From contig JBCCIS010000040.1 in the NCBI GenBank assembly GCA_039028155.1, positions 1-46,676 on the forward strand: a stretch of 46,676 bases of DNA, given 5' to 3'. The notes beneath the pieces are model-generated. The model was not told where the DNA came from and did not search any database. It was given only the letters and a program-made list of their open reading frames with translations. The stretch comes from Pseudomonadota bacterium. Lineage in GTDB: Bacteria > Pseudomonadota > Alphaproteobacteria > SP197. This document shows positions 1 to 46,676 of the stretch, in pieces (the first letter of the stretch is position 1; every line of letters begins with the position of its first letter). Made by a program: the position numbers and the translations under genes.

Positions 1-1
1 C

Positions 2-886
2 TGGGCGCAGATGAACCACCAGGTCGACGCGGTCGTGTGCGGTGTCGGTTCGGGCGGCACGATCACCGGCCTCGGTCGTTTTTTCCAACGGGTCGCGCCC
101 CATGTCGAGATGGTGCTTGCCGACCCCGAAGGTTCGGTGCTGGCGGACTACGTGAACACGGGCGAGATGGGCGAGCTCGGCTCGTGGCTTGTTGAAGGTA
201 TCGGCGAGGATTTCATCCCGCCGGTCAGTGATCTCTCACTCGCCGCGACGGCCGTTACCGTCTCCGACAAGGACGCGTTTTTGACCGCGCGCGAATTGCT
301 GAAGAACGAGGGCCTGTTGGCGGGCTCGTCGTCCGGCACCTTGATTGCCGGCGCGCTCGCCTATTGCCGCGCTCAGAAAACACCGAAGAGTGTCGTGAGT
401 TTCGTCTGCGACAGCGGCAACAAGTATCTCTCCAAGGTCTACAACGATTATTGGATGATCGATCAGGGATTCATCGAACGCGAAACCTACGGCGATCTAC
501 GCGATGTTATCGCCCGACTCTATTCCGAGCGCGCCGCCATTACGGTCAAACCGGACGACACGCTGGCCACGGCGCTGGCCCGCATGAAGCTCTACGACAT
601 CAGCCAGATACCCGTTTTGGAGGACGACAAGCCAGTCGGCATCATCGATGAGTCCGACATTCTGTGGGCCGTGCATCACGACCACGAGACGTTTACCGAC
701 ACGGTCGGATCGGCGATGACCGCCGAGATTGAGACCATTCCGGTCAAGGCGGGGATCAAGAGCCTGATGCCGATCTTTCGCCGCGACCTCACGGCGATCG
801 TTGTCGACGAGAACGATGCGTTCCTGGGTGTCATCACACGCATCGACCTGCTGAATCACTTAAGGCGCGGACTGTCGACGGCTTAA
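2..886 (+). CDS. Cystathionine beta-synthase, C-terminal part (5' end outside window)
   Basis: The reading frame is already open at the window edge, so the N-terminal third, including the PLP lysine, is missing. What remains starts in the glycine-rich loop that grips the PLP phosphate (GVGSGGTITG) and completes the fold-type II PLP domain of the cysteine-synthase/cystathionine beta-synthase family. About 110 residues of two tandem CBS (Bateman) domains follow; VLEDDKPVGIIDESDI is a typical CBS-motif core. The CBS tail separates it from plain O-acetylserine sulfhydrylase. The family condenses serine (or acetylserine) with homocysteine. A gamma-family transsulfuration enzyme lies 2.4 kb downstream on the same strand, which fits reverse transsulfuration from homocysteine to cysteine. 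A cysteine synthase with a CBS tail is the alternative. Confidence 0.88.
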   Translation, partial: WAQMNHQVDAVVCGVGSGGTITGLGRFFQRVAPHVEMVLADPEGSVLADYVNTGEMGELGSWLVEGIGEDFIPPVSDLSLAATAVTVSDKDAFLTARELLKNEGLLAGSSSGTLIAGALAYCRAQKTPKSVVSFVCDSGNKYLSKVYNDYWMIDQGFIERETYGDLRDVIARLYSERAAITVKPDDTLATALARMKLYDISQIPVLEDDKPVGIIDESDILWAVHHDHETFTDTVGSAMTAEIETIPVKAGIKSLMPIFRRDLTAIVVDENDAFLGVITRIDLLNHLRRGLSTA

Positions 887-913
887 GACACGGGGCGATC
901 GAAGGAGACGATC

Positions 914-1783
914 ATGTCTGAGACAATAGCGAACTCAGGACGCGCGTTGGGCAACATTGCAAGTTTCACGCCGCCTGCCTTGGACGATCCCGGTGACGAG
1001 GCGATCGAGGCTTACAAGCGAGATGGCGTCATCTGTCTGCGCGGCGCGTTCGGGCGTGACTGGCTGGACGTGATCGAGTCCGCCGTCGACGACGCGATCG
1101 ATGAGCAAAGTGCGAGCTCCGCGACCGTCCGGCACGATGACGAGCCGGGCTTCTTCTATTACGACAGCCTGATGTGGAAGCGGGTCGAGGCATTCCGGCG
1201 TTTCGTCTTCGACTCCCACGCGCCCGACCTCTACTGGCGCCTGCTCGAAACCAGCAGGCTCAATTTCTACTACGACTTCATTCTGCTGAAGTCGCCGGGT
1301 TGCGCCAGCGCCGTCACGCCGTGGCACCAGGACCACTCATACTATCCCCTGCACGGCAACAAGATCATCAACTGTTGGACGGCGCTTGATCCCATTCCTC
1401 TGGAAACGGCGCTGCGTTTCGCTAAGGGATCGCACCTGCGGAACACGATCCATCGTGCCGTGCACTTCGCGCCGGACCGGGAGTATGCCGGCAGCATGGC
1501 CGAACGGCCGCTGCCGCCGGATCTCGACAACGACCCCGACGCCGACATCGTCGCCTGCGCGTTGGAGCCGGGCGACACACTGGTCTGGAATTCCCGCATG
1601 TTCCACTGCGCGCCCGGCAACACGCTGGATCGCCGGCGTGCGGCACTGTCGACCAACTGGGCGGGTGACGATGTCACGTACTTCGACATGCCCCAGGAGT
1701 CCGACCCGTCCTATCGCGGCGAAAACCTGGTCGAAGGCGGGCCGATCACCTGCGAGACGTTCCCACAGGTAAGGCCGATCTAG
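914..1783 (+). CDS. Phytanoyl-CoA dioxygenase (PhyH) family protein
   Basis: This is a 289-residue protein of the Fe(II)/2-oxoglutarate-dependent PhyH family. The metal-binding facial triad is visible as HQD (His138, Asp140) and a distal His231 in MFHCAPGN. Arg241 or Arg242 just after it would bind the 2-oxoglutarate carboxylate. The ATG follows a good ribosome site (GAAGGAG, about 6 nt upstream), 27 nt after the upstream cystathionine beta-synthase, so the two are probably cotranscribed. Its stop codon overlaps that of the convergent amidase in the tetranucleotide CTAG. Family members hydroxylate acyl-CoAs, ectoine, phosphonates and other small molecules. The substrate here cannot be told from sequence; proximity to sulfur amino acid genes is not enough to assign one. 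Confidence 0.85.
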   Translation: MSETIANSGRALGNIASFTPPALDDPGDEAIEAYKRDGVICLRGAFGRDWLDVIESAVDDAIDEQSASSATVRHDDEPGFFYYDSLMWKRVEAFRRFVFDSHAPDLYWRLLETSRLNFYYDFILLKSPGCASAVTPWHQDHSYYPLHGNKIINCWTALDPIPLETALRFAKGSHLRNTIHRAVHFAPDREYAGSMAERPLPPDLDNDPDADIVACALEPGDTLVWNSRMFHCAPGNTLDRRRAALSTNWAGDDVTYFDMPQESDPSYRGENLVEGGPITCETFPQVRPI

Positions 1784-3210
1784 ATTGCGAGGTTCGGCCG
1801 GCGTTCGGGTCGGTCGAGCCAGGGCCGGCGTTCTTCCAGTGCGGCGGCAACGCGGAACACGGTGACGTCGTCCTCGACCCGGCCGATGACCTGAAGTCCG
1901 GTCGGCAGGCCCGTTACCGTCATGCCCGACGGCACGGCGAGCACCGGACAGCGGCCGAACATGTTCCACAGGACTGTCATGGCCGTATCCGTGTCGGTCA
2001 ACGTCTTGCCGTTGACCGTGATCGTGTCCTTCTGCCAACCGTCGGCCGGAATGTCCGGGCACGACACCGTCGGTGTGATGAAGACATCGTGATCGCGCAA
2101 CATGGGACCCAGATGCTGGTCCCAGACCTGCGCGGCCAGGCTCAGCGAGCGCCGATAGTCGTCCGCATCGAAGCTCAATGCCGTTTCTTCCAGTTGCGGC
2201 ACGTAGTCGCTGACGATGTCGCCATGATTGCGCACAGCGTCGCTGATGCCGGGCGCGAACAGAAACTCCTGGGATCCGTGACCCAGGCGGATGACCTCGC
2301 CCGCCCAATCGACCGGGATCTCCGTTACTTCTGCACCGGCATCGCGCAACGCATCGAGCGACTCAAGCGTCGCGCGCCTGACGTCGTCGATGACCTCGTA
2401 GTGACCGAGGTCGATGGAGTACGCGATCTTCATCCCCTCGATCCCCTTGAGGTCGGCGGGGATCGTCACCTTGCGATGCAGGCTGTTGTGATCCAGCGGA
2501 TGGGGACCGGACATGATGCTGGCCATCACCGCCGCGTCGGCCACCGTGCGCGTCATCGGACCGTGATGCAGGTAGCTTGAGAAGCTGGCCTCGCCCACCA
2601 TGGGAATGCGGCCGAACGGCGCCTGATAGCCGACGACGCCGCACTGGCTGGCCGGCTGACGGATGGAGCCGGTGCTGTCACCGCCGGTAGCCAGGATGGT
2701 CGCACCGGCGGCGAGTGCGGCCGCCGAACCGCCCGACGAGCCACCTGGTGAGGCGTCGGGTCGCCAAGGGTTCCGCGTGACACCCCACATCCGCGACTGC
2801 GTCGTATAGAGCCAGCCGAACTCCGGACAGGTGGTGCGCGTGAAGATGTTCGCGCCGGAACGGATCAGCCGTTCGATATCGGGGTCGGTGCGCTCGGCGA
2901 TCGCGTCCTTATAGATCATCGAGCCCATGGTCGCGCGCTTGCCGCGTATGGCGGAGGTGTCCTTGACGGCAAGCGGCACGCCTTCCAGGCGTCGCGGCCG
3001 GCCGTCGGTCTTGGCGTACTTTTCTTCGGCTTTGCGGGCGCGCTGCCGCGCTTCGTCATAGTAGGTATCGGCGAAGGGGTTGATGGTTTCGCGGATGGCC
3101 TCGCCTCGCGCGACGACGGCCTCCAGCAGCTCGACCGGCGACACTTTCCTCGCCTTGAACAGGCCGACTGCCTCGCTTGCCGTTAGATAACAGAGATCGT
3201 CATCGACCAT
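1780..3210 (-). CDS. Amidase signature family enzyme
   Basis: The 476-residue product has the full amidase-signature core. The catalytic lysine is Lys83 in AVKDTS. The cis-serine lies in the glycine-serine stretch PGGSSGGSAAAL (around Ser158/Ser159), and the nucleophile is Ser182 in GDSTGSIRQPA. Such enzymes hydrolyse carboxamides to acid plus ammonia or amine. Length and spacing are normal for a stand-alone hydrolase; the GatA partners GatB and GatC are not nearby, so a tRNA amidotransferase role is unlikely. A GAGGGGG ribosome site about 9 nt upstream supports the ATG at 3210. It is transcribed divergently from the transsulfuration enzyme across a 112-bp gap. Substrate unknown. Confidence 0.9.
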   Translation of the reverse strand: MVDDDLCYLTASEAVGLFKARKVSPVELLEAVVARGEAIRETINPFADTYYDEARQRARKAEEKYAKTDGRPRRLEGVPLAVKDTSAIRGKRATMGSMIYKDAIAERTDPDIERLIRSGANIFTRTTCPEFGWLYTTQSRMWGVTRNPWRPDASPGGSSGGSAAALAAGATILATGGDSTGSIRQPASQCGVVGYQAPFGRIPMVGEASFSSYLHHGPMTRTVADAAVMASIMSGPHPLDHNSLHRKVTIPADLKGIEGMKIAYSIDLGHYEVIDDVRRATLESLDALRDAGAEVTEIPVDWAGEVIRLGHGSQEFLFAPGISDAVRNHGDIVSDYVPQLEETALSFDADDYRRSLSLAAQVWDQHLGPMLRDHDVFITPTVSCPDIPADGWQKDTITVNGKTLTDTDTAMTVLWNMFGRCPVLAVPSGMTVTGLPTGLQVIGRVEDDVTVFRVAAALEERRPWLDRPERRPNLAI

Positions 3211-3322
3211 GGTCTGAGCCCCCTCGACACTTGTATGGTGGGCGCGAATCCTGATACCTCCCGCCCACTCAGAGTTTCGCGCGCATCATGCCACAGCCTC
3301 GCACGAGGGGAACGTTCCCGTC

Positions 3323-4498
3323 ATGACCGATCGACAGCAGTCCAACCGGCCCGGCTTTTCGACCCGGGCGATCCACGCCGGCCAGCGGCCCGATCCGACC
3401 ACCGGCGCCATCATGACGCCGATCTACGCGACCTCGACCTATGTGCAGGACAGTCCTGGCGTCCACAAGGGCTACGAGTACTCGCGCTCGCAGAATCCGA
3501 CGCGCATGGCATTCGAGGACTGCGTCGCCGATCTCGAAAGCGGCAACAGAGCCTTCGCGTTCGCCTCCGGTCTCGCCGGCTCGGCGACGGTCTTGGAGCT
3601 GATGGAAAGCGGCAGCCATGTGCTGGCCGGCAACGACCTCTACGGCGGCACCTACCGGCTGTTCGAGAACGTGCGCAAGAAGAGCGCCAACCTGGATTTC
3701 ACCTTCCTGGACATGACCGACGAAGCGGCGATCGAGGCGGCGATCCGACCGGAGACACGGATGATCTGGATCGAAACGCCGACCAATCCGCTTTTGACCG
3801 TAATCGATCTGGACATGATCGCGCGGGTCGCCAGGCGGCACAACTTGCTCGCCGTCGCGGACAACACATTTGCCACGCCGTGGGTGCAGCGCCCCTTGGA
3901 GTTCGGCTTCCATCTGGTCGTGCATTCGGTCACCAAGTATCTCAACGGCCACTCCGACATGGTCGGCGGCATGGTCATTGTCGGTGACGATGCCGAGCTC
4001 GCCGATAGCCTGGCTTATCTGCAGAACGCGGTCGGCGGCGTCGCCGGGCCGTTCGACAGTTTCCTCGCCATGCGCGGCTTGAAGACACTGGCGCTGCGCA
4101 TGGAACGCCACTGCGAAAATGCCGCGGCCATCGCCACCTGGCTCGACAGGCACCCAAAGGTCGCGCGCGTCTATTATCCCGGCCTTGAGAACCACCCACA
4201 GCACGACTTGGCCAGCCGCCAGATGCATGGCTATGGCGGCATGGTGACGGCGGTGCTGGACGCCGACCTGGACGGCACGCGGCGGTTCCTGGAGCGCTGC
4301 GACCTCTTCGCGCTAGCCGAGAGCCTGGGCGGCGTCGAAAGCCTGATCGAGCATCCGGCGATCATGACACATGCCTCGATCCCGAAGGAGATCCGCGAGG
4401 AGATCGGCATTTCAGATAGCCTCGTCCGTCTCTCGGTCGGCGTCGAGGACGGCGACGATCTGATCCGCGAATTGGAGAACGCACTGGCCGCCGTCTGA
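3323..4498 (+). CDS. Cystathionine gamma-lyase / gamma-synthase family PLP enzyme
   Basis: This 391-residue protein is a clear Cys/Met-metabolism PLP enzyme of fold type I. The Schiff-base lysine is Lys205 in [11 protein letters not shown], the PLP-ring aspartate is Asp180 in ADNTFATP, and the phosphate-binding YSRSQNPT motif lies near residue 53. The C-terminal block [13 protein letters not shown] is also diagnostic. With a cystathionine beta-synthase nearby, the likeliest job is the lyase step of reverse transsulfuration (cystathionine to cysteine, 2-oxobutyrate and ammonia). Gamma-synthase, methionine gamma-lyase or homocysteine-forming activity cannot be excluded, because this family is hard to split by eye. 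A DMT exporter gene begins 4 nt after its stop, so the two are probably cotranscribed. Confidence 0.88.
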
Positions 4499-4502
4499 CC
4501 CG

Positions 4503-5393
4503 ATGGACGACCGCCGCCTAGCCTTCACGCTGCTGGCCGCCCTGACCGTGGTCTGGGGGCTCAACTGGCCGGTGATGCGCGTCGGTGTTCTGGGCGTCGA
4601 GCCCTGGACCTTCCGCGCCTTCACAACCGTCTTCGGCGGCATGGTGCTTTTGGCGGCGGCCTATGTGAACGGCCAGCGTATCACCGTGCCGCGCGATCAG
4701 TTCCGCCTGATCTGCATGATCGCGCCGGTCTCGATCGGCGGTTGGATGGTGTTCTCCGCTCTGGGCCTGGAGCACATGGCGTCGGGCCGCGCCGCGATCG
4801 TCGCTTACACCATGCCGCTATGGGCCGTTATCTTCGCGCGGCTCCTGCTCGATGAGCCCATCACCTGGCGGCGCGTCGTGGGTCTGGCCACCGGGCTTGC
4901 CGGTATGATCGTCCTGATCGGCGGCGACCTGCCGGCGATCGGCGAATCGCCGCTTGGCGCCATTTACATGCTGTGCGCTGCCGTGACCTGGGGCCTCGGC
5001 ACCGTGCTCTTCAAGCGTGCGCCCTGGCGCATCCCGGTGCCGGTTATCGTCGGCTGGCAGTTTCTCGTTCTCAGCGTGCCGATCACCGCGGTCGCCTTGA
5101 TCGTGGAGGCACCGGATTTCGACTACACGGCGTGGTCCTGGTTCACGATCGCCTATCAGATCTTCGCCGGCGCGCTGATCGGCAACTACGCCTGGGCCAA
5201 GATCGTGACCCTGTTGCCGGCCGGTGTCGCGGCGATCAGCAGTCTGCTTATACCGGTCATCGGCGTCGTCAGCGGCGCCTTGATCCTGGGTGAGCCCGTA
5301 ACGTGGCGGGAGATTGTCGCGCTAGCCTGCGTCATCGGCGCGCTCGCCGTCGTGCTGATTGGCCCCGACACGCAGGCGAGGCGAACAAACTGA
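4503..5393 (+). CDS. EamA-family (DMT superfamily) transporter
   Basis: The 296-residue protein has about ten hydrophobic segments arranged as two EamA repeats, each ending in a conserved Gly-rich stretch. The first reads LLLDEPITWRRVVGLATGLAGM; the equivalent ILGEPVTWREIVALACVIGAL ends the second. It is an inner-membrane protein of the drug/metabolite transporter superfamily, often exporting amino acids or other small metabolites. It starts 4 nt after the transsulfuration enzyme, so export of a sulfur amino acid or a by-product is a reasonable but unproven inference. It converges with the GFA-family gene with only 5 bp between stop codons. Confidence 0.88.
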   Translation: MDDRRLAFTLLAALTVVWGLNWPVMRVGVLGVEPWTFRAFTTVFGGMVLLAAAYVNGQRITVPRDQFRLICMIAPVSIGGWMVFSALGLEHMASGRAAIVAYTMPLWAVIFARLLLDEPITWRRVVGLATGLAGMIVLIGGDLPAIGESPLGAIYMLCAAVTWGLGTVLFKRAPWRIPVPVIVGWQFLVLSVPITAVALIVEAPDFDYTAWSWFTIAYQIFAGALIGNYAWAKIVTLLPAGVAAISSLLIPVIGVVSGALILGEPVTWREIVALACVIGALAVVLIGPDTQARRTN

Positions 5394-5398
5394 TCACA

Positions 5399-5815
5399 TC
5401 ATTCCGGCATCGCCTCGCAGGTTCCGATGTTCGCGGTGACAGTGAGCCAATCCGGTTTCGAGCGTGTGAAGACGTAGCGCTCCGGTTTGTACCAGAACGT
5501 CGGTTGATCGAATGTGCCGCCGGCCAATCCGCGATAGTCTGGCCGGAACTCCAGCGTCCAGGTCAGCGCCGTGCCGCATGCGGTGCAAAAGCCCTGTTCG
5601 AGCCAGCGCCCGGCATCGGATGTCAGGCGATGGATGCCAAGCAGGCTCTCGTCGATCTCGACATTCTGTTTCAGGAAGTAGACGGAGATGCCCAGCGCGC
5701 TTCCGGTGCGCTTCTGGCACCATGTGCAGCTGCACAGGCTGACCCGTTGCGGTTCGCCGCTGGCCTTGTAACGGACCCGCCCGCACACGCACCCGCCTTT
5801 GTGACTGTCGACCAT
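5399..5815 (-). CDS. GFA-family (glutathione-dependent formaldehyde-activating-like) zinc protein
   Basis: This is a small 138-residue protein with the cysteine pattern of the GFA/CENP-V fold. Cys9 and Cys11 (CVCG), Cys28, Cys30 and Cys33 (CSCTWC) and Cys77 and Cys80 (CTACG) would bind two zinc ions. The founding member Gfa was proposed to speed S-hydroxymethylglutathione formation, but most homologues have no proven reaction, so only the family is called. It lies 17 nt downstream of the TenA-like gene on the same strand and probably shares its transcript. Confidence 0.88.
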   Translation of the reverse strand: MVDSHKGGCVCGRVRYKASGEPQRVSLCSCTWCQKRTGSALGISVYFLKQNVEIDESLLGIHRLTSDAGRWLEQGFCTACGTALTWTLEFRPDYRGLAGGTFDQPTFWYKPERYVFTRSKPDWLTVTANIGTCEAMPE

Positions 5816-5832
5816 AGTCTCCCCGGCTGTCG

Positions 5833-6501
5833 TTAACTGTGCTGCGCGGCGATACGCGCCATGGTGTCCCAGAACAATCGCTCATAGCCCTGGATCAGGC
5901 GGGTCGCGCGCATGATCGCGATGTCGCTGACGCCGTGATCGAGACCGTCCTGGATGATCGCCAACGCGGTAGCCTCGATCGACGGCATCTTGGAGAAGCT
6001 GTCGAGGAACACGGTGTCGTCGGTCGAAAAGCCGTAGGCGTCGCGCAGCGCCGCGCCCACATCGGCGCAGTTCGCCCCCCACGCCTGGAAGTTGACGAAG
6101 AGACCGCACACAACCTCGGCCGCCGACCCGCGTTGGGCGAGCCACGCCATGTAGGCGGCATAGGCATAACCTTCCGGCTCGACCTCATAAGCGTCGAGGC
6201 CAGCTTTCGTCATGCCGAGCTTCTTAGCGAGCACCAGGATCTTCTCGCGCTCGCCAAGCTGGCCCTGCAGGATGCCGTTGAAGAAGTCGACATGGGGCGT
6301 ATCGCCGAAGCGCGCGACCAAGGTCGCGATCGAGCGCATGTCCGAGATCGCCATGTGGTGCTGATGCCCCGGCAGCGCCTTGATCGCTTCGAGCGGCACG
6401 TCACCGGCGCGCAGTGAGGCGATATAGGGGTGGTTGCGGATCGCCGCCTCGACGGCGGCTAGCTGTTCGCGGGTTCGCGCAACGACGTCCTCGGCCTTCA
6501 T
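5833..6501 (-). CDS. TenA/haem-oxygenase-fold-like protein
   Basis: The frame is open from 6558, but the ATG at 6501 is chosen because GGGAGGG lies 8 nt upstream of it and the extra N-terminus is not family-like. The 222-residue product looks all-helical. The segment LPGHQHHMAISDMRS carries histidines placed like the metal or substrate ligands of TenA/PqqC-like helical bundles, and GLFVNFQAWGANCADVGAAL resembles the family's second conserved helix. Relatives include thiaminase II-like salvage enzymes and non-haem diiron oxidases. The key TenA cysteine is not obvious, so a non-thiaminase member is more likely. Its partner gene encodes a GFA-family protein. Function unassigned. Confidence 0.6.
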   Translation of the reverse strand: MKAEDVVARTREQLAAVEAAIRNHPYIASLRAGDVPLEAIKALPGHQHHMAISDMRSIATLVARFGDTPHVDFFNGILQGQLGEREKILVLAKKLGMTKAGLDAYEVEPEGYAYAAYMAWLAQRGSAAEVVCGLFVNFQAWGANCADVGAALRDAYGFSTDDTVFLDSFSKMPSIEATALAIIQDGLDHGVSDIAIMRATRLIQGYERLFWDTMARIAAQHS

Positions 6502-6600
6502 GATGCTAACCCTCCCGACTTCCGTTCCTAGCCTCGACCGCATTGCCCGCCCAGCCAAGCGAAATCAGGTCGGAATCGCGCCTGGTTCAACGCTTCACAT

Positions 6601-6620
6601 GTTATCCCGGGTTATCCCGA
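6601..6620. promoter_or_regulatory. Tandem 10-bp repeat in the divergent region upstream of gapR
   Basis: The 214-bp gap between the TenA-like gene and the GapR gene holds two head-to-tail copies of GTTATCCCGR. Each contains TTATCC, the first six bases of the DnaA box consensus, but the last three bases do not match. It could be a regulator site for either flanking gene or chance. No clear -35/-10 pair was found. Confidence 0.25.
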
Positions 6621-6715
6621 GCGGACTGTGTACAGATCCGCGGCGGACCGGTGGCATCAGCCCTGCCCTGTGCTAGAAGCCCGGGCTCCCGATCGGTTCA
6701 GGCAAGAGAGGACAG

Positions 6716-6961
6716 ATGGCCAACGTGGACGGCATCGCCGGCGAACAGCTTCTCAACTACATCCAGCGCATCGAGCGGCTTGAGGAAGAGAAAGCCAACC
6801 TCGCCTCGGACATCACCGACGTCTACCGCGAGGCCAAGGGCATGGGGTTCGACACCAAGATCGTGCGCCAGCTCATCAAGCTCAGAAAGATGGAGCCGGA
6901 CGACCGCCAGGAGCAGGAAGCGCTGATCGAATCCTACAAGATCGCTATTGGCATGGGCTGA
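6716..6961 (+). CDS. gapR: GapR-family (DUF2312) nucleoid-associated protein
   Basis: The 81-residue, highly charged helical protein matches the DUF2312/GapR family that is nearly universal in Alphaproteobacteria. The core runs from LLNYIQRIERLEEEKANL to the terminal SYKIAIGMG, with the basic stretch KIVRQLIKLRK in between. In Caulobacter GapR binds overtwisted AT-rich DNA and helps topoisomerases at replication forks. A GAGAGGAC ribosome site just upstream supports the ATG. An S24-type repressor begins 20 nt after the stop, so the pair may be cotranscribed. Confidence 0.9.
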   Translation: MANVDGIAGEQLLNYIQRIERLEEEKANLASDITDVYREAKGMGFDTKIVRQLIKLRKMEPDDRQEQEALIESYKIAIGMG

Positions 6962-6981
6962 ACGCCATCGCACCATAGGTC

Positions 6982-7638
6982 ATGGCCGAACGACATCTTG
7001 CGAAGGAACTGAAGCGCCGCATGGCGGCACTGTCCCTGTCGCAGAAGGGCCTGGCGCAGCTGGCCGGGTTGAACGACACGGCGGTGCGCGACATCGTCTC
7101 GGGCCGCTCGCGTCATCCGCGCCACGACACCATCGAAAAACTTGCCGAGGCGCTGGGCTGCAGCGCGGCCGAACTGCTGGACGACAAGGCGGGCCCAGTC
7201 GTCAGGGCCCACACGGATGGCGAAGGCTATGTCCTGATCGCGCGATACGACCCGCGCAAGGATGCCGGCCGGGAAATGTTGACGGGCCATGATCGCAGCT
7301 TCGCCGATGTGGCATTCCGCGCCGAGTGGCTGGCCGAGTTGACCCGCACACCGGCCAATCAGCTCGCCATGGTGACCATGTCTGGCGACAGCATGACGCC
7401 CACGGTGGGTGACGGCGATCAACTTCTGGTCGATTTGACCCAATGGTCGCCGGGCACCGACGGCATCTATGTGGTGCGCCAGGGCGATAGCCTTCTGGTC
7501 AAGCGGTTGACCGCCGATCCCATGCGCCAACAGGTGGTTATGAGCAGCGACAACCCGACTTACGCCAGCCTGGCGCCGCTGGCGCCCGCGGAAATCGACC
7601 TTTTGGGTCGTGTGATTTGGATCGGGCGCAAGGCTTAA
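6982..7638 (+). CDS. XRE-HTH / S24 peptidase (LexA-CI-like) repressor
   Basis: The 218-residue product has an N-terminal XRE helix-turn-helix (residues about 8-62, SQKGLAQLAGLNDTAVRDI) and a C-terminal S24 peptidase domain. The catalytic pair is visible as Ser137 in SGDSMTPTVGDGD and Lys174 in LLVKRLT. Their spacing of 37 residues equals that of Ser119 and Lys156 in E. coli LexA, so the dyad appears intact. No obvious Ala-Gly cleavage bond stands out in the linker. This is the phage C2/CI-like repressor class often found as a lone chromosomal regulator in Alphaproteobacteria. No phage genes surround it. Targets unknown; autoregulation with gapR is possible. Confidence 0.85.
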   Translation: MAERHLAKELKRRMAALSLSQKGLAQLAGLNDTAVRDIVSGRSRHPRHDTIEKLAEALGCSAAELLDDKAGPVVRAHTDGEGYVLIARYDPRKDAGREMLTGHDRSFADVAFRAEWLAELTRTPANQLAMVTMSGDSMTPTVGDGDQLLVDLTQWSPGTDGIYVVRQGDSLLVKRLTADPMRQQVVMSSDNPTYASLAPLAPAEIDLLGRVIWIGRKA

Positions 7639-7761
7639 GCAGGTTGCTTTTCCCCGATTTCCCCCCTTAAATGCAGCGATTCGGCGTCCCCAAGACGTGG
7701 GCGCGACGCCGCCGCAAGACACATACTCTCATTCCAAGGCCGGACGACGAGGTGCCAAGCC

Positions 7762-9150
7762 ATGACCGTACTGCCCAATTCCCCCCATGCTCGCGACATC
7801 AAGAACGTGCTGCATCCCTATTCCAACCTCGTGAAACACGAGGAAAAGGGTCCGCTGATCCTGGAAGAAGGTGACGGCATCTATGTCAAGGACACCGAGG
7901 GCAAGAGCTATATCGAGGGTCTGGCCGGCCTTTGGTGCACGTCGCTCGGGTTCAACAACGAGCGTCTGGTCGAGGCGGCCGCCAACCAGATGCGCAAGCT
8001 GCCCTACTACCACGCGTTCTTCCACCGCTCGAGCATGCCGGCGATCGATCTGGCCGAGCGGCTGATCGATATGGCGCCTGCGCCGATGTCCAAAGTGTGG
8101 TTCGCCAATTCCGGCTCCGAGGCGAACGACCACATGGTCAAGTTCGTCTGGTACTACAACAACGCGCTGGGCCGGCCTGAGAAAAAGAAGATCATCGCGC
8201 GTATCGGCGGCTATCACGGCATCGCCGTGTCGTCGGGCTCGCTGACCGGTATGCCGCTGATGCACGCCGGCTTCGACCTGCCGATCCACAACATCATGCA
8301 CACGGGATCGCCGCACCATTACAAGTTCGCCGAGTCCGGTGAGTCTGAGGAAGATTTCGCGACCCGGCGCGCCAACGAACTGGACCAGATGATCCAGGAC
8401 GAAGGACCGGAGACGGTGGCCGCGTTTGTCGCCGAGCCGATCATGGGCGCCGGCGGCGTTATCCTGCCGCCCAAGACCTATTTCGAGAAGATCCAGGCGG
8501 TGCTGAAGAAGCACGACGTGCTGATGGTCGCCGACGAGGTCATCTGCGGCTTCCACCGCACCGGCAATCTGTTCGGCTCCAACACCTATGACATCAAGCC
8601 GGATATCATGGTGGTTGCCAAGCAGTTGAGCTCGGCCTATCTGCCGATCTCGGCCACGATCATCAACGAGAAGGTCTATCAGCCGATCCGCGACTTCTCC
8701 GGCGAGAACGGCGTGCTGGCGACCGGCTTCACCTATTCCGGCCATCCGGTACCGGCCGCGGTCGCCATCGAGACGCTGAAGATCTACGACGAGATGGATA
8801 TCGCGAGCCACGTGAAGAAGGTCTCGCCGCTGGCTATGGAGCGGCTCGCCAAGCTGGGCGATCATCCGCTGGTCGGCGAGGCCCGCGGCACCGGCCTGAT
8901 CGGCGCCGTCGAGCTGGTCAAGGACAAGGAGACGAAGGAGAACTTCGGTCCGGAAGTCGCGGCCTATTGCGGCGAGGCCTGCCTGGACCACGGTCTGATC
9001 CTGCGCGCGGCCGCGGGCAACTCCGTCGCGTTCTGTCCGCCGCTGATCATCCAGGAAGACGAGATCAACCAGCTGTTCGACCGCTGGGAAAAGGCGCTGG
9101 ACGACACGCTGGCCTATGTCCAGTCGGAAAACCTGATGGCCGCCGAATAG
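7762..9150 (+). CDS. Class III aminotransferase (omega-amino acid:pyruvate type)
   Basis: This is a 462-residue fold-type I PLP aminotransferase of class III. The cofactor lysine is Lys287 in VVAKQLSSAYLP, the PLP-nitrogen aspartate is Asp258 in VADEVICGF, and the stacking aromatic is in GGYHGIAV (Tyr151). The N-terminal LWCTSLGF and the PYYHAFF segment are typical of omega-transaminases acting on beta-alanine, polyamines or amines with pyruvate. GAGGTG about 8 nt upstream fits the ATG. A strong terminator follows. The exact amino donor is not predictable, although a polyamine-type binding protein occurs at the far end of the window. Confidence 0.88.
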   Translation: MTVLPNSPHARDIKNVLHPYSNLVKHEEKGPLILEEGDGIYVKDTEGKSYIEGLAGLWCTSLGFNNERLVEAAANQMRKLPYYHAFFHRSSMPAIDLAERLIDMAPAPMSKVWFANSGSEANDHMVKFVWYYNNALGRPEKKKIIARIGGYHGIAVSSGSLTGMPLMHAGFDLPIHNIMHTGSPHHYKFAESGESEEDFATRRANELDQMIQDEGPETVAAFVAEPIMGAGGVILPPKTYFEKIQAVLKKHDVLMVADEVICGFHRTGNLFGSNTYDIKPDIMVVAKQLSSAYLPISATIINEKVYQPIRDFSGENGVLATGFTYSGHPVPAAVAIETLKIYDEMDIASHVKKVSPLAMERLAKLGDHPLVGEARGTGLIGAVELVKDKETKENFGPEVAAYCGEACLDHGLILRAAAGNSVAFCPPLIIQEDEINQLFDRWEKALDDTLAYVQSENLMAAE

Positions 9151-9165
9151 ACGGTCTTCAGAGAC

Positions 9166-10722
9166 CTAGAGAGAGCCGCCGGGACCTTCAGGTTCCGGCG
9201 GTTTTCTTTTGGCCACGAAGTCAAGGAGATCATCCAGCAGATCCATGTCGTTGATGATACGCGGGACCTTGTGCTGACCGCCCAACTGGCCACGTTTCTT
9301 CATCCAGTCGTAGAAAGCCCCGGGCGTGGCGGCGTGCAATTGCGGTGCGAGCATGCCGATGCGGTGCGCGCCATAGTCGTCGTTGCACTGGGAGAGACCT
9401 TCGTCGATCAACCGCATGAACCGTCCGCATGTGTCGGGATCGGGCACCGGCCCGTCGAACTCAACGATATAGACGTGACCGCCCTTCGGTTCCGAGGCGG
9501 TCGGGTAGATCGGGCCCACGGCGAACTCAACGATACGCCTGCCGATTGCCGAAGCGGAGTCGGTGACGACATCGTCAATCTCCGAGGCAATCAGATGCTC
9601 GCCAAAGGCTGAGAGCATGAATGAGGTCCGGCCGGTAACCAGAAGACGCGGCGGCGCCCTGTCGACGAAGGCGACGGTGTCGCCGAGCACGTAACTCCAG
9701 GCGCCCGCGCAGGATGTGACGACGATGGCGTAGTCGACACCGGTTTCGACATCCGCAAGCCAATGACGCGTCGGGTTGGCGGTGCCGAGTTCGTCGGCCG
9801 GCACGAACTCATAGAACAAGCCACCATCGGCGATCAGACGCATGCCCTCACCGTCCGCGCGGTCGGCGATGGCGATGAAACCCTCGCTGGCGGCATAGAC
9901 TTCGCGAGTCTTGCATCGGCTTCCCGTGAGCCACTCGCCGAAAGATGCACGGTAAGGCGCAAAATGGACGGCGCCGTGGACGATCATCTCGAGATTGGGA
10001 AAGAACGACGTCAGACGCGCCTCGTTGTCCGGCTGCAGCGCACGCAGCCTGTCGAGGAAGACCAAAAGCCAGCTTGGCGTACCGCTGATCGAACGGATGT
10101 CCTGGCCAATTGCGGCACCCGCTAAGGCATCGAGCCGCTCTTCCCAATCGGCAATCGTCTCGAGCTCTCGTGGCGGGAAGTAGCGCCAGCGCACCCAGCT
10201 TGGCATCACCGATGCGGCGATACCGCTGAGGTCACCAGTACGGACACCCGGCGCCAGTTCGCGCAGGCCCGTACTGCCGCCCAGCACGAAGTTCAGGCCG
10301 GCTAACAACGTGCTGCCGGGTGTGTTGCGCAAATGATGAACCAGAATGTCTGCGCCGGCGAAGGTGTTCGACCGGTTCATCTCGTGGGTGCACGGGATGT
10401 ACTTGGTCTTACCGGTGGTCGTCCCGGAGGTCTCGGCGAAGAAGGGAACGGTTCCAGGCCACGTACAATCCGTCAACACTGGAAACGCGGATGACCAGTA
10501 GTCTTCCCAGAAATCCTCGAAGCGTCTTAAGGGTACGCGCTCCTGAAAGGTCTCAACATCGGTGATGGTGTCGAAGCCATGGTCCCTGCCAAAGCGCGTG
10601 TCGCGGGCCTTTGTGACGAGCTTCAGCAGTTCACGCTTCTGCGCATTGACCGCATCTTCGCGATCGAGCTGCCGGGAACGCCAGCCGGCATAGACTCGAA
10701 GCAGCGGTGTCGCATCAAGCAT
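9166..10722 (-). CDS. GH3-family acyl-adenylating amido synthetase
   Basis: The product (518 residues from the ATG at 10722) resembles GH3 enzymes, known from plants as jasmonate or auxin amino acid conjugases and also widespread in bacteria. All three nucleotide-binding motifs of the ANL-like fold are readable: TSGTTTGKTK (98-107), YAASEG (276-281) and YVLGDTV (344-350), followed by a GRTS hinge near 364. The family adenylates a carboxylate, then transfers the acyl group to an amine, usually an amino acid. The frame extends back to 10779 inside the acylase gene, but AGGAGG at 10738-10743 favours 10722. It is the last gene of a five-gene minus-strand block. Substrates are unknown. Confidence 0.85.
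   Translation of the reverse strand: MLDATPLLRVYAGWRSRQLDREDAVNAQKRELLKLVTKARDTRFGRDHGFDTITDVETFQERVPLRRFEDFWEDYWSSAFPVLTDCTWPGTVPFFAETSGTTTGKTKYIPCTHEMNRSNTFAGADILVHHLRNTPGSTLLAGLNFVLGGSTGLRELAPGVRTGDLSGIAASVMPSWVRWRYFPPRELETIADWEERLDALAGAAIGQDIRSISGTPSWLLVFLDRLRALQPDNEARLTSFFPNLEMIVHGAVHFAPYRASFGEWLTGSRCKTREVYAASEGFIAIADRADGEGMRLIADGGLFYEFVPADELGTANPTRHWLADVETGVDYAIVVTSCAGAWSYVLGDTVAFVDRAPPRLLVTGRTSFMLSAFGEHLIASEIDDVVTDSASAIGRRIVEFAVGPIYPTASEPKGGHVYIVEFDGPVPDPDTCGRFMRLIDEGLSQCNDDYGAHRIGMLAPQLHAATPGAFYDWMKKRGQLGGQHKVPRIINDMDLLDDLLDFVAKRKPPEPEGPGGSL
9175..9210 (+). terminator. Rho-independent terminator of the aminotransferase gene
   Basis: An 11-bp GC-rich stem (CCGCCGGGACC / GGTTCCGGCGG, with one G-T pair) and a TTCA loop are followed by TTTTCTTTT on the plus strand, 25 nt after the aminotransferase stop. 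The whole hairpin lies inside the last codons of the convergent GH3 gene, encoding its Pro/Gly-rich tail. Confidence 0.85.
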
Positions 10723-10741
10723 GGTGTCTGATGCCGACCTC

Positions 10742-13027
10742 CTAAGGCGACAACACGGTGGTCGCGACCGCCTGATCACGGACGGTGGCGACGGTTAGCG
10801 GCACCTGCACGTATTCACCGGTCTGCCACAGGTCGACCTGATCAAGAAACGTCGTGCTGTTGAACCAGCCGTCCTGACCGCCGAGCAGGACGAAGTAGTT
10901 GGCGTCGGGATCGGCCATGTCGGAGATGTGCCGGGCCTGCGAACCGTAACGCACCTGATGGCGCTCGCCTGCCGGACCGTGAGCCGTCTTCATCAGCGAT
11001 TCAGAACTGCCGCCGGCGGGCAGGTCCAGGAACCTGTAGCGGCTGCCGACAATGGGGATATTAGCCAGGGGATGCTGGATAATCAGCCGGTGCCTGTCGC
11101 CCCAGGTGTCGCCACTGGCGTAGGCGCCGGACGCCGCCGCAAACCCCTCGCCCATCGCGGCGCGCAGGACGGCCTGATCGGCACCAGCGATGTCATCCAA
11201 GGTAATCTCCTGGGTCCGGTCCATGCCGGCGAAAGCCTCCCAGTCCTCGCCGCCGACGATCTCTTGATAGAACTTGGCGAGGAAGGCTGCGCGGAACGCC
11301 TCGAATGCGACGGCGCCACGGGAGTCCAAGTTGTAGTGACCGTCCCATGCCGTGATCGCCTGCCACGCCACGGCTTGATCCGGCGCCAACGCGGTCGCGG
11401 CATCCAACGTATCGACCTGGCGCGCGATGGCGTCACGCAAATCGACCGCCGAGGCCATGTAGACATCCTGCTGCAGGGCGGCGAGCAGATCGACGTCGAC
11501 ACCTGGTGACGTCTCAATCATCTCGGCCATGCGATCGACCCGATCATCAGGTGAGAAGAAATAGCCTACGGGAACAGGACTTCCCGCCGGACGGTTGTTC
11601 GCCGATGTCAGGTAACCGGCTTCAGGATTATAGGACGCCGGCAGGTCGGCGGTCGAAATCGACTGGTCCCAGGCCTGTGCATGCTCTTCGATGGCGATGA
11701 TCACATCCTCGGGCGGCTCAGCACCGCGCCGCGGCAGGCGCGCCGCCATGATCTTGCCGATGTTGCCGTCGACATCGGCATAAAGCATGTTCTGGGCCGG
11801 CACGGCGAACGTTTCGAAGGCGCCGACGAACTGCTCGAAGGTTGTCGCCTGGCTAACCTTCAAGAAGGTCGTCACTTCGTCGCTTGGGGTGTGGCCGACC
11901 CAACTGAGCGCGAGCGGGCCCTCGGTCAGGCCGGCGAACTGCGGCGCGTCGGAGACAACCGGTCCTGCCGGCGCTTCACGGATCGTCACCGTATCGTCGA
12001 ACCACCAGCGCACGCCGACCTCCTCCTGCCGGTCCGTGATGGCATCAGGCGGCAGCGAGGAGATATCGACGAGGTCGCTGGACGCGGCCCTCAGATTGGT
12101 GCCACCCCAGGCGATAGACGGATTTCGCCCGATGGCGAAGACCGGCAGGCCGGCGCCCATCAGGCCGACGACATGGTAGGACGGCGACTTGACGCCCGCG
12201 ACCAGCCAGATGTTCGGCACAAAGATGCCGAGGTGCGGATCGTTTGCCATGATGGCGCTGCCGTTCGCGGTCAGCGATGGCGCGACCGCGACGCTGTTGC
12301 TACCGGATCGCGACGTGTAACCGAACAGGTCGTTGAAGCTCGCGATCTCGGCGCCGTCGCCGTTTTCCAGGATCGGTACCGAACCGTTGCCGATCAGGCG
12401 CGCCCACAGGTCGGGCCAGTCGTCGCGGTCGCGCAGCGGCAGCAGGCTGAACCAGACAAGCCACGTGATATCGGTCGCCGCCAAACGCCCCATGGTCAGG
12501 ATATCCCTTACCGTCCACGGTTCGCGCTGCAAGTTCAGTACCCTGAACTCAAGCGGCAGGGTCTCCGTGTTGTCGACATAAAAGTTGATGCCGGCGACAA
12601 AACCCTCGAGCCATTCACGGGTCGCAGGCGGCAGGTCCGCCTCGATCGCTTCGGCGGTGCGCTCGAAGTTGAGAATGCGCAGGCCATAGTCGATATCGGT
12701 CGCGAGCGGACCGCCCATTTCCGAGACCCGACCCTGGGATACCTTTCGGAAGAGTTCCATCTGACCGAGCCGTAAGTGGGCATGCACCAAGCCCAAGGCG
12801 AACGCGGCGTCGCGGTCGTGGTCGGCCTCGACAAAGGGAATCTGATGACTGTCCCAATAGATGCGGACTGCCCCTTCGACAGGCGCGCCTTCGGTTGGGA
12901 TCGTTGCGAGACGTGTCTCAACCGTCGACTCATCGGGCAGCGGCGTCAGCAACGAGCACCCCGCCAGAAAAACCGCAGACAATCCTCCTGCAGCCGCCCG
13001 CAACATCAATCTCCAATGTTTTTTCAA
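10742..13027 (-). CDS. Penicillin acylase family lipoprotein (Ntn-hydrolase)
   Basis: The 761-residue precursor has a lipoprotein signal peptide with lipobox LAGC (Cys24), so it should be exported and membrane-anchored in the periplasm. It then has the two-subunit layout of the penicillin-amidase family. Autocleavage should fall between Gly242 and Ser243 (SRSGSNSVAV), freeing Ser243 as the catalytic N-terminal nucleophile; NDPHLG near 262 is another family block. Members cleave amide bonds of penicillins, N-acyl-homoserine lactones or acylated siderophore precursors. It starts 38 nt after the FAD oxidoreductase and ends 20 nt before GH3, so a gene breaking amides sits beside one making them. 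Antibiotic hydrolysis should not be assumed. Confidence 0.88.
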   Translation of the reverse strand: MKKHWRLMLRAAAGGLSAVFLAGCSLLTPLPDESTVETRLATIPTEGAPVEGAVRIYWDSHQIPFVEADHDRDAAFALGLVHAHLRLGQMELFRKVSQGRVSEMGGPLATDIDYGLRILNFERTAEAIEADLPPATREWLEGFVAGINFYVDNTETLPLEFRVLNLQREPWTVRDILTMGRLAATDITWLVWFSLLPLRDRDDWPDLWARLIGNGSVPILENGDGAEIASFNDLFGYTSRSGSNSVAVAPSLTANGSAIMANDPHLGIFVPNIWLVAGVKSPSYHVVGLMGAGLPVFAIGRNPSIAWGGTNLRAASSDLVDISSLPPDAITDRQEEVGVRWWFDDTVTIREAPAGPVVSDAPQFAGLTEGPLALSWVGHTPSDEVTTFLKVSQATTFEQFVGAFETFAVPAQNMLYADVDGNIGKIMAARLPRRGAEPPEDVIIAIEEHAQAWDQSISTADLPASYNPEAGYLTSANNRPAGSPVPVGYFFSPDDRVDRMAEMIETSPGVDVDLLAALQQDVYMASAVDLRDAIARQVDTLDAATALAPDQAVAWQAITAWDGHYNLDSRGAVAFEAFRAAFLAKFYQEIVGGEDWEAFAGMDRTQEITLDDIAGADQAVLRAAMGEGFAAASGAYASGDTWGDRHRLIIQHPLANIPIVGSRYRFLDLPAGGSSESLMKTAHGPAGERHQVRYGSQARHISDMADPDANYFVLLGGQDGWFNSTTFLDQVDLWQTGEYVQVPLTVATVRDQAVATTVLSP

Positions 13028-13065
13028 CTACCGACTCGCGCGATCGAACCTCGACGCCCTATACG

Positions 13066-14208
13066 TCAGGAAACCTTGGTCAGATTTTGACAACGCGCCG
13101 GCGACAGCGTCTGCCGGGTCAACCCCGCTTTCGCCAGCGCGTCGGGCAAATCGCGATCCAACAGGATCGACGCCGCGTAAGCCGACAGCGCCGCCGACGT
13201 CTGGATACCCGCGCCACCCTGACCGACATTCCAGAAAAAACCATCGGCCCTGGCGTCCCACCCGGTGACCGGCAGGCGATCGGCGACAAAGCTCCTGAGC
13301 CCCGCCCAGCGTTTCTCGAAGCGTCGGATCTCCAGCGATGTCCACGCCATGATGTTCTCCGCTGCTTGGGCGAGGTCGAGTTCTTCCGGCTGGGCATCGC
13401 ACGGCGCGCTCGATGTCTCATCGGCCAGGGACCCCATCATCAATCCAGCTTCCGGTTTGAAGTAGAAGGACTCGCCATCGTCTGCGACCAGGGGCCAGTC
13501 CGTGCAGTCGACACCGTCCGGTCCCCTAAATGTAAACGCCGTGCGCCGACAAGGCACGAGACCGACCGGATCGACGCCCGCAAGCTTCGCCACCGCATCG
13601 CCCCAGGCGCCCGCGCAGTTGGCGACAACCGGCGCGCTGAACGTGCCGGCCTTGGTTTCCACCTGCCAGACACTGTCACGGCGGTCGAGCGCCGTGACGT
13701 CGGCATCGCAGACGAGTTCGGCACCCGCCCTGCGCGCGGCTTTCAGGTAGCCGCCGTGGATCGCGCCGACATCGATGTCGCCCGCCGTCGGCTCAAAAAG
13801 GCCATAGGCGACTTTCTCAGGTTTCAAGACCGGACACCTCTGCAGACAGCCGTCGACTTCCAATCGAAAAAGAACCGTGCCCATGAGGTTCGACAACGAA
13901 TCTTCACTGAAATGGGCGTCTTCGGTCTCATGTCCGACCAGCAACAGGACCGGACGTTCGCGCAGCAGCGGATAGTCGGTGAAGCCATCCGGCGGCGCAT
14001 CGATGAAGCGGCGGGTCTCTTCCGACAACGCCTGCACAACAGTGCCGCCGATCACATCCGTATAGTGGGCGGCCGAACGGCCGGTGCTGTGATAGCCCGG
14101 CTGTTCCTCGCGCTCGATCATGATCACGCGCCGATGGGGCGCCAACTGGAAGGCGAGCGCCGCGCCGACCGCGCCAGCGCCGATGATGATGACATCGGCC
14201 TCGTTCAA
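13066..14208 (-). CDS. FAD-dependent amino acid oxidase/dehydrogenase (DAO/DadA-like)
   Basis: I choose a TTG start at 14208, giving 380 residues. GGAG lies 7 nt upstream, and this start places the dinucleotide-binding motif GAGAVG at residues 10-15, as usual. The alternative ATG at 14262 would add a basic tail encoded inside the RND gene. The protein fits the DAO fold: GRSAAHYTDVIGG after the first beta-alpha-beta unit, NCAGAWGDAVA in the middle and FWNVGQGGAGIQTS near the C-terminus for the second FAD contact. Such flavoenzymes oxidise glycine, sarcosine, D-amino acids or 2-hydroxy acids. It begins 4 nt after the RND stop codon, so translational coupling is likely. Confidence 0.8.
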   Translation of the reverse strand: MNEADVIIIGAGAVGAALAFQLAPHRRVIMIEREEQPGYHSTGRSAAHYTDVIGGTVVQALSEETRRFIDAPPDGFTDYPLLRERPVLLLVGHETEDAHFSEDSLSNLMGTVLFRLEVDGCLQRCPVLKPEKVAYGLFEPTAGDIDVGAIHGGYLKAARRAGAELVCDADVTALDRRDSVWQVETKAGTFSAPVVANCAGAWGDAVAKLAGVDPVGLVPCRRTAFTFRGPDGVDCTDWPLVADDGESFYFKPEAGLMMGSLADETSSAPCDAQPEELDLAQAAENIMAWTSLEIRRFEKRWAGLRSFVADRLPVTGWDARADGFFWNVGQGGAGIQTSAALSAYAASILLDRDLPDALAKAGLTRQTLSPARCQNLTKVS

Positions 14209-14212
14209 ACGC

Positions 14213-17200
14213 CTACTCCGCCGGTTCCCGCGTTGGCTGACCGGCGGCCGCCGCCTGCGCATGCGCCTTTGGTTTGGTCACCTTCAGGAAGATACCAAGC
14301 AGCGGCGGCACGAGCGCCAGCGTCAAAACCGCCGAAAGCGAGAGGCCGCCGACCACGACGGAGCCCAGCCCGCGGTAAAGCTCCGACCCCGCGCCCGGGA
14401 AGACGACCAGCGGCAACATGCCGCACACACTGGTCAGCGTTGACATGAAGATCGGACGGACACGGTTGCGCACCGCCTCCTCGACCGCATCGCCCGGCGA
14501 CATCGCGTCTTCGCGGATGTGGTGCAGCGTCTGGTGGACGAGCAGGATCGCGTTGTTCACGACAATGCCGATCAAAATGACGAAACCCAGCATGGTCAGC
14601 ATGTCGAGCGGCAGGCCGACGATCGCCAAGCCCAAGACGCCACCGGCGGCCGCGACCGGTACGGAGACCATGACAATCAGCGGATAGATGAAACTCTCGA
14701 ATAGAACCGCCATCACCAGATAGACGATGATAAGCGCCACCAAAAGGTTGAGCACCATGGCGTCCCATGTCGTCGAGAGCTTGTCGGCGGTGCCGGAGAA
14801 TTCCATCGTCACGCCGGGCGGCAATCCGGCCTCTTCCAGTGGCGCAATGACCTGATCGCGAATGATCTCGATGCCGGTCTCTAGCGGGATATCGTCGGCA
14901 AGGCCGATCTGAAGCGTCACCGTGCGTTCGCGTTCCAGCCTGCGGATCTGGGTCGGGCCGCTGGTCACCTCGATATCGGTCAGCGAACTGACCGGCAGAA
15001 TAACGCCGCTGCGCGTCACGATGGGTAGTTCGCCGATGCCTTGCGTCTCGTCGATATGATCGTCGGGCCCGGTCAGCATCAGGTCGATCTCCTTGCCGTC
15101 GACGGAAATCTCGTCGACCCTGATGCCCGAGTTGAAGGCGTCGATGCCCATGGCGAGTTCGCGCGCCGTCACGTCGTTGTCGGCAAGCTTGACGCGGTTG
15201 GGAAACACCCGGACCTCGGGAGAGCCGTTTTCCAGACCGGGACGCGGCCGGATCTGATTGCCGGCTTCTTCCGGCAGGTTCATTGCGACAAGACCGTAGG
15301 CCTGGAGCGCGACCTGATAGATCGGCTCCAGTTCGGGCCCGGAGATGTTGAGATCGATGTTTCTGCCGCCACCGACACCGCGGCCAAACAAGGACGGCTG
15401 GCTGAAGAAGCCGAACGTGCCGGGTTCCTCAAAGACGGGATCGCGCATCAACGGGATGAGATCCCGGACACGATCGGGATTGCTGGCCGCCCCGCCGACA
15501 AAGGTCCAGGTCGGGCTGGCAACGAAGTAGAAACGCTGGAACTTCGGACTGCCATCCTCGGCGTCTTCCGGCCCGGTCTCGACCTCCCAATAAGGACGAG
15601 TCTCGGCTTCGACCCGCGCGGCGATTTCCGCCATGGTATCGAGGTTGTAGCCCGGCGGCGGCAGGATCGAGCCGAAGACGAAGTTCTGGTTGCCCTCCGG
15701 CAGGTACTCCAGCTTGGGCAGCAGAATATCGGCGACAACGACGGCCAGGACACAGATACCGCCGACGACAACGACGGCAGCGACACTGCTTTTCACGACG
15801 AAGCGGGCGAACCAACCCATCGCGTTGTTGAACGCGCGGGCGGGAACATCAATGAACGGCAATCGGAAGCCTGCGGTGCCTTCCGCGCGCGTCAGTATCT
15901 TGGCGGAAAGCGCGGGGATCAACGTGACGGCGACCACAAGCGACAGCAGCACCGAGACGGAGATGGCGACGGCGATATCACGGAAGACCTGACCGGCTTC
16001 AAGCTCCATCACCAGGATTGGAATGAACACCATGACCGTGGTCAGTGCCGAGACCAGAATGGCGCCCCAAACCTGACGTGCGCCCTCATAGGCCGCCTGC
16101 TTCGTCGGCATGCCCTGCTGGCGCAGCCGGTAGATGTTCTCCAGGACAACGATGGCGGCATCGACCACCATGCCGACGGCAAAGGCGAGCCCCGCCAGTG
16201 ACACCACGTTGATCGACCGGCCCAACGCCGCCATGGCAACGAAGCTGCCGATGACCGAGATCGGAATGGCGATCGAAACGATGAGTGTCGCGCGCGGCGA
16301 GCGCAGGAAGACCAGCAGGACAAAAGCCGCGAGGACACCGCCGATCCAGATGTTCTGCTCGACCAGCGCAATCGCCGAATCGATATAGATCGTCTCGTCA
16401 TAGACCTGAATCAGTTCCAGCCCGGCATCGGGCATCACCCCGGCATTAAGCTCGTCGACGGCCTCGCGAACGCCTTTCATGGTCTCGATGACGTTGGCGC
16501 CGGCCTCGCGGATCGCGTTGAAGACCAGCGCCGGCTGACCATTGAAACGGATACGTGATGACGGTTCCTTGTAGTCGAAGGAGACCTCGCCCAGATCGTC
16601 GACGGTGACCCGCGCCAGACGATCCGACTCGATATCCTGAAGGCTGCGCACGACAACGCTTCGGATATCGTCGAGCGCCTCGAAATCGCCTTCCGAGCGC
16701 ACCGTATAACGGCGCTTGCCCTCGTCGATGTAACCGGCCGACGCCGACGAATTGGCATTCTGCAGGGCCAGCACGACCTCCGGCACAGTCAGGCGATAAC
16801 GCGCCAGGTTCTCCGGTACGATGGTGACGCGGATCTCCCGCTCGCTGCCGCCATACATGTTGACGCGCGATATCCCGGGCACGCGTTCGATGCGCTCCTT
16901 GACGACGTCTTCGAAGAAGTCGCCGTACTCATGCATCTCCCGCTCGTTGCCCGGTTGATGGATGATCGTGAACCAGGCAATCGCCTTGTCCTCGGCGCTC
17001 GCGGTATCAAGCGTCGGTTCGTCGGCCTCGTTGGGATATCCCTCGACACGGTTCAGCCGGTTCGACACCAGCAACAGGGCGCGGTCCATGTTCTGACCGA
17101 TGGCGAACTCCAGCGTGATTTCGCCATAACCCTGATAAGCCTGCGAGAGCATCTCCTCCAGACCGGTCAGGCCGGTCAGGACCTCTTCCTGGCGGATGAT

Positions 17201-17389
17201 GATCTCTCGTTCGACCTCGGCTGGCGCGGCACCCGCCCAGTTGGTCGTGATTGTAATGACCGGACGTCGAACATCCGGCGTCAACTGGATCGGAATTGTC
17301 TGAAGCGCCAGCAGGCCGAACATGATGACCATCAGCACCGCCGCCACAACGGCGATGGGTCGTTCGATGGCCAGGCGAATAAGGTTCAT
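14213..17389 (-). CDS. RND efflux transporter permease subunit
   Basis: The 1058-residue inner-membrane pump has a transmembrane helix at the N-terminus (PIAVVAAVLMVIMFGLLAL), two large periplasmic loops and two blocks of transmembrane helices, as in AcrB-type proteins. In the fourth helix, GMVVDAAIVVLEN keeps one proton-relay aspartate (Asp410) where AcrB has two adjacent ones, and the tenth-helix lysine position reads GIVVNNAILLV. This pattern is common in the less-studied HAE branches. The adaptor gene ends 2 nt upstream. No outer-membrane channel gene is present in the window, so a TolC-like partner must be encoded elsewhere. The exported compound is unknown. Confidence 0.93.
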   Translation of the reverse strand: MNLIRLAIERPIAVVAAVLMVIMFGLLALQTIPIQLTPDVRRPVITITTNWAGAAPAEVEREIIIRQEEVLTGLTGLEEMLSQAYQGYGEITLEFAIGQNMDRALLLVSNRLNRVEGYPNEADEPTLDTASAEDKAIAWFTIIHQPGNEREMHEYGDFFEDVVKERIERVPGISRVNMYGGSEREIRVTIVPENLARYRLTVPEVVLALQNANSSASAGYIDEGKRRYTVRSEGDFEALDDIRSVVVRSLQDIESDRLARVTVDDLGEVSFDYKEPSSRIRFNGQPALVFNAIREAGANVIETMKGVREAVDELNAGVMPDAGLELIQVYDETIYIDSAIALVEQNIWIGGVLAAFVLLVFLRSPRATLIVSIAIPISVIGSFVAMAALGRSINVVSLAGLAFAVGMVVDAAIVVLENIYRLRQQGMPTKQAAYEGARQVWGAILVSALTTVMVFIPILVMELEAGQVFRDIAVAISVSVLLSLVVAVTLIPALSAKILTRAEGTAGFRLPFIDVPARAFNNAMGWFARFVVKSSVAAVVVVGGICVLAVVVADILLPKLEYLPEGNQNFVFGSILPPPGYNLDTMAEIAARVEAETRPYWEVETGPEDAEDGSPKFQRFYFVASPTWTFVGGAASNPDRVRDLIPLMRDPVFEEPGTFGFFSQPSLFGRGVGGGRNIDLNISGPELEPIYQVALQAYGLVAMNLPEEAGNQIRPRPGLENGSPEVRVFPNRVKLADNDVTARELAMGIDAFNSGIRVDEISVDGKEIDLMLTGPDDHIDETQGIGELPIVTRSGVILPVSSLTDIEVTSGPTQIRRLERERTVTLQIGLADDIPLETGIEIIRDQVIAPLEEAGLPPGVTMEFSGTADKLSTTWDAMVLNLLVALIIVYLVMAVLFESFIYPLIVMVSVPVAAAGGVLGLAIVGLPLDMLTMLGFVILIGIVVNNAILLVHQTLHHIREDAMSPGDAVEEAVRNRVRPIFMSTLTSVCGMLPLVVFPGAGSELYRGLGSVVVGGLSLSAVLTLALVPPLLGIFLKVTKPKAHAQAAAAGQPTREPAE

Positions 17390-17391
17390 GG

Positions 17392-18483
17392 CTAGAACGC
17401 CACCGCCTGTCCGGGGTACAGCCGTTCGTTGCCGCGCACCACGACCAGTTCACCGGGCTCAAGACCGCTCAAAACGATGAAGCGCGCGCCAACCGCCGAT
17501 CCCAGAAACACTGGTCTCGGCTGGGCGGCACCATCCACGACGACGAAGACCGACGCACCGCCGCCGCCTCTGTTGATCGCGTCCTTGTGCACGGTGACGG
17601 CATCGCGCAATTCGCCGACCGGGATCTCGACCAGCACGGTCTGACCGTCGGCGACCGTTCCGGGTGTTACGTCCCAGTTTGGCGAAAACCGCACCGGCCG
17701 CGTTCTGGCCTGGGCATTCTCCGCGACACCCACCGCGCGCACCGCCGCCTGGTGCGGCTCGCCGCTGTCACCAACGTAGTCGACGCTGACGGAGACACCC
17801 GGCAACAGGCCGCCAATCGCGTCGTAAGGCACGTCGGCTTCGATCTCGATGGTGCCGTCGTTCACCATGTCGACAATGGCGCTACCGATATCGACATAGG
17901 AGCCGATCTCGGTGTGGCGCAGCTCGATGACACCGTCATAGGGCGCACGAATAACCGCGTCATCGACCTCGTCCTGAGCCAGGGCCAGGTTCGCCTCGGC
18001 GCGGATCAGCGCGGCGTTGGCCACGGAGACCTGCGCCACGGACATGGCCACCTGTTGTATCTGGTCGTCGTGGCGTGCTTGCGAATAGGCCGCGGACTCC
18101 GACAGATCCTCAAGCCGCACCAGCGCTTGGCGCTGCAGCGACAGGTCGGCTTCGGCGGCGACCAGGAGCGCGCGCGCCTGCTCGACCTCGGCGGCTAGGA
18201 GGTCGCGGCGCAGTTCCATGCGATCGGACCGGATTTGGACCAGCTTGTCCCCGGCCAGGACACGATCGCCGACCTCGACAAAAACGTTTTCGACGGTGCC
18301 TTCGACTTCCGTCGCGACGGTCCCGGACTGGCGCGACACAAATCGGCCGATGACATTGGCCGTTTCGTTCACCTGCTCGACAATCACCTCGTCGACGCCG
18401 ACAAGCACCGCGTCGTCCTGCGCCAAGGCAGGCGAAGCGAGGCCGACCACGACAACTAGGCCTAAGAGAATCCGTGGAATCAT
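17392..18483 (-). CDS. RND efflux periplasmic adaptor (membrane fusion protein)
   Basis: The 363-residue protein begins with a cleavable signal peptide (cut near SPALA, residue 21). The usual adaptor modules follow: a lipoyl half-domain (VEGTVENVFVEVGDRVLAGDKL), a coiled-coil hairpin from about 85 to 150 (VEQARALLVAAEADLSLQRQ), the second lipoyl half (IRAPYDGVIELRHTEIGSYV) and beta-barrel and membrane-proximal domains. It would link the pump to an outer-membrane channel. It is the first gene of the minus-strand block. The 128 bp upstream, shared divergently with the histone-deacetylase-like gene, should hold its promoter, but I see no convincing one, and its ribosome site is poor. Confidence 0.92.
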   Translation of the reverse strand: MIPRILLGLVVVVGLASPALAQDDAVLVGVDEVIVEQVNETANVIGRFVSRQSGTVATEVEGTVENVFVEVGDRVLAGDKLVQIRSDRMELRRDLLAAEVEQARALLVAAEADLSLQRQALVRLEDLSESAAYSQARHDDQIQQVAMSVAQVSVANAALIRAEANLALAQDEVDDAVIRAPYDGVIELRHTEIGSYVDIGSAIVDMVNDGTIEIEADVPYDAIGGLLPGVSVSVDYVGDSGEPHQAAVRAVGVAENAQARTRPVRFSPNWDVTPGTVADGQTVLVEIPVGELRDAVTVHKDAINRGGGGASVFVVVDGAAQPRPVFLGSAVGARFIVLSGLEPGELVVVRGNERLYPGQAVAF

Positions 18484-18611
18484 GGGAGCGGGAGTGTACT
18501 ATCGGGGTTCATAGGGGTCACGCTCGGCAAGTAGGCAGTTCGGCGCATTGTGATCACGCCTGGGTGAAGCACAACGCGCGGATCTGTTACGCCACATAGG
18601 CGAAATAATCA

Positions 18612-19544
18612 ATGACAACACAGCTTTACGTTCATCCGTCTTACCTGGATCACCGAACCGGGCCGCACCACCCCGAACGCCCGGAACGGCTGGAAGCCAT
18701 TCAGCAGGTTCTGGCGCACGACATGTTCGATGCCCTGATACGGGTCGAGGCGCCGCGAGCCGACGACAGCCTGCTGACGCTGATGCATCCGAAGGGTCAG
18801 GTCGACCGTGTTCTGGCGGCTGAGCCCAATCAGGGACTGGTTCACCTTGACCCCGACACGGTGATGTCGCCGGGTTCCGGCGACGCGGCGCTGCACGCGA
18901 CCGGCGCGGTCTGCGCCGCGGTCGACGCGGTGATCGAAGGCGCCGCCGACAACGCGTTCTGCGCGGTGCGTCCGCCCGGTCATCATGCCGAGGCCGGCCA
19001 GGCGATGGGGTTCTGCTTGTTCAACTCTGTCGCGATCGGGGCCGAGCACGCACGCCAGGCGCATGGCATCGCGCGCGCCGCCGTTATTGATTTCGACGTC
19101 CATCACGGCAATGGCACCCAGGCGCTTTTCTGGGACCGTGAAGGATTGTTCTATGGCTCGACCCATCAGTATCCGCACTATCCCGGTACCGGCGCGGTCG
19201 AGGACACGGGCGCCTACAACAACATCGTGAACGCGCCGCTCGCCGCCCACACCGGAAGCGAAGCGTTCCGCGCCGCCATGGAGAAAAGGATCCTGCCGGC
19301 TCTGGACGCTTTCAAGCCGGAGATCATTCTGATATCGGCCGGGTTTGACGCCCATCAGCAGGACCCCCTCGCCAACCTCAATCTGATCGAGGAGGACTTC
19401 GCCTGGGCAACCGATCAACTGGTGGCCATGGCGGATCTGCATGCCGAGGGCCGGTTGGTGTCGTCGCTTGAAGGCGGGTATGACCTGGACGCCCTAGCCA
19501 CCAGCACGGCGACCCATGTGATCCGATTGATGGCTGCGGCGTAA
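18612..19544 (+). CDS. Histone deacetylase-like (acetylpolyamine amidohydrolase/AcuC family) hydrolase
   Basis: This is a 310-residue arginase/deacetylase-fold enzyme. The zinc ligands are Asp162 and His164 (DFDVHHGNGT) and Asp246 (AGFDAHQQDP), the charge-relay histidines are His124 and His125 (RPPGHHAEAG), and the C-terminal EGGYDL supplies the transition-state tyrosine. Bacterial members deacetylate small acetylated amines or acetylated proteins; histones are not implied. It heads the cluster xseB-ispA-dxs, with xseB starting 12 nt later, an arrangement I recognise from several Alphaproteobacteria. The role in that operon is unknown. Confidence 0.9.
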   Translation: MTTQLYVHPSYLDHRTGPHHPERPERLEAIQQVLAHDMFDALIRVEAPRADDSLLTLMHPKGQVDRVLAAEPNQGLVHLDPDTVMSPGSGDAALHATGAVCAAVDAVIEGAADNAFCAVRPPGHHAEAGQAMGFCLFNSVAIGAEHARQAHGIARAAVIDFDVHHGNGTQALFWDREGLFYGSTHQYPHYPGTGAVEDTGAYNNIVNAPLAAHTGSEAFRAAMEKRILPALDAFKPEIILISAGFDAHQQDPLANLNLIEEDFAWATDQLVAMADLHAEGRLVSSLEGGYDLDALATSTATHVIRLMAAA

Positions 19545-19556
19545 GGAATAGGGGAA

Positions 19557-19808
19557 ATGGCAAAAAAAGAAACGAATGACGACATCAAGGCCATGAGCTT
19601 CGAACAGGCACTGGCCGAACTTGAGACAATTGTGGAGGGGTTGGAGAGCGGCGACAGCAAGCTCGACGATGCCATCACATCCTATGAGCGGGGCGCGGCG
19701 TTGAAGTTACATTGCGAAACCAAACTGCGTGAAGCGCAGGAGAAGGTCGAAAAAATCAAGCTGGCGGCTGACGGCAGCGTTAGCGCCGAGGCGACTGAAA
19801 TTTCATGA
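19557..19808 (+). CDS. xseB: Exodeoxyribonuclease VII small subunit
   Basis: The 83-residue acidic helical protein matches XseB. FEQALAELETIVEGLESGD is the signature opening, followed by LDDAITSYERGAALKLHCETKL and a weakly conserved tail. It pairs with XseA (not in the window) to form the exonuclease that degrades single-stranded DNA to acid-soluble oligonucleotides. Its stop overlaps the ispA start by 4 nt (ATGA), showing translational coupling. The xseB-ispA-dxs order is widely conserved in Proteobacteria. Confidence 0.95.
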   Translation: MAKKETNDDIKAMSFEQALAELETIVEGLESGDSKLDDAITSYERGAALKLHCETKLREAQEKVEKIKLAADGSVSAEATEIS

Positions 19809-20716
19809 GCGTCGCGCCCGTACAGGTCGACGAAAGCGTCGTCGCGAACCTGGCGACGACGGCACAACGGGTCGAGGCTGCTCTGGACGGCCTGCTGCCG
19901 ACAAGCGGCGGTCTGGATAAACCCCTGTTCGATGCTATGCGCTATGCCACGTTGAATGGTGGAAAGCGCCTGCGCCCCTACCTGTCGCTCGCCGTGAGCG
20001 ACCTGTTCGGTGTGCCTGAAGAGCGGGCAATGCGCGTCGCCGCCGCCGTCGAGATGCTGCATTGCTACTCGCTCGTGCACGACGACCTGCCAGCCATGGA
20101 CGATGATGACCTGCGGCGCGGCCACCCGACGTGTCATGTGGCGTTCGATGAGGCGACCGCCATTCTGGCCGGCGACGCCCTCTTGACCCTGGCGTTTGAC
20201 GTGCTGGCCGACCCGACAACTCACGACAGCGCCGCGGTGCGGGTCGACTTGGTTCGCGGCCTTGCGGGCGCGGCCGGCGCCCACGGTATGGTCGCCGGCC
20301 AGATGATTGATCTGGCGGTCGAGCACCGATCCGTCGATGTCGCCACAATCGAACATCTTCAGGCCTTGAAAACGGGCGCTTTGATCACATTTTCGGCCGA
20401 AAGCGGTGCCATCGTCGGCGAGGCGAACGATGGGGACCGGGCAGCGATCGTGAGCTATGGACGGGATCTCGGATTCGCGTTCCAGATCATCGACGATCTG
20501 TTGGATGCCGAGGGCAACGAGGAAGAAATGGGCAAGGCGGTCGGCAAGGACGCCGAGGCTGGCAAGGCCACCATGGTCGCCGCGGCCGGCCCTGAAATCG
20601 CGCGAAAACGCGCCGAGCAACTCGCCCTGCAGGCCATTGAAAGTCTCTCGGGATTCGGTCAACCTGCCGACACGTTGCGCGACGTCGCACGCTTTGTCGT
20701 GAACCGTCGCACCTGA
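19805..20716 (+). CDS. ispA: Farnesyl (short-chain polyprenyl) diphosphate synthase
   Basis: The 303-residue protein is a trans-prenyltransferase. The first aspartate-rich motif is in [17 protein letters not shown] (Asp93 onward), and the second is [10 protein letters not shown] near residue 228. GGKRLRPYL binds the isopentenyl substrate. It condenses isopentenyl diphosphate with dimethylallyl and geranyl diphosphate to give farnesyl diphosphate for ubiquinone, undecaprenyl carrier and hopanoid synthesis. The aromatic/small residue pattern before the first motif (HCYSLVHDD) and the two-residue insertion inside that motif are those of bacterial farnesyl synthases, so longer chain products are unlikely. 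dxs follows 44 nt later. Confidence 0.93.
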
Positions 20717-20760
20717 AGACCGCAGCATGGCCGCACAGCGATAGACATAGGGATGGTGGA

Positions 20761-22683
20761 TTGACGATCTCCAACGAGACTCCCCTCCTCGACGGCGTCA
20801 CATGGCCGGCCGATATCCGTGAGATGACGCCGCAAGAGTTGCGCCAGCTGGCCGACGAAGTGCGTCACGACATGATCAACGCGGTCGCCGAGACAGGGGG
20901 TCATCTGGGCGCAGGTCTGGGTGTGGTCGAGCTGACCGTGGCCATCCATCATGTCTTCAACACACCCGATGATCGCCTGGTCTGGGATGTCGGCCATCAA
21001 TGTTATCCCCACAAGATCCTGACCGGCCGGCGCGACCGCATCCGCACCTTGCGGCAGAAGGACGGGCTTTCCGGTTTCACCAAACGCGCGGAGAGCGAGT
21101 ATGACCCGTTCGGCGCCGCGCACAGCTCAACATCCATTTCGTCCGGCCTGGGCATGGCCGTCGCCAGCGAACTGAAGGGCGAGGAACGCGACGTCATCTG
21201 CGTTATCGGCGACGGCGCGATGTCGGCGGGCATGGCGTATGAGGCGATGAACAACGCCGGCGCCCGCGACACCCGTCTGATCGTCATATTGAACGACAAC
21301 GACATGTCGATCGCGCCGCCGGTCGGCGCCATGAGCGCCTATCTGGCGCGCGCGCTGTCATCGGGCACCTATCGTTCGGCGCGCAACATGGCCAAAGGCC
21401 TTGCCGCACGCTTCCCGCGGTCTCTGGAGGTCGCGGCCAAACGCTTCGAGGAATACGCCCGCGGCATCGCGACCGGCGGCACGCTGTTTGAGGAACTCGG
21501 TTTCTATTACATCGGCCCGATCGACGGTCATAACCTGGACCACCTGCTGCCGATCCTGAAGAACCTGCGCGATACGCGCGAGAATGGGCCGGTGCTGGTG
21601 CATTGCGTTACCCACAAGGGCAAGGGTTATGAGCCCGCCGAGAAGTCGGCCGACCGCTATCACGGCGTCTCCCAGTTCGACGTCATTACCGGCGCCCAGA
21701 ACAAGGCCAAGCCAAAGGCGCCCAGCTATACGTCGGTGTTTGCCAAAGGGTTGATAGCCGAGGCGGAAGCCGACGACCGGATCTGCGCGATCACCGCCGC
21801 GATGCCGTCAGGCACCGGCATCGACAAGTTCGCCGAACGTTTTCCTGACCGTGCCTTTGACGTCGGCATTGCCGAACAGCACGGCGTCACGTTCGCCGCC
21901 GGCCTGGCATGCGAAGGGTTCAAGCCGTTCGCGACGATCTATTCGACGTTCCTGCAGCGCGCCTATGACCAGGTTGTGCACGACGTTGCCATTCAACGTC
22001 TGCCCGTGCGGTTTGCGATCGATCGCGCCGGCCTGGTCGGCGCCGATGGACCGACCCACGCGGGCGCCTTTGATGTCGCCTATCTCTCCACCCTGCCCGG
22101 GTTCGTGGTGATGGCGGCGGCCGACGAGGCCGATCTGATGCACATGGTCGCGACCGCGGCGGCGATTGACGACCGGCCGTCGGCGTTCCGCTATCCGCGC
22201 GGCGAAGGCATGGGCGTCGATTTGCCCGAGCGGGGCACCGTGCTGGAACTGGGCAAGGGTCGCATCATGCGCGAGGGAACGGCCGTCGCGCTCCTGTCGT
22301 TCGGCGCGCGCCTTGGCGAATGCAACAAGGCCGCCGACGTGCTGGCCGCGCGCGGCCTCTCGGCCACGGTCGCCGACGCGCGCTTCTCCGTGCCGCTGGA
22401 TGAGGACCTGGTGCGGCGCCTGGCGCGCGAACACGAGGTGCTGGTCACGATCGAAGAAGGCTCAACCGGCGGATTCGCCGCCCACGTCTTCAACTTCCTG
22501 GCCCATGACGGCCTGTTGGACTCAGGGCTCAAGGTTCGTCCGATGATGCTGCCGCCGACGTTTATCGATCAGGCCAAGCCGGTCGAGATGTACGACGAAG
22601 CCGGCCTCAACGCGTCCGATATCGTCGCCACCGTCCTTACCGCCTTGGGCCAGGACGCCAACGAGGAGCCCGCCCGCGCCTGA
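20761..22683 (+). CDS. dxs: 1-deoxy-D-xylulose-5-phosphate synthase
   Basis: The 640-residue thiamine-diphosphate enzyme makes DXP from pyruvate and glyceraldehyde 3-phosphate, the entry step of the MEP isoprenoid pathway. Family marks are [18 protein letters not shown], the cofactor-binding [18 protein letters not shown] near residue 150, and [13 protein letters not shown] with the catalytic Glu372. The reading frame begins with TTG at 20761. The first in-frame ATG lies about 22 codons in and would remove part of the normal N-terminus, so TTG is preferred; the ribosome site (GGTGG) is weak. It is clustered with ispA, the next pathway branch user. Confidence 0.96.
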
Positions 22684-22692
22684 CGCGGCGGC

Positions 22693-23175
22693 ATGGTCTT
22701 CGTGAAACTCAACGTCGTAGGACTGATGGCAGGGCTGATGCTGATCGCCTGCGCCCCGACCGAAGACACGGTCGCCAGCCCCACCGAGTATCACTCGCTG
22801 GAATGCATGGCGCTCAACATCTATTTCGAAGCGCCCGCCGGCGATACCGAAGGCCAGCGCGCCGTCGGCCACGTCACGATGAACCGTATGACCGACCCGA
22901 GGTTCCCCGACACCGTGTGCGATGTCGTCCACCAGGGGCCAGAGGGATCGCTTCACGGCTGCCAGTTCCACTGGTGGTGCGACGGTAAGAGCGACGAGCC
23001 GACGAACAGTGCAAAGTGGGGCGAAGCGGTAGAGGTCGCTCAGCTGGTCATGGGCGGCAACGATCCCGATCCGACTGATGGCGCGCTCTACTTCCACAAC
23101 ACGCAGGTCGAGCCGTCCTGGGCGTCGAAGCTCGAACGCACCGTTCAGATCGGCCCGCACATCTTCTACCGGTGA
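22693..23175 (+). CDS. SleB-like cell wall hydrolase, lipoprotein
   Basis: The 160-residue protein has a short signal peptide with lipobox LIAC (Cys20), then a Hydrolase_2 (SleB) domain. The block CMALNIYFEAPAGDTEGQ contains the presumed catalytic Glu in YFEA; GHVTMNRM, FHWWCDG and ALYFHN follow. SleB-type enzymes are lytic transglycosylases acting on peptidoglycan, first known from spore germination but common in non-sporulating Alphaproteobacteria. It starts 10 nt after dxs and overlaps tlyA by 4 nt, so it is embedded in the isoprenoid operon. Confidence 0.88.
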   Translation: MVFVKLNVVGLMAGLMLIACAPTEDTVASPTEYHSLECMALNIYFEAPAGDTEGQRAVGHVTMNRMTDPRFPDTVCDVVHQGPEGSLHGCQFHWWCDGKSDEPTNSAKWGEAVEVAQLVMGGNDPDPTDGALYFHNTQVEPSWASKLERTVQIGPHIFYR

Positions 23176-23912
23176 CCAAGCGGCGCCTCGACCAGCTCCT
23201 GGTCGACCGGGGCCTCGCTGAAAACCGCACCCGCGCCCAGGCCCTGATCATGGCGGGCCTGGTGTTCTCGAATGACAAACGCCTCGATAAACCGGGTCAC
23301 CAGATCGCCGATGACAGCGACCTGGACGTGCGCGGCAAGGACCATCCCTGGGTTGGGCGCGGCGGCCTGAAACTCGACCACGCCCTCGGCCACTTCGACC
23401 TCGATGTCACAGGCAAGACGGCGCTCGACCTCGGCGCCTCGACCGGCGGTTTCACCGACGTGCTGCTGACGCGGGGCGCGGCCCACGTCTATGCCGTAGA
23501 TGTCGGCCACGGCCAGCTCGCCTGGAAGCTGCGCGAAGACGCCCGCGTCACCGTGCTGGAAAAGACAAACGCCCGCGACCTCGACAAGGACCTGATCGTG
23601 CAACCTGTCGATGTCATCACCGCCGACTTGAGTTTCATCAGCTTGAAGACCGCACTTCCCGCCTCCCTTGCCTTGGCCGCGCCAGGCGCCCTCCTCGTCG
23701 CCCTCATCAAGCCACAGTTCGAGGCCGGCCGCGGCGAAGTCAGCAAGGGCGGCATCGTCACCGACCCCGAAGTGCACGAGGCCGTCTGCCGCGACATCGA
23801 GAGCTGGCTCTCCGATCAGCCGTACTGGCAGGTTATTGGCATCACGCCAAGTCCGGTGACCGGCGCGGACGGCAACAAGGAGTTCCTGATCGCCGCCGGG
23901 AAAAACGGCTGA
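23172..23912 (+). CDS. tlyA: TlyA-family 23S/16S rRNA 2'-O-methyltransferase (hemolysin A family)
   Basis: The 246-residue protein has an S4 RNA-binding domain (residues 1-62, RLDQLLVDRGLAENRTRAQALI) and an FtsJ-like Rossmann methyltransferase domain with SAM motif LDLGASTGGFTDVLL. WVGRGGLKL links the two. Family members methylate ribose in rRNA; the hemolysin label is historical. The GTG start overlaps the upstream gene's stop as GTGA. KPQFEAGRGEV late in the domain is another signature. It closes the dxs operon; the next gene, 31 nt away, has its own good ribosome site. Confidence 0.92.
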   Translation: MTKRRLDQLLVDRGLAENRTRAQALIMAGLVFSNDKRLDKPGHQIADDSDLDVRGKDHPWVGRGGLKLDHALGHFDLDVTGKTALDLGASTGGFTDVLLTRGAAHVYAVDVGHGQLAWKLREDARVTVLEKTNARDLDKDLIVQPVDVITADLSFISLKTALPASLALAAPGALLVALIKPQFEAGRGEVSKGGIVTDPEVHEAVCRDIESWLSDQPYWQVIGITPSPVTGADGNKEFLIAAGKNG

Positions 23913-23943
23913 TAGCATCTTCCGGACTCCGGGAGACGCTGCG

Positions 23944-25464
23944 ATGACGACCAAACCCAACATCCTGTTCTTGATGGCCGATCAGCTCGCGCCGCACTTT
24001 TTACCGGCCTATGGGCACAAGGTGGTCAAGACGCCGCGGCTCGACGCCCTCGCCGCCGACAGTGTCATCTTCGATGCGCATTATTCGAACTCACCGCTGT
24101 GCGTTCCCGCGCGCGCCGGGCTGATGACCGGGCGCCTGCCCTCGGCGGTCGACGTCTTCGACAGCGGCTGCGATTACCCGTGGTCGACGCCGACCTTCGC
24201 GCACTACCTGCGCGCCGGCGGCTATGCGACGACGTTGAGCGGCAAGGCGCATCATATCGGTGCCGATCAACTGCACGGGCTGGAGACGCGGCTGACCACC
24301 GACATCTGTCCGGCCGACAACCACTGGTACGGCATCTGGGACGAGCCCGACCGCATTTTGCCCTGGTTCCACGACCTCAAGAATGTGGTCGAGGCGGGCG
24401 TCGTCGAGCGTGGCACGCAGCTCGATCACGACGACGATACCGCGCACTTTGCGGTGCGCTGGCTCTATGACTACGCGCGAAGCGGCGACGAACGGCCGTT
24501 CTGCCTGAAGGTTTCGTTCACCCATCCGCACGATCCCTATGTCACGCCGCCCGCCTACTGGGATCGCTATCGCCACGACGATATCGACATGCCGGTGACG
24601 CCTTTTCTGGCACCGGAAGAACGCGACAGTCACGGCCGATGGCTTTACCGCCATTACGATCGCGGCGAATACGAGGTCACCGACGAGGACATCCGTAATG
24701 CGCGTCACGGCTACTATGGCTCGATCGCCCTGGTCGACGATTTGATCGGCAAGGTGCTGGACGCCTTGAAGGCCGCGCGGCTCGACGACAACACGATCAT
24801 CATCTTCACCGCCGACCACGGCGACATGCTGGGCGAGCGTGGCTGTTGGTACAAGATGAGCTTCTACGAACGGTCCGCACGGGTGCCGCTGATGGTGCAC
24901 ATTCCCGGCATGTCGGGCACGCGCCGCGTCGCCCAGGCGACGTCGCTGATGGATGTGATGCCGACCTTGCTCGACATGGCGCTCGACGGCGGTTCCGAAG
25001 AACTGGTCGAACCGATCGAGGGGCGCAGCCTGATGCCGCTGATCACCGGTGACGGCGCGACCTGGCGCGACGAGACGGCCTCGGAGATCTTCTTCGAAGG
25101 CGCGCGCGCGCCAGGTGTCATGATCCGGCGCGGCACCCGGAAGTTCGTCCATTGGGAGGGCGGCCCCTGCTCCCTCTTCGATCTGGCCGATGATCCGGAG
25201 GAGCGGGACAATTTGGTTCACGATGTCGACTGCAAGGCCGAGGTCGAGGGCTTCGAGTCGGAGGTTCGCCAACGCTGGCCGCTGAAAGCGCTGACCGAAC
25301 GCATCCTGACCAAACAGCGGCGCAACGCCTTGGTCAACAAGGCTTTGATGGCCGGCAGGCGCACGCCCGTCGACTTCCAACCGTTCGACGATGCCGCCGT
25401 GCGCTATTATCGGGGCAACTGGCACGAAGCGGAGGCACGCGACGTCTTGCGCTTCGACAGCTGA
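23944..25464 (+). CDS. Choline-sulfatase-like type I sulfatase
   Basis: This is a 506-residue alkaline-phosphatase-superfamily sulfatase. The formylglycine site is Cys53 in SPLCVPARAG (C-x-P-x-R), and the metal site starts with MADQLAPHF and ends with FTADHGDMLGERG. The segments DQLHGLETRLTTDICPADN and GKAHHIGAD closely resemble rhizobial choline sulfatase BetC, which frees choline from choline-O-sulfate for glycine betaine synthesis. No signal peptide is seen, as expected for a cytoplasmic enzyme. The bet genes betA and betB are absent nearby, so the substrate call is provisional; phosphonate monoester or other sulfate ester hydrolysis is possible. GGGAGA upstream supports the start. Confidence 0.78.
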   Translation: MTTKPNILFLMADQLAPHFLPAYGHKVVKTPRLDALAADSVIFDAHYSNSPLCVPARAGLMTGRLPSAVDVFDSGCDYPWSTPTFAHYLRAGGYATTLSGKAHHIGADQLHGLETRLTTDICPADNHWYGIWDEPDRILPWFHDLKNVVEAGVVERGTQLDHDDDTAHFAVRWLYDYARSGDERPFCLKVSFTHPHDPYVTPPAYWDRYRHDDIDMPVTPFLAPEERDSHGRWLYRHYDRGEYEVTDEDIRNARHGYYGSIALVDDLIGKVLDALKAARLDDNTIIIFTADHGDMLGERGCWYKMSFYERSARVPLMVHIPGMSGTRRVAQATSLMDVMPTLLDMALDGGSEELVEPIEGRSLMPLITGDGATWRDETASEIFFEGARAPGVMIRRGTRKFVHWEGGPCSLFDLADDPEERDNLVHDVDCKAEVEGFESEVRQRWPLKALTERILTKQRRNALVNKALMAGRRTPVDFQPFDDAAVRYYRGNWHEAEARDVLRFDS

Positions 25465-25492
25465 TTGGCCTGACAGCGACGAGGAGCCCGCC

Positions 25493-26233
25493 ATGCTCGA
25501 TAGACCCTTGCCCATGAACTTTCCGACCCAGCAGTGGGTGTGCCTGACCTGCGGCTACAACATGATCGGCGAGATGCCGGACGTCTGTCCGTTTTGCGGC
25601 GTCCGCCACGACAAATTCAGGACCTGGGACGAGACCGAACAGACCTATGCGGTCACGCCGAAACCGGTCAACGAGCGCATCACGCAGCTGATGTCGGAAC
25701 CGCGCCTCGGTATCGAACACGCGGCCTATCGCATCGAGGGCGACGGCGGCGCGGTCTGGATCGACTGCCCGTCCGCCTTCAATCGAAATCTGGCGCCGGT
25801 CGACCACATCTTCTTCACCCACAAGGATTTCATGGGTGCATCAAACCAGTACCGCGCCTTGTGGGGTTGCCAAGTCCATATTCACGAAGCCGATGCGGCC
25901 AATCCCCTGGCCAAGGAGTTCACCGTCGACGACAAGTTCACCGGCGACTTCCGTCACGGCGACCTCGAGGCCTTCCATATCGGCGGCCATTCGCCGGGTT
26001 GGACCATGTACATCCTGGGCGATGTGCTGTTTGTCTGCGACTACGCCTTTCCGCCGGGCAACACGATGCGGCTCAACCCGCATGGCCCAAAGGATGCGAC
26101 AAGGGAGCGGGCAGACCGCATCGTGGAGGTCGTCGACGGCCGCGATCTAAAGACCGTGTGCGGCTACAACTTCGTTGTCGACTTCGCTGACTGGCGCCGT
26201 GACTTCGACGGTGCGCTATCGAAGGCGGCGTAA
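25493..26233 (+). CDS. Rubredoxin-like / metallo-beta-lactamase-fold hybrid protein
   Basis: The ATG at 25493 is preferred to the upstream frame because GAGGAG lies 6 nt before it and the family-like sequence begins here. The 246-residue protein opens with a rubredoxin-type iron knuckle pair, CLTC (17-20) and CPFC (32-35). A beta-lactamase fold follows. Its first metal motif reads FFTHKDFMGAS rather than the usual H-x-H-x-D-H, while GGHSPGW and VCDYAF keep the later histidine and aspartate. It may therefore bind one metal or use different ligands. An iron-sulfur-like electron site fused to this fold suggests a redox or oxygenase role, but none is proven. It abuts the next, convergent gene with no spacer. 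Confidence 0.72.
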   Translation: MLDRPLPMNFPTQQWVCLTCGYNMIGEMPDVCPFCGVRHDKFRTWDETEQTYAVTPKPVNERITQLMSEPRLGIEHAAYRIEGDGGAVWIDCPSAFNRNLAPVDHIFFTHKDFMGASNQYRALWGCQVHIHEADAANPLAKEFTVDDKFTGDFRHGDLEAFHIGGHSPGWTMYILGDVLFVCDYAFPPGNTMRLNPHGPKDATRERADRIVEVVDGRDLKTVCGYNFVVDFADWRRDFDGALSKAA

Positions 26234-26941
26234 CTAGACCGGGATCAGCGGGTAGCCGATCAGCCATCCGATACCGTCCAGGATGAGGATCACACCGAGC
26301 ACGGCCAGCAAGGCCACGATCACGCGCTGCCCCCATGTGTCAAAGAACCTCTTGATCCCGTCGAGCAACCGTTGGCTGCGGGTCCCGAGGACAACGCGCA
26401 GCACCACGATGGCGGCGATCGGCAGGACGAAGACAATGTTGTAGAACGCGAGCGCGCCCATCTCTTCGGCCATCGAGAGGTCCGCGCGCATCGTTAGATC
26501 GATCGCGGCGAAGTACGGAACGGCACCTGGCAATCCGACAATCGTCAGTACGGCACCCGATACGAAGGCCTGGATCGCCGTCATGGACGACGGTGCAGGC
26601 TTGTCGGCGCTTTTCTTGTCCTTCGCGATCATGCGCCACGCCACGACGCAGAGCACAACCCCGATGACGATCTGAAGGATCAGTTCTTCGAGATTCGGAT
26701 TGACCCACAGCCGATCTACGTAAGCCTCGATGCGATCGATGATCGCCTGCAGGCCAAACAAGACGAGCAGGCCGAACGCTAGGTAGGCGACGAAAATCCC
26801 CAATATCAGCGCGCACGACCGGACGACCGGGTTGGGTCCGGCGAGCAGCATAACCAACAAGACAATGCAAAGCGGGATGATGGACGTGCTGTCCAGCAGT
26901 CCGATTGGAATCAGGACGACAAGAAGGTCCGTCAATGTCAT
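26234..26941 (-). CDS. GAP/Sap-type (LysE-like) integral membrane protein
   Basis: The 235-residue protein has about six hydrophobic helices in two blocks separated by a charged loop (RMIAKDKKSADKPAPSS, about 102-118). SMTAIQAFVSGAVLTIVG and GLPGAVPYFAA in the second block resemble the GAP (sulfolipid-addressing) family of the LysE transporter superfamily. Transport of a lipid or small solute is only an inference. Its start codon is only 15 bp from the end of a palindromic repeat, so the promoter must lie in or beyond that element, or have been changed by it. The ribosome site (GGGGG, 4 nt away) is poor. Confidence 0.6.
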   Translation of the reverse strand: MTLTDLLVVLIPIGLLDSTSIIPLCIVLLVMLLAGPNPVVRSCALILGIFVAYLAFGLLVLFGLQAIIDRIEAYVDRLWVNPNLEELILQIVIGVVLCVVAWRMIAKDKKSADKPAPSSMTAIQAFVSGAVLTIVGLPGAVPYFAAIDLTMRADLSMAEEMGALAFYNIVFVLPIAAIVVLRVVLGTRSQRLLDGIKRFFDTWGQRVIVALLAVLGVILILDGIGWLIGYPLIPV

Positions 26942-26956
26942 CGCGCCCCCGCGCTA

Positions 26957-27090
26957 GAGCAGATCCTGTTTTGGTGGAATCGCTTCGCGATTCCGACGAG
27001 ACAGGTGAATCTGCTCTATTCATAGATGGAGAGCGGATTCACATGGTTAGGTGGAACCGTAAGACGGTTCCACCTAACCATGATCCGCTC
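26957..27090. repeat. TA-flanked palindromic repeat, copy 1 (134 bp)
   Basis: Ends are GAGCAGATCC and its near-complement GGATCCGCTC read inward. It is flanked by TA on the left (26955-26956) and TC on the right, probably a decayed TA duplication. It folds as two hairpins: 26957-27016, with an inner GGAATC/GATTCC stem, and 27031-27090, a stem of about 27 bp with a 2-nt bulge and an AAG loop. Two more copies lie at 36907-37010 and 41607-41739. TA duplication and short terminal inverted repeats point to a non-autonomous element moved by an IS630/Tc1-type transposase, absent here. Confidence 0.9.
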
Positions 27091-27362
27091 TCGCAGCCGG
27101 CAAATCACCACGCGGCCGCACCGCCATGCCGCGGCAATTCTGCACGATAGACGGCGAAAATCGGAATTGCCTCGGCAAAATCTATTCTGGTCCTGAGAAA
27201 GTTATGTTTTACGGAACCAGGTTCATCGTCCAGTTTCCCTGTATCGGCGCGTGAGGGAGGGCTGAGCCGCCCTGCCCAATGGATTCCCGTTACGAGGAGC
27301 GGGCGACAAACACGATGGGCCAAGCTTCCACGCACGTGGAGACAAACCGGGGACCGACACCG
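27091..27362. other. Remainder of the 421-bp divergent intergenic region
   Basis: Between the repeat and the flavin reductase-LysR fusion gene I see no gene or RNA. The less GC-rich stretch around 27150-27220 is the best place for the promoter of the fusion gene, but no -35/-10 pair is convincing. An in-frame ATG at 27315, with GAGGAG 14 nt upstream, could extend the fusion protein by 16 residues. Confidence 0.4.
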
Positions 27363-28532
27363 ATGAACGACTTGACCAACGCCGATTTGAAGCAGCGGTT
27401 CTTCAACGGCATGAGCCATGCCGCCTGTACCGTCAACGTGGTGACCACCGACGGCGCGGCCGGCAGGGCGGGGGTGACGGTCTCGGCAATGTCATCGGTG
27501 TCGGCGGATACCCCGCAGCCGACGTTGCTTGTGTGTGTACATCACAAGAGCGCGTCGGCCGCCGCGATCCTGGAAAACGGCGTCTTCTGCGTCAACGTGT
27601 TACGGGACGATCAGTCCTTCATTTCCGATACGTTCGCCGGACGGATCAAAACCGATGACGGCGACAAGTTCTCTTGCGCCGACTGGACGGTCCAGACCAC
27701 GGGGGCGCCGCGCGTTGTCGATCCCCTCGTCGCGTTCGACTGCCGCATGGTCAGTGGCGAACGTATCGGTACCCATCATGTCTTCCTTGGCGCGGTCGAG
27801 GACATCTTCGTCGCGCCCCACGGTTCGCCGCTGATCTACGCCAATCGCGCGTACGGCACACCGACGCGCATCCACAGCCTGCGCAGCGATGCACCTGAGG
27901 AGGTATCGGAACCGCTGCGGCTGGGCTGCTTCCATACCTTCGGGCCCTATCTGGTACCCGCGCTGTTGTCACGCTTGCTCGACGAACACCCGGCCGTGCA
28001 ACTGCAGCTCCAGGACGGCGACCAGCGCCAGGTCGTCGAGGGCCTGAAGTCGGGTGAGACGGAGATTGCCCTGCTCTACGACATCGACCTCGGCGATGAC
28101 GTCGAAACGGAGCCGCTCGACGCCCTGAATCCCTACGTGCTGCTCGCCGAGGGCCATCCACTGGCAGGTCAGCTCAGCGTGTCGCTCGAACAACTCGCTG
28201 GCGAGCCGATGATCCTTCTCGATGCGCCGCCCAGCGCCGACTACTTTCTGTCGCTGTTCGAACAGAGCGGCCACGATCCGGTCATCCGTTTTCGCTCGCG
28301 GTCTCTGGAAATGGTGCGCGGTATGGTCGGTCACGGTCTCGGCTACGCGTTGTTGGCCACCAAGCCGGCGTCGAACATGACCTATGACGGCCGTGCTTTG
28401 GTCGCGCGCCCCCTGTCTGGCGATGCCCAGGCCAGCGAGATTGTCCTGGCGCGCAAAGCGGACACCGACCTATCGGCTATTGCAACGGCGTTTATCGAGG
28501 CGTGCCGCGCGCATTTCAGGGCTTCCGTCTGA
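27363..28532 (+). CDS. Flavin reductase domain fused to LysR-type effector-binding domain
   Basis: The 389-residue protein joins two domains rarely seen together. Residues 8-165 are a flavin reductase of the HpaC/FMN-binding split-barrel type (CTVNVVTTDG, GVTVSAMSSVS, FCVNVLRDDQ, DCRMVSGERIGTHHVFLG). Residues 184-385 are a periplasmic-binding-fold effector domain like that of LysR regulators (LRLGCFHTFGPYLVPALL, GEPMILLDAP, LEMVRGMVGHGLGYALL). No DNA-binding helix-turn-helix is present, so it is not a transcription factor. The second domain resembles the effector half of the LysR protein at 44417. A ligand-controlled reductase supplying reduced flavin to a monooxygenase is my inference. The start could be 27315. 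Confidence 0.85.
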   Translation: MNDLTNADLKQRFFNGMSHAACTVNVVTTDGAAGRAGVTVSAMSSVSADTPQPTLLVCVHHKSASAAAILENGVFCVNVLRDDQSFISDTFAGRIKTDDGDKFSCADWTVQTTGAPRVVDPLVAFDCRMVSGERIGTHHVFLGAVEDIFVAPHGSPLIYANRAYGTPTRIHSLRSDAPEEVSEPLRLGCFHTFGPYLVPALLSRLLDEHPAVQLQLQDGDQRQVVEGLKSGETEIALLYDIDLGDDVETEPLDALNPYVLLAEGHPLAGQLSVSLEQLAGEPMILLDAPPSADYFLSLFEQSGHDPVIRFRSRSLEMVRGMVGHGLGYALLATKPASNMTYDGRALVARPLSGDAQASEIVLARKADTDLSAIATAFIEACRAHFRASV

Positions 28533-28567
28533 ATCGAGACTCATGACAGACAACGCGTGTGCAGCTA

Positions 28568-28724
28568 GCGCGTTTTCCGTTACAACGGCATCGCCAGCCC
28601 GCTCCCCCTCCTCCGGGGCAAAACGCCGAGAGGCGTTTTCGCCGAGGCCACCCCGAGGATACTGCCATGGGTGGACGGGAGGGGGAGCGGGCTGGCACGG
28701 TTTCCGTGAAAACGAAAAATGCTC
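28568..28724. repeat. Second palindromic element, TA-flanked (157 bp)
   Basis: It is bounded by TA at 28566-28567 and 28725-28726 within CTAG at each end. A 19-bp perfect inverted repeat (28593-28611 with 28678-28696, GCCAGCCCGCTCCCCCTCC on the left) sits inside imperfect terminal repeats that start G-M-G-C-R-TTTT. Inside lies another 8-bp hairpin, AAAACGCC-GAGA-GGCGTTTT (28620-28639). No reading frame belongs to it. Its sequence is unrelated to the three-copy repeat, though both begin with G after TA. Probably another MITE-like element; only one copy is in this window. Confidence 0.8.
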
Positions 28725-28783
28725 TAGCCTGCGCACGCCCGATTGGGCATGTCTGCCGTGAGATCTCCCGAAGGGATGCCTGC

Positions 28784-29719
28784 ATGAGTGTCGCTGCGGT
28801 TCAGTCGGCCCGTTCGGGCGGCTATCGCCGAGGGATCGTTCTCGTCCTTCTGGGCGCGCTCGCCTCATCGTGGATGGGGCTTGGCGTCAGGATGATCGAC
28901 GACGCGACGTCATGGCAGATCCTGGCGCTCAGATCCTTCTCGATGATGGTGTTCCTGCTGATCATCATCGCCTGGCGCAATCCCGGTCATCTTCTCAGCA
29001 CGTTTCGTCAGGCAGCCGGCGCGACGCTGGTCGGCGGCATCGCCATCGCCGTCGCCTTTTGCGGTATCATTGTCGCCATCCAGTCGACGACCGTTGCGAA
29101 TGCCTTGTTCCTGCTGGCGGCCGCGCCCTTCATGGCCGCCATCCTGGGGCGCGTGTTCCTGGGCGAACATGTCAGGCTGGCGACCTGGCTAGCCATCGTC
29201 GTGTCACTTGCGGGCGTTGGCGTCATGGTCGCGGAGAACATCTCCTTTGGTTACCTATGGGGCAATGTCGCCGCCGCCGCCGCTGCCTTAGGGCTCGCCG
29301 TATTCCTGGTCGCGCTGCGATCCAAGCCAAACATCGAGATGCTGCCGGTCGCCGCGTTTGGCGGTTTGCTTGGCACGATCGCGGCCCTGTTCATGTGTTT
29401 CGTTGTGACCGGCGTCGGTCTGTCGCTGTCGCTGCACGACGTCGGGCTTTCGGTTGCCCTGGGTGTCTTTCAGCTTGGCGTTGCCTGCTACTTCATCACA
29501 GTCGGTGCCCGTTACGTGCCGGCCGCCGAGGTCGCCCTTATCAACCTTGTCGAGGTGGTGCTGGGGCCACTCTGGGTCTGGATGGCGTTCAGCGAGACGA
29601 CCGGACCCTATACGCTGATCGGCGGCGCACTGGTCCTGGCCGCCGTCATCGGCGACACGCTGACCGGTGAACGCGAACGTCGTCGTCAGATCGCCCGGGC
29701 GACGCCTAGAAACCTCTGA
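28784..29719 (+). CDS. EamA-family (DMT superfamily) transporter
   Basis: The frame is open from 28559, but that extension only translates the palindromic element, so I place the start at the ATG 28784 (AAGGGA about 9 nt upstream), giving 311 residues. About ten transmembrane segments form two EamA repeats; LGRVFLGEHVRLATWLAIVV and FSETTGPYTLIGGALVLAAV close each repeat. It is likely an inner-membrane exporter of a small metabolite. It follows the flavin reductase-LysR fusion gene on the same strand, 251 bp away with the element between. Its stop codon directly abuts the aroC stop on the other strand. Confidence 0.86.
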   Translation: MSVAAVQSARSGGYRRGIVLVLLGALASSWMGLGVRMIDDATSWQILALRSFSMMVFLLIIIAWRNPGHLLSTFRQAAGATLVGGIAIAVAFCGIIVAIQSTTVANALFLLAAAPFMAAILGRVFLGEHVRLATWLAIVVSLAGVGVMVAENISFGYLWGNVAAAAAALGLAVFLVALRSKPNIEMLPVAAFGGLLGTIAALFMCFVVTGVGLSLSLHDVGLSVALGVFQLGVACYFITVGARYVPAAEVALINLVEVVLGPLWVWMAFSETTGPYTLIGGALVLAAVIGDTLTGERERRRQIARATPRNL

Positions 29720-30790
29720 CTAACCGCACTGCGCCTTGTGGCGCAGCAGGTGGTCGGCGAGCACGCAGGCCATCATCGCCTCACCCACCGGCACCGCGCG
29801 GATACCGACACAGGGATCGTGACGGCCCTTGACCTGAACGGTCGTTTCGTTGCCATCGCGGTCGACGGTCTGGCGTTCATGCATGATCGAGCTGGTCGGC
29901 TTCACCGCGAAGCGCGCGACCACATCCTGGCCAGTCGAAATGCCGCCCAACACACCACCATTGTGGTTGGACAGGAAAATCGGCGTATCGCCTTCCATGC
30001 GCATCTCGTCGGCGGCCGTTTCGCCCGGCTCGGCCGCAAGCGTAAAGCCGTCGCCAATCTCAACGCCCTTGACCGCGTTAATGCTCATCATTGCCTTGGC
30101 GAGATCGGAGTCGAGCTTGTCGTAGACCGGACTGCCGAGCCCGATCGGCACACCGGATGCGACGATCTCGATCACCGCGCCCGCCGACGAACCCTGCTTT
30201 CTGACGCCATCCAGGAAACCCTCCCATTCACCGGCCACCTGGGCATCCGGTGACCAGAAAGGATTCTTCTCGACCTCCGTCCAGTCCCAGCGGCCCCGGT
30301 CAATCTTGTAAGGGCCGATTTGCACGACGGCGCCACGGATTGTCACGTCGTCGCCCAATACCTTGCGCGCCACGGCACCGGCGGCGACCCGCATGGCGGT
30401 CTCGCGCGCGCTTGACCGTCCGCCGCCGCGGTGATCGCGCACGCCATACTTGGCGTCATAGGTGAAGTCGGCGTGACCGGGACGCCACTTTTCCACGATG
30501 TCACCGTAGTCCTTGGACCGCTGGTCCGTGTTTTCGACGATCATGGCCAAGGGCGTACCGGTCGTCACACCCTCAAAGACCCCGGAGACGATCTTCACCT
30601 CGTCAGGCTCGCGCCGCTGGGTGGTGAAACGCGACTGGCCGGGCTTGCGTCGGTCCATCCACACTTGCACATCCGCTTCGCTCAGCGGTAGACGCGGCGG
30701 CACCCCATCGATGACGACACCAATCTCCGGCCCGTGGCTTTCGCCCCAGGTCGTGAACCGGAACAGATGGCCAAAGCTATTGCCAGCCAT
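29720..30790 (-). CDS. aroC: Chorismate synthase
   Basis: The 356-residue protein carries all classic signatures of the family: [17 protein letters not shown] near the N-terminus, RHGxAD-type segment [15 protein letters not shown], the [20 protein letters not shown] block that binds reduced FMN and substrate, and the C-terminal [18 protein letters not shown]. It converts 5-enolpyruvylshikimate-3-phosphate to chorismate and needs reduced flavin, which it does not reduce itself in most bacteria. It starts 2 nt after fabI, so the two form an operon. Length and motifs are intact. Confidence 0.97.
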
Positions 30791-30792
30791 AG

Positions 30793-31605
30793 CTATACGA
30801 CCGTGATGTCCGGCGCCTTCGGGTTCTTCATGCCGACGATGTGGTAGCCGCAGTCGACGTGATGGACCTCGCCGGTCACCGCCGTCGAGAGATCGGATGC
30901 CAGATAGAGCGCCGCACCGCCGACTTCATCGATGGTGACGTTGCGAACCAGAGGCGAGTTGTACTGGTTCCACTTCAGAATGTAGCGGAAGTCGCCGATG
31001 CCCGACGCCGCCAAGGTCTTGATCGGGCCGGCGGAGATCGCATTGACCCGGATCGCCTTCTCACCCAAATCGGCCGCCAGGTAACGCACGCTGGCCTCCA
31101 GCGCCGCCTTTGCGACGCCCATGACGTTGTAATGGGGCATGACACGCTCGGCGCCATAGTAGGTGAGCGTGATCAGGCTGCCACCGTCGCTCATCATCGC
31201 TTCGGCGCGCCGCGCGACGGCGGTGAACGAGTAACACGAGACTTCCATGGTGTTCAGGAAGTTCTCACGCGACGTATCGACGTAGCGGCCCTTCAGTTCG
31301 TCCTTGTCGGAAAAGGCGACCGCATGGACCACGAAGTCGAGCTTGTCCCAGGCCTTTTCCAAGCGAGCAAACGTCGCGTCGACGCTTGCCATGTCGGTCA
31401 CGTCACACTCGACGACGAGGTCGCTGCCCAAGCGTTCGGCAAGCGGCACGACCCGCTTCCCCAGAGCCTCGCCCTGATAGGTAAAGGCGAGTTCGGCGCC
31501 ATGCTCGGCCAGTGCCGAAGCAATACCCCAGGCGATTGAGCGGTCGTTGGCCACGCCCATGATCAACCCGCGTTTGCCCGCCATGAGTGGGCGTGGCTCG
31601 GTCAT
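30793..31605 (-). CDS. fabI: Enoyl-[acyl-carrier-protein] reductase (NADH)
   Basis: The start is set at the ATG 31605 (GAGGG upstream), as the 32 further codons back to 31701 are not family-like. The 270-residue short-chain dehydrogenase fits Fab[18 protein letters not shown] binds NADH, and the active site has Tyr149, Tyr159 and Lys166 in [18 protein letters not shown], matching Tyr146, Tyr156 and Lys163 of E. coli. It performs the last reduction in each fatty-acid elongation cycle and is the triclosan target. aroC follows directly. Confidence 0.95.
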
Positions 31606-31719
31606 CAAACCCTCATCATCGTCAGTTACAGATACGGTAGCGCTGGCTGGCCGCTGCCCCCCGTGCCCGCGCGATCCTACACGAAACACCGTTTGCGGCA
31701 AAGCCGGGCGCGGCCGCGC

Positions 31720-32046
31720 TTACTCCTCCAGGCGCTTCAAACAGCGGGCCAACACCCCGCGCCGGACGGACGCCGGCTCCTCGCCCAGCGCGGCGAATAG
31801 ATCCCGCATACGGCCCTCCAGCGCCTGGCGCTGATCGATCAGGTCCAGGATCACCGGCACGGCCGCGTCATTGACCTCGAACGCCTCGAAGAGGTCGCGT
31901 ATCAGGCGGGCGCGCGCGATGTCGATCTCAGTGAACGTCCAGTCGCCCTCGACGCTCTCCGGCAACAGCCAGCCGGCCTGGACCCAGTTTGTCACCTGGC
32001 GCCGCTCGACGCGGACGGTGATGACCAACTCCTCCAACGTCATCAT
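31720..32046 (-). CDS. cbpM: CbpM-type chaperone modulator (MerR-like HTH)
   Basis: The 108-residue protein begins with a MerR-like winged helix segment (residues 1-55, VERRQVTNWVQAGWLLPE) followed by helices (ILDLIDQRQALEGRMRDLFAAL). Its gene overlaps the end of cbpA by 4 nt (ATGA), and CbpM is the known inhibitor that binds the J-domain of CbpA. That context makes the call firm, although CbpM proteins vary. Translation could start at either of two adjacent ATG codons, 32046 or 32043. Confidence 0.82.
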   Translation of the reverse strand: MMTLEELVITVRVERRQVTNWVQAGWLLPESVEGDWTFTEIDIARARLIRDLFEAFEVNDAAVPVILDLIDQRQALEGRMRDLFAALGEEPASVRRGVLARCLKRLEE

Positions 32047-33008
32047 GAGGCCACTCCCATGTGCTGGCGCGGATTGTACTCGTGGTCGGGTGCCCAGACC
32101 TCGATGAACGAGGTCAACGCATCGTCCGCCTTGTCAGGCAGGACGACCTTGAGCTTTACGTATTGGTCGCCGCGCTGGCCCGACCGCCGGTCTACGACGC
32201 CGCGCCCCTTTAGCCGCATGGTCTTGCCGGTGTTGGAACCCTTCGGCACCGTCATCTGCACATCGCCGTCGACGGTCGGCACCATGATCTTGGCACCCAG
32301 AACCGCTTCCTGCAGCGTTACCGGCAATTCGATATGAATGTTGTTGTCCTTGCGCTCGAAAAAGCCGTGGGGGTCGATATGGATGGTGACGTAGGCATCG
32401 CCCGCCGGGCCACCGCCGAAGCCCTCGCCGCCCTGGCCTGCCAGGCGCAGTGTCTGACCGTCTTCCATACCGGCGGGAATGGTGACATCCAGGGTGCGGC
32501 CTTCCGGCATGGTGATGCGTTTGGCACCGCCTCGGGCGGCCTCCAGGAAACTGACCCTGAGGCTATAGTTCACATCCGCGCCGCGCATCTTCAGTGGCGC
32601 GCCGCCCTCGGCACGGCCCCCTTGGGCGCGCCCGCCAAACAGGTCGTTCAGGATATCGTTGACTTCCTCGTGGCTCATGCCGTCGAAGTCGCCATAGCCT
32701 GACGGGCCGGCATAACGCTCGCGGTACTTCCAGTCGTCGCCGCCGGCCTGAGAACGGTAGAAACCTTGCGGTGTCTCGGCGCCGCTGGCATCGATTTCTC
32801 CGCGGTCGAAGCGGCCGCGCTTGTCAGCGTCCGACAACAGATCGTAGGCCGCTGAAATGTCCTTGAACCGGTTCTCCACCTCCTTGTCATTGGGGTGAAG
32901 GTCCGGGTGGGAGCTTTTCGCGAGCTTGCGATAGGCTTTCTTGATGTCGTCCTGGCTCGCCTTGCGGTCGACGCCCAGGACCTCATAGGGATCACGCACG
33001 GATGGCAT
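32043..33008 (-). CDS. cbpA: CbpA-type DnaJ co-chaperone
   Basis: The 321-residue protein has an N-terminal J-domain with the HPD motif at residues 34-36 (SSHPDLHP), which stimulates DnaK. A Gly-rich linker with YRSQAGGDDWKY follows, then the two beta-barrel substrate-binding domains (ANYSLRVSFLEAARGG-type region, GQGGEGFGGGPAGDAYVTI). The zinc-finger region of DnaJ is missing, which defines CbpA and other class II J-proteins. It is paired with cbpM. A terminator between it and the upstream lipoprotein gene suggests it has its own promoter, which I cannot place. Confidence 0.92.
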   Translation of the reverse strand: MPSVRDPYEVLGVDRKASQDDIKKAYRKLAKSSHPDLHPNDKEVENRFKDISAAYDLLSDADKRGRFDRGEIDASGAETPQGFYRSQAGGDDWKYRERYAGPSGYGDFDGMSHEEVNDILNDLFGGRAQGGRAEGGAPLKMRGADVNYSLRVSFLEAARGGAKRITMPEGRTLDVTIPAGMEDGQTLRLAGQGGEGFGGGPAGDAYVTIHIDPHGFFERKDNNIHIELPVTLQEAVLGAKIMVPTVDGDVQMTVPKGSNTGKTMRLKGRGVVDRRSGQRGDQYVKLKVVLPDKADDALTSFIEVWAPDHEYNPRQHMGVAS

Positions 33009-33011
33009 TCC

Positions 33012-33051
33012 TCAAACAGAAAGGGCGGCGCCGAAGGTTTCGACGCCGCCC
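33012..33051 (-). terminator. Rho-independent terminator after the 17 kDa-type lipoprotein gene
   Basis: On the minus strand GGGCGGCG pairs with CGCCGCCC around a CGAA/TTCG inner stem and is followed by TTTCTGTTTG. It begins about 22 nt after the stop of the lipoprotein gene and ends just before cbpA. Confidence 0.75.
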
Positions 33052-33073
33052 CTAATGTAGGAAGGAAGATGGT

Positions 33074-33541
33074 TTAGTTCACCACTTTCCACGAACCATC
33101 GGGCTGCTGGCACGCCGTGCCATAGGCTTCTTCGACCTTGCCGCCCACGGTGACCGTGGTCTGGTACTCCCGGCAATAGGCGCCGCCGCTGTCATAACCA
33201 TCGCGCACCGGCGTATAGGTGCCGGAGTTACCGGATTCCGGATTGTTCCAGGCGATCGTCTGACCGATCGGCGCGTTATGCGCCTGCTGGGTCGCCTGTT
33301 CCGCATAGGCCTGATCGGCACGGTCCAGCGACTGGCCGATCTGGTTGCCCAGGAACGCGCCGGCCAGACCACCGGCCACGGCCGCGAGAATCTGTCCCGA
33401 GCCGCTGCCGACCTGGGCGCCCAAGAGAGCGCCGCCAGCGCCGCCCAGAAGCGTACCAGCGGTCTCCTTGCCGCCTGCGCCCTCGCACGCGGTGACCAGC
33501 GAAAACGCTACCAGAACCGCTGCCAGCTTTAATTTCATCAT
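33074..33541 (-). CDS. Rickettsia 17 kDa surface antigen-type glycine-zipper lipoprotein
   Basis: The ATG at 33541 is preferred to a TTG two codons earlier, because GAGGGA lies about 7 nt upstream. The 155-residue protein has a signal peptide with lipobox VTAC, then a glycine-zipper membrane hairpin (GTLLGGAGGALLGAQVGSGS and GGLAGAFLGNQIGQSLD). A C-terminal domain with AYCREYQTTVTVGGK and TACQQPDGSWKVV resembles the RT0821/17 kDa antigen family. It is probably an outer-membrane lipoprotein of structural role. It is divergent from pdxH across 216 bp with no clear features. Confidence 0.85.
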   Translation of the reverse strand: MMKLKLAAVLVAFSLVTACEGAGGKETAGTLLGGAGGALLGAQVGSGSGQILAAVAGGLAGAFLGNQIGQSLDRADQAYAEQATQQAHNAPIGQTIAWNNPESGNSGTYTPVRDGYDSGGAYCREYQTTVTVGGKVEEAYGTACQQPDGSWKVVN

Positions 33542-33757
33542 AACCAATCCCTCGCTTCAGATTTCCGCCGAAGTGGCGATGCGCCCATCGCTAAGGTCAT
33601 TTTGGACTTACGGATCAAATCCGGCCATAACATGGCATCACTATAGCATGAGCGTACCGTAGGCACCTACGGCGACGACGGTAACTATCACGTTTGACCC
33701 CAAGAAACCCTACGTTTTCTTAGGGTCGTAACATAGTGCGGCGGCAGGGAGTGAAGC

Positions 33758-34354
33758 ATGCCTTCGATTGAGGAGCGCGATCCCATTGAATTGTTCGGGG
33801 ATTGGTTCGCCGAAGCCAAGGATTGTGGTCTGAAAGAACCAACGGCCATGGCGTTGGCAAGCGCCGACAAGAACGGCATGCCGTCACTTAGAATGGTTCT
33901 GCTTAAGGGATATGGCCCCGACGGCTTCGTGTTCTACACCAACTATGAGAGCCGCAAGGGCCGCGAGCTTCAGGAAAACCCGCAGGCGGCGTTGTGCTTC
34001 TATTGGATGCCGCTGGGCCGCCAGATTCGTGTCCAAGGTCGCGTTGAAACCGTCAGCGACGCCGACGCCGACACCTATTACCAGTCGCGCCATCGCGACA
34101 GTCGCATCGGTGCCTGGGCGTCCCAACAGTCACGGCCCATGGCCACCCGTTACGACCTTGAAAAGAGCGTCGCCAAGTACGCCGCGAAGTTCGCTATCGG
34201 AGAGATACCGAGACCGCCCTATTGGTCGGGTTTCAGAATTGCCCCCAGGCTGATCGAGTTCTGGTCGGAAAAGCCGTTTCGCCTGCACGAGCGCATCGTC
34301 TTCGAACGCGAAACCGACGATGCGCCTTGGAGGACGTCGCGTCTGTTTCCCTGA
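33758..34354 (+). CDS. pdxH: Pyridoxamine/pyridoxine 5'-phosphate oxidase
   Basis: The 198-residue FMN split-barrel enzyme shows the PdxH blocks: PSLRMVLLKGYGPDGFVFYTN (FMN phosphate and substrate binding), SRKGRELQENPQAALCFYW, RQIRVQGRVE, and the C-terminal signature FWSEKPFRLHERIVFER with APWRTSRLFP at the very end. It oxidises pyridoxine or pyridoxamine phosphate to PLP, the cofactor of several enzymes in this window. Length and end are complete. The CDF transporter gene begins 14 nt later, so a joint transcript is likely. Confidence 0.95.
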   Translation: MPSIEERDPIELFGDWFAEAKDCGLKEPTAMALASADKNGMPSLRMVLLKGYGPDGFVFYTNYESRKGRELQENPQAALCFYWMPLGRQIRVQGRVETVSDADADTYYQSRHRDSRIGAWASQQSRPMATRYDLEKSVAKYAAKFAIGEIPRPPYWSGFRIAPRLIEFWSEKPFRLHERIVFERETDDAPWRTSRLFP

Positions 34355-34368
34355 GGAGCCCGCGCTGA

Positions 34369-35322
34369 ATGAACGACGCAGCGCATGACAGCAATCAGGA
34401 AGGTGGCGTAGGCCGCATTGATGCGACCGGCGCTCGCTTGATGCGCCTGGCGACCATCGCCTCTGTATGCGTTGCGATCGTCTTAATTCTTGCCAAGCTG
34501 GCCGCCGCCTTCATGACCGGATCGGTGAGCCTGCTGTCTTCCCTCATCGACTCCTTGCTGGACGGGTTCACGTCTCTGGTCAACCTGTTCGCCGTCCGTC
34601 ACGCCTTGCAGCCGGCTGACAAGGCGCATCGGTTCGGCCATGGCAAAGCCGAGCCCTTGGCCGGATTGGTCCAAGCCGCATTCATCGCCGGATCCGGCGT
34701 CTTCATCATTATTGAGGCAATTCACCGTTTGGACAGCGGCCAGGCGATCCAGAACACCGAAATCGGCATCGCCGTGATGGTCGCCTCGATCGTGCTGACC
34801 GTGGGCCTGGTGTCGTTTCAAAACGTCGTTGTCAAACGGACGCAGTCCACCGCCATCACCGCCGATGCCCTGCACTACCGCATGGACATCATGATCAACA
34901 TCAGCGTCATCATCGCCCTGGTTGTCGCCAGCGAGCTGGGCGTGCGCTGGGTCGACTCCGCGATTGCTATCGCCATCGCAGCGTACATCGCGTTCAGCTC
35001 GTGGAAGGTCGCGCGCCGCTCGCTCGACTTGCTGATGGACCGCGAGTTCCCCGACGAGGACCGCGACCGCATCCGCGAGATCGTCATGAGTCACCCAGAG
35101 GTTCGCGGCATGCACGACCTGAGGACGCGAAGCTCGGGCATTCAGCCGTTCATCCAGTTCCACCTGCAACTTGATCCCGACCTGTCGCTGGTGCGCGCCC
35201 ATGAACTTTCCCACGAAGTGGAAGCGATGATCGTCAACGCCTTCAAGGGGGCAGAAGTCATTATTCATGAAGACCCCGAGGGTTACGAAAAACCGCACAG
35301 CGCCGCGGCAACCAGCCAGTGA
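34369..35322 (+). CDS. Cation diffusion facilitator (FieF-like) metal exporter
   Basis: The 317-residue membrane protein has six transmembrane helices and a C-terminal cytoplasmic domain. The transport-site ligands Asp61, Asp65, His169 and Asp173 (DSLLD and HYRMD) match FieF Asp45, Asp49, His153 and Asp157 at one constant offset. RFGHGKAEPLAGLVQAAFI is the conserved helix 3 entrance. It should exchange Zn(II) or Fe(II) for protons across the inner membrane. The His-rich loop of zinc-selective eukaryotic CDFs is absent. The next gene starts 10 nt after its stop. Confidence 0.93.
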   Translation: MNDAAHDSNQEGGVGRIDATGARLMRLATIASVCVAIVLILAKLAAAFMTGSVSLLSSLIDSLLDGFTSLVNLFAVRHALQPADKAHRFGHGKAEPLAGLVQAAFIAGSGVFIIIEAIHRLDSGQAIQNTEIGIAVMVASIVLTVGLVSFQNVVVKRTQSTAITADALHYRMDIMINISVIIALVVASELGVRWVDSAIAIAIAAYIAFSSWKVARRSLDLLMDREFPDEDRDRIREIVMSHPEVRGMHDLRTRSSGIQPFIQFHLQLDPDLSLVRAHELSHEVEAMIVNAFKGAEVIIHEDPEGYEKPHSAAATSQ

Positions 35323-35332
35323 GGGCCTGGCG

Positions 35333-36907
35333 ATGACCGCGGGCGATCAGACCGACGTCATTCGCTTCGTGACATCCCCGGCCGCGTTTGGCGCCACACC
35401 GTCGACGCCGGTCGAGCGCATCGACACACACGGCGCCGTTGTCGCGCTGTGCGCCGACCGGGTGCTCAAGCTGAAGCGGGCCGTAACGTATTCCTTCCTG
35501 GACTACGGCACGGTTGCCAAACGCAAGGCAGCCTGCGAATCCGAACTCGCCATCAACCGCCGCACCGCGCCGGACATCTACCTGGACGTCAAGGCGATCA
35601 CACGGGATGGGTCGGGGACACTGGCGATGGACGGCGACGGTGACCCGGTGGACTACGTCGTTGTCATGCGGCGCTTTGATCAAGAAGGCCTGTTCGACCG
35701 CCTGGCGGCAACCGGCCAGCTGACCAGTGGTCTGATCGATGGCGCGAGCGACGCGGTGGCGCGGCTGCACGATACCGCGGCGCTTCGACCCGATCACGGC
35801 GGCAGCGATGGCATGGCCTGGGTCATCGACGGCAATCTGAACGACATCGCCTCGTTCGTCCCCGCTGTCTTCGCCGAAGCCGACGTTCAGGACTTGGTCC
35901 GCCTAACCCGTAACGCGTTTGACACCCGGCGCGATCTCTTGGAATCGCGACGTCAATCCGGATCGGTGCGCCACTGTCACGGCGATTTGCATCTCAGAAA
36001 TCTGTGCCTGATCGATGGTCAGCCTACGCTGTTCGACGCCATCGAGTTCAACGATCGCATCGCGTGTTGCGACGTGTTGTACGATCTCGCCTTTCTGGTC
36101 ATGGACCTGATCGCACGCGACCTGCCGGAGCTCGCCAATCGGTCGCTCAATCGCTATCTCTGGCGCACCGGCGACTGGTCGGGCATGCCAGCGTTTCGGC
36201 TGTTTCTGTCGTGCCGCGCCGCGGTACGCGCGAAAGCGTCGGCGCTCAGCATTGATACGCAACCGGATGAGCCCGGCCGGCGCGACGCCATCGGGCGGGC
36301 ACGCCGCTATGTAGCGCTGGCGACCGAGCTGTTGCTGGCAGAGCCCCCCAGGCTGGTCTCGGTCGGTGGTCTTTCGGGAACCGGCAAATCGACACTGGCC
36401 GCCGCATTGGCGCCGGGATTGGGCACGGCACCGGGCGCCGTCGTGCTGCGCTCCGACGTCCTGCGCAAGCGGTTGTTCAATCAGCCGTTCGAGTCCCCGC
36501 TTGACCAGGCGGCCTACCAACCCGCGGTTACGCGGAAGGTTTACGAGAAGGCAAACGCGTTGGCAGAAGCCTTGCTCGCGGCCGGATGGCCGGTCGTGGC
36601 CGATGCAGTCTATGCCAACAAGGACGAGCGCGACGGGATCGAAGCCATCGCGACCAAAAATGGCGTGCCATTTACCGGCCTGTGGCTGAACGCGCCGCTT
36701 TCGGCGTTGCGCACCCGGGTCGACCAACGACACGGCGATGCGTCGGACGCGGATGGTGCGGTCGTCGCACGTCAAGCGGAGCGCGATCTCGGCGCGGTCG
36801 CGTGGCGCTGCGTTGACGCCAGCGGCTTGCCCGCCGAAACGCTTGCGCGCGCCAAGACTGTCATCGATGACAACCCGGAGGTGGCAACGAGCGACCAACG
36901 GTCTTAG
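35333..36907 (+). CDS. APH-like kinase domain fused to P-loop ATP-binding (kinase) domain
   Basis: The start at 35333 (GAGGG upstream) avoids a long overlap with the CDF gene. The 524-residue protein has an N-terminal aminoglycoside-phosphotransferase-like domain with the catalytic loop HGDLHLRN at 216-223 and the metal-binding FDAIEFND soon after. The C-terminal domain has a Walker A motif GGLSGTGKS at 345-353, as in COG0645-type predicted kinases. The two-domain form occurs across Proteobacteria; its substrate is unknown. It is not evidence of drug resistance. Its TAG stop is formed by the TA target and the first G of a palindromic repeat, so the gene ends exactly at the insertion. Confidence 0.82.
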   Translation: MTAGDQTDVIRFVTSPAAFGATPSTPVERIDTHGAVVALCADRVLKLKRAVTYSFLDYGTVAKRKAACESELAINRRTAPDIYLDVKAITRDGSGTLAMDGDGDPVDYVVVMRRFDQEGLFDRLAATGQLTSGLIDGASDAVARLHDTAALRPDHGGSDGMAWVIDGNLNDIASFVPAVFAEADVQDLVRLTRNAFDTRRDLLESRRQSGSVRHCHGDLHLRNLCLIDGQPTLFDAIEFNDRIACCDVLYDLAFLVMDLIARDLPELANRSLNRYLWRTGDWSGMPAFRLFLSCRAAVRAKASALSIDTQPDEPGRRDAIGRARRYVALATELLLAEPPRLVSVGGLSGTGKSTLAAALAPGLGTAPGAVVLRSDVLRKRLFNQPFESPLDQAAYQPAVTRKVYEKANALAEALLAAGWPVVADAVYANKDERDGIEAIATKNGVPFTGLWLNAPLSALRTRVDQRHGDASDADGAVVARQAERDLGAVAWRCVDASGLPAETLARAKTVIDDNPEVATSDQRS

Positions 36908-37010
36908 AGCGGATCCTGTTTTGGTGGAATCTGCTCTACACTTAGATAGAGAGCGGATTCACGTGGTTAAGTGGAACCGTAAGACGGTTCCACCTAATCA
37001 CGATCCGCTC
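36907..37010. repeat. TA-flanked palindromic repeat, copy 2 (104 bp, internally deleted)
   Basis: It has perfect TA flanks at 36905-36906 and 37011-37012. Compared with copy 1, 30 bp are missing from the first hairpin, between short GGTGGAAT-like direct repeats. The second hairpin (36951-37010) is kept, with one A-C mismatch and a G-T pair. The left TA plus the element's first G make the stop codon of the upstream kinase-fusion gene. Confidence 0.9.
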
Positions 37011-37055
37011 TAGGATTGCGCGTGGGGCAGACGAGACAGTGCGGAGCGACAGCTC

Positions 37056-37919
37056 ATGAAAATCGCAAAGATCCTGGCGGCAGCGTCCGGGGACCCTGAA
37101 GCGCGGGCGGCGATGGAGACCGCCTTTCGCTTGGGCCTACGTTATGACGCCCATATTGAGGTCATCAATGTTCGCCGCAACCCGCGCGATGCCGTCGCGT
37201 TCATGACAGAAGGCATGACCGGCGCCGTCATTGAAGAGATTATCTCGACCGCCGAGCAAGACATCGACAACCGATCGCATCACGCACAACAGGACTTTCA
37301 AGCCTTGTGCAAGGACTTGGGAATTGAGCAGACAACCGAACCGGTCGCGGGAAAAGCGTCTGCCAGTTTTCATGTTGAGGATGGCCGTGAGGACGAGGTC
37401 ATTGCCGAGCGCGGACGCCTGTCGGATTTGGTGATCGCAGCCCGCCCAGGCGCTGCCGGCGACGCCAAGGAAGAGGTCGTCGCGGAATCCGTCCTGATGG
37501 AGTCCGGCAGTGGCCTGCTGCTGATCCCACCGGGCAAGGCGTCGGATCTGAATGGACCGGCGGCCATCGCATGGAACGGTAGCGCGGAAGCAGCACGCGC
37601 TGTCCATCGCGCCATGCCGCTGCTGCTGGGCGCGGACACTGTCGCCATCATGTGCCCGGAAGAGAGTTCCATGCGCGGGCCGAGCGCCGAAGCACTGACC
37701 GACTACCTCGCGCTCCACGACATCAAGTGTCACAATCATCGTTTGCCGGGTGATTGGACCCATATCGGCGAGGCGCTGTTGAGCACCGCCCACGAAGAAA
37801 ACGCGTCGTTCATCGTCATGGGCGCATTCAGCCAAGGCAAGTTGCGCCAGCTCATCTTGGGCGGCGCGACACGTTTCATGCTGAACAAGGCTGACGTGCC
37901 GGTGCTGTTTACCCACTGA
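37056..37919 (+). CDS. Universal stress protein (tandem UspA domains)
   Basis: The 287-residue protein consists of two Usp domains. The first (1-145) starts KIAKILAAASGDPEARAAMETAF and ends near LVIAARPGAAGDA. The second (about 168-287) starts AAIAWNGSAEAARAVHRAMPLL and ends FIVMGAFSQGKLRQLILGGATRFML, which contains the G-x2-G-x9-G(S/T) type phosphate loop in altered form (GAFSQGKLRQLILGGATR). Such proteins bind ATP or act as stress-linked adaptors in the cytoplasm. A GNAT gene follows 9 nt later. The palindromic repeat upstream separates it from the kinase-fusion gene. Confidence 0.85.
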   Translation: MKIAKILAAASGDPEARAAMETAFRLGLRYDAHIEVINVRRNPRDAVAFMTEGMTGAVIEEIISTAEQDIDNRSHHAQQDFQALCKDLGIEQTTEPVAGKASASFHVEDGREDEVIAERGRLSDLVIAARPGAAGDAKEEVVAESVLMESGSGLLLIPPGKASDLNGPAAIAWNGSAEAARAVHRAMPLLLGADTVAIMCPEESSMRGPSAEALTDYLALHDIKCHNHRLPGDWTHIGEALLSTAHEENASFIVMGAFSQGKLRQLILGGATRFMLNKADVPVLFTH

Positions 37920-37928
37920 GGTACGACG

Positions 37929-38411
37929 ATGGCAAACCACGCCCAGCCTGACGCACCGACCGCCGGGACGCGATTGCGCGATGCCAACGATGCCGACCAG
38001 CCGGCGATCGCCGCTATCCTGCGCGACGCCACTCGCACGGCCTATCGATTCATGGCGTGGCCCCACACCGACCGAAGCTTCGATGCGTTTGTCGGTGACG
38101 CGATGACGCGATGGGACAGCGTCCGTGTCGCCGAGGATGCGGACGGCAGCGTGATCGGATTTCTGTGTCTAGAGGGCTCATTGATCGACCAGTTGTTTGT
38201 CGCGCCGCGGCACCAGAAACGGGGCGTCGGCAGCAAACTTCTGGACGATGCCAAGGCGCGCCAATCCAAGGGTCTCTCACTTCACACGTTTCAGGCCAAC
38301 CGTTCGGCGCGCGGGTTCTATGAAAAGCGTGGTTTCCGAGCCGTCGGCTTTGGCATCAGCGAGGCCGAAGGCGAACCCGATGTAACCTATGTCTGGCCCG
38401 GACATGGCTGA
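37929..38411 (+). CDS. GNAT family N-acetyltransferase
   Basis: The 160-residue protein has the GNAT acetyl-CoA motif DQLFVAPRHQKRGVGSKLLD (Q/R-x-x-G-x-G at about 98-103), preceded by the substrate-side strand SVIGFLCLEGSLI and followed by the motif B helix FYEKRGFRAVGFG. The acceptor (small molecule or protein N-terminus) is unknown. Its stop overlaps the SDR start as ATGGCTGA, so the two are translationally coupled. Confidence 0.88.
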   Translation: MANHAQPDAPTAGTRLRDANDADQPAIAAILRDATRTAYRFMAWPHTDRSFDAFVGDAMTRWDSVRVAEDADGSVIGFLCLEGSLIDQLFVAPRHQKRGVGSKLLDDAKARQSKGLSLHTFQANRSARGFYEKRGFRAVGFGISEAEGEPDVTYVWPGHG

Positions 38412-39150
38412 CGTCCAGACGATGAAGACCGTGGTTGTGACCGGCGCAAGCCGTGGTATCGGCCACGTCACCGTGATCCGCTTCGTCAGGGAAGGCTGGC
38501 GAGTGATCAGCTGTTCGCGCGACGATATTCCGTTTGACCGCAAGGTGGAGGATTCGCCGCATCGCCATATCCCGACCGACCTCGCCGATCAGGACGAAAT
38601 CGCCGCCTTCGTCGAGGAAGCCAACGCCATCATCGGTGACGGCCCGGTGCATGCGCTGGTCAACAACGCCGGCGTATCGCCGAAGACTGACTTCAAGGAG
38701 CGTCTGGGCACGCTTAACGGCAGCATGGATCACTGGCGCAACGTCTTCGACCTTAACTTCTTTGCGCCTCTGGTTCTGGCGCGCGGCCTCGCCGCGCCGC
38801 TCCACCGGGGCAAGGGCGCCATCGTTAACGTGACGTCGATCGTCGGACACCGCGTGCATCCGTTTGCCGGCAGCGCCTATGCCTGTTCGAAAGCGGCTTT
38901 GTCGGCGCTGACCCGCGAGATGGCGGTCGAGTTCGCGCATCTGGATGTACGGGTCAACGCGGTCGCGCCGGGTGAGATCGAGACCGCGATGCTGTCGCCG
39001 GAATACGACGACCTGGTGCCGCGCATACCGCTCGGCAAAATGGGAACGCCCGAGGATGTGGCCGGCACGATCTTTTACCTGTGCGGCGACGACTCCCGCT
39101 ATGTCACGGGGTCAGAGATTATGATCACCGGTGGTCAACATTTGATATAG
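38404..39150 (+). CDS. Short-chain dehydrogenase/reductase
   Basis: The 248-residue classical SDR has the cofactor motif TGASRGIG (about 13-20), NNAG in the central strand, and catalytic Tyr159 and Lys163 (YACSKAAL). The C-terminal PLGKMGTPEDVAGTIFYLCGDDSRYVTG is typical of FabG-like members. The start at 38404 overlaps the upstream GNAT stop; a later ATG at 38422 would still keep the cofactor site. Neither has a strong ribosome site. NADP or NAD preference and substrate cannot be read. It may act with the upstream GNAT and stress protein, but that is context only. Confidence 0.88.
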   Translation: MADVQTMKTVVVTGASRGIGHVTVIRFVREGWRVISCSRDDIPFDRKVEDSPHRHIPTDLADQDEIAAFVEEANAIIGDGPVHALVNNAGVSPKTDFKERLGTLNGSMDHWRNVFDLNFFAPLVLARGLAAPLHRGKGAIVNVTSIVGHRVHPFAGSAYACSKAALSALTREMAVEFAHLDVRVNAVAPGEIETAMLSPEYDDLVPRIPLGKMGTPEDVAGTIFYLCGDDSRYVTGSEIMITGGQHLI

Positions 39151-39191
39151 TGCCGCGCACGCGTATGGGGATCCGCGAAGGAGGGACCTGA

Positions 39192-39788
39192 ATGTCTGAG
39201 AAGAACATTACGGACCTGGTAAGCCAGGCCGCCGGGAAAACAAGCACGTCAACGCTGATGCTAGAAGGTGTCCTGTTGATTGTGCTCGGCTGCTTGGCGA
39301 TCTTGCTGCCGTTTCTGTTCACGGTCGCGATCACGCTTCTGATCGGCATTCTGCTGCTGGTCGGCGGTGTCGTGCGCGGCTACACCGCCTTCAAGGAGCA
39401 CTCGCGCCGCAGCCTGGTCTGGAACATCATCGCCGCCATCGTGGCCATTGTCGCCGGCGCGCTGGTCTTGTTCGATCCCCTGGCCGGCGCCGTGGCGCTG
39501 ACGGCGATCATCATCGCCCTGTTCATCGTTGAAGGCATCACGAAGATCATCGCGGCGTTCCAGCACAGGCCGGATGCCGGCTGGGGCTGGGTGCTGTTCG
39601 CCGGCGTCTTGGATCTGGTGCTGGGCATCATTCTGTGGGTTGCATTTCCCAATGACTTCGGTTGGGTCATCGGCCTGTTGGTCGGCATCAGCCTACTGTT
39701 CACCGGCTGGACGGCTGTCATGCTGGCCGCCGCGATGCGCAAGGCGGCAAAAGACGCCCAGAAGGGCACAGAAGCCGAGGCGTCGTAG
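39192..39788 (+). CDS. HdeD family (DUF308) membrane protein
   Basis: The 198-residue protein has six hydrophobic helices as three repeated pairs: LLIVLGCLAILLPFLFTVAI, IIAAIVAIVAGALVLFDPLAG and VLDLVLGIILWVAFPND. The repeated L-G-x-L-x-x-x-x-P pattern is that of HdeD/DUF308. E. coli HdeD is linked to acid resistance at high cell density; the mechanism is unknown. GGAGGG 6 nt upstream is a strong ribosome site. Convergent with the small receiver-like gene, with several hairpins between them. Confidence 0.87.
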   Translation: MSEKNITDLVSQAAGKTSTSTLMLEGVLLIVLGCLAILLPFLFTVAITLLIGILLLVGGVVRGYTAFKEHSRRSLVWNIIAAIVAIVAGALVLFDPLAGAVALTAIIIALFIVEGITKIIAAFQHRPDAGWGWVLFAGVLDLVLGIILWVAFPNDFGWVIGLLVGISLLFTGWTAVMLAAAMRKAAKDAQKGTEAEAS

Positions 39789-39803
39789 AACCGGGTGGCC
39801 TAA

Positions 39804-39843
39804 AAAACCAAACCGCCCCGGACAATTAAGGTCCAGGGCGGTT
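39804..39843 (-). terminator. Rho-independent terminator, effective on the minus strand
   Basis: A 13-bp stem with one mismatch (AACCGCCCCGGAC / GTCCAGGGCGGTT, 39811-39843, 7-nt loop). On the minus strand it is followed by TGGTTTTTT, so it should end transcripts from the receiver-like gene. On the plus strand no T-run follows, though it may still slow transcripts of the DUF308 gene. Confidence 0.7.
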
Positions 39844-39883
39844 GTGGTCGTGACGCCAACAGGCGTGAAGCCGCAGACAAGTC

Positions 39884-39915
39884 CTCGCCCCGTCACCCGC
39901 CGGGTGTGGGGCGAG
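39884..39915. other. Strong GC hairpin between convergent genes
   Basis: CTCGCCCC pairs with GGGGCGAG around an inner CACCC/GGGTG stem and a GCC loop, just 5 bp from the stop of the receiver-like gene. No T-run follows on either strand, so it is not a canonical terminator. It could stabilise the 3' ends of either transcript. Confidence 0.5.
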
Positions 39916-39920
39916 CCACC

Positions 39921-40196
39921 TTAGTGATACCAATCCCTTGGATAGGTGATCAGCAACTCGACATCAGGAAAGGTCTCGCGCAGTTGATCGAGATCTTCCG
40001 CTGCGTCTGGCCCCCAACGGGTCATATCGATCAACACAACATCGGGCTTGGGATCGTCGTCACGCAACGACAGAAGTGACCGGAGGCTGGTCGCTTGTCT
40101 GCCGATACACCGTCCGGGCTCATCAAACGCCTGACGGAGTTCCTTACGCGGACCCTGTTCTTGCCCAACAACATAGGCATTGCTGGTAGCTGCCAT
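39921..40196 (-). CDS. Small, truncated receiver-like protein
   Basis: I place the start at 40196, with GGAG 9 nt upstream; an ATG at 40211 is also possible. The 91-residue product reads like the first four-fifths of a response regulator receiver. NAYVVGQEQ stands where the first strand and acidic pair should be, PDVVLIDMTRWGPDA holds the phospho-acceptor-like Asp, and FPDVELLITYP ends in the Thr strand. The usual acidic pair is missing, and the final lysine strand and helix are absent. It may be a pseudo-receiver or a decayed gene; the terminators downstream suggest it is transcribed. Confidence 0.55.
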   Translation of the reverse strand: MAATSNAYVVGQEQGPRKELRQAFDEPGRCIGRQATSLRSLLSLRDDDPKPDVVLIDMTRWGPDAAEDLDQLRETFPDVELLITYPRDWYH

Positions 40197-40623
40197 AGAT
40201 AGGCTCTCCATGTCTTATTCGTCCCTTACACGCACATCGGTACAGGCATCTGACGCGCTGGAGATGGTGTCACGTCGTTGCGCGACGGCGTCGAGCCTGG
40301 CCACCGTCATTTGAAACGCCAGAATGGGGCTTAATTGCGCCAAAGAACCGCTATCTTTTAGGTAAGCCTTTGGTGCATCGTCAGTACTACCATTGAGCCT
40401 GACATAGATCGGACTGGGTAAGAGTACGGAGGGAGTCCACCCCTATCTTCTGGGCTCTCGATCCTTGGCCCTCGGCCTGCTTTGGCATTTCGGCTCGCCA
40501 ATCGGCCCAAGAAAGGCAAAAAATGTCGGATTGCATGCGGAACAAAAAGGTCATGACATCACCGCAAATGTGCTGTTGAACGCACGTATGTGCTTTTACG
40601 GCAATCTTTTTGGGCATTGAGGG
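40197..40623. other. 427-bp intergenic region with no recognised gene
   Basis: It lies between the divergent receiver-like gene and the EEP-family gene. An inverted repeat GCGCCAAAG / CTTTGGTGC (40337-40345 with 40368-40376, 22-nt loop) is the only clear structure. Short frames such as one starting at ATG 40210 (34 codons) lack support. Base composition dips after 40500, where a promoter for the downstream gene could lie. Confidence 0.4.
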
Positions 40624-41607
40624 ATGGTTCAGCCACAACGCCGATCGATTCTTGAGGCGGGTTTCTATGTGTTGGTCGGGTTGATCGGCCTTGTAGCAGC
40701 GGCGCCACTCACGGGCGTCGAGGCGTGGCCGCTCGAGCTCGTTGTCAGCTTCCGCCTGCAGATCCTGGTGCTGCTGGTGCTGATCGCTCTGCTCGCCGTG
40801 ATCAGGCGTCACCGTTGGATCGCCGCTTGCCTGGCTTTGGTCGCTCTCGTCAACCTCGGCGATGTCGCGGGTACCGCTATCGCCTCCTCCCAGGCAACCG
40901 CCACCGGCGTCATTCATGACGATGCGGTGACGGTCAAGGTGCTGTTCGCCAATGCTTCACGCTACAACGGCAACCATCGCCCGATGATCGCCGAGATCGC
41001 GCGGCTGGACCCCGATGTCGTGGTGGTCGCCGAGACGACGCAGGCCTGGGCGGACGCGCTCTCCAGACTCTCGCCGCTCTATCCACACATCGTCGCCGCA
41101 CCGCGCGAGCACTCGTTCGGCATGATGCTGCTCAGCCGCCTGCCGCTGACCGGCGACGAAAACCAGCAGATCGAAGCACTACCGGCGCCATCAGACTGGC
41201 AGACCGAGCCGGTGATGATTCTAGCGAACGTGGAGACCGATGCCGGACCGGTCTTAATCGCCGGTCTACATCCCTATCCGCCGCTCCACCAGTCCGCCTA
41301 CCACCTGCGGAACGCACAACTGGACGCCATGGCACAGTTGATCGCGCACGAAGAAGGCCCGGTGATCGCCGTTGGCGACCTGAACGCAACGCCGTGGTCG
41401 CCGACCTTCCGCCGCTTTCTCGACCGGACCGCTCTGGAAGGACCCAACATCATGCCGACATGGCCGACCATACTCGGCCCCGCCGGCCTGGCGATCGATC
41501 ACATCCTGCTGTCGCGCAGCCTGGATCTTCAGAGTATCGAAAGGGGATCGGATATCGGCTCCGATCATCGACCGCTGTTTGCCGTCGTCGTTATCGGCGC
41601 CTCTTAG
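40624..41607 (+). CDS. Membrane-anchored endonuclease/exonuclease/phosphatase family protein
   Basis: The 327-residue protein has three N-terminal transmembrane helices (LVGLIGLVAAAPL, QILVLLVLIALLAVI, ACLALVALVNLGDVA), then an EEP-fold domain expected outside the cytoplasm. The fold's marks are VKVLFANASRYN, DPDVVVVAET with the metal-binding Glu, GLHPYPP, AVGDLNATPWS and the terminal IGSDHRPLFA with catalytic Asp-His. Relatives are phosphodiesterases or nucleases of unknown target. The GAGGG box touches the ATG, so a later start is possible. The TAG stop is made from the TA target and first G of repeat copy 3. Confidence 0.87.
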   Translation: MVQPQRRSILEAGFYVLVGLIGLVAAAPLTGVEAWPLELVVSFRLQILVLLVLIALLAVIRRHRWIAACLALVALVNLGDVAGTAIASSQATATGVIHDDAVTVKVLFANASRYNGNHRPMIAEIARLDPDVVVVAETTQAWADALSRLSPLYPHIVAAPREHSFGMMLLSRLPLTGDENQQIEALPAPSDWQTEPVMILANVETDAGPVLIAGLHPYPPLHQSAYHLRNAQLDAMAQLIAHEEGPVIAVGDLNATPWSPTFRRFLDRTALEGPNIMPTWPTILGPAGLAIDHILLSRSLDLQSIERGSDIGSDHRPLFAVVVIGAS

Positions 41608-41739
41608 AGCAGATCCTGTTTCGATGGAATCGCTTCGCGAATCCGTCAAGGCAGGTGAATCTGCTCTACTCATAGATCGAGAGCGGATTCACATGGTCAG
41701 GTGGAACCTTCAGAGGTTCCACCTGACCATGATCCGCTC
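41607..41739. repeat. TA-flanked palindromic repeat, copy 3 (133 bp)
   Basis: TA flanks are perfect (41605-41606 and 41740-41741). Both hairpins are present. In the second, bases differ from copy 1 but stay paired: GTCAGG with CCTGAC, and AACC-TTCAGA-GGTT replacing AACCGT-AAG-ACGGTT. The element lies between two convergent genes; its left G completes the TAG stop of the plus-strand gene and its right C completes the TAG stop of the minus-strand gene. Confidence 0.92.
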
Positions 41740-42413
41740 TAGGGGTCGCCCGGCACGCCGTAAGACGGCGCGCCCGTTGGATCGAGCGCGCGCTGGATGT
41801 AGTCGGCCATCTGCGGTTCATAGGCCTCCCACACGCGCCGCAGCTCGGCGATCGGCTCGTCGTGCCAGTCGACGCGCATCTCGCAGATCGGCCAGTCGTG
41901 CTGGTGACAAACCTTGATGCCGACCGACTTGACGTCGCCCTCCTCGCCGCCGGCCGCCAAGCCGGCTTCGACACCACGCAGTAAGCGTTCGGCCAGATGC
42001 TCGCCTGATGAGTCCTCGAACGCCTTGACCATCTGGACAGGCACGTCCGTCGTGCTCAACAGATTGCCGGCCGCGATGCAGTCCCGGCCTTCAGCGATGT
42101 TGTTGGTGCCCAGCACGCCGGTGCCTGAGTGGTGGGACGTGTGACCCAGCCGGTCGATCAGGGCGAGCTGGCGGTACTCGCTATAGGGTCGCGCCTTGAC
42201 CAGGATCTCCATGGTCGCCTCGGCGCCATAGCCTTGTTGCAACAGGTCGAGGCCCATCAGGCCCAGGCCGGGATCGGTGATGTTCTGGCTGGCAACGGCG
42301 CCGACATTGCCCTTCACCCAGGCGCAGCGTGTCGCGACGCAGATGCTGGACGATGTCACGACGATGCCGAACATGCCGGTCTGGGCGCAGCGCGCCGTCA
42401 GCGAAAAGGTCAT
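41739..42413 (-). CDS. DUF1028 family protein
   Basis: The 224-residue protein matches DUF1028: MTFSLTARCAQTGMFGIVVTSSS at the start, AWVKGNVGAVASQNITDPGLG, and the ending YIQRALDPTGAPSYGVPGDP. The fold is thought to resemble Ntn-hydrolases, but no reaction is established to my knowledge. DUF1028 genes often lie beside RidA-family genes, as here (4-nt gap), in what look like catabolic operons for nitrogen compounds. The last codon is followed by a TAG created at the boundary of a palindromic repeat; the protein end looks natural, so the insertion probably did not truncate it. Confidence 0.88.
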   Translation of the reverse strand: MTFSLTARCAQTGMFGIVVTSSSICVATRCAWVKGNVGAVASQNITDPGLGLMGLDLLQQGYGAEATMEILVKARPYSEYRQLALIDRLGHTSHHSGTGVLGTNNIAEGRDCIAAGNLLSTTDVPVQMVKAFEDSSGEHLAERLLRGVEAGLAAGGEEGDVKSVGIKVCHQHDWPICEMRVDWHDEPIAELRRVWEAYEPQMADYIQRALDPTGAPSYGVPGDP

Positions 42414-42417
42414 GGCG

Positions 42418-42834
42418 TCAGCCTTCGCCGTCCGGAATCACCGCGTCGACGTCGATCTCCATCACCATCTCCGGTTTGGCGAGCGCCTGAACGACCAGGC
42501 CGGTCGAGACCGGATAGACACCCTTCAACCACTTGCCGATGACGTTGTAGACGGGTTCGCGGTAGCGGGGGTCGGTAAGGTAGATCGTGACCTTGCAGAT
42601 GTGCTCCAGCTTGGCGCCAGCCTCTTCCAGCAGCTGCTTGACGCATTTCATGGCCTGCTCGGCCTGGGCCGCGCCATCGCCGACGCCATGGAAGTTGCCG
42701 TCCAGGTCGAAACCGGTCTGACCGCGCATGAAAACCATGTTGCCGGCGCGCACGACCATGCACAGGTCGTTGTCGAGCGACTGCTCGGGGTACATCTCCT
42801 TGGTGTTGAACTTGCGAAAACGCTGATGCGCCAT
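42418..42834 (-). CDS. RidA (YjgF/YER057c/UK114) family protein
   Basis: The 138-residue protein has the RidA core: GNMVFMRGQTGFDLDGNFHGVGD, QAMKCVKQLLEEAGAKLEHICKVTIYLTDP and VQALAKPEMVMEIDVDAVIP. The arginine that binds the imine carboxylate in true RidA should be in the C-terminal IxAxxR motif, but here that stretch is written VYPVSTGLVVQAL, so it lacks the Arg. It is therefore probably not a classic enamine/imine deaminase but a pathway-specific relative, as with RutC. AAGGAAAG upstream is a good ribosome site. It lies between the HpaB-type gene (37 nt) and DUF1028. Confidence 0.87.
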   Translation of the reverse strand: MAHQRFRKFNTKEMYPEQSLDNDLCMVVRAGNMVFMRGQTGFDLDGNFHGVGDGAAQAEQAMKCVKQLLEEAGAKLEHICKVTIYLTDPRYREPVYNVIGKWLKGVYPVSTGLVVQALAKPEMVMEIDVDAVIPDGEG

Positions 42835-42871
42835 CGTTGTCTTTCCTTCCCCAGAAACGAATGTGTGCGGC

Positions 42872-44323
42872 TTACTTCTTGGCCATCACCTGATCGGACA
42901 AACCCGCCGCCGTCTTGACGAAGTCCAGCGACTGATCGAAATCGTAGTTGCGGTAGACGGCACCCAGATGCGCGAACGGCGGTGACTGCGCGAACAGCTG
43001 GAACGTCACCTTGTGACCGGCGTAGTCGGAGTTCAAGAGATCGCGCCCGAAGGCCAGCAGCTTGCGCCGGTCTTCGGCCTGCCAGTTGTCGTTGACGTTG
43101 TAGAACTTCTCCATCCACGCCTTCGTGTCGTCGGACAGGAAGGACGGACTGTCAGGCGTGACGCAGATCTGGCCACCGCACAACTCGCGCGCCAGGTGCA
43201 TCATGGCCGGCAGTTGCGAACACGCGAGCACGCGGCCGGTATAGAGCAGCGACTGGTTCGGCATCAGGAACCCGCCCGGGCTCTTTTCGGCCAGCGCGAT
43301 GGCACCGGACAGATGGGCGTTGATGCCCTCGCGATAACAGGCGAGCTGGGCGAGCTTTTCCTGCACCGCCTGTTGTCTGTCGAGGCCGGTCTGGCGCACG
43401 TTGAACAGCGCCGTGCCGATCATCAGATCGGCGATATACATGATGCGCAGGACGAACATATAGGCGCTGTAGCGATGCAAGGTGCCGCGAATGAAGCTGG
43501 CCGCCGCCGTGTGGCGATAGAACAGGACGTTCTCCCAAGGCACGAGAACGTTGTCGAAGACAAGCAGCGTGTCGACCTCGTCGAAACCGTTGGATAGCGG
43601 ATAGTCGGCTTTCGGCTTCACGCCGGCGAAGCCATTGCGGCAGATGTGCTTCAGACCCTCGGCGTTCATCGGACAGATGAAACCGAGCGCGTAGTCTGAA
43701 AGCTTGGCATCGCCCCAGTTGGCGATCGTCGGCTTGACGAATGCCTGATGGGCATAGGCAGCCGCCGTCTCGTACTTGGCGCCGCGCACGATGATGCCGG
43801 CGTCGGTCTCCTTCACGACATGCAGCAGCATGTCGGGATCTTGATCCTGGGGCGCTTTCGAACGGTCACCCTTGGGATCGGTGTTGGCGGAGACGTGAAA
43901 GATGTCGTTCTTCAGAACGTTGTCGATGTGATTGTCGATGTTGGTCGCCCAGGAATCGTCGACCTGGTTCAGGATGTCCTTGCCGTCGGCCAGCGACCAC
44001 ATCTCGCCCACGGTCTCGTCGCCGATACGCGTCACGACACCGCCGATCTCCTTCATGACCGTATCGACCCAGTTGCGCTTGGCCCACCAGTCGTCCTGGG
44101 TATGGGGCGGCTGCCAGGCGACGGCATAGTCCTCGCCGTCTTCCGTGTAGGCCATGATCGACTTGAAGGCGTTTTCGCCCGCCATGTCATAGATGCGCGC
44201 GCGCACGTCGACGATCGGCTTGAACGCCCGATGGTCCGGCACGCTCTTGACGCGCTCGCCATCGATATAGACCTCGCGGCCGTCATTGAGAGACTCGCGG
44301 TACTGGTCGCCGGTCATCAGCAT
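42872..44323 (-). CDS. HpaB/PvcC-type FADH2-dependent monooxygenase (4-hydroxyphenylacetate 3-hydroxylase family)
   Basis: The 483-residue protein fits the group D flavin monooxygenases. DGREVYIDGERVKSVPDHRAF opens as in HpaB. The middle holds IIVRGAKYETAAAYAHQAFV and VLVPWENVLFYRH, and LARELCGGQICVTPDS is the conserved region close to the C-terminal helix bundle. These oxygenases take reduced FAD from a separate reductase and hydroxylate phenolic rings. No stand-alone reductase is next to it; the only flavin reductase in the window is the fused one at 27363. It is first in an operon with RidA and DUF1028. Substrate unknown; 4-hydroxyphenylacetate is only one option. Confidence 0.85.
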   Translation of the reverse strand: MLMTGDQYRESLNDGREVYIDGERVKSVPDHRAFKPIVDVRARIYDMAGENAFKSIMAYTEDGEDYAVAWQPPHTQDDWWAKRNWVDTVMKEIGGVVTRIGDETVGEMWSLADGKDILNQVDDSWATNIDNHIDNVLKNDIFHVSANTDPKGDRSKAPQDQDPDMLLHVVKETDAGIIVRGAKYETAAAYAHQAFVKPTIANWGDAKLSDYALGFICPMNAEGLKHICRNGFAGVKPKADYPLSNGFDEVDTLLVFDNVLVPWENVLFYRHTAAASFIRGTLHRYSAYMFVLRIMYIADLMIGTALFNVRQTGLDRQQAVQEKLAQLACYREGINAHLSGAIALAEKSPGGFLMPNQSLLYTGRVLACSQLPAMMHLARELCGGQICVTPDSPSFLSDDTKAWMEKFYNVNDNWQAEDRRKLLAFGRDLLNSDYAGHKVTFQLFAQSPPFAHLGAVYRNYDFDQSLDFVKTAAGLSDQVMAKK

Positions 44324-44371
44324 GGGATGGGTCCTCTCCTGGCAAAAAGTGGCGCAGTTTGTCTCGGCGCC

Positions 44372-44429
44372 ATTCTATGGCAAAAGATATTTATGCGACG
44401 TATAGGATAGATTTTCGTGATCCTCTATA
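44372..44429. promoter_or_regulatory. Candidate LysR operator between the divergent genes
   Basis: In the 93-bp gap, and running into the LysR gene start, are three related half-sites: ATTCTAT (44372), its near-inverse ATAGGAT (44402) and ATCCTCTATA (44420). LysR-type regulators bind such dyads between their own gene and a divergent target. This is a pattern by eye, not a consensus match. Confidence 0.35.
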
Positions 44430-45340
44430 CCCTGAAGCAACTTCGTTACTTCGTGGCCGCGGCCGAGGCCGGCAGCATTACCCGTGCGGCCGAGGCGACC
44501 CATGTGTCCCAGCCCTCGGTTTCAGCGGCGATCAGCCATCTGGAAGACGTATTCGGGCTGCAGCTCTTCATCCGCCATCACGCGCAGGGCCTATCTCTGA
44601 CACCGGCGGGACGGCGCCTGTTCGCCTCGGCGCGCGAGCTTTTGGCCCATGCGGAAGAGCTGACCCAGGACGCCGCCGGCCTGGGCGAAGCGCTTGAGGG
44701 CGACCTGGATATCGGCTGTTTCGTGACCTTCGCACCCTTCGTGCTGCCGGGCGTGCTGCGCGTTTTTGCCCGCGAGCATCCGGCGATCCGCGTGCGCCCG
44801 CACGAGGAGGACCTGCGCGCCCTGCCCGAAGGCTTGAGGCGCGGGCGTTATGAGTTCGCCGTCACCTACGACCTCAACATGCCCCAGGACATCGATTTCG
44901 AGCCCCTGGTCGCGGTGCCGATCCACGTCATCGTGCCCGCCGAGCACCGTCTGGCCGGTAAAAAGACCGTCAGGCTGATCGAGCTGGAAGGCGAGCCGCT
45001 TGTGCTACTCGGCCTGCCCGAAAGCCGCAGCCATTTCCTGTCGGTGTTCGCCGAGGCCGGCATCGAGCCCAACATCGCCTACGAGACCATGTCGTTCGAG
45101 ATGGTGCGCGGACTGGTCGCGAACGGTTACGGCTACAGCTTGCTACATTCGCGCGCGCCCCATCACCGCGCACTGGATGGTTCCAGCCTCGCTTCCATAC
45201 CGCTATCGGAACCGAAGCGGGAAATGCGCATGGGCCTCGCTCGTCTCGCAACGTCGCGCCCGACACGCATGGCGCTTGCCTTCGCCGATGTCTGCCGCGC
45301 CCACCTGCCCGAGCTGTTGGCCGAGCAGGGCGAGCGCTGA
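44417..45340 (+). CDS. LysR-type transcriptional regulator of the adjacent monooxygenase operon
   Basis: The 307-residue regulator uses a GTG start. Residues 1-60 are the LysR winged HTH (LKQLRYFVAAAEAGSITRAAEATHVSQPSVSAAISHLE), and 92-300 are the effector domain. It is divergent from the HpaB-type gene across 93 bp, the classic layout for a LysR activator and its target. The effector half aligns without big gaps to residues 184-385 of the flavin reductase fusion at 27363: shared GCFxTFxP, EHPA and EMVRGxVxxGxGYxLL. The two may sense similar ligands. Confidence 0.9.
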   Translation: MILYTLKQLRYFVAAAEAGSITRAAEATHVSQPSVSAAISHLEDVFGLQLFIRHHAQGLSLTPAGRRLFASARELLAHAEELTQDAAGLGEALEGDLDIGCFVTFAPFVLPGVLRVFAREHPAIRVRPHEEDLRALPEGLRRGRYEFAVTYDLNMPQDIDFEPLVAVPIHVIVPAEHRLAGKKTVRLIELEGEPLVLLGLPESRSHFLSVFAEAGIEPNIAYETMSFEMVRGLVANGYGYSLLHSRAPHHRALDGSSLASIPLSEPKREMRMGLARLATSRPTRMALAFADVCRAHLPELLAEQGER

Positions 45341-45496
45341 ACAACGGACAAACCGGCCAGACATTCTATGCGCGATCTCAGTATACGTGAGGTCGACACC
45401 AGAAACTCGCCAATAACGAGATAATCTAGACACAATCGGGCAGCAACCCGCCTGCAATCCTCGCGCAACGATGATTTGTCGATTAGCGACTCCCGC

Positions 45497-45525
45497 CTTG
45501 CAGAGCCATGGGCTAACCTTGCAAG
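45497..45525. promoter_or_regulatory. Imperfect dyad upstream of the ABC binding-protein gene
   Basis: CTTGCA (45497) and TGCAAG (45520) flank an inner AGCC-ATG-GGCT palindrome, about 55 bp before the binding-protein start and inside a 238-bp gap with no gene. A regulator site is possible; no promoter boxes are clear. Confidence 0.3.
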
Positions 45526-45578
45526 TGTTCAACTAGTAAGACAGGCAAAAAGCCGCAATCCACAAGGGAGCTTTGCGA

Positions 45579-46676
45579 ATGGATAAACTTAAACCTCTTA
45601 TGGGCGCCAACCAGTTCAAGGACATGATCTGCGAGGGCAAACTGACCCGCAGGCAGGCGCACAAGGTTCTGGCCTCGGCAGGCGTGATGTCGATGGCCGC
45701 GCCGCTTGCCGGACCCGCCCTGGCTGCCGAAGGCAGCGACCTCATGATGTTCACTTGGGGCGGCTACGAAGACGAGAACTTCGCGATGGCCTATACCGAA
45801 GCGTACGGTTCGCCGCCGAGCTACTCGTTCTTTTCCGACCAGGCCGAAGCGCTCGCCAAGATGCGTGCAGGCTTCGAATGCGACGTCACCTTCCCGTGCT
45901 CGTCAAAGATCAAGCTTTGGTATGACGCCGGTGTCGTCGAACCGATCGACGTCAGTTTGATCAGCCACTGGGACGATATCGCCGAACCCATGAAGCATGT
46001 GCCCGGCGCAAACCTTGAAGACGGCACGCCGCTGTGGGTGCCCGAGGACTGGGGTCAGACGGCCATCATCGTGAACACCGAACTGGCGCCTCAATACAAG
46101 GATCCGGCCACGCACTCCTGGGGCATCTTCTACGATGAGGAGCTGTCCGGGCGCCTCGCCATGTTCGATGCGGTCGAAGACCACTTCAACCTGATCGCCA
46201 TCTACATGGGCATCGACTTCCTCGACATGTCGGACGAGGAGATCGAACTGGTCGCCAACAAGGTGCGCGAGGGCATCCCGCTTCTGCGTCTTCTGACCAG
46301 CGACGTGACAACCATGACACAGGCGCTGTTCTCCGGCGAAGTCGTGGCATCCGCGGCGTGGAACGGCATGATGCTGACGGCGAGCGAGGAAATGGCGGCC
46401 AACGGCACCGAAGGCAAGTACATCTGGATGAACCCGAAGGAAGGCGCCCTGACCTGGGTTTGTGGTCTGGCCCTTAATCCGGGCGCCAAGGAACGTGGCC
46501 TTTATGAGCAGGCCCACGCCCTGATCGACGCCTATGTCGATCCGGAATCCCAGGTCTATGAGCTGTTGAACTGGGGTTACGGCGTCGTCAACACCAAGGT
46601 CTACCAGATGCCGGAAGTGACCGACGAGTATCTGGCGTCCGTCGGCCTGACGCGCGACATCGAAGCGTTCCTGGCC
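45579..46676 (+). CDS. ABC transporter substrate-binding protein, spermidine/putrescine type (3' end outside window)
   Basis: The frame runs open from the ATG at 45579 (GGGAG about 9 nt upstream) to the window end: 366 codons, nearly a full PotD/PotF-type protein. The N-terminus has a twin-arginine-like signal (TRRQAHKVLASAGVMSMAAP, Arg24-Arg25) with a likely cut after ALA at residue 49. MMFTWGGYEDENFAMAY, FPCSSKIKLWYDAGVVEPID, WGQTAIIVNTE and WMNPKEGALTWVCGLAL match the extracellular solute-binding family for polyamines and related compounds. Permease and ATPase genes are expected beyond the window. Position beside the monooxygenase island suggests uptake of its substrate, which need not be a polyamine. 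Confidence 0.85.
   Translation, partial: MDKLKPLMGANQFKDMICEGKLTRRQAHKVLASAGVMSMAAPLAGPALAAEGSDLMMFTWGGYEDENFAMAYTEAYGSPPSYSFFSDQAEALAKMRAGFECDVTFPCSSKIKLWYDAGVVEPIDVSLISHWDDIAEPMKHVPGANLEDGTPLWVPEDWGQTAIIVNTELAPQYKDPATHSWGIFYDEELSGRLAMFDAVEDHFNLIAIYMGIDFLDMSDEEIELVANKVREGIPLLRLLTSDVTTMTQALFSGEVVASAAWNGMMLTASEEMAANGTEGKYIWMNPKEGALTWVCGLALNPGAKERGLYEQAHALIDAYVDPESQVYELLNWGYGVVNTKVYQMPEVTDEYLASVGLTRDIEAFLA

Follow-up and report, generated by a model that had tools for sequence, protein, structure and literature searches.

Conserved pairing of acylase and GH3 genes in Alphaproteobacteria: a five-gene block best explained as two modules

Gene content of the block

The window, i.e. the whole stretch of DNA analysed here (46,676 nucleotides), is an entire contig of an alphaproteobacterial genome (G000:C40). 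It carries five co-directional minus-strand genes (Table 1), whose positions and Pfam domains agree with the original prediction of an RND adaptor, an RND pump, a DAO-type flavoenzyme, a penicillin-acylase-family protein and a GH3-like enzyme. Read in this order, the intergenic gaps are 2, 4, 38 and 19 nt; the first three are as predicted, and the last had been given as 20 nt. The GH3 gene starts at the ATG of MLDATPLL and has AGGAGG upstream. Sigma-70 and terminator sites that would split the five genes were not found beyond the counts in shuffled sequence, and the spacing makes a single transcript for all five plausible. Searching of the DAO protein with NCBIfam models gave no equivalog at cut-off.

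Table 1. Genes of the five-gene block and its immediate flanks in the window.
Feature	Position	Strand	Basis and remarks
Class III aminotransferase	7762-9150	+	PRK06105 subfamily above cut-off; convergent to block
GH3-type acyl acid amido synthetase, OlsH family	9166-10722	-	Pfam GH3/GH3_M/GH3_C
Penicillin-acylase-family (S45 Ntn) amidohydrolase, predicted lipoprotein	10742-13027	-	TTG start; Pfam Penicil_amidase
DAO-family FAD oxidoreductase	13066-14208	-	TTG start; Pfam DAO
RND efflux permease, HAE1-like	14213-17389	-	Pfam ACR_tran 680 bits
RND periplasmic adaptor	17392-18483	-	Pfam HlyD/RND_mfp; TIGR01730 RND_mfp above cut-off
HDAC-family gene	18612-19544	+	Pfam Hist_deacetyl; divergent; first of HDAC-ispA-dxs

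The N, middle and C Pfam domains of the GH3 protein are all above cut-off, and the three nucleotide motifs attributed to it are present as TSGTTTGKTK, YAASE and GAWSYVLGD. These motifs are invariant or nearly so in the GH3 protein alignment, and each matches the motif position reported for OlsH. The protein has no recognisable export signal and is predicted to be cytoplasmic. Its structure model is poor (pLDDT 62) and was excluded from the argument.

The acylase is a full-length S45 Ntn protein, with a Penicil_amidase domain of 489 bits at residues 54-750. Its predicted export as a lipoprotein agrees with the presence of a lipobox (LAGC24), and about 25 of 29 acylase sequences with an intact N-terminus carry a lipobox-like cysteine. 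With an AlphaFold model of pLDDT 88.8, D-succinylase is the best PDB match by both sequence (E 9e-38) and structure (Z 45, 2.9 A, 688 residues); cephalosporin acylases rank next, together with MacQ, a long-chain AHL acylase, and PvdQ is also matched. The score of the protein against the NCBIfam PvdQ equivalog model is 22.5 bits, where the cut-off is 950. In the predicted structure, Ser243, which had been named as the nucleophile, aligns with residue B1 of penicillin and cephalosporin acylases, and as the autoproteolytic serine it lies in a G242-S243-N244 motif that is invariant in 31 of 31 aligned neighbours. Also invariant in the aligned neighbours are His265 (B23 by count), N477 and R499, the last two being 22 apart, a spacing like that of AsnB241 and ArgB263 in penicillin G acylase. 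The protein is thus predicted to be an active-looking amidase anchored outside the cytoplasm.

The locus in related genomes

In sibling genera of the window's family the locus is kept without the acylase and GH3 genes. An S24-like regulator and the aminotransferase are followed by convergent DAO-RND-adaptor genes and then by the divergent run HDAC-ispA-dxs. Two such loci are whole (L124 and L127); in L125 the contig stops on the DAO side, without the aminotransferase, in L128 it stops in the RND gene, and L126 has the same order without RND and adaptor. In L124 and L126 about 90-100 bp separate the aminotransferase from DAO, while the slot is filled by an EamA-type transporter gene in L127 and by Rieske/ring-hydroxylase pieces in L128. 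In the window's genus (G000 and G001/L013), it is precisely this slot that the acylase-GH3 pair occupies, and the tight co-directional spacing of the five genes is also found in the second genome (L013).

The closest acylase and GH3 found outside the genus (63-65%) are those of G093, from a more distant family. In this genome adaptor-RND-DAO, with RND and DAO overlapping by 4 bp, adjoins HDAC-ispA-dxs on one contig, and acylase-GH3 is on another (L105 and L106). Beyond the window's family, RND-adaptor adjoins HDAC-ispA-dxs in L113 as well, and in L112, a short contig, it adjoins HDAC alone. This gene order suggests that HDAC-ispA-dxs are the ancestral neighbours of the pump. Because sibling genera keep the locus without the pair, adaptor-RND-DAO is the older resident, with acylase-GH3 added behind it, between DAO and the aminotransferase. 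No acylase or GH3 remnants were found in the sibling slot, and a search for flanking direct repeats at the insertion gave weak, chance-like matches only.

Linkage of the acylase and GH3 genes across the class

Among 385 genomes drawn evenly from the class, 47 have this GH3 at E <= 1e-80, and in 29 of these the coordinates place an acylase gene no more than 500 bp upstream on the same strand. Ten of the 47 encode the acylase at another place in the genome, in some cases at a contig end, and eight lack it; in two of these eight (L014 and L015) GH3 lies at the edge of its contig. The acylase is carried by 39 of the 47 genomes with GH3 versus 18 of 338 without it (odds ratio 87; Fisher p 1e-31, with no correction for phylogeny). 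Neither gene strictly requires the other, since those 18 genomes have the acylase but no GH3, and 18 of the 47 with GH3 have no acylase linked to it. A set of named genomes, largely distinct from the first, contains 58 GH3 rows from proteobacteria. The acylase is linked in 33 of them, including rows from Rhodospirillales, Acetobacteraceae, Rhodobiaceae and Rhodovibrionaceae, and the linkage is scattered across the GH3 tree with 11 state changes. The two genes often overlap, abut or lie a few nucleotides apart, and their protein distances are correlated (r 0.70, Mantel p 0.0005), as expected from shared inheritance. Outside the class, a genome from the same phylum also has acylase followed by GH3 (39% and 45% identity, L117). 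No third gene is conserved beside the pair across families beyond local synteny. Together, these patterns support acylase-GH3 as a real conserved unit of a predicted amide maker and a predicted amide cutter. The pair is apparently both widely conserved and undescribed, as we found no relevant bacterial paper joining GH3 and penicillin acylase among the open-access papers searched.

The same linkage does not extend to the pump and the oxidase. DAO and RND homologues are encoded in many of the 51 GH3 genomes (the 47 of the class survey and four further members of the family), but in the 49 that lie outside the genus neither comes within 5 kb of GH3. In G044 and G174, two genomes of family f30, RND-adaptor genes lie downstream of GH3 at a distance of about 10 kb, in the same orientation. 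Of the four partners proposed in the original prediction to recur beside GH3, the acylase does so, even in another class, and DAO, RND and adaptor do not. The accompanying proposal, that the pump exports the GH3 product while the flavoenzyme handles the amino acid, is not supported, given this absence of linkage and the siblings that keep DAO-RND-adaptor without the pair. The block is best explained as two independent modules placed end to end, adaptor-RND-DAO and acylase-GH3, and it illustrates that what looks like a neat "operon" of five genes can consist of two unrelated modules joined in this way.

The surroundings of GH3 vary among families. Tandem duplicate GH3 genes with no adjacent acylase are found in L109, L054 and G210:C1:153074-156173. 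Other hydrolases, of the Amidohydro_2 and dienelactone-hydrolase types, lie upstream of acylase-less GH3 genes in L046:184-1023, L036:8130-9131 and L045:3391-4404, which is possibly a case of partner replacement. In another genus of the window's family, an M81/MlrC-type metallopeptidase gene is directly upstream of the pair (L016:5683-7185 and L017:7625-9127). In the region L020:6882-9676 (G000:C13, ~84.9-87.7 kb), the window's genome also has a second, divergent GH3, 5 nt upstream of a gene of the enolase superfamily (MR/MLE), the best models for which are o-succinylbenzoate synthase and DgcA, below cut-off. The enolase superfamily includes N-acylamino acid racemases.

Some of these neighbourhoods may be of a lipid type. 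An alpha/beta-hydrolase gene precedes the pair in L107, L030 and L031, and in L015 and L047 it stands before a GH3 gene without an adjacent acylase, an arrangement reminiscent of OlsI, the hydrolase encoded next to OlsH; no OlsI model is among the NCBIfam matches of the proteins from L030, L107 and L047. Further downstream at these loci is a cluster of amine oxidase, DUF1365 and cyclopropane-fatty-acid-synthase-like (CMAS) genes; in the family of L107 and L030, where the cluster follows the pair, this context favours a lipid role. In Rhodobacteraceae (L066, L069, L070 and L072), a GNAT-like gene of 352 aa comes after GH3, with an SDR gene and one for a BioF/serine-palmitoyltransferase-like enzyme on the opposite strand, a possible sphingolipid-like set.

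A candidate N-acyl amino acid cycle and its known relatives

OlsH-type bacterial GH3 proteins were assigned a function only in 2025, when Sinac_1599 of Singulisphaera was described as OlsH, a GH3-like lyso-ornithine lipid synthetase that uses ATP to join free fatty acid to ornithine, giving N-acyl ornithine (PMC12493201). Its authors note that other amino acids may be the substrates of homologues elsewhere, and leave open the role outside planctomycetes, including the products in proteobacteria (PMC12493201). The window's genome has an OlsB-OlsA operon (L110), where the OlsB (297 bits) and OlsA (260 bits) models are the best matches, both slightly under their cut-offs, and a strong OlsB-type acyltransferase is encoded in 49 of the 51 GH3 genomes. 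This suggests that GH3 is dispensable for ornithine lipid, and therefore that its product is probably an N-acyl amino acid different from the precursor of ornithine lipid.

We consider it fairly probable that the block is of two modules, with the acylase as the only conserved partner of GH3, and that GH3 makes such an N-acyl amino acid while the acylase, facing outwards, cleaves this compound or related amides. The comparisons above establish the gene pair, the fold, the catalytic residues, the export signal and the insertion; for the substrates, the direction and the cycle itself, we infer the following course. In the cytoplasm, GH3 would adenylate a free acyl acid (a fatty acid being most likely) and transfer the activated acyl group to an amino acid, giving an N-acyl amino acid lipid distinct from the ornithine-lipid precursor made by OlsB. 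On the outer side, the lipoprotein acylase would hydrolyse this product, or similar amides from neighbouring cells, to fatty acid and amino acid. The freed acid, which is the very form of substrate that OlsH needs, could then re-enter and be re-activated by GH3, completing a cycle of synthesis and turnover, or head-group exchange, across the inner membrane. Synthesis and hydrolysis encoded in one operon could be futile unless they are spatially separated or regulated. Most economically, both enzymes would act on one class of compound, each from its own side of the membrane.

Several other readings were weighed. The acylase might mainly attack foreign N-acyl compounds (AHLs, N-acyl amino acids or aminolipids), with GH3 re-using the fatty acid, in the service of nutrition or quorum quenching. 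A surface lipoprotein with the fold of the AHL acylases MacQ and PvdQ, encoded without GH3 in 18 genomes, would suit this role, as would the use of free fatty acids by OlsH; we nevertheless regard it as unlikely, as scavenged fatty acids normally enter metabolism via an acyl-CoA ligase and not an amino-acid ligase, and the strong tie of the acylase to one GH3 subfamily is left unexplained. That GH3 is a true OlsH making lyso-ornithine lipid, and the acylase an enzyme of ornithine-lipid turnover, is suggested by the OlsH model NF052613 being its sole NCBIfam match and by all eight members of the GH3 alignment matching this model. The score of 550.5 bits is, however, under the equivalog cut-off of 620, and the OlsB-OlsA operon, together with the OlsB-type enzymes of nearly all GH3 genomes, makes this identity quite improbable. 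Alternatively, GH3 could add a fatty acyl membrane anchor to an amino acid or small peptide, to be removed in the periplasm by the acylase, freeing a finished product. PvdQ, a structural match of the acylase, performs such a removal of an acyl group for pyoverdine, but with no gene for an NRPS, transporter or tailoring enzyme conserved beside the pair, we find a maturation role of this kind very improbable. Least credible is the earlier reading that all five genes serve a single pathway, with an N-acyl amino acid made by GH3, exported through RND and then matured or removed by the acylase, and with DAO oxidising the amino acid: the tight co-directional spacing kept in L013 makes read-through transcription likely, but siblings hold the pump and oxidase at the locus without the pair, GH3 genomes outside the genus hold the pair without a nearby pump or oxidase, and two relatives have other genes in the slot.

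Returning to the cycle of synthesis and hydrolysis, we tentatively raise the possibility that many Alphaproteobacteria run an N-acyl amino acid cycle split across the envelope, with a GH3 ligase of non-ornithine product inside and a co-encoded Ntn lipoprotein acylase outside. If so, the product would be a new aminolipid or signal with a built-in off-switch. The conserved acylase partner in many alphaproteobacterial families offers a concrete handle on the GH3 proteins, as both enzymes should share one amide; if they do, a widespread aminolipid or N-acyl amino acid cycle would follow.

Four known systems are most similar to the pair. The window GH3 belongs to the same subfamily as OlsH by NCBIfam model and has the same three nucleotide-binding motifs, and independence of CoA and ACP is expected of it; it differs in scoring below the equivalog cut-off, in having a penicillin-type acylase as partner rather than OlsI or OlsG, and in residing in a host that already has OlsBA. 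Planctomycete OlsH is in an operon with OlsI, an alpha/beta-hydrolase O-acyltransferase (PMC12493201), whereas in the window no alpha/beta-hydrolase is found beside GH3 by Pfam. The plant GH3 amido synthetases JAR1 and GH3.12 share the fold family, the motifs and the order of reaction, acyl-adenylate and then amide, but are remote (best PDB profile E 2e-23), and the acyl acid of the window GH3 is expected to be a fatty acid. On the acylase side, D-succinylase of Cupriavidus, likewise an S45 Ntn hydrolase, has its Ser nucleophile in the same place, and is an N-acyl-D-amino-acid hydrolase that prefers a short acyl group, succinyl (PDB 7EBY/7EA4). It is only about 25% identical to the window acylase. 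We know of no GH3 partner for D-succinylase. The AHL acylases PvdQ and MacQ are weaker matches (Z 26-36), and the NRPS context is missing at the window pair, but they have the same fold and nucleophile as the window acylase and hydrolyse long-chain N-acyl amides in the periplasm.
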